33,997 bases of DNA from contig JAKPFN010000071.1 of assembly GCA_029551395.1 (NCBI GenBank), forward strand, positions 1 through 33,997, in the 5' to 3' direction. The notes under the pieces are model-generated. The model saw nothing but the letters and a program-made list of their open reading frames with translations. It made no database searches and had not been told where the DNA came from. A program made the translations under genes and the position numbers. This stretch comes from Armatimonadota bacterium. Its GTDB lineage: Bacteria; Armatimonadota; UBA5829; DTLH01. Below are positions 1 to 33,997 of the stretch, piece after piece; position 1 is the stretch's first letter; every line of letters begins with the position of its first letter.

Positions 1-510
1 TATCTAAAATCAGGGCTGGAATCATTGAACCAGATGTGCTGGTATCAGGACACATGGAACACTATCCAAGGTGTCTTCGCAGCAGGAAACGCTTCAGATG
101 AAGAAGTCAACCACTCGCTCTTCGGCCATACACTGCTTGAGTATTACGAGGTAACTCATATTCCTGAGTATATGGAACGAGGACTGGCAGCAATAAGTGC
201 AGGATTATTATGTGGTGATCCCAAAGCGCCAGCTGTCCGTGCCTGGGCTGTAAAAAGATTCGGCTCGGCTTTAATCGATACCAAAAACCATACCGCGTTT
301 ACGCCTGGACTCTGCTCAGTGAGTGATTTAACTACAGGTCATGGCGTAATTGCTTTCAAATTGCAGAATGGGTTTACTAATGAGTCTCACAACCCTGTTA
401 CTGTAAAATTCTTTGGATTAAGGGGAGATTCTTATAAGATTACCATTAATGGGGAGGGAAACAGGTACTCAAAAGTCGAACTAGAGTCAGGGATAAAAGT
501 CTGGATTTGA
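1..510 (+). CDS. C-terminal part of an unidentified protein (5' truncated by window)
   Basis: The reading frame is open from base 1 to the TGA at 508-510, so the gene starts outside the window; the TTG at 25 is probably an internal leucine. The visible 169 residues have a helical first half rich in Trp, Tyr and Glu (motifs CWYQDTWNT and HTLLEYYEVTHIPEYMERG). The second half looks like beta-strands (HGVIAFKLQNGF, VTVKFFGLRGDSYKITING). Helical repeats followed by a beta domain resemble the C-terminal end of some glycoside-active or heparinase-like proteins, but I do not recognise the family. The next gene starts only 37 bases downstream, so the two may be co-transcribed. Confidence 0.6.
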   Translation, partial: YLKSGLESLNQMCWYQDTWNTIQGVFAAGNASDEEVNHSLFGHTLLEYYEVTHIPEYMERGLAAISAGLLCGDPKAPAVRAWAVKRFGSALIDTKNHTAFTPGLCSVSDLTTGHGVIAFKLQNGFTNESHNPVTVKFFGLRGDSYKITINGEGNRYSKVELESGIKVWI

Positions 511-547
511 TTGATTACAATTATCGATGCAGGAGGTATTTACACTT

Positions 548-775
548 ATGCGCAAACCGGTAGCAGTCCAAAGACGTGATTACATCGCCAGCACAGGCCC
601 ATCTATCTTCGGCATAAAGAGGATGGACAAAGTTACATCACCTCAAGGTGAGAAATTTACTTTTTTGGGCGTACGAGAAGGTGAAGTATACGTCGAACGC
701 GAAGATAAGACCAAAGGTGAGCCTTTTGTTATCATAGATACCTCTGAATTCTCTCGCTGGACCAAGGTAAGCTAA
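548..775 (+). CDS. small hypothetical protein, 75 aa
   Basis: I do not recognise this protein. The frame also has an ATG at 527, but the SD AGGAGG at 531-536 lies inside that extension and is 11 bases before the ATG at 548, so 548 is the likely start. The product is short, charged and has no membrane segment. Its middle (GEKFTFLGVREGEVYVERED) alternates polar and hydrophobic residues like a small beta-barrel or SH3-like fold. It follows the truncated gene closely on the same strand and may be the last gene of that operon. Confidence 0.55.
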   Translation: MRKPVAVQRRDYIASTGPSIFGIKRMDKVTSPQGEKFTFLGVREGEVYVEREDKTKGEPFVIIDTSEFSRWTKVS

Positions 776-812
776 CATTATCCTGTCTTTTACAAGAAAA
801 CCCGAGTTACCA

Positions 813-837
813 GGGCCGGGAGGCGAATTCCCGGCCC
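813..837. other. GC-rich hairpin between genes
   Basis: A perfect 9-bp inverted repeat, GGGCCGGGA (813-821) and TCCCGGCCC (829-837), with a 7-base loop. It lies between the 75-aa gene and the NdpA-like gene. No T-run follows on the plus strand, so it is not a standard intrinsic terminator. It could be a factor-dependent terminator or a 3'-end stabiliser for the upstream transcript. Confidence 0.5.
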
Positions 838-895
838 ATCCGATGTACGGGATGTATAAAAATATACTTGATACTGAAACCAGAAAGGAAGAAAA

Positions 896-1888
896 GTGCA
901 ATCGATAAAGAATATAAGCCTCGAGTGGGCTATTATCCATACAGCAGACAGCGCAATGGGGTCACCGCAGCTCTGCCAGGAACCAGTAGAGCTTGATGAT
1001 GAACTGCGGGGATACTTTGAGGAGCATATTAAGTCATGCCTGAGATCCAGCCAGCTTAGAATGGCAAAATACGCAACTCCAGAAGGCTCTGTGGCTGGTG
1101 CTTGTGCCAGGATAATCGATGAAGGCCCGGAATGCTTTATGGATGTCTCCCATGCCATAGGCTGGTGGCTTCACAAGCAGGTAGGACGTGAAAACGGTGT
1201 CACGGTAGACCTGGCAATCTGCCCGTTCATAGACACTGATTCTGGAAACCGCTATGTAGCTTTATTGAAACTCGACCCGATGCGGGTATACCTTCGCCGT
1301 GGAGACAGGCAGATAGATTTTGAGCAAATCTTAGTATTGCCGACGGCATCGCATGGGCTGGCTACCTGGGCATTGCTTAGACCTTATGATGAAGAAGCAA
1401 GGTATGATGTGCTGTACCGGGCAAGTTCTGAAGACGGGTTCTGGCTTCCATCGTTCCTTGAGTGCGAAGAAATCGCTTCGCCAAGACAAATGACCAAGCT
1501 GGTATTGTCTGAGACCAGCAAATGGCTCGATGCCAATGCTGAAGCAATCAGTCCTGAGATTGCTTCCGACTTGAGCAAGGCTGTAAAGGAAGCTGCACAG
1601 CAGGATTACCTTGACCTTGAAGAACTTGCTGAACGGGTGATTCCTAACTCTGAGATGAGGGATGACTTTATCGGACGGCTGCTTGATAAGGGCCTTACCG
1701 AGACCCGGTTTGAACCGGATACCGACTGGGCTGAGCGTCAGTCACGAAAAACCACCTATGTGCTGGATGATGGAGTCACCATCTCCGGGCCATACGATGT
1801 CATAGACGATGTTGTCCAAATCCTGCCTAAGTCTGATGATGGAAAGACCAGAATAGTTATAGAATCAAGAAAGTTCTACCAGAAGTAA
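896..1888 (+). CDS. NdpA/YejK-like nucleoid-associated protein
   Basis: The 330-residue product resembles the 37-kDa nucleoid-associated protein family (NdpA/YejK, PF04245). Members bind DNA in E. coli and recur near mobile or defence genes elsewhere. The features I use are overall length, a soluble alpha/beta N-terminal half with the stretch DSGNRYVALLKLDP, and a C-terminal third ending in a beta-hairpin region (TYVLDDGVTISGP, TRIVIESRKFYQK). Start is GTG at 896 with the purine-rich SD AAGGAAG about 6 bases upstream. The assignment rests on remembered family shape rather than a catalytic motif. An unrelated hypothetical protein remains possible. Confidence 0.55.
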   Translation: MQSIKNISLEWAIIHTADSAMGSPQLCQEPVELDDELRGYFEEHIKSCLRSSQLRMAKYATPEGSVAGACARIIDEGPECFMDVSHAIGWWLHKQVGRENGVTVDLAICPFIDTDSGNRYVALLKLDPMRVYLRRGDRQIDFEQILVLPTASHGLATWALLRPYDEEARYDVLYRASSEDGFWLPSFLECEEIASPRQMTKLVLSETSKWLDANAEAISPEIASDLSKAVKEAAQQDYLDLEELAERVIPNSEMRDDFIGRLLDKGLTETRFEPDTDWAERQSRKTTYVLDDGVTISGPYDVIDDVVQILPKSDDGKTRIVIESRKFYQK

Positions 1889-1909
1889 AACGGCAGATGG
1901 AAACCTGAA

Positions 1910-2500
1910 TTGCGTATAACCAGAGCAGTACAACATCCAAAAATCGGGGAACTTCAAACGGATCGGTTGATCATCCGGCCAATCAGCAGGAGAGATGCTC
2001 CTATGCTGTACCCGTTGATCAACGATCCGGGTATTGCTGCTAATATGCTGTCCCTGCCGCATCCGTATCCAGCCAACGTGCTTGTCCCGTGGATACTGAA
2101 ATGCCGGGAATCTATGGAAAAACGCGAACGTTTCGAGTTGACGATGGTTCTAAAGGAGACCGGACAGGCAATTGGCGTGTGCAGCCTGTCCCGCATCTCC
2201 TGGGAGCACATGAACGCTGAATTAGGCTACTGGCTCGGTAGACCTTATTGGGGAAAAGGCTACATGACTGAAGCTGTAACCAGGTTGGTATCGGCAGGAT
2301 TCGAAGTTCTCGGTTTAGAACGGATTTACGCCAGATGTTTTGCCACCAATCCAGCATCTGCTCGCGTCCTGGAAAAAGCAGGGCTCAAATTCGAAGGCAA
2401 AGGCCGTCACGAAATCAAGAAAGACGACAGGTTCATCGATATGCTGCACTTCGGCTTGATAAGAGCAGACTGGGCGGTAAAAAATCATCTGGTTCTCTGA
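1910..2500 (+). CDS. GNAT-family N-acetyltransferase (RimJ/RimL type)
   Basis: The 196-residue protein has the order expected of RimJ/RimL-type GNAT enzymes, which transfer acetyl from acetyl-CoA to an N-terminal amine, an amino acid or a small amine. It has TDRLIIRPISRRDAP at the N-terminus and IGVCSLSRI in the beta4 region. The acetyl-CoA pyrophosphate loop reads GYWLGRPYWGKGYMTEA, and the C-terminal NPASARVLEKAGLKFEGKGRHE helix is typical. The substrate cannot be deduced. The start is probably TTG at 1910, since an in-frame stop lies immediately upstream; no strong SD is seen. It sits 21 bases after the NdpA-like gene and may be co-transcribed with it. Confidence 0.85.
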   Translation: MRITRAVQHPKIGELQTDRLIIRPISRRDAPMLYPLINDPGIAANMLSLPHPYPANVLVPWILKCRESMEKRERFELTMVLKETGQAIGVCSLSRISWEHMNAELGYWLGRPYWGKGYMTEAVTRLVSAGFEVLGLERIYARCFATNPASARVLEKAGLKFEGKGRHEIKKDDRFIDMLHFGLIRADWAVKNHLVL

Positions 2501-2521
2501 ATCTGGAAGCATAGATGACAT

Positions 2522-2552
2522 GCAGGCAGATTTAATGCATCTGTCAGCCTGC
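2522..2552. terminator. hairpin between convergent genes, possible terminator
   Basis: The outer arms GCAGGC (2522-2527) and GCCTGC (2547-2552) and the inner arms AGAT and ATCT form an imperfect stem in the 71-base gap between the GNAT gene and the convergent LysR gene. Neither strand has a clear T-run after it. I call it a candidate terminator only because of its place between two gene ends. Confidence 0.3.
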
Positions 2553-2571
2553 CTGTTAGAAAGCATTTAAT

Positions 2572-3474
2572 CTAACTCCTTATTCTCCCCTCTCCTATCT
2601 CTGATACCGCATCGATGAACATCTGAATAGCCGGGGAGATGTATTTATCTTTTCGATATACTAAAGACAGCCGACGGGCAACGCTTGGCAGGTCTTTTAT
2701 ATCGATAACAGCCAGCTTAGAGTCAGGTTCCAGATGCCGGACTGCAACTTCAGGAACAAGCGAAGCCCCTAAGCCAATCTCCACCAGCGCTTTTATTGCC
2801 TCGATGTTATCGAGTTCCATCTGAACCTGTGGAGTAACACCACCGCTTGCAAACAGCGTGTCAAGATACTGCCTGAAACCAGACCCGCGCATAAACAGAA
2901 TCAAAGGTTCATGGGCAAACTCTGCAAGTGATGTGTGGCCTGACTTCGCCAACCTGTGGTCTCTTGATACGATGGCTACGACTCTATCCTCAAGCAGCGG
3001 GCGGACAACAAGGTCTTCATCTTCAACTGGAGATGTCACCATTCCCAGGTCTACTACACCATCGAGGACCATTTTCGCAACCTCTCTGCTGGTTCCGCTT
3101 CGGATGATGACCTCAATCCCTGGAGATTTCGACCGCAGCAATTGCAGGACTGGAGGCAAAGTGAAGATAGTGGTAGTTGCCCCAGCGCCAACCACCACTC
3201 TGCCTCGCTCCCCGGAAGCTGTCTCAAGCACAGCCTGCTGCGCTTCCTTCTCAAGAGAGATTATCCGGTGAGCATACTCATACAAAAGCTCGCCGGAATG
3301 AGTAAGCTTTGCGCTGCGGCCAACTCGCTCAAACAGCCTGACCTTGAGTTCCTGCTCGAGCGCCCGGATGTGCATGGATACTGCTGGTTGAGTAATGTAG
3401 AGCGTTTCAGCCGCTTTGCTGAAGCTGCCGGTCTCTACTATCGCACAAAAAGATTCCAGTTGCCGAATTTCCAT
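2572..3474 (-). CDS. LysR-family transcriptional regulator
   Basis: The product is 300 residues from the ATG at 3474, the start that matches the usual LysR N-terminus (MEIRQLESFCAIVETGSFSKAA). An upstream GTG would add 14 residues that do not fit the family. The winged helix-turn-helix fills residues 1-60 (SKAAETLYITQPAVSMHIRALEQEL), followed by a linker helix and a two-lobed periplasmic-binding-like effector domain with the usual ending (GASLVPEVAV). The sequence looks closest to the CysL/CbbR/selenium-associated type, but the ligand is unknown. It is divergent from purA across 122 bases. LysR proteins often repress themselves and control the divergent neighbour, so purA is a possible target. 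Confidence 0.9.
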   Translation of the reverse strand: MEIRQLESFCAIVETGSFSKAAETLYITQPAVSMHIRALEQELKVRLFERVGRSAKLTHSGELLYEYAHRIISLEKEAQQAVLETASGERGRVVVGAGATTTIFTLPPVLQLLRSKSPGIEVIIRSGTSREVAKMVLDGVVDLGMVTSPVEDEDLVVRPLLEDRVVAIVSRDHRLAKSGHTSLAEFAHEPLILFMRGSGFRQYLDTLFASGGVTPQVQMELDNIEAIKALVEIGLGASLVPEVAVRHLEPDSKLAVIDIKDLPSVARRLSLVYRKDKYISPAIQMFIDAVSEIGEGRIRS

Positions 3475-3480
3475 GTCATT

Positions 3481-3542
3481 TATCACGTATAATTGTTGTC
3501 CTAAACAGTCTATCACGAATACTTATAGGTGTCATCAGTATT
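3481..3542. promoter_or_regulatory. LysR-purA intergenic region with repeats (candidate operator)
   Basis: Two direct repeats of TATCACG-A/T-ATA start at 3481 and 3511, 30 bases (about three helical turns) apart on the same face. An inverted pair AATAC (3518-3522) and GTATT (3538-3542) with 15 bases between follows. LysR proteins contact two sites on one face of the helix in the gap between divergent genes, so this is a reasonable binding region. No footprint-level consensus can be claimed. Confidence 0.35.
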
Positions 3543-3596
3543 ATTCATTGGACTAATTAATTATTACTGCCTATATTGAAGTGGAGGTAGTTTCCC

Positions 3597-4877
3597 ATGC
3601 CAGTAACAGCAATAATCGGTACACAATGGGGAGATGAAGGCAAGGGACGGATTGTAGACCTGCTGGCAGAAGACGCAGATATAACTATCCGCTGCCAGGG
3701 CGGCGCAAATGCAGGCCATACAGTCATCAACCACATGGGCAAGTTCGCTCTTCACCTCGTTCCATCAGGAATATTCAGCAAAGCGATGTGCATCATAGGG
3801 ACAGGAGTAGTTCTGGACCCATCAGGGCTGATGGATGAGCTCAAGGTGCTGGAAAACGCAGGTGTCGATACCGGAAATCTGATTATCTCAGACCGGGCAC
3901 ACATCGTTATGCCTTACCACATTCTCTTCGATAAGCTGGAAGAACAACGGCTGTCCAACCGTAAGATTGGAACTACCTTGAAGGGAATCGGCCCTGCCTA
4001 CGGTGACAAGGTAGCAAGAATAGGCATTCAGGCTGGTGACCTGCTTGACGCTGATGTAGTTTCACAGAAAATTAAAGCAGCAGTCGAGCAAAAAAACCTG
4101 ATTCTGGCAGCCATATATAACCACGAACCACTGTCAGCAGAAAATCTGATTGACTGGGCAATTGAAAACGGCCGTAAGTTGAAAGAAAGAATCAAACCCA
4201 CCAGCCCAATAATCCGGGATGCTCTTTCCAAGGACAAAAACATACTGCTTGAAGGTCAGCTCGGAACCATGCGGGACATAGACTGGGGAGCATATCCGTA
4301 TATAACAACGTCATCTACTGGCGCGGCTGGCTTGTGCCTTGGTTCCGGGATTCCGCCGACTGCCCTTAACCGGGTAATCGGCATAACAAAGGCATATACT
4401 ACGGCAGTCGGTGCAGGTCCTTTCCCAACTGAGCTTTTTGATACAACAGGAGAGTTTCTCAGAAAACAAGGCAATGAGTTCGGGGCAACTACAGGCAGGC
4501 CAAGACGGACCGGCTGGTTTGATGCCGTTGCAGTCCGCTATTCAGCCCAGCTTAACGGCATAACAGAAATAGCTTTAACAAAAGTCGATGTGCTTGATGG
4601 AATGGAAACAATCAAGGTCGCGGTCGGCTACAAGCTGGATGGAGCAATCATAGACGGCATACCTCACGCAAACCGGATGGATGACGTTCAGCCGGTTTAT
4701 GAGGAATTCGAAGGCTGGACAGGCTCAGTCAACGCAAGCTCTTACGAAGAACTGCCAAAAGCAGCCCGGAGATACGTTGAAAGACTTCAGGAACTGGTAG
4801 GAGTCCCTATCAGGTTGGTATCCATCGGCCCGGAGAGGGACAGCATCGTAGAAAACCCGTATCTGGTTGCAGCATAA
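3597..4877 (+). CDS. purA: adenylosuccinate synthetase
   Basis: PurA joins IMP and aspartate using GTP to give adenylosuccinate, the first committed step to AMP. The 426-residue length is normal. The signature GTQWGDEGKG is at residues 8-17 with the catalytic Asp13, followed by GGANAGHTV. The IMP/GTP region KGIGPAYGDK, the aspartate loop ATTGRPRRTGWFD and the C-terminal RLVSIGPERDS are all present and intact. The ATG at 3597 has the SD GGAGG about 10 bases upstream. It appears to be a single-gene unit, divergent from LysR. The gap holds a TTGGAC / TATATT pair with 18-base spacing (3548-3577), but its start point would fall on the SD, so I do not count it as the promoter. Confidence 0.97.
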   Translation: MPVTAIIGTQWGDEGKGRIVDLLAEDADITIRCQGGANAGHTVINHMGKFALHLVPSGIFSKAMCIIGTGVVLDPSGLMDELKVLENAGVDTGNLIISDRAHIVMPYHILFDKLEEQRLSNRKIGTTLKGIGPAYGDKVARIGIQAGDLLDADVVSQKIKAAVEQKNLILAAIYNHEPLSAENLIDWAIENGRKLKERIKPTSPIIRDALSKDKNILLEGQLGTMRDIDWGAYPYITTSSTGAAGLCLGSGIPPTALNRVIGITKAYTTAVGAGPFPTELFDTTGEFLRKQGNEFGATTGRPRRTGWFDAVAVRYSAQLNGITEIALTKVDVLDGMETIKVAVGYKLDGAIIDGIPHANRMDDVQPVYEEFEGWTGSVNASSYEELPKAARRYVERLQELVGVPIRLVSIGPERDSIVENPYLVAA

Positions 4878-4984
4878 CCAATAAGTCACTTCACGTCAGC
4901 AGCATAACCTAGAGTCTGCTTCGTTTTTACGGTATTTAGCGGGGGTAAAGGCATTGTGGGGAACAAATTTCAGGAAGACCTGCA

Positions 4985-5719
4985 ATGCCTGCATACTTTG
5001 GACAACCATATGAAGCAGCCCTGAGGCGTGCCAGACGAGAACGTGCCGAGCGGCTTGGCGGAATACATGTAGAAGATATGGTGCTTGGAGCCAACGACGG
5101 AATCATTACCACTTTTGCCGTCGTTGCAGGAGCCACTGGCGGCAGCCTGAGCACAGCAGTTATTCTCATCCTCGGATTCGCTAACCTCTTTGCCGATGCA
5201 GTTTCCATGGGAACCAGCAACTATCTTGGTAAACGTTCCCGAAGAGACTATGTAGATGCCCAACGCGAAATGGAGGAATGGGAAGTCCATCATACTCCTG
5301 AAGATGAAAAACAGGAGATTCGCGACATATTCCAGAAAAAAGGTCTGGAAAACGGAGAACTTGACACTGTAGTAGATGCAATCACGCAAAACCGGTCTGC
5401 CTGGGTCGATGTAATGATGAGCATGGAACTCGGGCTTGCCGAAAGCCCAAGCAGCCCCTGGAAACACGGAATGACTACAGCAGTAGCTTTCATAATAGCT
5501 GGTCTAGTCCCGCTTATCCCCTATCTCTTTTGCAGCGGAACGGTATGCTTTGGTATATCAGCCGTTGCAGCCGCAATTATGCTTTTTACAACAGGAGCGC
5601 TTCGGACACTGATAACCGGTGTCAACTGGCTACGTGGCGGGTTAGAAATCCTGGGAGTAGGTTCTGCAGCCGCACTTATTGCATACGGTGTCGGCCGGTT
5701 GATTGCATCGATTGCTTAA
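4985..5719 (+). CDS. VIT1/CCC1-family iron/manganese transporter
   Basis: This 244-residue membrane protein matches the vacuolar iron transporter (VIT1/CCC1) family, which moves Fe(II) or Mn(II) across membranes, often by proton exchange. The first helix motif VLGANDGIITTFAVVAGATGG (from residue about 34) and the second helix GFANLFADAVSMGTSNYL are characteristic. The cytoplasmic segment between helices 2 and 3 is rich in Glu and His (DAQREMEEWEVHHTPEDEKQE), as expected for the metal-binding domain. Three further hydrophobic segments follow, giving five in all. The ATG at 4985 has AGGAAG upstream. No metal-responsive regulator is adjacent, so whether iron or manganese is carried is open. Confidence 0.85.
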   Translation: MPAYFGQPYEAALRRARRERAERLGGIHVEDMVLGANDGIITTFAVVAGATGGSLSTAVILILGFANLFADAVSMGTSNYLGKRSRRDYVDAQREMEEWEVHHTPEDEKQEIRDIFQKKGLENGELDTVVDAITQNRSAWVDVMMSMELGLAESPSSPWKHGMTTAVAFIIAGLVPLIPYLFCSGTVCFGISAVAAAIMLFTTGALRTLITGVNWLRGGLEILGVGSAAALIAYGVGRLIASIA

Positions 5720-5749
5720 ACAATGAGTTTCGCGCCTCGATACTGAAGT

Positions 5750-5798
5750 TTGATCTCCATCCTGCCATTATCTATATATGACCATCCAATTGGACGGT
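5750..5798 (+). promoter_or_regulatory. promoter with palindrome at the start site, TMTC-like gene
   Basis: A -35 TTGATC (5750-5755) and -10 TATATA (5773-5778) are 17 bases apart. The expected start point (near 5785) falls inside an 18-bp palindrome, ACC-A-TCCAATTGGA-C-GGT (5781-5798), symmetrical except for one pair. A palindrome over a start site is a typical repressor operator, though no repressor gene is adjacent. Confidence 0.5.
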
Positions 5799-5817
5799 TA
5801 CCAGGGGATAATTGCGC

Positions 5818-7494
5818 ATGGATCCATCTATTAACAAAAGGCAGTTCCGCTTTGCGTATCTGCTGTTGATTGCGGCTACTTTAGCTGTTTACTGGCAGGT
5901 CATAGGCTTCGATTTCATCAATTTTGACGATAACTGTTATGTTGTAGAAAATCCTTCCATACAAAAAGGCTTAAGTCTCGACGGCATCAAATGGGCTTTC
6001 ACTGCCTGCTACCATGCCACCTGGCAGCCTATGATATGGCTCTCCTATATGCTGGACTACGAGATAGCAGGGCTTAATCCGTGGATATACCATCTGACCA
6101 ACCTGCTTTTTCATCTGGCAAACACGCTGCTCCTATTTATAGTAATGAACAGGATGACAAAAAAGATGTGGCCAAGCATGTTTGCAGCAGTACTCTTTGC
6201 CGTTCATCCATTGCATGTGGAGTCTGTTGCCTGGGTTGCAGAGCGCAAGGATGTCCTAAGCACATTCTTTTGGATGCTTGCTATCTTGTGCTACCTCAAA
6301 TATCTGGAAAAACCAGGTTTGAAAGCCTATCTGGCAATTGCAGCCGTGTTTGTTTTAGGGCTTATGTCCAAACCGATGTTGGTCACGCTCCCAATTACTC
6401 TTTTGTTAATCGATTTTTGGCCGCTAGGCCGGTTAAAAGATTGTTCTGTTTGGAAACTTGTCCGGGAAAAAGTGCCGTTGTTTGCCATAACAGCCGTTGG
6501 ATGCATAGTAGCGTATCTATCTCAGGCCAAAGGCGGCGCGGTAGGTTCGTTGTCCAGGTATCCGCTCGATGTCCGTATCGAAAACGCAATAATCTCCTAC
6601 GTTGTTTATATCCGAAAGGCCATCTGGCCGGATGACCTTGGGATTTTCTATCCGCATCCTGGAAAAAACATCCAATTCTGGCAAGTATTAGCTGCCGGGC
6701 TGCTGCTGACAGCCATAACATGGCTTGCTGCCAGGCTGGTCAGGCGGTATCCGTATGTACTTATGGGCTGGCTGTGGTATGTAATCACGCTCCTGCCGGT
6801 TATAGGAATCGTCCAGATAGGAGGACATGCGCTTGCTGACAGGTTTACTTATGTCCCGCTCATCGGACTGATAATAATCGCAGTCTGGGGAGTGCCGGAT
6901 CTTCTATCCAAGCCCTGCAAAAGCGCTGATGACTCACCTGCTCAGGCTCATCTTAAAGTCATTGCCGTTCTGGTCTCAGCAGTATTCACCTTTTGCGGCT
7001 ACATCCAGACAACTCACTGGCAGAATAGCGCAACAATCTTCAGCCATACCATCGATGTGACATCAAAAGATAATTCGGTAGCTCAGAGCAACCTTGCGCT
7101 TGCACTTACGAACCAAAACCGATTTGAAGAAGCCATCCCTCACTATCATGAAGCACTCAGAGTCGTCCCTGGAAACGCGGATACAAGATGCAATCTGGCA
7201 ATGACATTAATCAGCTTAAACAGGCTGGATGAGGCTGCCTGTGAGTGTCATAAAGTCATTCAGTTACACCCCGACTGCGCTCAGGCTTACAACCATCTGG
7301 GAGTCGTATATGCTAAACAGGGCAAGTATGAGCAGGCAGCAGTTAACTTTGCCAGAGCGCTGGAAATCCAACCAGACAAAGCAACTGCCAGAACAAACCT
7401 CATGAAGGTTCGGAAGATAATTGAAGAGAATAAAGGACCTTCGATAAAAACAAGCCGGACCACGCATGAGAACACGCATGGTCCGGCATCGTAA
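5818..7494 (+). CDS. TMTC-like multispanning membrane protein with C-terminal TPRs
   Basis: The protein has about ten hydrophobic segments in its first 390 residues, then a soluble tail of about three TPR units (SNLALALTNQNRFEEAIPHYHEALRV; CNLAMTLISLNRLDEA; YNHLGVVYAKQGKYEQA). The first loop holds an Asp-Asp pair in INFDDNCYVVENP and a later HPLHVESVAWVAERKDVL, the pattern of bacterial relatives of TMTC O-mannosyltransferases (GT-C fold). It probably transfers a sugar from a lipid-linked donor outside the membrane, with TPRs holding the partner, but the acceptor is unknown. I prefer ATG 5818 over TTG 5812 because AGGGG at 5803-5807 is 10 bases from the ATG and only 4 from the TTG. Its last codons overlap the terminator hairpin of hcp. 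Confidence 0.75.
   Translation: MDPSINKRQFRFAYLLLIAATLAVYWQVIGFDFINFDDNCYVVENPSIQKGLSLDGIKWAFTACYHATWQPMIWLSYMLDYEIAGLNPWIYHLTNLLFHLANTLLLFIVMNRMTKKMWPSMFAAVLFAVHPLHVESVAWVAERKDVLSTFFWMLAILCYLKYLEKPGLKAYLAIAAVFVLGLMSKPMLVTLPITLLLIDFWPLGRLKDCSVWKLVREKVPLFAITAVGCIVAYLSQAKGGAVGSLSRYPLDVRIENAIISYVVYIRKAIWPDDLGIFYPHPGKNIQFWQVLAAGLLLTAITWLAARLVRRYPYVLMGWLWYVITLLPVIGIVQIGGHALADRFTYVPLIGLIIIAVWGVPDLLSKPCKSADDSPAQAHLKVIAVLVSAVFTFCGYIQTTHWQNSATIFSHTIDVTSKDNSVAQSNLALALTNQNRFEEAIPHYHEALRVVPGNADTRCNLAMTLISLNRLDEAACECHKVIQLHPDCAQAYNHLGVVYAKQGKYEQAAVNFARALEIQPDKATARTNLMKVRKIIEENKGPSIKTSRTTHENTHGPAS
7454..7487 (-). terminator. intrinsic terminator of hcp, inside the 3' end of the TMTC-like gene
   Basis: A perfect 9-bp stem, GCCGGACCA (7454-7462) and TGGTCCGGC (7479-7487), is followed on the minus strand by TTGTTTTT, the layout of an intrinsic terminator for hcp. 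On the plus strand the same stem lies within the last codons of the TMTC-like gene and lacks an immediate T-run. Confidence 0.7.
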
Positions 7495-7513
7495 GCCGCT
7501 CAATAGCTTTTAT

Positions 7514-9166
7514 TTAAGCTGCTGTTCCGAGGATTTCGCTCAAGTCCTGCTCTGGTGTGCTAATCGGCTTGATATTGAAGTTCTCCACAAGCACATTCAG
7601 CACGTTTGGAGTCACGAACGATGGAAGTGTCGGTCCAAGCCGGATATTCTTGATCCCAAGGTGAAGAAGCGTAAGCAGGATAGCCACAGCCTTCTGCTCA
7701 TACCAGGACAGAATGAGAGAAAGTGGTAGGTCGTTTACCCCACATCCAAACGCTTCTGCCAGCGCTGAAGCAATCTTGATTGCTGAATAGGCATCGTTGC
7801 ACTGCCCGATATCCAGAAGCCGCGGAATACCGCCGATGTCTCCGAACTCAAGCTTGTTGAACCTGTACTTTCCACAGGCAAGCGTAAGAATCACTGCATC
7901 ATTCGGTACAGCCTGCGCCATATCGGTATAGTAGTTTCGCCCAGATTTGACCCCATCGCATCCGCCAATAAGGAAGAAATGCTTGATAGCGCCGCTCTTG
8001 ACTGCATCTATGACCTTATCAGCCACGCCAAGCACAGCATTATGCCCAAAGCCTACAAGAATCGTCTTGTCTGGGCCGTCTTCAGTGAAACCTTCCGCTG
8101 CAAGCGCTGCATCTATAACCGGCTTGAAGTCTTTATTGGCAATATGAGTCACTCCCGGCCATGCTACAAGTCCGGTCGTGAATATCCGGCCTTTGTAGCT
8201 GTCTTTTGGCCGCTGTATGCAGTTGGTGGTCATCAGGATAGCGCCTGGGAACTGATCGAAATCCCTTGCCTGGTCCTGCCATGCGCCTCCATAGTTACCA
8301 ACCAGGTGCTTGTAAGCCTTAATCTTGGGATAGCCATGAGCAGGAAGCATCTCGCAGTGCGTGTAGACATTTATTCCAGTGCCTTCTGTCTGCTTGAGCA
8401 GTTCTTCAAGGTCTTTCAGGTCATGACCGGAAACAAGAATCGCCTTGCCTTTGACCGGCTCAGTGCGGACAGGAGTCGGAACAGGATTGCCATAAGCCCC
8501 GGTGTTTGCTGCATCCAGCAAAGCCATAACTTTCAGGTTAAGCTCTCCAACCTTCAAGCTGCGTGTTATCAGTTCATCGGTTGTCGGGTTATCTATGGCT
8601 AGATAATTGAGCATGTCGTGGAATTCAGCATAGACGCTGTCATCTTCCTGACCGAGAATCTGAGCATGATCAGCATAAGCAGCAGTGCCTTTGAGTCCGT
8701 ATGTAAGAAGCTCTCGAAGCCCTGCTACATCTTCACCCAGCGCCTCAATCCTGCCGGGAATGGAGACCTGCTCTCCCTGCTTGACCAGACCTTCCAGACT
8801 ATCTGCCGGAGTCCACTTTGCAGGCCCGCCAAGTGTCTCAACAGGTTCGCCAGCCTTCGCTGCTGCAGCTTCATACATTGCTTTTGCCCGGTCGCGCAGT
8901 TCAGCAGCCTTATAAAGGAGTTTTTGAAGTCTCTCGGGGTCAAAATCTACATTAGTAACAGTCGAGAAGAGGGCTTCGATAACGAATACATCTATCTCCC
9001 GGTCCGAAACACCGAATTTTCTTGCTCTATGGGCATACATAGAGACTCCTTCAGTCGCATAAAGCAGTAAATCCTGAAGCACTGCTGTCTGCGGATCTTT
9101 TCCGCATACTCCAAAGGTAGTGCATCCTTTTCCATTTGCTCTTTGCTCACACTGATAGCAATACAT
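7514..9166 (-). CDS. hcp: hydroxylamine reductase / hybrid-cluster protein
   Basis: The 550-residue product is a hybrid-cluster protein. Hcp reduces hydroxylamine to ammonia in vitro and is credited with nitric oxide reduction in vivo in E. coli. The N-terminal iron-sulfur cysteines are C3, C6, C15 and C21. The hybrid-cluster ligands lie in recognisable motifs: THCEMLPAHGYP, TTNCIQRPKD, GGCDGVKSGRNYY, LACGKYRFN and DIGQCNDAYSA. I start at the ATG at 9166 (MYCYQCEQ); the TTG 27 bases upstream would place the SD (AGGAGG, 9179-9184) inside the coding region. The SD spacing of 12 bases is rather long. It lies downstream of the Rrf2 regulator on the same strand with a 115-base gap. No hcr-type reductase is nearby, so the electron donor is unknown. 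Confidence 0.96.
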   Translation of the reverse strand: MYCYQCEQRANGKGCTTFGVCGKDPQTAVLQDLLLYATEGVSMYAHRARKFGVSDREIDVFVIEALFSTVTNVDFDPERLQKLLYKAAELRDRAKAMYEAAAAKAGEPVETLGGPAKWTPADSLEGLVKQGEQVSIPGRIEALGEDVAGLRELLTYGLKGTAAYADHAQILGQEDDSVYAEFHDMLNYLAIDNPTTDELITRSLKVGELNLKVMALLDAANTGAYGNPVPTPVRTEPVKGKAILVSGHDLKDLEELLKQTEGTGINVYTHCEMLPAHGYPKIKAYKHLVGNYGGAWQDQARDFDQFPGAILMTTNCIQRPKDSYKGRIFTTGLVAWPGVTHIANKDFKPVIDAALAAEGFTEDGPDKTILVGFGHNAVLGVADKVIDAVKSGAIKHFFLIGGCDGVKSGRNYYTDMAQAVPNDAVILTLACGKYRFNKLEFGDIGGIPRLLDIGQCNDAYSAIKIASALAEAFGCGVNDLPLSLILSWYEQKAVAILLTLLHLGIKNIRLGPTLPSFVTPNVLNVLVENFNIKPISTPEQDLSEILGTAA

Positions 9167-9281
9167 TGTTTTGGTTGTCCTCCTGTTTTGCAATTCTTTA
9201 AATATAAACTTTTACCTGTTTGCAGCTACTGCTCCGGTGCAGTCTTATAACCTGACCTAACCTGCCTCTATTGCCTTTCTA

Positions 9282-9722
9282 CTATCCGGGCAGCTTTACT
9301 TCTGACTTTATTTTTGAATCATCAGCAAGCTGTGTAAGAGTCGTTTTTGAAAAGTATTCTCCTGCCTCTCTGTTGATGACTTCAAGCAGCTTACCGAGGA
9401 TACACATCTGCCGACCACATACCGGCTGACCCATAAGACATTCCGACATTGTTAGCGGCCCCTCTATCGCTTCGTAGACATCGAGCAGAGTTATAGAATC
9501 AGCCGGTCTAGCCAACCTTACCCCACCTTTTGGCCCGCGACTGGATTCCAGAAGCCCTGCCTTTGCCAGCCGCTGGCATACCTTTGATAAATGGTGCTCC
9601 GATACACACAGGGAAGATGCAATTTCATGGACTGAGACCAGTTTATCCGTCGTTTCAGATAAAGCAGTCATCATATGAAGTGCAAGCGATGCAGCTTCCG
9701 ATATTCTCAACATGTGCGGCAT
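9282..9722 (-). CDS. Rrf2-family regulator with three clustered cysteines (NsrR/IscR type)
   Basis: The 146-residue protein starts at ATG 9722, with GGAG 9 bases upstream; a longer frame from 9740 would swallow this SD. Residues 1-75 form the Rrf2 winged helix (ISEAASLALHMM, VSVHEIASSLCVSEHHLSKVCQRL, SRGPKGGVRLARP). Cysteines 95, 102 and 107 (C-x6-C-x4-C) sit where NsrR and IscR bind an iron-sulfur cluster, though the spacing is not identical to either. Its position just upstream of hcp, a known NsrR target in enterobacteria, suggests a sensor of nitric oxide or redox stress. IscR-like cluster sensing without nitric oxide specificity is the main alternative. Confidence 0.9.
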   Translation of the reverse strand: MPHMLRISEAASLALHMMTALSETTDKLVSVHEIASSLCVSEHHLSKVCQRLAKAGLLESSRGPKGGVRLARPADSITLLDVYEAIEGPLTMSECLMGQPVCGRQMCILGKLLEVINREAGEYFSKTTLTQLADDSKIKSEVKLPG

Positions 9723-9749
9723 AAATACTATCTCCAGCAAGGCTATTTC

Positions 9750-9792
9750 GGTATTACAGTACTAAAATACCCTAATTAACCACTGGTGTCAA
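9750..9792 (-). promoter_or_regulatory. rrf2-hcp promoter with overlapping palindromic operator
   Basis: On the minus strand TTGACA (9787-9792) and TATTTT (9764-9769) are separated by 17 bases. The -10 lies inside a 22-bp inverted repeat at 9750-9771, GGTATT-NN-AGTACT-NN-AATACC, in which 18 of 22 positions are symmetrical. This is the classic layout of repressor-blocked transcription. Autorepression by the Rrf2 protein is the simplest reading. Confidence 0.7.
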
Positions 9793-9924
9793 CATGAAAA
9801 TCAAAAAATTATGGAGAATTATTCCTCAGCATTATAAACCTGGATTACCCATACACAAGCGAGGTCTTAAACCTGAAGGTGTCGAAGTTTACAACTGGAC
9901 AATTTTCTACCTGGAGGTTGTAAC

Positions 9925-10746
9925 GTGAAAGTCCGGATATTGGGAACTGCGGCGGCTGAAGGCTGGCCTGGATTGTTCTGCGGGTGTGAGACGTGCAAAA
10001 AAGCACGTGCAGCAGGCGGCAAAAACCTGAGAAGCCGTGCCTCTCTGCAGATAGACGACTTTTACAAGATAGACTTCCCTCCTGATACCTTTTACCACGT
10101 CATGAAATACGGCCTCGACCTTTCCAGGCTCAGATATCTATTTATCACGCACTCACATGAAGACCATTTTGCAAAGGATGAGTTCGAATACATTCTGCCT
10201 GGATTTGCACATAATGTCGAAGCTCCAATCAGAATTTACGGCAATTCGGCGGTTATAGATGCACTCAAACAGATTAAAGAAAGCTCTGATGCTCCAGAAG
10301 GTCTTGTCGAGTTGACTGAAATAAAACCATTTGAGCCTGTAAAAGCTGACTATCTCACATTCACACCCATCAAAGCTGAACATAAGTATTCTGAGCAGGC
10401 TGTAAACTACCTGGTGCAGTCTGAATCAAAAACGATGCTTTACGCTTCGGATACAGGAAGATACTCTGAGGCAGCGATAGAGTTACTATCCCGACAGAAG
10501 ATAGACATTGCTGTTATTGAATGCACTCTTGGCCTGCTTCCGTGGGAACCTCGGACCCACATGACCTTCGGTGCAGTGCTGGAATTGAGAGATATGCTGG
10601 TAAAGTCAGGCGCAGTCGATTCGAATACCCAACTGGTCATAACTCATTTCTCTCATAACATCGGGCTGCTGCATGAAGAACTGGAGCAGATTGCATCTCC
10701 TGAAGACTTCACCGTAGCTTACGATGGGATAATGTTGGAAGTATAA
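9925..10746 (+). CDS. PhnP-like metallo-beta-lactamase-fold hydrolase
   Basis: The 273-residue protein has the two-metal site motif H76-S-H78-E-D80-H81 and the later motifs LYASDTGRY, IDIAVIECTLG and THFSHNIG expected of the fold. Near the N-terminus it carries CGCETC (C19, C21, C24) followed by KKAR, the structural-zinc motif seen in PhnP and PqqB-like enzymes. PhnP is a cyclic phosphodiesterase in phosphonate use. No phn or pqq genes are nearby, so the substrate is open and a phosphodiester is the best guess. GTG start at 9925 with SD CTGGAGG at 9911-9917. It stands alone between the rrf2 promoter and the nuo promoter. Confidence 0.8.
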   Translation: MKVRILGTAAAEGWPGLFCGCETCKKARAAGGKNLRSRASLQIDDFYKIDFPPDTFYHVMKYGLDLSRLRYLFITHSHEDHFAKDEFEYILPGFAHNVEAPIRIYGNSAVIDALKQIKESSDAPEGLVELTEIKPFEPVKADYLTFTPIKAEHKYSEQAVNYLVQSESKTMLYASDTGRYSEAAIELLSRQKIDIAVIECTLGLLPWEPRTHMTFGAVLELRDMLVKSGAVDSNTQLVITHFSHNIGLLHEELEQIASPEDFTVAYDGIMLEV

Positions 10747-10792
10747 AGTCAACAGCAATTAATGATGTAAATCAGCGAACAAGACTAAAACA

Positions 10793-10924
10793 GTTACGAG
10801 TTGCGAGTGATGAGTTTTTATGTGACGATGCATATAAGCATGCTCGTCACTCAAAACTACTTTAGATGCATTGGTGCGGGTTTTTGGCGCCGACGCATTT
10901 AACTCGTCACTCATCACTCGTAAC
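10793..10924. repeat. foldback element built from degenerate 7-mers (GTKRYGA)
   Basis: Most of the 347-base gap before nuoH up to the promoter is a foldback repeat. Three direct 7-mers (GTTACGA, GTTGCGA, GTGATGA) fill 10793-10813 and one GTGACGA lies at 10822-10828. Its complement is at 10844-10850, forming a hairpin with inner arms GCAT/ATGC. Three 7-mers in inverted orientation (TCGTCAC, TCATCAC, TCGTAAC) fill 10904-10924. A second stem, GGTGC/GCGCC, lies near 10871-10891. The same 7-mers recur at 33839-33866, so this is a dispersed family. No transposase gene is associated. Confidence 0.75.
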
Positions 10925-10933
10925 TACTTCGCC

Positions 10934-10963
10934 TTGACACACTACTCCTGAGGCACCTATAAT
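10934..10963 (+). promoter_or_regulatory. consensus sigma-70-type promoter of the nuo operon
   Basis: Perfect TTGACA (10934-10939) and TATAAT (10958-10963) with an 18-base spacer, beginning 10 bases after the foldback repeat. The expected start is near 10970, giving a leader of about 124 bases before nuoH. Confidence 0.8.
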
Positions 10964-10982
10964 GAACCGGGTGGTGGATCCA

Positions 10983-11010
10983 AACCTTATGTTTGCGTAA
11001 ACATAAGGTT
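10983..11010. promoter_or_regulatory. perfect 12-bp-stem palindrome in the nuo leader
   Basis: AACCTTATGTTT (10983-10994), a GCGT spacer and AAACATAAGGTT (10999-11010) form a perfect inverted repeat at about +13 to +40 of the predicted transcript. As DNA it could bind a dimeric regulator; as RNA it would be a stable hairpin close to the 5' end. No T-run follows, so it is not a terminator. Confidence 0.75.
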
Positions 11011-11093
11011 ACTTTATTGTTACAGTATCCACAAGTTGACATAACAAGGGCTTTTTTTGCCTTAGCTCCACGGTTGAGACCAGAACATGAATC

Positions 11094-12134
11094 ATGAATA
11101 AAGAACTTCTTCTTACAGCGGGCATCCATTTATTGGTGGCTATTGTCATCCTCGGCTTCATCCTTTTTGTAGTCATGTATATGATATGGGGCCTCAGACG
11201 GATTATGGGGTTCATGCAGGTGCGAATCGGGCCGAACAGACTTGGCTGGCAGGGATTGCTGCAAACACCAGCAGATGCGTTGAAACTCCTTCAAAAAGAG
11301 GATGTTATCCCCAAAGGGGCTGACCGCTGGCTTTTTACGATTGCTCCGATAATCGTGTTCGTTCCTGCTTATATGGTCTATGTGGTGATGCCATTCGGTG
11401 ATGGGCTTATTGCCAAAGACCTGAATATCGGAATCCTGTATGTCAGCGCTATTACGAGCATCGCTGTAATTGGAATTGTTATTGCAGGATGGGCTTCGAA
11501 CAACAAATGGTCTCTGCTTGGAGCGTTCCGCGCAGCCGCGCAGCTTGTAGCTTATGAAGTCCCGATGATACTCGCTCTGTGTGTTCCTGTCATATTCGCA
11601 GGCTCATTGAGAATGGGCGGTATCATCGAGGCTCAGGAAGGCGGTTGGTTCACAAACTGGTTCATTTTCAGAGGTTATGGAATCCCTGCGCTGGCGTTTT
11701 TAATCTATATGGCCGCCGGACTAGCTGAAGTCAACCACATACCTTTTGATATCATGGAAGCCGAGTCTGAGCTGGTCGCCGGATTCAACGTGGAATACAG
11801 CGGAATGAAGTTCGCGCTGTTCTTCCTTGAGGAATTTGCAGCAGCGTTTACGATTTGTGCCATAGCAGTGACCCTCTTCTTTGGAGGTTGGCACGCTCCG
11901 TTCCCATTCCTTGGAGAAAACCTTACCGGCATTGCCAAAATGGCTGTATCATTGTTCTGGTTCCTGGCTAAGACAGCCGTGTTTGTTTTTGTTCTGATGT
12001 GGATTCGCGCTACCTGGCCTAGAGTCAGGGTGGACCAGTTGATGAACTTTGGCTGGAAAGTAATGATTCCTATGGGGCTTTTTATACTTCTGGCTGCAGG
12101 CACTGTAGTTACGCTAGGCTGGGTTAAGCTATGA
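11094..12134 (+). CDS. nuoH: NADH-quinone oxidoreductase subunit H
   Basis: NuoH is the membrane subunit of complex I that, with the hydrophilic arm, forms the quinone site and the entry to the first proton path. The 346-residue product has eight or more hydrophobic segments. The conserved acidic loop NHIPFDIMEAESELVAGFNVEYSGMKF (near residues 215-240) and VRIGPNRLGWQGLLQTPADALK in the first loop are clear. The start is ATG 11094; the SD is weak. It is the first gene of the run, and its TGA overlaps the start of nuoI by four bases, implying translational coupling. Confidence 0.97.
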   Translation: MNKELLLTAGIHLLVAIVILGFILFVVMYMIWGLRRIMGFMQVRIGPNRLGWQGLLQTPADALKLLQKEDVIPKGADRWLFTIAPIIVFVPAYMVYVVMPFGDGLIAKDLNIGILYVSAITSIAVIGIVIAGWASNNKWSLLGAFRAAAQLVAYEVPMILALCVPVIFAGSLRMGGIIEAQEGGWFTNWFIFRGYGIPALAFLIYMAAGLAEVNHIPFDIMEAESELVAGFNVEYSGMKFALFFLEEFAAAFTICAIAVTLFFGGWHAPFPFLGENLTGIAKMAVSLFWFLAKTAVFVFVLMWIRATWPRVRVDQLMNFGWKVMIPMGLFILLAAGTVVTLGWVKL

Positions 12135-12658
12135 GAAAGAACCGCTCGCTATTTTATGAGATTATATATACCTTCATCAGCCTTGCAAAGGGTATGGCAG
12201 TTACCTTCGTCAATATGTGGCGTAAGAAAGTTACGCTTATGTATCCCGAAAAACGATGGGAACTGCCGGATAACTACAGAGGAATACCCACACTGCCTAC
12301 CGACCCAGCAACCGGCAAGGACAAGTGTCTTGCCTGCGGTTCATGCGCCCGAGTCTGCCCCGAGCAGATAATCACCATCGAACACGAGGTTGGAGAAGAC
12401 AAGAAACGCAGGCTCAAAGAGTTCAAAATAGATGTTTCCCGGTGTATGTTCTGCGGATTATGCACCGAAGCATGTCCCACTAAGGGACTGGCCATGAGCC
12501 ATCACTACGAGCTTACCAGTTTTACAAAGGAAGAGATGGTCTACAATCTGGAGAAACTCCACGAACTGGGTGGACAATTCCCTGCTGAACCTGAGCCTGA
12601 AAACACCGGCGAGGATTCTGATAAGCAGGATGAAAAAGCAGTAGGAGGCGAGAAATAA
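12131..12658 (+). CDS. nuoI: NADH-quinone oxidoreductase subunit I (2x[4Fe-4S])
   Basis: NuoI carries the two tetranuclear clusters that pass electrons towards the quinone site. The eight cysteines are in two ferredoxin motifs: C66, C69, C72, C76 (CLACGSCARVCP) and C105, C108, C111, C115 (CMFCGLCTEACP). The 175-residue product has an amphipathic N-terminus that would lie on the membrane next to NuoH. Its Glu/Asp-rich C-terminal tail of about 30 residues looks disordered. Start overlaps nuoH by four bases; the stop abuts the ATG of nuoJ. Confidence 0.97.
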   Translation: MRKNRSLFYEIIYTFISLAKGMAVTFVNMWRKKVTLMYPEKRWELPDNYRGIPTLPTDPATGKDKCLACGSCARVCPEQIITIEHEVGEDKKRRLKEFKIDVSRCMFCGLCTEACPTKGLAMSHHYELTSFTKEEMVYNLEKLHELGGQFPAEPEPENTGEDSDKQDEKAVGGEK

Positions 12659-13180
12659 ATGGAGATAACCGGCTATAACGTCGCTTTCATTGCTATTGCA
12701 GCGATGACCGTTACTTCCGCCATATTCGTAGTAACGCTTCCGAACATCCTGCGCTCTGCACTCTTCCTTATGTTCACGTTTATCGGCGTCGCAGGGCTTT
12801 ACGTGCTTGCTAATGCTGAAATTCTTGCAGCTATGCAGTTGCTGATATATGTCGGTGCAATTACCGTTTTGATTCTGTTCGCAATAGTGCTTACTCAGCA
12901 GCTTATGGGCGCACGGATAACACAGACCAGCCGCAACATCGTATTAGGTGGAGTAGCAGCTATTGCCGTATTTGCATTCATTGCAACGACCTTTGTGAGC
13001 CATTTTAGTAAAGGCTCTGATATGATAGCAGCACAGCCTGCAGTGCCGACATCCGACCCTCTGCTCATGATTGCCAAGATGCTCATTCAGCCTTATGTGC
13101 TTCCGTTTGAGCTTGCGTCGTTCATACTTCTGGTTGCGATGGTCGGCGCTATCGTTATCGCAAAGGAGGATAAAGACTAG
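12659..13180 (+). CDS. nuoJ: NADH-quinone oxidoreductase subunit J
   Basis: A 173-residue, five-helix membrane protein with the NuoJ stretch LRSALFLMFTFIGVAGLYVL and AMQLLIYVGAITVLILFAIVLTQ, the latter bearing the region that in complex I flips between helix forms. It sits beside NuoK and NuoA in the membrane arm. The start directly follows the nuoI stop and an SD (AGGAGG) lies in the nuoI tail. The stop directly abuts nuoK. Confidence 0.95.
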   Translation: MEITGYNVAFIAIAAMTVTSAIFVVTLPNILRSALFLMFTFIGVAGLYVLANAEILAAMQLLIYVGAITVLILFAIVLTQQLMGARITQTSRNIVLGGVAAIAVFAFIATTFVSHFSKGSDMIAAQPAVPTSDPLLMIAKMLIQPYVLPFELASFILLVAMVGAIVIAKEDKD

Positions 13181-13489
13181 ATGCCTCCGCTTTCCTGGTA
13201 TCTCTATGTTTCAGCAGCGCTTTTCGCCCTTGGTCTGTTCGGTATGATGACCCGGCGGAACTCGATTGCCATGCTCATGTCCATCGAACTAATGCTTAAC
13301 GCTGCAAACATCAACCTGGTGGCTTTTTCTGCATATTTGAGAGGTCACACGATGGTTGGACAAATGTTTGCGCTTTTCGTAATCGCACTGGCAGCCGCCG
13401 AAGCCGCCATAGGGCTTGCAATCGTTATTAATATCTACAGAACCGTCAAGCACATCGATGCTGACGAGATTAATTTGATGAAGTGGTAA
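13181..13489 (+). CDS. nuoK: NADH-quinone oxidoreductase subunit K
   Basis: The 102-residue length, three hydrophobic helices and the conserved membrane glutamates of the proton path (SIELMLNAANINLV; LAAAEAAIGLAIVI) are typical of NuoK, which is homologous to the MrpC antiporter subunit. ATG 13181 follows nuoJ without a gap, with AAAGGAGG in the nuoJ tail as SD. Confidence 0.96.
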   Translation: MPPLSWYLYVSAALFALGLFGMMTRRNSIAMLMSIELMLNAANINLVAFSAYLRGHTMVGQMFALFVIALAAAEAAIGLAIVINIYRTVKHIDADEINLMKW

Positions 13490-13493
13490 GCAG

Positions 13494-15596
13494 ATGATGA
13501 GTTTAGCTTGGTTAATACCGGTAATACCGCTGCTTATGTTCGCGGTTATAGTCTTTTTGGGCCATAAGCTCAAGGACAAATCCGCTTACTTGTCTATCGC
13601 TGCCATTGCAGCATCATTTTTAGTCTCGGTTGCGGTTGCTTATGACTGGTTTATCATCCACCACGGGCATGGCACGGCTGAATTTTTGATTCCCTGGGCT
13701 CCCGTCGGCACGGATGTCATCAGGATGGGATTTGCTGTCGATTCACTCACAGTGATGATGCTCTTTGTCGTCACAATAGTGAGTATGATGGTGCAAATAT
13801 TCTCTATCGGCTATATGCATGGTGATGAGCGCTACCCAAGGTTCTTCGCCTTCTTGTCGCTTTTTACCGCTGCAATGCTCTCGCTGGTCATCGCCAATAC
13901 GCTGCTTTTGATGTATATCAGTTGGGAGCTTGTCGGTCTGACATCCTACCTGCTGATTGGATTCTGGTTCCAGAAACCTGAAGCAATGCGTGCGGCAAAG
14001 AAGGCGTTCCTCGTAACAAGAGTCGGCGATGTAGGCTTCTTCCTTGGCCTGCTGCTTCTTTACCTGAATACGGGAACTGTGGAGCTTTCAGGAATATTCG
14101 CAAAAGTCGAAGAAATGGCCCTTCACCCGGTCAGCGTGCCTTATCTTGGAGCAATTGCTGCCGTAATCCTTGGAATTTTCGCTTACGGTTTCGCTGGCGC
14201 GATACTGAAAGGTATCAAGCGGGTTCCTGTTGCGATATTTATCGGGCTTGCTGTATTTGCGCTGGCTTGGTTCCTGATTCCGCACGGTGCGGTCAAGCTG
14301 ACGCTCGCATCCATAGCTGCACTGCTCATTTTCTGGGGCGCAGTCGGTAAATCCGCTCAGTTCCCGCTGCATGTATGGCTTCCTGACGCAATGCAAGGCC
14401 CGACTCCGGTCAGTGCCCTCATCCACGCTGCTACAATGGTCGCTGCCGGTGTCTATCTGGTTGCCCGGATGTATCCAGTCTTCCATGCTGACATGACTGC
14501 GCTCAATATAGTTGCCGTAGTCGGAGCTTTTACCGCCGTTTTCGCAGCGACGATGGGCATTGTGATGAACGATATCAAGCAGGTACTTGCCTATTCCACC
14601 ATCAGCCAGTTGGGATATATGATGATGGGCCTTGGCGTAGGCGGTTACACAGCCGGTATGTTCCACCTAATGACGCATGCCTACTTCAAAGCGAATCTCT
14701 TCCTTGGCTCAGGAAGCGTTATCCACGGCACAGGAACCCAGGATATGCGAGAAATGGGCGGACTCAGAAAGAAGATGCCCTGGACGTTCTTGACATTCAT
14801 CATTGCGACGCTTGCACTCATAGGTTTCCCGCTTACTGCCGGATTCTACAGCAAGGATGAAATCCTGCTCTCAGCTTACTACTGGCACGGCGGCAAGTGG
14901 ATATTCTACGCCGGAGTGCTGGGCGCGTTCATGACAGCATTCTATATGACCAGATTGGTTGCGATGACCTTCTTTGGTCAGCCGAAAGACCCGAAAATCC
15001 ACGCGCACGAAAGCGGCAAGGTTATGCTAATTCCGCTTTTCGTGCTTGCTACGCTTTCAATACTTGCAGGTTATGTTGGCACGCCATGGAAAAACATCAT
15101 CGGACAATATGTAACCTTCGGTCATGGCGGCCACCATGCGTTTTCCTTAAGTGTAATGCTTGCAGGAACACTTGCTGGGTTCCTAGGCATCGGACTTGCT
15201 TCGTTAATCTGGATTTGGCCTGTGATTAGAATCGCATCGCTTGCTCCGGCCCTAGGTTGGGTGCAGACGCTTGTAGCTAACAAGTGGTATATGGACGACA
15301 TCTACGATATCATCGTCATCCGTCCGCTGATGATTACCGCACGTGCAATGTTCGCCGTTGACAGATATCTTATCGACCTCACCGTCAATGCAGTTGCGTG
15401 GATTACTATGAAGCTTTCCAACGCATGGGCGTTGTTCGATAAATACGTTGTAGACGGACTGGTCAACCTGGTGGCAGAGACTACAAAGGTAGGCGGACGA
15501 GTTCTCAGATACGTCCAAACCGGTGTAGTCCAGCAGTACGCTTTTATTCTGGTTATTTGCCTGCTCTTGATGAGCTGGTTCTTTATTTATAGATAA
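13494..15596 (+). CDS. nuoL: NADH-quinone oxidoreductase subunit L, with an extra hydrophobic insert
   Basis: NuoL is the distal Mrp-type proton-pumping subunit and carries the long lateral helix. The 700-residue product contains MYISWELVGLTSYLLIGFW with the pumping Glu, AVGKSAQFPLHVWLPDAMQGPTPVSALIHAATM with the central Lys, and a C-terminal lateral helix region. It is longer than the 613-residue E. coli protein. Part of the excess is an insert of about 55 residues (near 212-268) with two hydrophobic stretches just before the central Lys helix. Four bases separate it from nuoK. Confidence 0.96.
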   Translation: MMSLAWLIPVIPLLMFAVIVFLGHKLKDKSAYLSIAAIAASFLVSVAVAYDWFIIHHGHGTAEFLIPWAPVGTDVIRMGFAVDSLTVMMLFVVTIVSMMVQIFSIGYMHGDERYPRFFAFLSLFTAAMLSLVIANTLLLMYISWELVGLTSYLLIGFWFQKPEAMRAAKKAFLVTRVGDVGFFLGLLLLYLNTGTVELSGIFAKVEEMALHPVSVPYLGAIAAVILGIFAYGFAGAILKGIKRVPVAIFIGLAVFALAWFLIPHGAVKLTLASIAALLIFWGAVGKSAQFPLHVWLPDAMQGPTPVSALIHAATMVAAGVYLVARMYPVFHADMTALNIVAVVGAFTAVFAATMGIVMNDIKQVLAYSTISQLGYMMMGLGVGGYTAGMFHLMTHAYFKANLFLGSGSVIHGTGTQDMREMGGLRKKMPWTFLTFIIATLALIGFPLTAGFYSKDEILLSAYYWHGGKWIFYAGVLGAFMTAFYMTRLVAMTFFGQPKDPKIHAHESGKVMLIPLFVLATLSILAGYVGTPWKNIIGQYVTFGHGGHHAFSLSVMLAGTLAGFLGIGLASLIWIWPVIRIASLAPALGWVQTLVANKWYMDDIYDIIVIRPLMITARAMFAVDRYLIDLTVNAVAWITMKLSNAWALFDKYVVDGLVNLVAETTKVGGRVLRYVQTGVVQQYAFILVICLLLMSWFFIYR

Positions 15597-15642
15597 AAAC
15601 AATTTACGGCTGTAGTAGATAGCTAAACAGAGGTACGACTTG

Positions 15643-17175
15643 ATGGATTCATGGATTCTGACTCTGATAACATTCATACCGCTCCTTGGCGCTGTGGTGA
15701 TTCTGTTCATCCCACGCAGCCAGTCGGGTGCAATCAAATGGACAGCAGTTGGGATAAGCTTTATCCCACTGGTGCTGTCAATCCTGCTCTGGTCATGGTA
15801 CAACCCGAATGGGCTTCAGTTCCCGGAGGGCGCGCAGTTTATGGTGAACCTGCCGTGGATAGACCAGATAGGTGTCCGCTACCTGATGGGAGTGGATGGT
15901 ATCAGCGTTCCGATGGTCTTCCTGACGACGCTGCTTGTCACCCTGTCTCTCATCTACTCTCTCTTTATCGAGAACAGGTCGAAGGAGTATTTCTGGCTGT
16001 TCCTGCTGCTTGAAACAGGAATGCTCGGAACGTTTATGGCACTGGATTTCTTCCTGTTCTATGTTTTCTGGGAGCTTACACTGGTGCCGATGTATTTCCT
16101 GATAGGCATCTGGGGCGGTCCGAGAAGAGAATATGCAGCCATCAAGTTCTTCCTTTACACGCTTGTAGGCAGCGTTGTGATGCTGCTTGCAATACTTGCA
16201 ATGTATTTCGCCACTCCAGGCACAGGACTGTCCAGCCATACATTCAGTATGCTTGCTATGGCAGATGCCGGGATGGATATAAGACTTGGAAGTGTCTTAG
16301 CACCGCTTGTTTTCTGGGGACTGTTCCTCGGATTTGCCATCAAAGTGCCGATATGGCCGTTCCATACATGGCTTCCTGATGCTCACGTCGAAGCGCCGAC
16401 TGCTGGAAGCGTTATTCTGGCTGGTGTTCTTCTGAAAATGGGAACTTACGGTTTCCTGCGCGTGCTGCTTCCGATACTACCGGACATGAGCCAGAGGTTC
16501 TGGATGCATCTTGCTATTCTCGCGCTTATTTCCATCATCTACGGTGCTCTGGTAGCGATGGCGCAGAAGGATTTGAAGAAACTTATTGCCTATTCCAGTG
16601 TAAACCACATGGGATATGTGATTTTAGGGATAGCAGCAGCAGTTGCGGTCTCCAGTACGGCAAGTGTGACCGACCGGGCGATGGCGTTGAACGGCGCGAT
16701 GCTTCAGATGTTCAACCACGGTGTGATTACAGGCGCACTCTTTCTTCTGGTCGGCGTTATCTACGAACGGGCACATACTAGAGACCTGGATGCCTTTGGC
16801 GGACTCTGGGCCAGAGTGCCTATCTTCGGCGGATTGTTCCTGGTGGCATGTTTTGCATCACTTGGCCTGCCTGGGCTTTCGGGATTCGTTGGAGAGTTGT
16901 TCGTCTTCAGAGGCGCGTTCGCTTCAAGTATCCTGATTACCGCTCTGGCAACCATTGGTATTGTCATAACAGCGGCTTACTTGCTCTGGACCATTCAGCG
17001 CGTGCTGCTTGGTCCGGCTAACCCGAAATACGAAAAACTGCCCGATGCCGACACAAGAGAAGTTGTCAGCCTTGCCCCGCTTATGGCGCTGATGATAGCA
17101 TTCGGCATCTGGCCTAAACCTATACTCGATATAATAAACACAGCATCCACAGCTATTGCCAGGATGTTCGGATAA
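15643..17175 (+). CDS. nuoM: NADH-quinone oxidoreductase subunit M
   Basis: NuoM is the middle antiporter-like proton-pumping subunit. The 510-residue product has FWELTLVPMYFLIGIWGG with the pumping Glu and KVPIWPFHTWLPDAHVEAPTAGSVILAG with a central Lys. A further Lys is in GVLLKMGTYGF, and AYSSVNHMGYVILG follows. I prefer ATG 15643 to the TTG directly before it. A 46-base gap separates it from nuoL, with AGAGG upstream. Confidence 0.97.
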   Translation: MDSWILTLITFIPLLGAVVILFIPRSQSGAIKWTAVGISFIPLVLSILLWSWYNPNGLQFPEGAQFMVNLPWIDQIGVRYLMGVDGISVPMVFLTTLLVTLSLIYSLFIENRSKEYFWLFLLLETGMLGTFMALDFFLFYVFWELTLVPMYFLIGIWGGPRREYAAIKFFLYTLVGSVVMLLAILAMYFATPGTGLSSHTFSMLAMADAGMDIRLGSVLAPLVFWGLFLGFAIKVPIWPFHTWLPDAHVEAPTAGSVILAGVLLKMGTYGFLRVLLPILPDMSQRFWMHLAILALISIIYGALVAMAQKDLKKLIAYSSVNHMGYVILGIAAAVAVSSTASVTDRAMALNGAMLQMFNHGVITGALFLLVGVIYERAHTRDLDAFGGLWARVPIFGGLFLVACFASLGLPGLSGFVGELFVFRGAFASSILITALATIGIVITAAYLLWTIQRVLLGPANPKYEKLPDADTREVVSLAPLMALMIAFGIWPKPILDIINTASTAIARMFG

Positions 17176-17187
17176 GGTTTCGAACCT

Positions 17188-18795
17188 ATGACCAAATACG
17201 ACTTGATTTACGTCGCGCCAATATTGATGCTGGCGGTTTCCGGGTTGATTGTGCTTATTGTAGGCACAATTACCGACCGGTTTCCAAAGGGCAGGCTCAA
17301 CCACTGGTTCCCGCCTGAGTTCCTGTCTATTGAGCTGATGATACTGACCGTCGGGCTGGCGGTTGCTGCGCTCAGGATGACCATCCGGCACGACCCGATG
17401 GCTTTCTTCGAGCTTATGCCATCGAGAAATCCGCTTCTGCTTATAGACCCGTTCGCGGCGTTTATGGGGCTGATTGCGGTTGTAGGGACTCTTGTGGTTG
17501 TGGTTTTGTCGCTTGAATACTTCGGCGACCATAATACGAGGCATAGAGGCGAGTATTATACGCTGTTGTTCTTTGCCACGTCAGCAATCCTGCTGGTAGC
17601 CGCTTCTACCGACCTTTTGATGATTTATCTATCGCTCGAGTTCTTGAGCCTGTCGTCTTATGTCCTGGCAGCGTATTGGAAGAACGATGAAAAATCCAGC
17701 GAAGCCGGAATCAAGTATTTCCTGTTCGGAGCCGTATCATCTGCTGTGATGCTTTACGGCATGTCCATGCTCTATGGACTGACGAACTCAACGAACCTCG
17801 ACGCTATAGCTTCGACTCTGGCATCTGGCAACCTTGCCGGAGCTTCAAGTGCGGTGTTAGGCGCTGTATTGATGGTACTTGTAGGTCTTGGATTCAAGCT
17901 TGCACTGGTTCCGTTCCATCTATGGGCTCCTGATACGTATGAGGGAGCACCTACCCCGATTACTGCGTGGCTATCTGTTGCCTCCAAGGCTGCGGGGCTT
18001 GCGGTCGTGACCCGCTTCCTGCTTGTAGCTATCCCGCAAAGCGCTGGAATAGACTGGTATACGATTATTTTAGTTCTTTCAGCCGTGAGTATGACGCTTG
18101 GCAATATGGTGGCTATCACCCAGAAAAACATCAAGAGAATGCTGGCATATTCCAGCATCGCTCAGGTAGGATATATGCTGGTTGGAGTGCTTGCAGCAGC
18201 AGCGGCAATTACACCCAACTCATTTGGCTCTGCAATAAGTGTTGGGTATCTTGCGGTTTCTGGAGAGAACCTTGGGACATCGAACTACGGACTGGCAGGA
18301 CTGCTTATTTACGCTGCGAGCTACCTATTCATGAACCTCGGGGCGTTTGCTGTGGTTATTGCTGTTGAACGGCGCACTGGGTCGTCTGATATAGAAGCAT
18401 TCGCAAGGCTGGGCAAGCGTGCTCCGTTCCTGGCTGCATCGTTAGTAGTATTCTTCCTGTCACTCGCAGGTATTCCGCCGACAGCGGGATTTATCGGCAA
18501 GTTCTACGTCTTCGCCGGAGCCATCCAGACAGCCAGAACTGACCTCTTGGTCTTGGCTTTGATTGCAGTAGCCAACAGCGTTATATCGGTCTATTATTAC
18601 TTCAATGTAACCCGCTGGATGTATTTTGACAAAACCGAACCAGGTCAGTCACCGGAAGATTCAAGTAGCAAGCAGCGGATTTACACATCATTTCCCACGA
18701 TGGCTACTGTAGTCCTGATGCTGGTATTCACCATTGCAATAGGCTGCATCCTCGCCGCACCGGTAATCAAACTGGCCCAGTCGGTTGTGCTTTGA
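17188..18795 (+). CDS. nuoN: NADH-quinone oxidoreductase subunit N
   Basis: NuoN is the proximal antiporter-like subunit. The 535-residue product has LEFLSLSSYVLAAYWKND with the key Glu, GIKYFLFGAVSSAVMLYGMSM, KLALVPFHLWAPDTYEGAPTPITAWL, and AYSSIAQVGYMLVG. A roughly 20-residue loop (ITPNSFGSAISVG and neighbours) near residue 345 is longer than in E. coli. It starts 12 bases after nuoM and is the last gene of the run. No intrinsic terminator is visible; the palindromic repeats that follow may end the transcript. Confidence 0.97.
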   Translation: MTKYDLIYVAPILMLAVSGLIVLIVGTITDRFPKGRLNHWFPPEFLSIELMILTVGLAVAALRMTIRHDPMAFFELMPSRNPLLLIDPFAAFMGLIAVVGTLVVVVLSLEYFGDHNTRHRGEYYTLLFFATSAILLVAASTDLLMIYLSLEFLSLSSYVLAAYWKNDEKSSEAGIKYFLFGAVSSAVMLYGMSMLYGLTNSTNLDAIASTLASGNLAGASSAVLGAVLMVLVGLGFKLALVPFHLWAPDTYEGAPTPITAWLSVASKAAGLAVVTRFLLVAIPQSAGIDWYTIILVLSAVSMTLGNMVAITQKNIKRMLAYSSIAQVGYMLVGVLAAAAAITPNSFGSAISVGYLAVSGENLGTSNYGLAGLLIYAASYLFMNLGAFAVVIAVERRTGSSDIEAFARLGKRAPFLAASLVVFFLSLAGIPPTAGFIGKFYVFAGAIQTARTDLLVLALIAVANSVISVYYYFNVTRWMYFDKTEPGQSPEDSSSKQRIYTSFPTMATVVLMLVFTIAIGCILAAPVIKLAQSVVL

Positions 18796-18820
18796 GATGT
18801 TATTAGTAGTGATTGATTGA

Positions 18821-18830
18821 GATACATATC
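18821..18830. repeat. outlying minimal palindrome GATA-CA-TATC
   Basis: GATACATATC is the shortest member of the palindrome family that fills this island, 25 bases after nuoN. An outer TGAGA / TCTCA pair flanks it. It marks the left edge of the repeat zone. Confidence 0.5.
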
Positions 18831-18865
18831 CGTAGTGGTCTCAAATAATAGCAGATAGCATGGAA

Positions 18866-18916
18866 GCGGGCAAATACCCGCAGAATAACCGCCCGGGATA
18901 CATATCCCGGGCGATC
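18866..18916. repeat. two-hairpin repeat unit, copy A
   Basis: A hairpin GCGGG-N6-CCCGC (18866-18881) is followed after 9 bases by a perfect 10-bp-arm palindrome GCCCGGGATA-CA-TATCCCGGGC (18891-18912) and GATC. The same 51-base arrangement recurs at 19800-19850 and 21020-21070. Paired hairpins of this kind resemble the bacterial interspersed mosaic elements that REP-associated transposases act on. Confidence 0.75.
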
Positions 18917-19172
18917 AATGGGTACGGTTTATGCTCATAGAACACCTGGGATACATATCTCGGCGTTCAGTAGGTAAAGTTTACGCTTATGATCACCCGG
19001 ATACATATCCCTAGTAGTCAGTAGGTAAGATTTACGGTTATGATCACCTGGAATGCATATCCCGAGCAGCCAGTAGGTAAGATTTACGCTTATGATCACC
19101 TGGAATGCATATCCCGAGCAGTCAGTAGGTAAGGTTTACGCTTATGATCACCCGGGATGTGTATCCCGGGTG
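18891..19172. repeat. tandem array of about 52-bp units, each with a palindrome
   Basis: Five units (18891-18946, 18947-18997, 18998-19048, 19049-19100, 19101-19152) plus a closing palindrome (19153-19172) fill most of the 453-base gap after nuoN. Each begins with a form of GGGATACATATCCCGAG, continues with CAGTAGGTAAGATTTACGC and ends TTATGATCACC. Units 4 and 5 differ at two of 52 positions, so they arose recently; units 1 and 2 are more diverged. The first and last palindromes are the most complete. No open reading frame crosses the array. Confidence 0.85.
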
Positions 19173-19179
19173 CAAGTTT

Positions 19180-19197
19180 GGCGGATATTTATCCGCC
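19180..19197. repeat. palindrome GGCGGATA-TT-TATCCGCC upstream of the RAYT
   Basis: A perfect 8-bp-arm palindrome with a TT spacer, 51 bases before the transposase start. It has the same GGATA-NN-TATCC core as the array but different flanking arms, a likely left-hand REP-like end. Confidence 0.7.
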
Positions 19198-19248
19198 TAA
19201 AACAATCTAAACGGTAATCCACCTTTTCTGACATACAAGGAGCCTATT

Positions 19249-19782
19249 ATGTCGCAAAGTTACCGAGTTGCCGAAGCAGGATACCCTTACTTTATCACCA
19301 GTACAGTTCTTCATTGGATCTCCATTTTTAGTCGAGATGACTATTTTAAGGTCCTGGTCGACAGCTTTAATTACTGCATCAAGAACAAAGGGCTCATTGT
19401 TCACGCTTATGTCCTGATGCCCAATCATTTTCATGCTGTGCTAACTCAATCTGAGGGCAAGTTGTCTGATGTAGTCCGAGACATGAAAAGACATACTGCA
19501 AAGACAGTCGGATTAAAACTTGAGCCTGATGGTCGATTAATGTGGTTACGCAGCTTCCATAACGCTGCCAAAACACCTGACGGAATAAAGCTATGGAAAG
19601 ATGAGTTCCATCCTGAGCAGATATATAGCCAAAAATTCTTTGAGCAAAAGGTGGATTACATACATAACAATCCCGTCCGTGCCGGATACGTAGTTGATCC
19701 GTGTTATTGGAAGTACTCAAGTGCCGGGTTTTATTATAAACAGGAGCCGTCTGTTATTGATGTTACGCCTATTATGTGGTGA
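19249..19782 (+). CDS. REP-associated Y1 transposase (RAYT, IS200-like HUH fold)
   Basis: The 177-residue protein is a Y1 transposase (PF01797 type). The HUH motif is H60-F-H62 in VLMPNHFHAVL. The N-terminal YPYFITSTVLHW matches the family, as does the C-terminal VDYIHNNPVRAGYV followed by WKYSSAG. Such enzymes nick single-stranded REP hairpins and are thought to spread them. I cannot place the nucleophilic tyrosine: the helix after HUH reads RDMKRHTAK without Tyr, and Y126 or Y137 are possible. ATG 19249 has the SD AGGAG. Related palindromes flank it on both sides. Confidence 0.88.
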   Translation: MSQSYRVAEAGYPYFITSTVLHWISIFSRDDYFKVLVDSFNYCIKNKGLIVHAYVLMPNHFHAVLTQSEGKLSDVVRDMKRHTAKTVGLKLEPDGRLMWLRSFHNAAKTPDGIKLWKDEFHPEQIYSQKFFEQKVDYIHNNPVRAGYVVDPCYWKYSSAGFYYKQEPSVIDVTPIMW

Positions 19783-19799
19783 TAATAAATGGCTGAGGA

Positions 19800-19850
19800 G
19801 CGGGTAAATACCCGAAAAACATCCGCCCTGGATAAATATCCAGGGCGATC
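19800..19850. repeat. two-hairpin repeat unit, copy B (right of RAYT)
   Basis: CGGGTA-AA-TACCCG (19801-19814) is followed by the 11-bp-arm palindrome CGCCCTGGATA-AA-TATCCAGGGCG (19824-19847). Compared with copy A, the changes in the two arms compensate each other, which shows that base pairing rather than sequence is conserved. It begins 18 bases after the RAYT stop. Confidence 0.8.
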
Positions 19851-19888
19851 CTGAAATATAACTCCCTCCTCATCACCCGAATCTTTAT

Positions 19889-20377
19889 CTAATACCTCAT
19901 AATTTCTCTGATAGCTTCTGCCAGCCTTTCTGGTGTATTCGAGCCTAGAAGTATATGGCTGCCGTCGGTATAGTCTATCCGCACGCCTCGGTTTCCCATT
20001 GGGTTATACGCTCTTCCGCCTCTGCCGAGCCTTAATCCCCAGCCTCCGTAATCACGGAGTGGGCTGTATGTCACTGCTTCGACCTTCGTAACACCTTCAA
20101 GCGGTATTTTGCGAAACGACAGGTGAAACGGTAAATATCGGAAAAAAAGCCCATCCGTACGTACCTCTATTTCCAGATGGCTGAACCAGAAGAATACGAG
20201 TAACAGTAGTGCTCCTGCCGAATACAGTCCTAGAAACCATATTGACATCTCCGATTGCTGGAATGCAGCCATAAACGCTACTAATGAGATAAGGACTGAT
20301 ATCAAAATCACTGCAAGCAGCCAGGGCTGCCGCGAATACTGCGTTTCCCTATGAATCACATTCCCTTGCTGGGCCAT
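19889..20377 (-). CDS. two-helix membrane protein with PH-like domain (DUF6141-like), copy 1
   Basis: The 162-residue protein has two hydrophobic helices near residues 19-65 and then a soluble domain rich in beta-strands and Gly. The soluble part (EIEVRTDGLFFRYLPFHLSFRKIPL, VRIDYTDGSHILLGSNTPERLAEAI) reads like the bacterial PH-type domains of small membrane proteins; DUF6141 is my best but unsure family name. Function is unknown. ATG 20377 has the SD GGAG 7 bases upstream. A diverged second copy lies at 21157-21691, beyond the YdeI-like gene. Confidence 0.65.
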   Translation of the reverse strand: MAQQGNVIHRETQYSRQPWLLAVILISVLISLVAFMAAFQQSEMSIWFLGLYSAGALLLLVFFWFSHLEIEVRTDGLFFRYLPFHLSFRKIPLEGVTKVEAVTYSPLRDYGGWGLRLGRGGRAYNPMGNRGVRIDYTDGSHILLGSNTPERLAEAIREIMRY

Positions 20378-20437
20378 ATTATCTCCTTATACAAACATCA
20401 CAAGGCCGTTCCGAGCGTCCCATCATCCATTTTATCA

Positions 20438-20998
20438 TTACATCGGCCTCTTATTCTGCTCAAGCAGCCCCAACAGCTTTTCTAGTCTTCGGACACGGGT
20501 ATCTTCCTTCTTGGCATCAAAATACAACCCTACAAATTGCTTCTTAACTGACATAGACATCTTTTGGAAGTTCAAAAAGGCTGTTTCGTTAACGCTTATC
20601 AGTCCACTGAAATAGTCTATCTGCTCCTGGGTAATCGGTGACTGCCGTAGGTCATCCCAGATCCCATCCTGTTTTGCCCGTTCGATGGCCTTCATCCCCC
20701 ATTCCGTCATGCTTCCGTCTGCTATCAGTCTTTCCACAATGCCCTTGTTCCTTTCCGACCAACGGCTGCCCTTCCTGCGAGGTGCAAAATACTTCAGATA
20801 GACAGTATCATCTATGCTGTTAATCTGACCATCGATCCACCCGAAACAAAGTGCCTCTTCCAGTGCCTCATCAGCCCGGATAGTCTGCAGTTCCTTCTTC
20901 TTGCTAAAGGTCAACCATATCCCTTCACCACGAGAATGATTGTCCATTAACCAACTCCGAAAATCCTCCCGGTTCCTGAAAACAATCTGTTCCTTCAC
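20438..20998 (-). CDS. YdeI/OmdA-family protein
   Basis: The 186-residue product resembles the YdeI/OmpD-associated family. It has FRSWLMDNHSRGEGIWLTFSKK at the N-terminus and the signature ALEEALCFGWIDGQINSID. YLKYFAPRRKGSRWSERNK and the C-terminal RLEKLLGLLEQNKRP also fit. Members have been linked to stress or antimicrobial-peptide resistance, but the biochemical role is not settled. GTG 20998 has the SD GGAG with suitable spacing. It lies between the two copies of the PH-like membrane protein on the same strand. Confidence 0.85.
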   Translation of the reverse strand: MKEQIVFRNREDFRSWLMDNHSRGEGIWLTFSKKKELQTIRADEALEEALCFGWIDGQINSIDDTVYLKYFAPRRKGSRWSERNKGIVERLIADGSMTEWGMKAIERAKQDGIWDDLRQSPITQEQIDYFSGLISVNETAFLNFQKMSMSVKKQFVGLYFDAKKEDTRVRRLEKLLGLLEQNKRPM

Positions 20999-21019
20999 TT
21001 ATAACTCCATTACTGAATT

Positions 21020-21070
21020 CCAGGTAAATACTCTCAAGACATCCACCCAGGATAAATATCCAGAGTAATC
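21020..21070. repeat. two-hairpin repeat unit, copy C (degenerate)
   Basis: This aligns without gaps to copy B (19800-19850): AGGTAAATACT replaces the first hairpin, and CAGGATA-AA-TATCCAG keeps the core of the second. Mutations now spoil both outer stems, so it is an older or inactive copy. Confidence 0.7.
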
Positions 21071-21081
21071 AATCTCAGGCG

Positions 21082-21149
21082 CTTGTTCGCACGGGATATG
21101 TATCCCAGGCGCAGGTCAGGCGGATGTGTATCTCGAGCAATCCTGCCTG
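21082..21149. repeat. second repeat type, copy D1
   Basis: TTGTTCGCACG precedes the hairpin GGGATA-TG-TATCCC (21093-21106). A degenerate GGCGGATGTGTATCTCG (from 21119) and TCCTGCCTG follow. It aligns along its whole length with 21707-21773, on the other side of the broken PH-like gene. Confidence 0.7.
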
Positions 21150-21156
21150 TGCATTC

Positions 21157-21691
21157 CTACACCCGAATCGACTCCACCACCTGGGCCAGTTCTTCCGGCT
21201 TTTCTGACCCTATGATCACTTGCCTGTTCCCGTTATGATGGATGATAACGAATTTCTTGCTGTTGGCTGAAAAAAATCTGCCCCTGGTCTTGATAAAAGC
21301 ACGATGAGCACCAAAACCACGGAGTTCATTGCCTGAACAGACATCAACCTTATCAATATCAGCCGCAGGGATTATTAAATGAGGTTTTGAGTTTCTATTA
21401 AAAAAGAAGATATAGCCCACTTGCACTTCGTTAGTGCGGACTTCCATACGGATTCGAGTTATCAACTGCAGAATAAGCGAACATACGGCAATGAAAAATG
21501 CAAAAACCAGTGACAAAGTAAAAACAGGAGGGGAATATGTAATTCTTCCAACGGCAATAATGCAAAAAAATGCAGTAATAGACTAATCCAGAAAGGGCTG
21601 TTGCAATCAAAAACCGTAAGAAAAACAGAAAGCTCATACGATACCGCTGAATTTCTAAAAACAGGACCTCACTACCATCAGTCGAACTCAA
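21157..21691 (-). pseudogene. PH-like membrane protein copy 2, frameshifted at a run of seven A
   Basis: Two overlapping frames together encode a paralogue of the gene at 19889-20377. The upstream frame begins at TTG 21691 with the SD AGGAG and reads FLEIQRYRMSFLFFLRFLI, matching HRETQYSRQPWLLAVILI of copy 1. The downstream frame carries SPPVFTLSLVFAFFIAV, then IRMEVRTNEVQ, and ends QVIIGSEKPEELAQVVESI, matching IGLYS-type helix 2, LEIEVRTDG and ILLGSNTPERLAEAI. Removing one base of the A7 run at 21564-21570 joins them and restores both helices. It is a pseudogene, a slippage-controlled gene or an assembly error. The 119-residue frame from TTG 21516 is unlikely to be a separate gene. Confidence 0.65.
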
Positions 21692-21706
21692 CTCTCTCTC
21701 CTCAAG

Positions 21707-21773
21707 TTTGTTCGCACGAGATATGTATCCCAGGCACTGGTCTGGCGTATATGTATCAGCCTGATTCTGCCTG
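21707..21773. repeat. second repeat type, copy D2
   Basis: Aligns with D1 from TTGTTCGCACG through GAGATA-TG-TATCCC and on to TCTGCCTG, with the second palindrome reduced to GTATATGTATC. It sits just upstream of the start of the broken PH-like gene, where a promoter would be expected, and 3 bases from the end of the zinc-ribbon gene. Confidence 0.65.
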
Positions 21774-21775
21774 CA

Positions 21776-22168
21776 TCACAGATAACGTGCCGCCAGACGA
21801 TATATACAATACACAGCCGCCCAAAACAGCGTTCCAACAAACCCGGCTCGTGCCATTATCCTGCCTACAAACCGTCTTTCATTCTTGAAAAGCCCCCAGT
21901 AAATCAGCCCAACTATTACAGGCAGCACCGGAACAGCAAATCCTGTGGCTGTGGCTATCTTGCGGCTAAATCCACCGTATCTGGAAGCATACAGCTTAGG
22001 TTCGGTGGAGAAGCCGAACTCCTCCACCGATACATCATTCGCATAGCAGACAATGCATAGCTCGCTGTTGATGCAATTATCGCACACCCAGGTGCCGCAC
22101 CGCATACACGGCCATTTGCCTTCAACTCTACGGCAGATTTCACACTTCGGAAGGGGCTTGTCTTCCAT
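21776..22168 (-). CDS. small zinc-ribbon membrane protein
   Basis: The 130-residue protein has four CxxC pairs in its first 41 residues (C9/C12, C21/C24, C29/C32, C38/C41), enough for two zinc sites of a B-box or double-ribbon type. Two hydrophobic helices follow (ATGFAVPVLPVIVGLIYWGLF and ARAGFVGTLFWAAVYCIY). I do not recognise a named family. It starts 4 bases after the apgM stop, so it is probably co-transcribed and translationally coupled. The zinc domain would face the cytoplasm if the N-terminus is inside. No catalytic motif is seen. Confidence 0.6.
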   Translation of the reverse strand: MEDKPLPKCEICRRVEGKWPCMRCGTWVCDNCINSELCIVCYANDVSVEEFGFSTEPKLYASRYGGFSRKIATATGFAVPVLPVIVGLIYWGLFKNERRFVGRIMARAGFVGTLFWAAVYCIYRLAARYL

Positions 22169-22172
22169 GAGC

Positions 22173-23411
22173 CTATGCCCCGAACTTCTCCTGGATTGCC
22201 ATCAACTGAGTCAGAATGTTCATGATGTAGCAACCTCGGATTCTATGCAAGCCGCCGCTCGTTACGGAACGCTCGTCAAAATGCATGACTTTGTCCGTAC
22301 GGACACCAGGTCCCCAGAAAGCAATCGGGACAGGGTCACCGGAGTGGTCTTTCACGCTAATCGGAGTCGAATGGTCCGCAGTCAGCGCAATGTAGGTGTT
22401 CTCATCTACGTTATCGAGCAGATAGCCGACCATCTCGTCCATTATCTGGATGAAATCCACCTTGACTTGCGCTTTTGCATCGTGTCCAGCGACATCCGGG
22501 CCTTTTACATTGCAGAGGACGAAATTATGGTCTTTCAGCGTTTCGATAATCGCCTTCGCCATAGCAATCAGGTTGGAATCCAGCCCACCGGTCGCCTCGG
22601 GCACATCGATTATCTTCATCCCGACATACTTAGCCACTCCCTTGATAAGCCCCGTCTCAGCAACACAGGCGCTGGTCAGACCGAACCGCTCATTTATGGG
22701 TGTCAGACTAGGAGCAAGCCCAGCACCTCTCGGAAGGATGATATTCGCTGGTTTCTGCCCACTGGCCTCGCGAGCCTTGTTGACCGCGTGGTCTTTGAGC
22801 GCTTCATACGACTTTTTGACAAACTGGTTCACGATTCTGGCTGTCTTTGCGCTTGCTGCATCGTTTGGATCGACCGGCTTTGCTTCGTGGACATGAGCGC
22901 CTTCTACATGCGGGTCAGTATCGGTTATATTCGCGCCAAGCCCAGGCCCTCTCAAGACCAATGCGCCTCTGTGGGCAACCGATTCCTTGAACAGGCACGT
23001 AACATCCTCTATCTGCATCCCGTTGACTGCTGCAGCAAGCTGTTCTGTGCCTTCGGTAATCCTGCCGGCTCGGCGGTCTGTGACTACCATATCGTCATTT
23101 ACAGTGGTGAAGTTGCATCTGAATGCGACATCTCCCTGTTTGACATCCATTCCGATACCTGCAGCCTCAAACGGGCCTCTTCCTGTGTAGCACTCATACG
23201 GGTCATAGCCAAGCAGGGCTAAATGTGAAGTATCGCTGCCTGCGCGAACGCCAGGAGCTATTGGGTCCATAATCCCGCATTCGCCTTCGGCTGCCAGCCG
23301 GTCCATATTAGGCTTTTCTGCTGCCTCAAGCGGTGTTCTTGATCCAAGCTCTGCTACGGGCCTGTCCCCCAGCCCATCGCCGACTAAAAGTATTCCTTTA
23401 GGTCCTTCCAT
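22173..23411 (-). CDS. apgM: 2,3-bisphosphoglycerate-independent phosphoglycerate mutase, archaeal type
   Basis: ApgM interconverts 3- and 2-phosphoglycerate in glycolysis through a phosphoserine in an alkaline-phosphatase fold. The 412-residue product has [11 protein letters not shown] (metal Asp), [15 protein letters not shown] with the nucleophilic Ser, [10 protein letters not shown] (metal ligands) and [26 protein letters not shown]. The length suits the archaeal-type family rather than GpmI (about 510). I start at the second ATG (23411), 5 bases after GGAGG; the ATG at 23423 would put that SD inside the gene. Its leader has a 10-bp inverted repeat. Confidence 0.93.
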
Positions 23412-23439
23412 CAATTCCTCCATGTAGCTGTTATCTGTA

Positions 23440-23498
23440 AGCCATCAGCTTGTATTAAAAGACAGGTCATACCTCCGAATTATTGCCTGCTGATGGCT
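23440..23498. other. long-loop inverted repeat in the birA-apgM gap
   Basis: AGCCATCAGC (23440-23449) and GCTGATGGCT (23489-23498) are perfect 10-bp complements separated by 39 bases. The loop itself holds a small AGGT-ATG-ACCT hairpin. It fills most of the gap between the birA stop and apgM and could be a leader structure or an operator pair. Confidence 0.55.
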
Positions 23499-23510
23499 AT
23501 TAATCACGGT

Positions 23511-24227
23511 TCAATGCACAAGTGTTGCAGCCGGTATGGCTTTCCTCAAACCATCCGGCATTTCCACAATCAGACTTCCATGCTCATCCACATCCACTGC
23601 CGTGCCCTGGATTTTGCCTCCGTTCATTGAGACTGTAACAGGTCTGCCTGTGGTCGTTTCCAAATCCCGCCAGTCCTGTAAAATCCTGCCAAATCCCCTG
23701 GCTCTGTAGACATTGTAGACGATATCAAGGTCAGCCAAAAACGCCTTCAGCACGATTTCCATATCGACAGGTCTGCCGACCTCAAGAGCAATGCTGGTTG
23801 CAGTCGATGTAATCTCCTCAGGAAGCTCTGTCCAGTTCACATTGATGCCGACTCCCAATATCGCCGCACCTTTTGCTGCTTCTACGATTATCCCGGATAT
23901 CTTCAACCCGTCTACCTGCACATCATTCGGCCATTTTATCCTTGGTTCCAGTCCGCAGCAGTCCCTGAGCGTGCCTGCGACCGCTACGGAAGCAACAAAC
24001 GCCAACTCGCCCATCCTCTCAGGCGGCAGGTTCGGCCTGAAGATAACCGAAACAAGCAGGTTCGCTCCGGGAGGAGACAACCAGACACGCCCACGGCTGC
24101 CGCGGCCTTTGGTCTGCTCAGATGCAACGACGACCGTACCCTCCGAAGCGCCTTCTTCAGCCAGCTTTTTGGCTATATCGTTTGTCGATTCCACCTTTTC
24201 GAACCGGTGAATCGTCGTTCCTATCAT
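23511..24227 (-). CDS. birA: biotin-[acetyl-CoA carboxylase] ligase, no DNA-binding domain
   Basis: BirA makes biotinyl-AMP and transfers biotin to the carrier lysine of biotin enzymes. The 238-residue product begins directly with the catalytic domain (IHRFEKVESTNDIAKKLAEEG). It has the biotinyl-AMP loop GRGSRGRVWLSPPGANL, then RIKWPNDVQVDGLKISGI, GVGINVN, and the small C-terminal SH3-like domain. The N-terminal helix-turn-helix of bifunctional BirA is absent, so it should not act as the biotin repressor. ATG 24227 overlaps the nadC stop by four bases (ATGA). Confidence 0.95.
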   Translation of the reverse strand: MIGTTIHRFEKVESTNDIAKKLAEEGASEGTVVVASEQTKGRGSRGRVWLSPPGANLLVSVIFRPNLPPERMGELAFVASVAVAGTLRDCCGLEPRIKWPNDVQVDGLKISGIIVEAAKGAAILGVGINVNWTELPEEITSTATSIALEVGRPVDMEIVLKAFLADLDIVYNVYRARGFGRILQDWRDLETTTGRPVTVSMNGGKIQGTAVDVDEHGSLIVEMPDGLRKAIPAATLVH

Positions 24228-25063
24228 TTTTCGAAGTCCAATCCGATATCCAGCGATTTTACAGAATGGGTAAGCGCACCGACAGATATTAAATCGACTC
24301 CTGTGGCAGCGATATCAGCGATTGTTTGCTCATTGACTCCACCGGATGCTTCAAGGACAGCCCTTCCTGCGGTGATTTCAACTGCCTGGCGCATCGTTTC
24401 TATGTCCATATTATCGAGCAGCACGGCATCAGCGCCGGAATCCAGTGCCTCAGTAAGTTCATCGAGCGTTCTGACTTCGACTTCCACCTTCAGCGTATGA
24501 GGAGCGCCAGCCTTGGCCGCTGTGACCGCATTGCGAACTCCTCCAGCAGCTATTATATGATTATCCTTTATCAAAACGCCATCATACAGCCCAAATCGGT
24601 GGTTATAACCGCCGCCGACTCGAACTGCGTATTTTTCCAAAGCTCTAAGCCCAGGGGTTGTCTTGCGGGTATCCACTACCTTCGCCTTTGTGCCTTCTAC
24701 AAGGCTGACGAAGTAAGCGGTCTTTGTGGCGATACCGGAGAGCCTCTGCAGGAAATTGAGCGCTATCCGCTCTCCTGCAAGAAGAGACCTGCTCCGGCCT
24801 TCGACTACTGCCAGCGCTTGCCCCCTGCTCACCCTGTCACCGTCTGATACAATTCTTTCAAACCGCACATGGGGGTCCACAACAGAAAACGCCATCTCGG
24901 CAGCATCCATCCCGGCAATCACACCGTCTTCTCGAACAGAAATTACCGCCCGAGACACAGCCTGTTCCGGCACAGTCAGCATAGAGGTAATATCCCCTGT
25001 GCCGATATCCTCTTTAAGCGCCGATTCAACTACCGCTCTAAGCCAAATGGTATCGCTCAACAT
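24224..25063 (-). CDS. nadC: nicotinate-nucleotide diphosphorylase (quinolinate phosphoribosyltransferase)
   Basis: NadC converts quinolinate and PRPP to nicotinate mononucleotide in de novo NAD synthesis. The 279-residue length is normal. Signatures include ALKEDIGTGDITS, FLQRLSGIAT, VVDTRKTTPGLRALEKYAVRVGGG, NHRFGLYDGVLIKDNH, VEVEVRTLDE, ADAVLLDNM and EASGGVN. It is the first gene after a strong hairpin and a candidate extended -10 promoter. nadA and nadB are not in the window. The nadC-birA pairing is common in many bacteria. Confidence 0.96.
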   Translation of the reverse strand: MLSDTIWLRAVVESALKEDIGTGDITSMLTVPEQAVSRAVISVREDGVIAGMDAAEMAFSVVDPHVRFERIVSDGDRVSRGQALAVVEGRSRSLLAGERIALNFLQRLSGIATKTAYFVSLVEGTKAKVVDTRKTTPGLRALEKYAVRVGGGYNHRFGLYDGVLIKDNHIIAAGGVRNAVTAAKAGAPHTLKVEVEVRTLDELTEALDSGADAVLLDNMDIETMRQAVEITAGRAVLEASGGVNEQTIADIAATGVDLISVGALTHSVKSLDIGLDFEK

Positions 25064-25092
25064 ATTTTCCGTCCCACAAGACCTCTTATTGG

Positions 25093-25122
25093 TGCAATGG
25101 CCGGGAAACCCCGGCCATTGCA
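25093..25122. other. 13-bp hairpin in the nadC leader
   Basis: TGCAATGGCCGG (25093-25104) and CCGGCCATTGCA (25111-25122) pair perfectly, with one more G-C pair and an AAAC loop. Neither strand has a T-run next to it, so a standard intrinsic terminator is unlikely. On the minus strand it would sit at the extreme 5' end of a transcript from the promoter at 25126-25134. Confidence 0.7.
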
Positions 25123-25125
25123 GAT

Positions 25126-25134
25126 ATTATAACA
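25126..25134 (-). promoter_or_regulatory. candidate extended -10 promoter for nadC-birA
   Basis: The minus strand reads TGT followed by TATAAT, an extended -10 element (TGnTATAAT). No good -35 is seen at the right distance, which extended -10 promoters tolerate. It lies in the gap between the lipoprotein gene and nadC. Confidence 0.45.
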
Positions 25135-25160
25135 TTAACAGATTAGATTGCTTGCTAAAA

Positions 25161-26060
25161 TCACTCGAAGTCCTTCTCTATTACCTTCAATGAAGGCTCG
25201 AACACCTTTACTTTCGCCTGTTTGCGGTTTTCTCTCATCTGTTCATCGAATTCCGGACTCATCCGAGCGAGTTCATAGGCCATCTGCCCCTCTATCATCT
25301 GCTTGACCTTATCAAACTGTATATTCATAGGAGGCACTTTCTCGCCTGTTTTGAGGACTATCCATATAGACTGTTCACTTTCCTCAGGTTTGAACTCAAG
25401 CGGATTGCTGACCTTGCCCTGTGGAGTGTTGAAAGCGAGTCTTGCAACTTCCGGCACCACATCCGGGCCGCTCTTTGGGACAATAGTCGGTGCTGCCTGT
25501 CCGCCGAACTCCTCAACAGCCTTTGTGAATTCAGCGCCGCCGCGAGCTTTCTTCACTGCTTTCTCGGCAGATTCCTTGTTCTGGAACATTGCCATTTCTA
25601 CCTTGACCCGCTCAGGCAAGTCATACAAACGGTTCTTGTCCATATCGTAACGTGCCTGAACATCCTTGTCCGAGATACGGTCTTTCATCATCTGGTAGGC
25701 AATGTTTTCCTTAGCCTGCTGGACTTTCAACTGCTCTTTGATAATATCCTCAGTATAACCAGACCGCTCAAGCAGTTCATCCAGGTCAACACCATTTTTA
25801 AGTATGGACAACTGAAGTTCTACCTGCTCATTAGTAGCTTCCAGACCTCTGTCTTCGGCAACTGCGAGGGTGATTTTGTCATCAATCATCTGACGAAGCA
25901 TATCAGCGCCTGCTCTGGTCTGCATATACTTGTTGAACTCTTCACTTGATATCTTCTTGCCGTTTACTTCTGCAATAGTACCTGACCCTTTACTACATCC
26001 GGCGAAGACAACGGCGAGCACTATTACCACCGCCACTACTGCTAACGCATATTTTTTCAA
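25161..26060 (-). CDS. SurA/PrsA-like peptidyl-prolyl isomerase lipoprotein
   Basis: The 299-residue product has a lipoprotein signal: basic start, hydrophobic core and the lipobox VFAGC with Cys22 as the lipidated residue. Then comes a SurA-N-like helical chaperone region (IAEVNGKKISSEEFNKYMQTRAG ... LQLSILKNGVDLDELLERSGYTEDIIKEQLKVQQA). A diverged parvulin-like domain (PERVKVEMAMFQNKESAEKA, GGAEFTKAVEEFGG) follows. It probably helps fold secreted proteins at the outer face of the membrane. Isomerase activity is uncertain because the parvulin core is degenerate. The start is TTG 26060, with the SD AGGAG 9 bases upstream. Confidence 0.8.
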   Translation of the reverse strand: MKKYALAVVAVVIVLAVVFAGCSKGSGTIAEVNGKKISSEEFNKYMQTRAGADMLRQMIDDKITLAVAEDRGLEATNEQVELQLSILKNGVDLDELLERSGYTEDIIKEQLKVQQAKENIAYQMMKDRISDKDVQARYDMDKNRLYDLPERVKVEMAMFQNKESAEKAVKKARGGAEFTKAVEEFGGQAAPTIVPKSGPDVVPEVARLAFNTPQGKVSNPLEFKPEESEQSIWIVLKTGEKVPPMNIQFDKVKQMIEGQMAYELARMSPEFDEQMRENRKQAKVKVFEPSLKVIEKDFE

Positions 26061-26124
26061 CGAAAATGGCTCCTCTCCTGCAGGCCCTTTACAGGCTGCT
26101 GCAACTAGCTCATTTTAAAATTTA

Positions 26125-26164
26125 AATATATTGGTCTTCAGGTTTGTTTATAACTCAATATATT
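26125..26164. other. AT-rich part of the divergent gap with repeated AATATATT
   Basis: The 414-base gap 26061-26474 separates two divergent units. Next to the lipoprotein gene it is AT-rich and holds two copies of the palindrome AATATATT (26125-26132 and 26157-26164), 32 bases or about three helical turns apart, with TTTTAAAATTTAAA adjoining. They may be part of the lipoprotein promoter region; no clear -35/-10 pair stands out. The stretch 26165-26338 shows nothing I can interpret. Confidence 0.35.
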
Positions 26165-26338
26165 TCTACTACGCTCCAGCTAGTGTTATCGTCACCAACC
26201 GGATACCTCACAATTATAAGACTTGAATACAATCAAAGCAATATTGAACATAAGAATAAGACGGTATGCAGATGTAAATAAACTGTGTAATCGTCAATGA
26301 CAGGTGCCTTTCAACCGGCTGTTAAGGCCTTGTATTGG

Positions 26339-26367
26339 TTGACCATCAACCGTGCAGATGGTATAAT
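26339..26367 (+). promoter_or_regulatory. promoter of the radical SAM-rng cluster
   Basis: TTGACC (26339-26344) and TATAAT (26362-26367) with a 17-base spacer, one mismatch from consensus. The start would be near 26374, giving a leader of about 100 bases. Confidence 0.75.
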
Positions 26368-26389
26368 GATGTTGAATTAAAGATTTTTG

Positions 26390-26419
26390 GACTGGCAACA
26401 GCAGTCATGTTCGCCAGTC
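26390..26419 (+). other. leader hairpin, possible attenuator
   Basis: GACTGGCAAC (26390-26399) and GTT-C-GCCAGTC (26409-26419) form a 10-bp stem with one bulged C. It is followed by TTTCATATTTT, a weak T-rich tract. The hairpin lies about 16 bases after the predicted transcript start. It could stop some transcripts early or protect the 5' end. Confidence 0.5.
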
Positions 26420-26474
26420 TTTCATATTTTGCAGTCAGCTATATAAAAGCCAGGCTGAAGAAAGTTGGCTAGTT

Positions 26475-28997
26475 TTGGGATTCCGGCTCACCGGGATACG
26501 GGACTTGATAGAAGGTGTCCTGCCGAAGGTGAGAGGGCCGGCCCGTTATACTGGAGGGGAACCTGGAGAGATAAAAAAAGACCATTCTAGTGTAGATGTA
26601 CTTTTTGCACTCGCCTTCCCTGACGTATACGAGGTCGGAATGTCCAACCTCGGCATTCGGATCCTTTATCATACTCTAAACCGCCGACAGGATACGGCGG
26701 CGGAACGTGTTTTTGCACCTGCCGCAGACATGGAACACGAAATGCGGGAGGCGCATTTGCCTCTGTACGCCCTCGAATCGATGGTACCTATCCGTGGGTT
26801 CGACATCATCGGCTTCTCTCTGGCTTACGAGCTTACCTACACAAACGTGCTCAACATGCTCGACCTTGCAGGTATACCTCTGCGCTCATCCCAGCGTGAC
26901 GAATCGCATCCGCTTATCATCGCAGGAGGCCACTGCACGGTCAACCCGGAACCTATGGCCGAGTTCATAGACGCATTTGTCATCGGCGAGGGGGAGGAAG
27001 TCGTTCATAATATTGTCGATACATATAAAGCACATAAATCCGACAGGAAGAAACTCCTGAAGTCGCTCGCAAACATCGAAGGCGTTTATGTCCCATCTCT
27101 TTACAAAAAATCCGCCGCCGGGATTATGGAACCGGTCGATGATACCGTACCTGCCTCAGTTCGACGCGCCATAGTTGCTGATTTCGAGTCTGCAGACTAC
27201 CCGGATAACCTTGTCGTGCCGTTCATCCAGACTGTCCACGACAGAGTCGCCGTTGAGATTATGCGTGGATGCACCCGCTCATGCCGGTTCTGCCAAGCTG
27301 GTATAATCACCCGTCCTGTTAGAGAACGGTCTAAGGAAATAATCGAACGGCATGCTGAAAGGTTGCTTGCCAACACTGGGTATGATGAAGTCGGACTGAT
27401 GTCACTTTCCAGCGCCGACTATTCTTGCATAGAGCCTTTGGTGAGAGAACTCATCAGCAAGCACGAAGATGACCGGGTAAGCATTTCGCTGCCATCTATC
27501 CGTGCCGATTCTAACTGCGTCAGGTTCGCTGCCGAGATAGAACGTGTCCGTAAAACCGGGCTGACATTCGCTCCTGAGGCCGGAACTCAACGGCTGCGCG
27601 ATGTCATCAACAAAAACATCACTGAAGGCGACCTGCTTCAGGCCGTGGACACTGCGCTTCAGTGCGGATGGCGGAAAGTCAAGCTGTATTTCATGATTGG
27701 CCTGCCAACGGAGACCGATGAAGACGTATCGGCAATCGCAGACCTTGTGTTCAAGATACTCGACCTTGCCAGAGAGCGAAGAAAACCGCTTACGGTGAAT
27801 GTGGGAGTCTCATCGTTCGTGCCCAAGCCGCATACTCCGTTCCAGTGGAGAGCGCAGGACTCGGTTGAAGAACTTAAACGCAAGATAGGCATACTGAAGT
27901 CCAGACTGAGGTCGAAATCCATCTCGTTCTCCTGGCATGACGCTGAAATGAGCGAGCTTGAAGCAGTATTTGCAAAAGGCGGACGAGAACTTGGCCCTGC
28001 CATTCTAAGAGCCTGGGAACTGGGAGCCAAATTCGACGGCTGGGACGATAGATTTGATGCAAATATATGGCGGCAGGCGTTCAAAGATACAGGTGTGGAT
28101 ACAGATGCCATCGCACACCGCGCTTTAAGCTACGATGACCCACTGCCTTGGGACCATATCAACTGTGGCGTAACCAAACGCTGGCTTGCTGCGCAGGACC
28201 GACTTGCTGACAGGACTCAACCAATGGCTGACTGCCGCTTCGGCGCCTGTCTCAACTGTGGAATCAAGGAATTCATCAAAGAATCCGACAGATGCGGAGT
28301 ATTCAGCAGCAGTGACGCAGCTTGTGAAGCAGCAGAAACCAGTCCTGTAGAACCTGAAGCCCACCATGAGCGGGTATGGTACAGGCTGACCTACTCAAAA
28401 GACCGCAGTCTGAGATGGTTGGGCCACTTGGACCTTGTAAGAGTATTCGAAAGAGCTGTCAGACGCGCTCGCATTCCGATAGCCTACTCCGAAGGGTTCA
28501 ATCCAAGGCCCAGGATGTCGTTTTATTCACAGCTTGCAGTAGGGCTGACCGGTGAAGCTGAACCTATGACCATTGAACTCACAGAGCGGGTAGACCCTGA
28601 TGAACTGATGTGCGCTCTTAACTCCGCACTGCCTTCAGGATTGGCAATCCGCTCTGCTGAGGAAACAGAAAGCAAGAAATCTCCCGCTATTCGGGGTGGA
28701 GAATATATAGTAGGCATCGATGGAGCCTGCAATGACGAACTGAACGATGCAGTCCGAATCCTTCTATCCACTGACAGCGTCATCGTTGACAGGAAGAAGG
28801 AGCATGAATCAAAGCAGGTCGATATCAGACCGGGAGTAGAAGCGCTCGAAGTGCTTCACAGGACCAGCAAAGATGAATGCACCGGGCTGTTGAGGACCAG
28901 GCTTGCCAGTGTCAGGCCGAACGAACTGGTCGATGCATTGAAACAAAGCGCGCCCAATATAAAGATGCGCTTTGCTCATAGAATCAAAGTTTATTAA
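26475..28997 (+). CDS. B12-binding radical SAM protein fused to DUF2344
   Basis: The 840-residue protein joins two modules often encoded next to rng/rplU: a TIGR03960-type radical SAM protein and a TIGR03936/DUF2344 domain. A B12-binding-like region comes first (SNLGIRILYHTLNRR; GFSLAYELTYTNVLNMLDLAGIPL; IIAGGHCTVNPEP). The radical SAM cluster motif C266-x3-C270-x2-C273 (MRGCTRSCRFCQAG) follows, then LTFAPEAGTQRLRDVINKN. DUF2344 begins near residue 630 (RVWYRLTYSKDRSLRWLGHLDLVRVFERAVRRA). A ferredoxin-like CRFGACLNCGI lies between them. A role in RNA or ribosome modification is suggested by its neighbours, but the substrate is unknown. TTG 26475 is the likely start; the SD is weak and a TTG at 26505 is an alternative. 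Confidence 0.88.
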   Translation: MGFRLTGIRDLIEGVLPKVRGPARYTGGEPGEIKKDHSSVDVLFALAFPDVYEVGMSNLGIRILYHTLNRRQDTAAERVFAPAADMEHEMREAHLPLYALESMVPIRGFDIIGFSLAYELTYTNVLNMLDLAGIPLRSSQRDESHPLIIAGGHCTVNPEPMAEFIDAFVIGEGEEVVHNIVDTYKAHKSDRKKLLKSLANIEGVYVPSLYKKSAAGIMEPVDDTVPASVRRAIVADFESADYPDNLVVPFIQTVHDRVAVEIMRGCTRSCRFCQAGIITRPVRERSKEIIERHAERLLANTGYDEVGLMSLSSADYSCIEPLVRELISKHEDDRVSISLPSIRADSNCVRFAAEIERVRKTGLTFAPEAGTQRLRDVINKNITEGDLLQAVDTALQCGWRKVKLYFMIGLPTETDEDVSAIADLVFKILDLARERRKPLTVNVGVSSFVPKPHTPFQWRAQDSVEELKRKIGILKSRLRSKSISFSWHDAEMSELEAVFAKGGRELGPAILRAWELGAKFDGWDDRFDANIWRQAFKDTGVDTDAIAHRALSYDDPLPWDHINCGVTKRWLAAQDRLADRTQPMADCRFGACLNCGIKEFIKESDRCGVFSSSDAACEAAETSPVEPEAHHERVWYRLTYSKDRSLRWLGHLDLVRVFERAVRRARIPIAYSEGFNPRPRMSFYSQLAVGLTGEAEPMTIELTERVDPDELMCALNSALPSGLAIRSAEETESKKSPAIRGGEYIVGIDGACNDELNDAVRILLSTDSVIVDRKKEHESKQVDIRPGVEALEVLHRTSKDECTGLLRTRLASVRPNELVDALKQSAPNIKMRFAHRIKVY

Positions 28998-29028
28998 CGT
29001 GAGCGGGTGCAGCGCTGCATCACTCACG
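28998..29028 (+). other. nested hairpin in the rng leader
   Basis: CGTGAG (28998-29003) pairs with CTCACG (29023-29028) around the 12-base palindrome TGCAGCGCTGCA (29008-29019). It begins right after the radical SAM stop codon and ends 5 bases before the SD of the small upstream frame. RNase E controls its own mRNA through leader hairpins in E. coli, so an analogous role here is possible. Confidence 0.55.
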
Positions 29029-29047
29029 GTTGAAAGGAGTGTGGTTT

Positions 29048-29095
29048 ATGCACACCAACCAGAAAGGAGGTGAAATTGTTTGTCGAAGGAAATAA
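29048..29095 (+). CDS. 15-residue upstream open reading frame overlapping the rng start
   Basis: ATG 29048 has its own strong SD (AAAGGAG, 8-9 bases upstream) and encodes MHTNQKGGEIVCRRK before TAA at 29093-29095. It overlaps the TTG start of rng (29080) in a different frame, and the rng SD lies inside it. The layout suggests a leader peptide or translational coupling. The peptide may have no function of its own. Confidence 0.4.
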   Translation: MHTNQKGGEIVCRRK

Positions 29096-30792
29096 TTGTA
29101 AATGTCGATAGCAGGGAAACCCGAGTCGCGCTGATAGAAGCCGGCAAGCTCGTTGAGCTTCATGTCGAGCGGGAAGAGCGCGTAGTAGGGAGCATTTACA
29201 AGTGCAAAGTTTCGAACGTTCTCCCTGGTATGGATGCTGCATTCGTAGACATAGGGCTGGAAAGAAATGCGTTTCTTTATGTGGCCGATGTCCTGCCTGA
29301 AGCTGATGAAGGCGGCCCCACTAAACGGGACACCAGAGGAATGCACATTAAGGACATGCTCAAAATCGGGCAGGAAGTTATGGTCCAGGTCATCAAAGGC
29401 CCGCGTGGAACCAAAGGCGCAAGAGTCTCGACCAGGATATCTCTACCTGGCCGGTACCTTGTCCTTATGCCCGAGTCTGACAACATAGGAATATCTCGGA
29501 AAATCGAAGAAAGCGGTGAACGCGACCGCCTCAAAAAGATCGCTGAAAACATCAGACCGCTGGGCTTCGGATTGATTGTTAGAACAGAAGCCGAAAGCAA
29601 AACCGAAATAGACCTAAAACAAGATTTGGAATTCCTGCTCAGAATGTGGAATCAGATTCAGGAAAAAGCCAGAAAGATTCCTGCGCCGGGTTTGGTGCAT
29701 CAGGACTTGTCTCTGATATACAAAACCATCAGAGACGTGTTCGGCGGCGACGTAACCAAGATGCTGATTGATTCTCCGGTAGATTACGAGAAGGCGATAG
29801 AGTTGATTCAACTGCTGTCTCCCAAGATGAAGTCTCGTGTTCAGCTTTATGATGAGAGTGAACCAATTTTCGAGCGTTTCGCCATTGAAGGCGAAATCGA
29901 TCGTCTACTCAGACGCAAGGTATGGCTGAAGTCAGGCGGTCACCTTACAATTGACGAAACGGAAGCGTTGACTACCATCGATGTAAACACCGGAAAATAC
30001 ATCGGCAGCACCAGCTTGTCTGAAACCATTTTGAAGACAAATCTGGAAGCAGTAACAGAAATAGCGCGTCAGCTCAGGCTGAGAGATATCGGCGGGATTA
30101 TTATCATTGATTTCATTGATATGGCAAATCCCAAAGACAGGCAGCATGTAGTAACAGCGCTGGATAAAGCTCTCAGAAAAGACCGGACAAGAACCAAAAT
30201 ATCTCACATCAGCCCTCTGGGACTGATTGAAATGACCAGAAAACGGACCGGAGAGACAATTTCCGAAGCTATGACCGAAGCTTGTCCGTATTGCCAGGGA
30301 AGAGCGAGGATAAAATCACCGGAGACTGTATCGATAGATGTTGAACGTGAGCTTCGGAAACTCGTCGCCGAAATGGATGAAGAAGCATTCGTGATTACGG
30401 TTAACCCGGAGGTCGCGGTGCATCTGATTGGCCCGACTGGCGAAACAATTGACGAGATAGAGCGCCGATTGAAGCGTGCAATCTACGTCCGGGCTAATGA
30501 AGAACTGCACGTGGAAAAATATGAGATAGTGCCTGGAAACATTCAGGAAATCGAGCGGCAGATGCAGTCGTTCAGGACTGCGGAAGTCGTGGAATGCCAG
30601 GTCGTTCGCAACCCGTTTTCCATACTTCCCCGCTCTACAGCGTGGATTGACGGCTATCTGGTGGACCTTTCCAACGGAGGAAAGTTCATTGGACAGAAGG
30701 TTAAAGCCAAGCTTGTAGAGATAAAGCGTTCTTATGCGCTGGGTGAGGTTGTTTCTGGAACGAAGTCGCTTGACAAAGCGGTTGCTTCGTGA
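29080..30792 (+). CDS. rng: ribonuclease E/G family endoribonuclease
   Basis: The enzyme cuts single-stranded AU-rich RNA, favouring 5'-monophosphate ends, and matures rRNA and decays mRNA. The S1 domain spans about residues 35-125 with an insert rich in Gly/Lys. The catalytic Asp pair is D301 (TTIDVNTGKYIG) and D344 (IIIIDFIDM). The zinc-link cysteines are C402 and C405 (CPYCQG), close to the E. coli positions. At 570 residues it lacks the long disordered scaffold tail of RNase E, so RNase G-like size is the best description. The TTG 29080 start has the SD AGAAAGGAGGTG at the ideal spacing. Confidence 0.93.
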   Translation: MSKEIIVNVDSRETRVALIEAGKLVELHVEREERVVGSIYKCKVSNVLPGMDAAFVDIGLERNAFLYVADVLPEADEGGPTKRDTRGMHIKDMLKIGQEVMVQVIKGPRGTKGARVSTRISLPGRYLVLMPESDNIGISRKIEESGERDRLKKIAENIRPLGFGLIVRTEAESKTEIDLKQDLEFLLRMWNQIQEKARKIPAPGLVHQDLSLIYKTIRDVFGGDVTKMLIDSPVDYEKAIELIQLLSPKMKSRVQLYDESEPIFERFAIEGEIDRLLRRKVWLKSGGHLTIDETEALTTIDVNTGKYIGSTSLSETILKTNLEAVTEIARQLRLRDIGGIIIIDFIDMANPKDRQHVVTALDKALRKDRTRTKISHISPLGLIEMTRKRTGETISEAMTEACPYCQGRARIKSPETVSIDVERELRKLVAEMDEEAFVITVNPEVAVHLIGPTGETIDEIERRLKRAIYVRANEELHVEKYEIVPGNIQEIERQMQSFRTAEVVECQVVRNPFSILPRSTAWIDGYLVDLSNGGKFIGQKVKAKLVEIKRSYALGEVVSGTKSLDKAVAS

Positions 30793-30798
30793 TATTAT
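30770..30798 (+). promoter_or_regulatory. internal promoter for rplU-rpmA
   Basis: TTGACA (30770-30775) and TATTAT (30793-30798), 17 bases apart. The -35 lies inside the last codons of rng and the -10 straddles and follows its stop. Transcription would start near 30805. Confidence 0.75.
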
Positions 30799-30805
30799 AA
30801 CTTAC

Positions 30806-30835
30806 CTGGGTACCGGGAAGACTCTCGGTACCCAG
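30806..30835 (+). other. rplU leader hairpin
   Basis: CTGGGTACCG (30806-30815) and CGGTACCCAG (30826-30835) form a perfect 10-bp stem with a 10-base loop, starting at the predicted first nucleotides of the rplU transcript. No T-run follows. Leaders of L21 operons in other bacteria fold into structures used for feedback control; this may be an analogue or a 5' protector. Confidence 0.6.
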
Positions 30836-30857
30836 TATTCTGTGTGGGAGACCGATA

Positions 30858-31169
30858 GTGTACGCAATAGTTAAAACAGGCGGCCAGCAGTTCAGGGTCG
30901 AAGAAAATACCATTATAGAAGTTAATAAGCTGCAGTCAGATGAGGGCCAGGAAATCGTCCTCGACGAGGTTCTCGCCATTGGCTCGGACCAGGGCGTAAA
31001 GATTGGTACACCACACGTGCCCGGAGCTAAAGTGACGGCTAAGGTCATGAAGCAGTTCAAAGGTCCTAAAATTGACGGCTTCACTTACAAGCCGAAAAAA
31101 GCAACCCAAAGGCACTGGGGTCACAGACAGCAGCTTACAAGGCTCAAGATCACTAAGATCGAAGCCTGA
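30858..31169 (+). CDS. rplU: 50S ribosomal protein L21
   Basis: L21 is a large-subunit protein bound to 23S rRNA. The 103-residue product has YAIVKTGGQQFRVEENTIIEVNKL at the N-terminus and the basic C-terminal KPKKATQRHWGHRQQLTRLKITKI that defines the family. GTG 30858 has the SD GGGAG 7 bases upstream. An 82-base gap separates it from rpmA; no ysxB/prp gene lies between, consistent with the unextended L27. Confidence 0.97.
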   Translation: MYAIVKTGGQQFRVEENTIIEVNKLQSDEGQEIVLDEVLAIGSDQGVKIGTPHVPGAKVTAKVMKQFKGPKIDGFTYKPKKATQRHWGHRQQLTRLKITKIEA

Positions 31170-31251
31170 GAAAATACAAGTTTTATGGGCTGCCGGACTT
31201 ATGTCTGGCATCCCTATCAGCATTTTATAATGGAACGGCAGGTGAGATTTT

Positions 31252-31506
31252 ATGGCTCATAAAAAAGGAGTTGGCAGTTCCAGGAACGGGCGCGACAGCA
31301 AGTCCAAGAGGCTGGGCGTGAAGGAGTACGCCGGTGAGCAGGTTAAAGCCGGTTCAATCCTTATTCGCCAGCGTGGAACCAAACTGCATCCGGGAAGCAA
31401 CGTCGGAAAAGGCAAGGATGATACTCTCTTTGCTCTTGTTGACGGACAGGTCAAGTTCGAAAACAGCGGCGGAAGAAGAAGGATCAGCGTTTATCCTGCA
31501 CAGTAA
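31252..31506 (+). CDS. rpmA: 50S ribosomal protein L27
   Basis: L27 reaches the peptidyl-transferase centre with its N-terminus. The 84-residue product starts [24 protein letters not shown], ready without cleavage, and continues with [24 protein letters not shown]. The absence of the Firmicutes-type cleaved leader is a useful taxonomic clue. The SD AGGTGAG lies just upstream. A terminator follows within 20 bases, so obgE, which often comes next, is not in this operon. Confidence 0.98.
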
Positions 31507-31522
31507 CTGTCACAGGCTTTAA

Positions 31523-31565
31523 AAATGACGGCCCGGGCGCATCGCGCTCCGGGCCTTTGTCATTT
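31523..31565. terminator. bidirectional terminator after rpmA
   Basis: GGCCCGG (31530-31536) pairs with CCGGGCC (31549-31555). The inner GCGC/GCGC pairs with one bulged T. Outer arms AAATGAC and GTCATTT (31523-31529, 31559-31565) extend it. TTTGTCATTT follows on the plus strand and the A-run before it gives TTTTTAAAG on the minus strand. It lies between convergent gene ends. Confidence 0.75.
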
Positions 31566-31592
31566 ATTGTATCTAACTATTTTCAGAACCAG

Positions 31593-32420
31593 TTATTCCT
31601 CTGCTTCTTCAGTATCATCTTCAGCAGGCATCGCAAATAATGAGTCATCCAGTTCCGGATTAGTCTTGAACTCTACAATCTTAGTCACCATATCACCTAC
31701 AGAAGTTATTGTCTTGGTGACGAACGGGACTTTGACTCCATCTACTACGCGCCAGTCTGATGGATATACCTGGACGGACTGCGTTCCCTGAGGGGATTCC
31801 ATAGTCATATCCATCCGTAAAAGCATAAAGGTCTCTTTGTCATAATACTGAGTAACCGGCTTTGAAAGACCGGGAGTCTCGGTCTTACCATCGGCTGATT
31901 TTATGTCCTTCGGAGTAAACTGGACCTCATAAGCGGAACGTCCGTTGATTTCCTTTGTTCCAACAAGCTCCAGATTCTTATAATACTCACGCCAGTTCAG
32001 GTCAGCGTTTACCTGTGCCTGTTTCTTGAGCATTTCCAGCTCCGGGCCTGTTAATGTTCGCAGCCCTGACATTGTATCGCTGCTCCAGCCGGTCTTCCCG
32101 TCAAACCCAATTTTCATCTCGCCCATACCAAACGGCAGAGCCTGGACCATCAGCATTTTATTGGGAGCTTTTGTATAGACAGTAAAGTCCATCTTAATAT
32201 TCATTGCGGCCATTTCGTTGGAGCCTTTCATAACACTGCTCTTGATTTTATCAAAAGCCTTGCGGCCGCCAGTCGCTTCAATCGACTTCTCGATGATTTG
32301 CTCTGCGGTAATCGCAGAACCTGACTCTTTGGTGCTGGTGTCGGCGGGTTCCTCTGCCACCAGAGGCAGTTGGACAACAACCATGCACATCAGGCACAAC
32401 AGTAAACGAAATTTCCTCAT
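31593..32420 (-). CDS. exported LolA-like outer-membrane lipoprotein-sorting protein
   Basis: The 275-residue product starts at ATG 32420, 6 bases after AGGAGG; a longer frame from 32462 would include this SD. A signal peptide (MRKFRLLLCLMCMVVVQLPLVAEE) leads to ITAEQIIEKSIEATGGRKAFDKIKSSVMKG. The latter is typical of proteins annotated as outer membrane lipoprotein-sorting (LolA/LolB-like half-barrel). Later blocks such as GKTGWSSDT, GRSAYEVQFTPK and YYDKETFMLLRMDMTMESPQG fit this fold, which binds lipids or lipoproteins. The C-terminus is very acidic. It follows the S41 peptidase gene by 61 bases and may be co-transcribed. Confidence 0.75.
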   Translation of the reverse strand: MRKFRLLLCLMCMVVVQLPLVAEEPADTSTKESGSAITAEQIIEKSIEATGGRKAFDKIKSSVMKGSNEMAAMNIKMDFTVYTKAPNKMLMVQALPFGMGEMKIGFDGKTGWSSDTMSGLRTLTGPELEMLKKQAQVNADLNWREYYKNLELVGTKEINGRSAYEVQFTPKDIKSADGKTETPGLSKPVTQYYDKETFMLLRMDMTMESPQGTQSVQVYPSDWRVVDGVKVPFVTKTITSVGDMVTKIVEFKTNPELDDSLFAMPAEDDTEEAEE

Positions 32421-32481
32421 CAGATTCCTCCTGAACCTCAATTCGGGCTTTATAATACCCATCTACGGCACATTTACTCGT

Positions 32482-33792
32482 TTATTTTGTGCCTGATAGG
32501 CTGCTGTTGCCGGAGGCCCGATGCTCCAGTATCAACTTAACAGCTTTATCTAAAATAGGATCTTTCCCGGCAAGCAGTTCCCGCCGGGTTGGTTCCACTA
32601 CAAAGTCCGGAATAACTCCCCGGCCTTCCAACATTACTCCTTTTGGTGTCCTGAAATCCGCAACGGCATACTGCAGCCTTGCACCGATAGGCAGCTTTTC
32701 AACTACGGAAGGCATTACCGCGCCTACCGATGTTCTACCGACAACAATGGCCCTTCCATTATCCTGCATTCCACCAGCAAGTATCTCCGAAGTGCTTGCA
32801 GAAGTCTCATCTACAAGAAATATGAGCGTTCCCGTAAAAGGTTTGTCCACCGGAAAGACAGGAAACCGGGCAACGCCGCTTCGCAGATTCATATCACCGA
32901 GATTTACCTGCTCTTTGTAGAAAAGACGCGCAATAGGCATAGCCATTGCTCCAAGCCCTCCGGGATTTCCTCGAAGGTCGATTATCACTCCAGGCAAGTC
33001 CTTGAACGACTTCACAGCGCTGATAATCTGTTCAAGGAGCGGCATCAGGAAGATGTTGAACCTTATGTAGCCAATTCCATCTTGAAGTTCTTCAGACTTG
33101 ACCCATCCATAAACCATAGGAAGCTCGCCCATCTTTATAGGCTCTCCGTATGGCAGTTTGCGTTTCAAGGTTACCTTATGCGGCTCATTATCCTCGTCCA
33201 GATATTCTATGCTGACCTCTGTACCCTCACGTCCGCTCAATAGACGCTTTGTTGTTCCCCAGATGAGGAACTTTGTCATTGCCGGACGCTCGTTTCGGGT
33301 TGCTATTTTACTCTGCACCTCTGCCAGAGACTTATCATCGACTTTTGTCAGAATATATCCAGGTCTAAGCTCTGCTTCCTCTGCAGATGAGCCTGGATGA
33401 ACAAAGGTTATCGTCGGTTTATTGCCAACAAGTTGGATTGTGGCGCCGATATCAGCATCTCCAGGCTGCCCTGCTTCTTCGTCTACATATACAGACGGAG
33501 GAATGACGGTAAAGTGTGAACGCCCAAGTTCCCCAAGCATCTGATTTAGCAGCACATATAGCTCGTCATCAGTCTTAACAAAAGCAAGCCTTGCAGAATA
33601 CCGTTTTTTAACTGCATTCCAGTCTACTCCGTTGAAAGAAGGGTCATAATACCTTTCATTGACTCTGGACCAGACGATTTCGAACGTCTCCTGCCGTTCC
33701 TTTACCGTAGCCCCGAAGCAAACCGCAGGCAGCACCCATAAAGCAGCCGATATAAGCACAAAAACAACGAGAAGCCGATGGTGTAGTCTCAT
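32482..33792 (-). CDS. S41-family peptidase with PDZ domain, lysine position replaced
   Basis: The 436-residue protein has a signal peptide (cut near AVCFGA). An N-terminal helical region (FEIVWSRVNERYYDPSFNGVDWNAVKKRYS) follows, then a PDZ domain (FVHPGSSAEEAELRPGYILTKVDD) and the S41 core. The core has VIIDLRGNPGG and DETSASTSEILAGGMQDNGRAIVVG. Ser333 aligns with the Tsp/CtpA nucleophile, but the position of the general-base lysine, 14 residues after the Asp of MQD, is Ala in GRTSVGAVMPS. Many tricorn-like S41 members also lack that Lys and use a His/Glu set. ATG 33792 has no clear SD. Confidence 0.85.
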   Translation of the reverse strand: MRLHHRLLVVFVLISAALWVLPAVCFGATVKERQETFEIVWSRVNERYYDPSFNGVDWNAVKKRYSARLAFVKTDDELYVLLNQMLGELGRSHFTVIPPSVYVDEEAGQPGDADIGATIQLVGNKPTITFVHPGSSAEEAELRPGYILTKVDDKSLAEVQSKIATRNERPAMTKFLIWGTTKRLLSGREGTEVSIEYLDEDNEPHKVTLKRKLPYGEPIKMGELPMVYGWVKSEELQDGIGYIRFNIFLMPLLEQIISAVKSFKDLPGVIIDLRGNPGGLGAMAMPIARLFYKEQVNLGDMNLRSGVARFPVFPVDKPFTGTLIFLVDETSASTSEILAGGMQDNGRAIVVGRTSVGAVMPSVVEKLPIGARLQYAVADFRTPKGVMLEGRGVIPDFVVEPTRRELLAGKDPILDKAVKLILEHRASGNSSLSGTK

Positions 33793-33801
33793 AATGTCTG
33801 C

Positions 33802-33831
33802 ATTGTAGTGCGAAATATAGAAAAGTGTAAA
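33802..33831 (-). promoter_or_regulatory. promoter of the S41 gene, giving a near-leaderless transcript
   Basis: On the minus strand TTTACA (33826-33831) and TACAAT (33802-33807) are 18 bases apart. Only 9 bases separate the -10 from the ATG, so the mRNA would start almost at the start codon, which agrees with the missing SD. Confidence 0.55.
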
Positions 33832-33838
33832 GGAAAAA

Positions 33839-33866
33839 GTTACGAGTGATGAGTTGCGAGTTACGA
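33839..33866. repeat. four tandem 7-mers of the GTKRYGA family
   Basis: GTTACGA, GTGATGA, GTTGCGA and GTTACGA follow each other exactly, 8 bases upstream of the S41 -35. They match the repeat before the nuo promoter (10793-10924). Both copies lie directly upstream of a promoter. The last bases, 33867-33997, contain no gene or structure I can support. Confidence 0.75.
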
Positions 33867-33997
33867 ATGCCCAGCTTTAGGTGAAACCAACTCAGGGCAA
33901 AAAATCGAGCTTGGAGGGAATTCAAAGTTCCCCCCGCTTCTCCTACTTTTTACATCGCGAAACGCTTAAAGATAGACCAATCCTTATCTACTTGGAT

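Follow-up and report, generated by a model that had tools for sequence, protein, structure and literature searches.

A predicted Rrf2-type repressor of the hybrid cluster protein gene with its own core-promoter operator in Armatimonadota and other phyla

By comparative analysis of a 33,997-nucleotide stretch of DNA from an Armatimonadota bacterium (hereafter the window) and of related loci in other genomes, we describe an Rrf2 regulator that represents a new subfamily within a known regulator type, has its own operator, and is not NsrR, IscR or RsrR. Sequence comparison provides strong support for the predicted link between operator, regulator and target, the target being the hybrid cluster protein gene hcp. 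We consider it probable that the protein is an autoregulated Fe-S repressor of hcp, released from DNA upon cluster damage, most likely by nitric oxide (NO).

The regulator gene rrf2 (9282-9722, minus strand) encodes 146 amino acids and begins at ATG 9722 with GGAG upstream, alternative starts being possible at TTG 9740 and ATG 9713. It is followed on the same strand, after a gap of 115 bp, by hcp (7514-9166), which begins at ATG 9166 with AGGAGG before the start and has TTG 9193 as a second possible start. Its product is a clear member of the NCBIfam hydroxylamine reductase family (827.9 bits versus a cut-off of 367); Hcp acts as a hydroxylamine or nitric oxide reductase. The promoter TTGACA-N17-TATTTT, placed before both genes in the initial annotation (minus strand, 9792-9764; -35 box at 9787-9792, -10 box at 9764-9769), has 10 of 12 matches and is the sole sigma-70-like site called in 9150-9930. 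The proposal that this one promoter serves both genes is also supported: no terminator-like site was called between rrf2 and hcp, and the 115-bp gap, although it offers space enough for a separate hcp promoter, has none called in it. A divergent gene upstream of the rrf2 promoter (9925-10746) encodes a PhnP-like protein of the metallo-beta-lactamase fold that falls below the PhnP cut-off (79.8 versus 272 bits).

The palindrome GGTATTACAGTACTAAAATACC at 9750-9771, which reads GGTATTTTAGTACTGTAATACC on the minus strand, covers the entire -10 box and has 9 of its 11 pairs symmetrical, corresponding to the 18 of 22 paired positions counted initially. Taken by itself the dyad is no more than mildly unusual, since 22-mer dyads of equal quality number 12 in the window versus ~4.8 expected by chance, and one this good is expected in ~1.7% of 120-bp promoters of the same composition. 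Symmetry as the sole proof was rejected as insufficient, such dyads being common, and the 22-bp predicted operator is counted as real because it is conserved across relatives. The clade-wide consensus is GGTATTnTaGTACCannATACC. A match of at least 5/6 to TTGACA at a spacer of 15-18 from the TATnnT of the operator is present in 32 of the 45 operator-bearing relatives, versus 1.5% expected for three adjacent positions, and the -10 element is therefore formed by the operator's left half; the centre and right half (GTAC, ATACC) are kept far beyond any promoter element. The site GGTATT-NN-AGTACT-NN-AATACC, at first merely unfamiliar, thus emerges as the clade-wide site of this regulator; a search of the open-licence PMC literature yielded no account of an Rrf2 protein with this operator or with the cysteine spacing considered below.

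Other palindromes occur elsewhere in the window. Near-perfect copies of a single type, GCCCGGGATACATATCCCGGGC and its variants, are located at 18891, 19150, 19178 and 19825, and a 177-aa open reading frame flanked by palindromes of this type (19249-19782) reads like a REP-associated tyrosine transposase; the interval 18891-19846 is possibly a REP-RAYT unit. The palindrome AACCTTATGTTTGCGTAAACATAAGGTT (10982-11010), with 12-bp arms, lies ~85 bp before a nuoH-like gene (11094) and is a candidate operator of the respiratory-complex operon.

Among the first relatives collected, source genome included, the operator and the cysteine motif were found together in six of six cases, with hcp adjacent or one gene off. 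In the five same-phylum relatives identified by protein search (L002-L006), hcp adjoins rrf2 or is one gene away, the C-x6-C-x4-C motif is kept, and the rrf2 promoters contain GGTATAAGAGTACCTGAATACT, GGTATAAGAGTACCGAAATACC and GGTATAAGGGTACCGAAATACC as well as GGTATTGTGGTATTACATTACC and CGTATTATAGTACCGCAATACC; the operator is absent from 24 more distant Rrf2 paralogs of the phylum. With a scoring matrix trained on the same loci that were later scored, 37 of the 48 clade loci have a site above 8 bits in the 160 bp upstream, a score reached by 0.4% of the shuffled sequences and by none among 22 Rrf2 loci outside the clade.

Searches that started from the operator alone gave a concordant picture. 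The pattern GGTATNNNRGTACYNNNATACY, allowing at most one mismatch, has 41 sites in 291 Armatimonadota genomes, seven of them exact, and 14 of the 41 (six of the seven exact ones) are located directly before rrf2 of this clade. Eight genomes with this rrf2 that had not come from the protein search were recovered in this way (G240, G262, G263, G276, G281, G282, G286 and G287); because these new genomes were in no training set, this search is largely free of training circularity. The genome G277 carries an exact operator without a neighbouring rrf2. Two sites occur in G276, one of them a good operator in front of a truncated second rrf2 (L138, 1591-1823; contig C209 of G276) whose frame diverges after the winged-helix part. 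In 24 genomes of other phyla, reached via clade loci, 15 of 15 matching loci have the site just before rrf2, hcp or fdx, and a reversed control pattern gave three matches in the same genomes; as the pattern was tuned on sites in these genomes, its sensitivity cannot be taken as independent, although the absence of stray sites is still informative.

The position of the operator also identifies the probable targets. In L035 and L037, whose operons start with hcp instead of rrf2, it lies ~110-140 bp upstream of hcp; a second copy is found between rrf2 and hcp in L074 and L076, and between rrf2 and a ferredoxin-like gene in L071 and L072. The sites before hcp in relatives point to control of NO-detoxification genes by the clade regulator. 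The gene hcp is present in 30 of 57 clade loci versus 1 of 44 other Rrf2 loci (about half of the latter with shorter flanks), and a ferredoxin-like protein of 250-270 aa is encoded in 26 of the 57. Flavodiiron protein genes adjoin the clade members L045, L050 and L081, rubrerythrin genes L073 and L075, and a gene for a small Zn-ribbon-like protein is near some others, leaving ~11 of 57 loci with none of these five gene types nearby. Comparison across the clade gives good support to the predicted operator, to its constant position within the core promoter, to its association with this group of regulators and to hcp as the target.

Two other genomic contexts were observed. In the Bacteroidales loci L054, L063, L064 and L065 the clade member follows an 83-aa gene resembling the TM1266-type iron hydrogenase system regulator, and no operator was found within 160 bp upstream in these four. 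In L042 an open reading frame ~2.4 kb downstream of rrf2 encodes a CooS-like carbon monoxide dehydrogenase, which is related to Hcp, and ferredoxin and Zn-ribbon genes are near.

Assignment of the protein to the Rrf2 family is clear from its domain (PF02082, 117.8 bits versus a cut-off of 30; NCBIfam rrf2_super, 102.6 versus 73.3). The equivalog cut-offs of NsrR (51.8 versus 182 bits), IscR (55.2 versus 207.55), RirA, CymR and the Xanthomonas-type suf regulator were all missed, and these identities were rejected. The close relatives form one clade of 54 rows with branch support of 100/99 in the careful tree, separate from NsrR, IscR, CymR and RsrR, and placement on the NsrR branch was discarded accordingly; in a quick tree the NsrR proteins of E. 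coli and S. coelicolor group with RirA-like rows. When one genome per species was scanned, relatives were found under record labels of metagenome-assembled genomes, some of them loose, of Actinomycetota, Cyanobacteriota, Planctomycetota, Krumholzibacteriota, Spirochaetota, Myxococcota, Thermodesulfobacteriota, Bacillota, Bacteroidota, Verrucomicrobiota, Lentisphaerota and Pseudomonadota, and the pair of regulator and operator recurs in more than 10 phyla.

The C-x6-C-x4-C motif seen initially is formed by C95, C102 and C107 of the 146-aa protein (9402-9440, minus strand; CLMGQPVCGRQMC), the presumed Fe-S ligands. Its spacing is indeed out of the ordinary, the odd part being the second interval, which is x4 in 47 and x3 in four of 52 readable clade rows versus x5 or x6 in 31 of 32 other Rrf2 rows; an x6 first interval is common outside the clade. 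The corresponding spacings are 4/5 in E. coli NsrR, and 5/5 in E. coli IscR and S. coelicolor NsrR. A histidine in helix 1, His16 (codon 9675-9677, minus strand), is kept in 54 of 54 clade rows versus 7 of 46 others, six of these seven being RsrR and its actinobacterial kin. Structural alignment with an offset of 4 to RsrR and NsrR, and sequence alignment as well, place His16 at residue 12 of RsrR, equal to Arg12 of NsrR; we take the RsrR ligands to be Glu at residue 8 and His at residue 12. The position equal to residue 8 is Ser12 here, and Ser, Ala or Asn in most clade rows, and cannot serve as it does in NsrR and RsrR, which leaves the histidine as the obvious candidate for fourth ligand. 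Judging from this conservation, His16 of the partner subunit would likely complete the cluster. An acidic residue is found seven positions before the histidine in 52 of 54 clade rows. The AlphaFold2 monomer model (pLDDT 87) has a winged-helix fold with a long C-terminal dimer helix and matches the structures of CymR, IscR, RsrR and NsrR with Z scores of 11-18; CymR structures score best, with no more than ~2 Z units separating the CymR, RsrR and IscR matches.

Comparison with known systems reveals partial likeness to several. The protein resembles NsrR in fold, in having three cysteines close to the C-terminal helix, and in its predicted targets, hcp and other NO-detoxifying genes; an nsrR-like gene is located beside hcp in Rhodobacter capsulatus E1F1 (PMC1274295). 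In S. coelicolor NsrR the cluster is held by three cysteines and Asp8, and destruction of the [4Fe-4S] cluster by NO takes the protein off DNA (PMC11138216). In contrast to NsrR, with its cysteine intervals of x4/x5 or x5/x5, the intervals here are x6/x4, Asp8 and Arg12 of the S. coelicolor protein are replaced by the clade-conserved Ser12 and His16, and the operator is GGTATT...AATACC instead of gATGyAT-N5-ATrCATc (PMC1274295). RsrR has the helix-1 histidine at the same place, and its [2Fe-2S] cluster is bound by two cysteines of one subunit and by His and Glu of the other (PMC11138216); here there are three cysteines in a tight x6/x4 motif and a serine for Glu8. RsrR also has other targets and occupies a different branch of the quick tree, and identity with it was rejected, given that the histidine is universal in the clade yet Glu8 is replaced in most rows.

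IscR, RirA, RisR and CymR are likewise winged-helix Rrf2 regulators with operators at promoters, and none of those included in the tree belongs to the clade. The IscR ligand His107 corresponds to Gly110, CymR lacks a cluster, and RisR, with cysteines 92/102/108 and the site GAC-N7-GTC (PMC9973013), differs in both motif and operator. A single ligand change, N8D in RirA, alters what an Rrf2 protein senses (PMC10510648). HcpR, whose core target pair is Hcp and a ferredoxin-like partner (PMC1274295), belongs to the CRP/FNR family, recognizes CRP- or FNR-like sites and is unrelated to the protein described here; the Rrf2 clade appears to be an alternative answer to the same task.

The initial annotation, correct as to the sequence and largely so as to the interpretation, had viewed the locus as a compact self-contained unit, and the genome search that it had suggested bears this out: the 3.58-Mb source genome has a single Rrf2, a single hcp and one exact operator match, at rrf2-hcp. 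A wider regulon in this genome was rejected, as the three two-mismatch sites, one of which scores moderately (15 bits, L034), are fewer than the control count. No operator was found before nrfA or the ferredoxin homologue in the stretches covered. The ferredoxin-like partner of the source genome (L143, 1468-2277; contig C16 of G000), 47% identical to the query from L036, is encoded by a lone gene without an operator. The genome encodes the nitrite reductase NrfA, a source of nitrosative by-products, which makes NO and hydroxylamine plausible internal stresses.

These observations are consistent with the following model, in which the dimer, the Fe-S cluster, repression by the holo-form, NO as the signal and the histidine ligand are drawn by analogy from the family. 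The two genes rrf2 and hcp would form an autoregulated operon. Each subunit of an Rrf2 dimer would hold one Fe-S cluster on C95, C102 and C107 together with His16 of the partner, and the holo-protein would bind the 22-bp operator over the -10 box, excluding RNA polymerase from both genes. Nitrosylation or loss of the cluster, most likely through NO arising from nitrite reduction, would take the protein off the operator, and the Hcp then produced would remove NO or hydroxylamine until repression is restored. A repressor that covers the -10 element and controls its own gene is standard among Rrf2 Fe-S regulators.

The main rival reading keeps the same repressor, operator and target and replaces NO by a wider signal, namely oxygen, peroxide or general Fe-S state, so that air or iron shortage would cost the protein its cluster and hcp would be one of several anaerobic protection genes. 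Sequence alone cannot separate these signals from NO, and the flavodiiron and rubrerythrin neighbours in the clade, which also handle oxygen and peroxide, fit both. As the only Rrf2 of its genome the protein could hold an IscR-like role, and similar clusters serve IscR, RirA and RisR in sensing iron or Fe-S state. However, hcp is by far the commonest partner, clade members were not seen to adjoin isc or suf genes, the one site in the source genome is at rrf2-hcp and not at an Fe-S assembly operon, and NrfA is encoded in the genome; we therefore regard the wider signal as rather unlikely. Improbable to a greater degree is a cluster-free regulator sensing by oxidation or nitrosation of cysteine thiols, as S. 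aureus CymR senses by thiol oxidation. It draws on the best structural matches of the model being cluster-free CymR structures, but these matches exceed those of RsrR and IscR by so little, CymR lacks the cysteines in question, and three cysteines at fixed spacing in nearly the whole clade, with a universal His16, argue for a cluster. That the palindrome is a mere by-product of the promoter sequence, with Rrf2 acting elsewhere, would fit its overlap with the -10 box and the surplus of such dyads in the window, but is very unlikely after the operator-only searches, given the conserved GTAC centre and ATACC right half and the power of the motif to predict rrf2, hcp and fdx loci across phyla.

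The preferred reading, a cluster-bearing repressor of hcp that responds to NO, has implications beyond the source organism. Hcp is widespread, yet to our knowledge its regulator is undescribed for many phyla. The chances appear evenly balanced that the clade constitutes a distinct class of Rrf2 sensor in more than 10 phyla, with an x6/x4 three-cysteine cluster completed by an inter-subunit histidine and an operator whose left half is the -10 element, serving as the equivalent of NsrR or HcpR for hcp in many bacteria. The conserved histidine and the new cysteine spacing predict an additional mode of cluster binding among Rrf2 sensors. For Armatimonadota, Planctomycetota, Krumholzibacteriota, Spirochaetota, Verrucomicrobiota and others, the regulator, its exact predicted site and its target genes are now available together, and the corresponding regulons can therefore be annotated from sequence.
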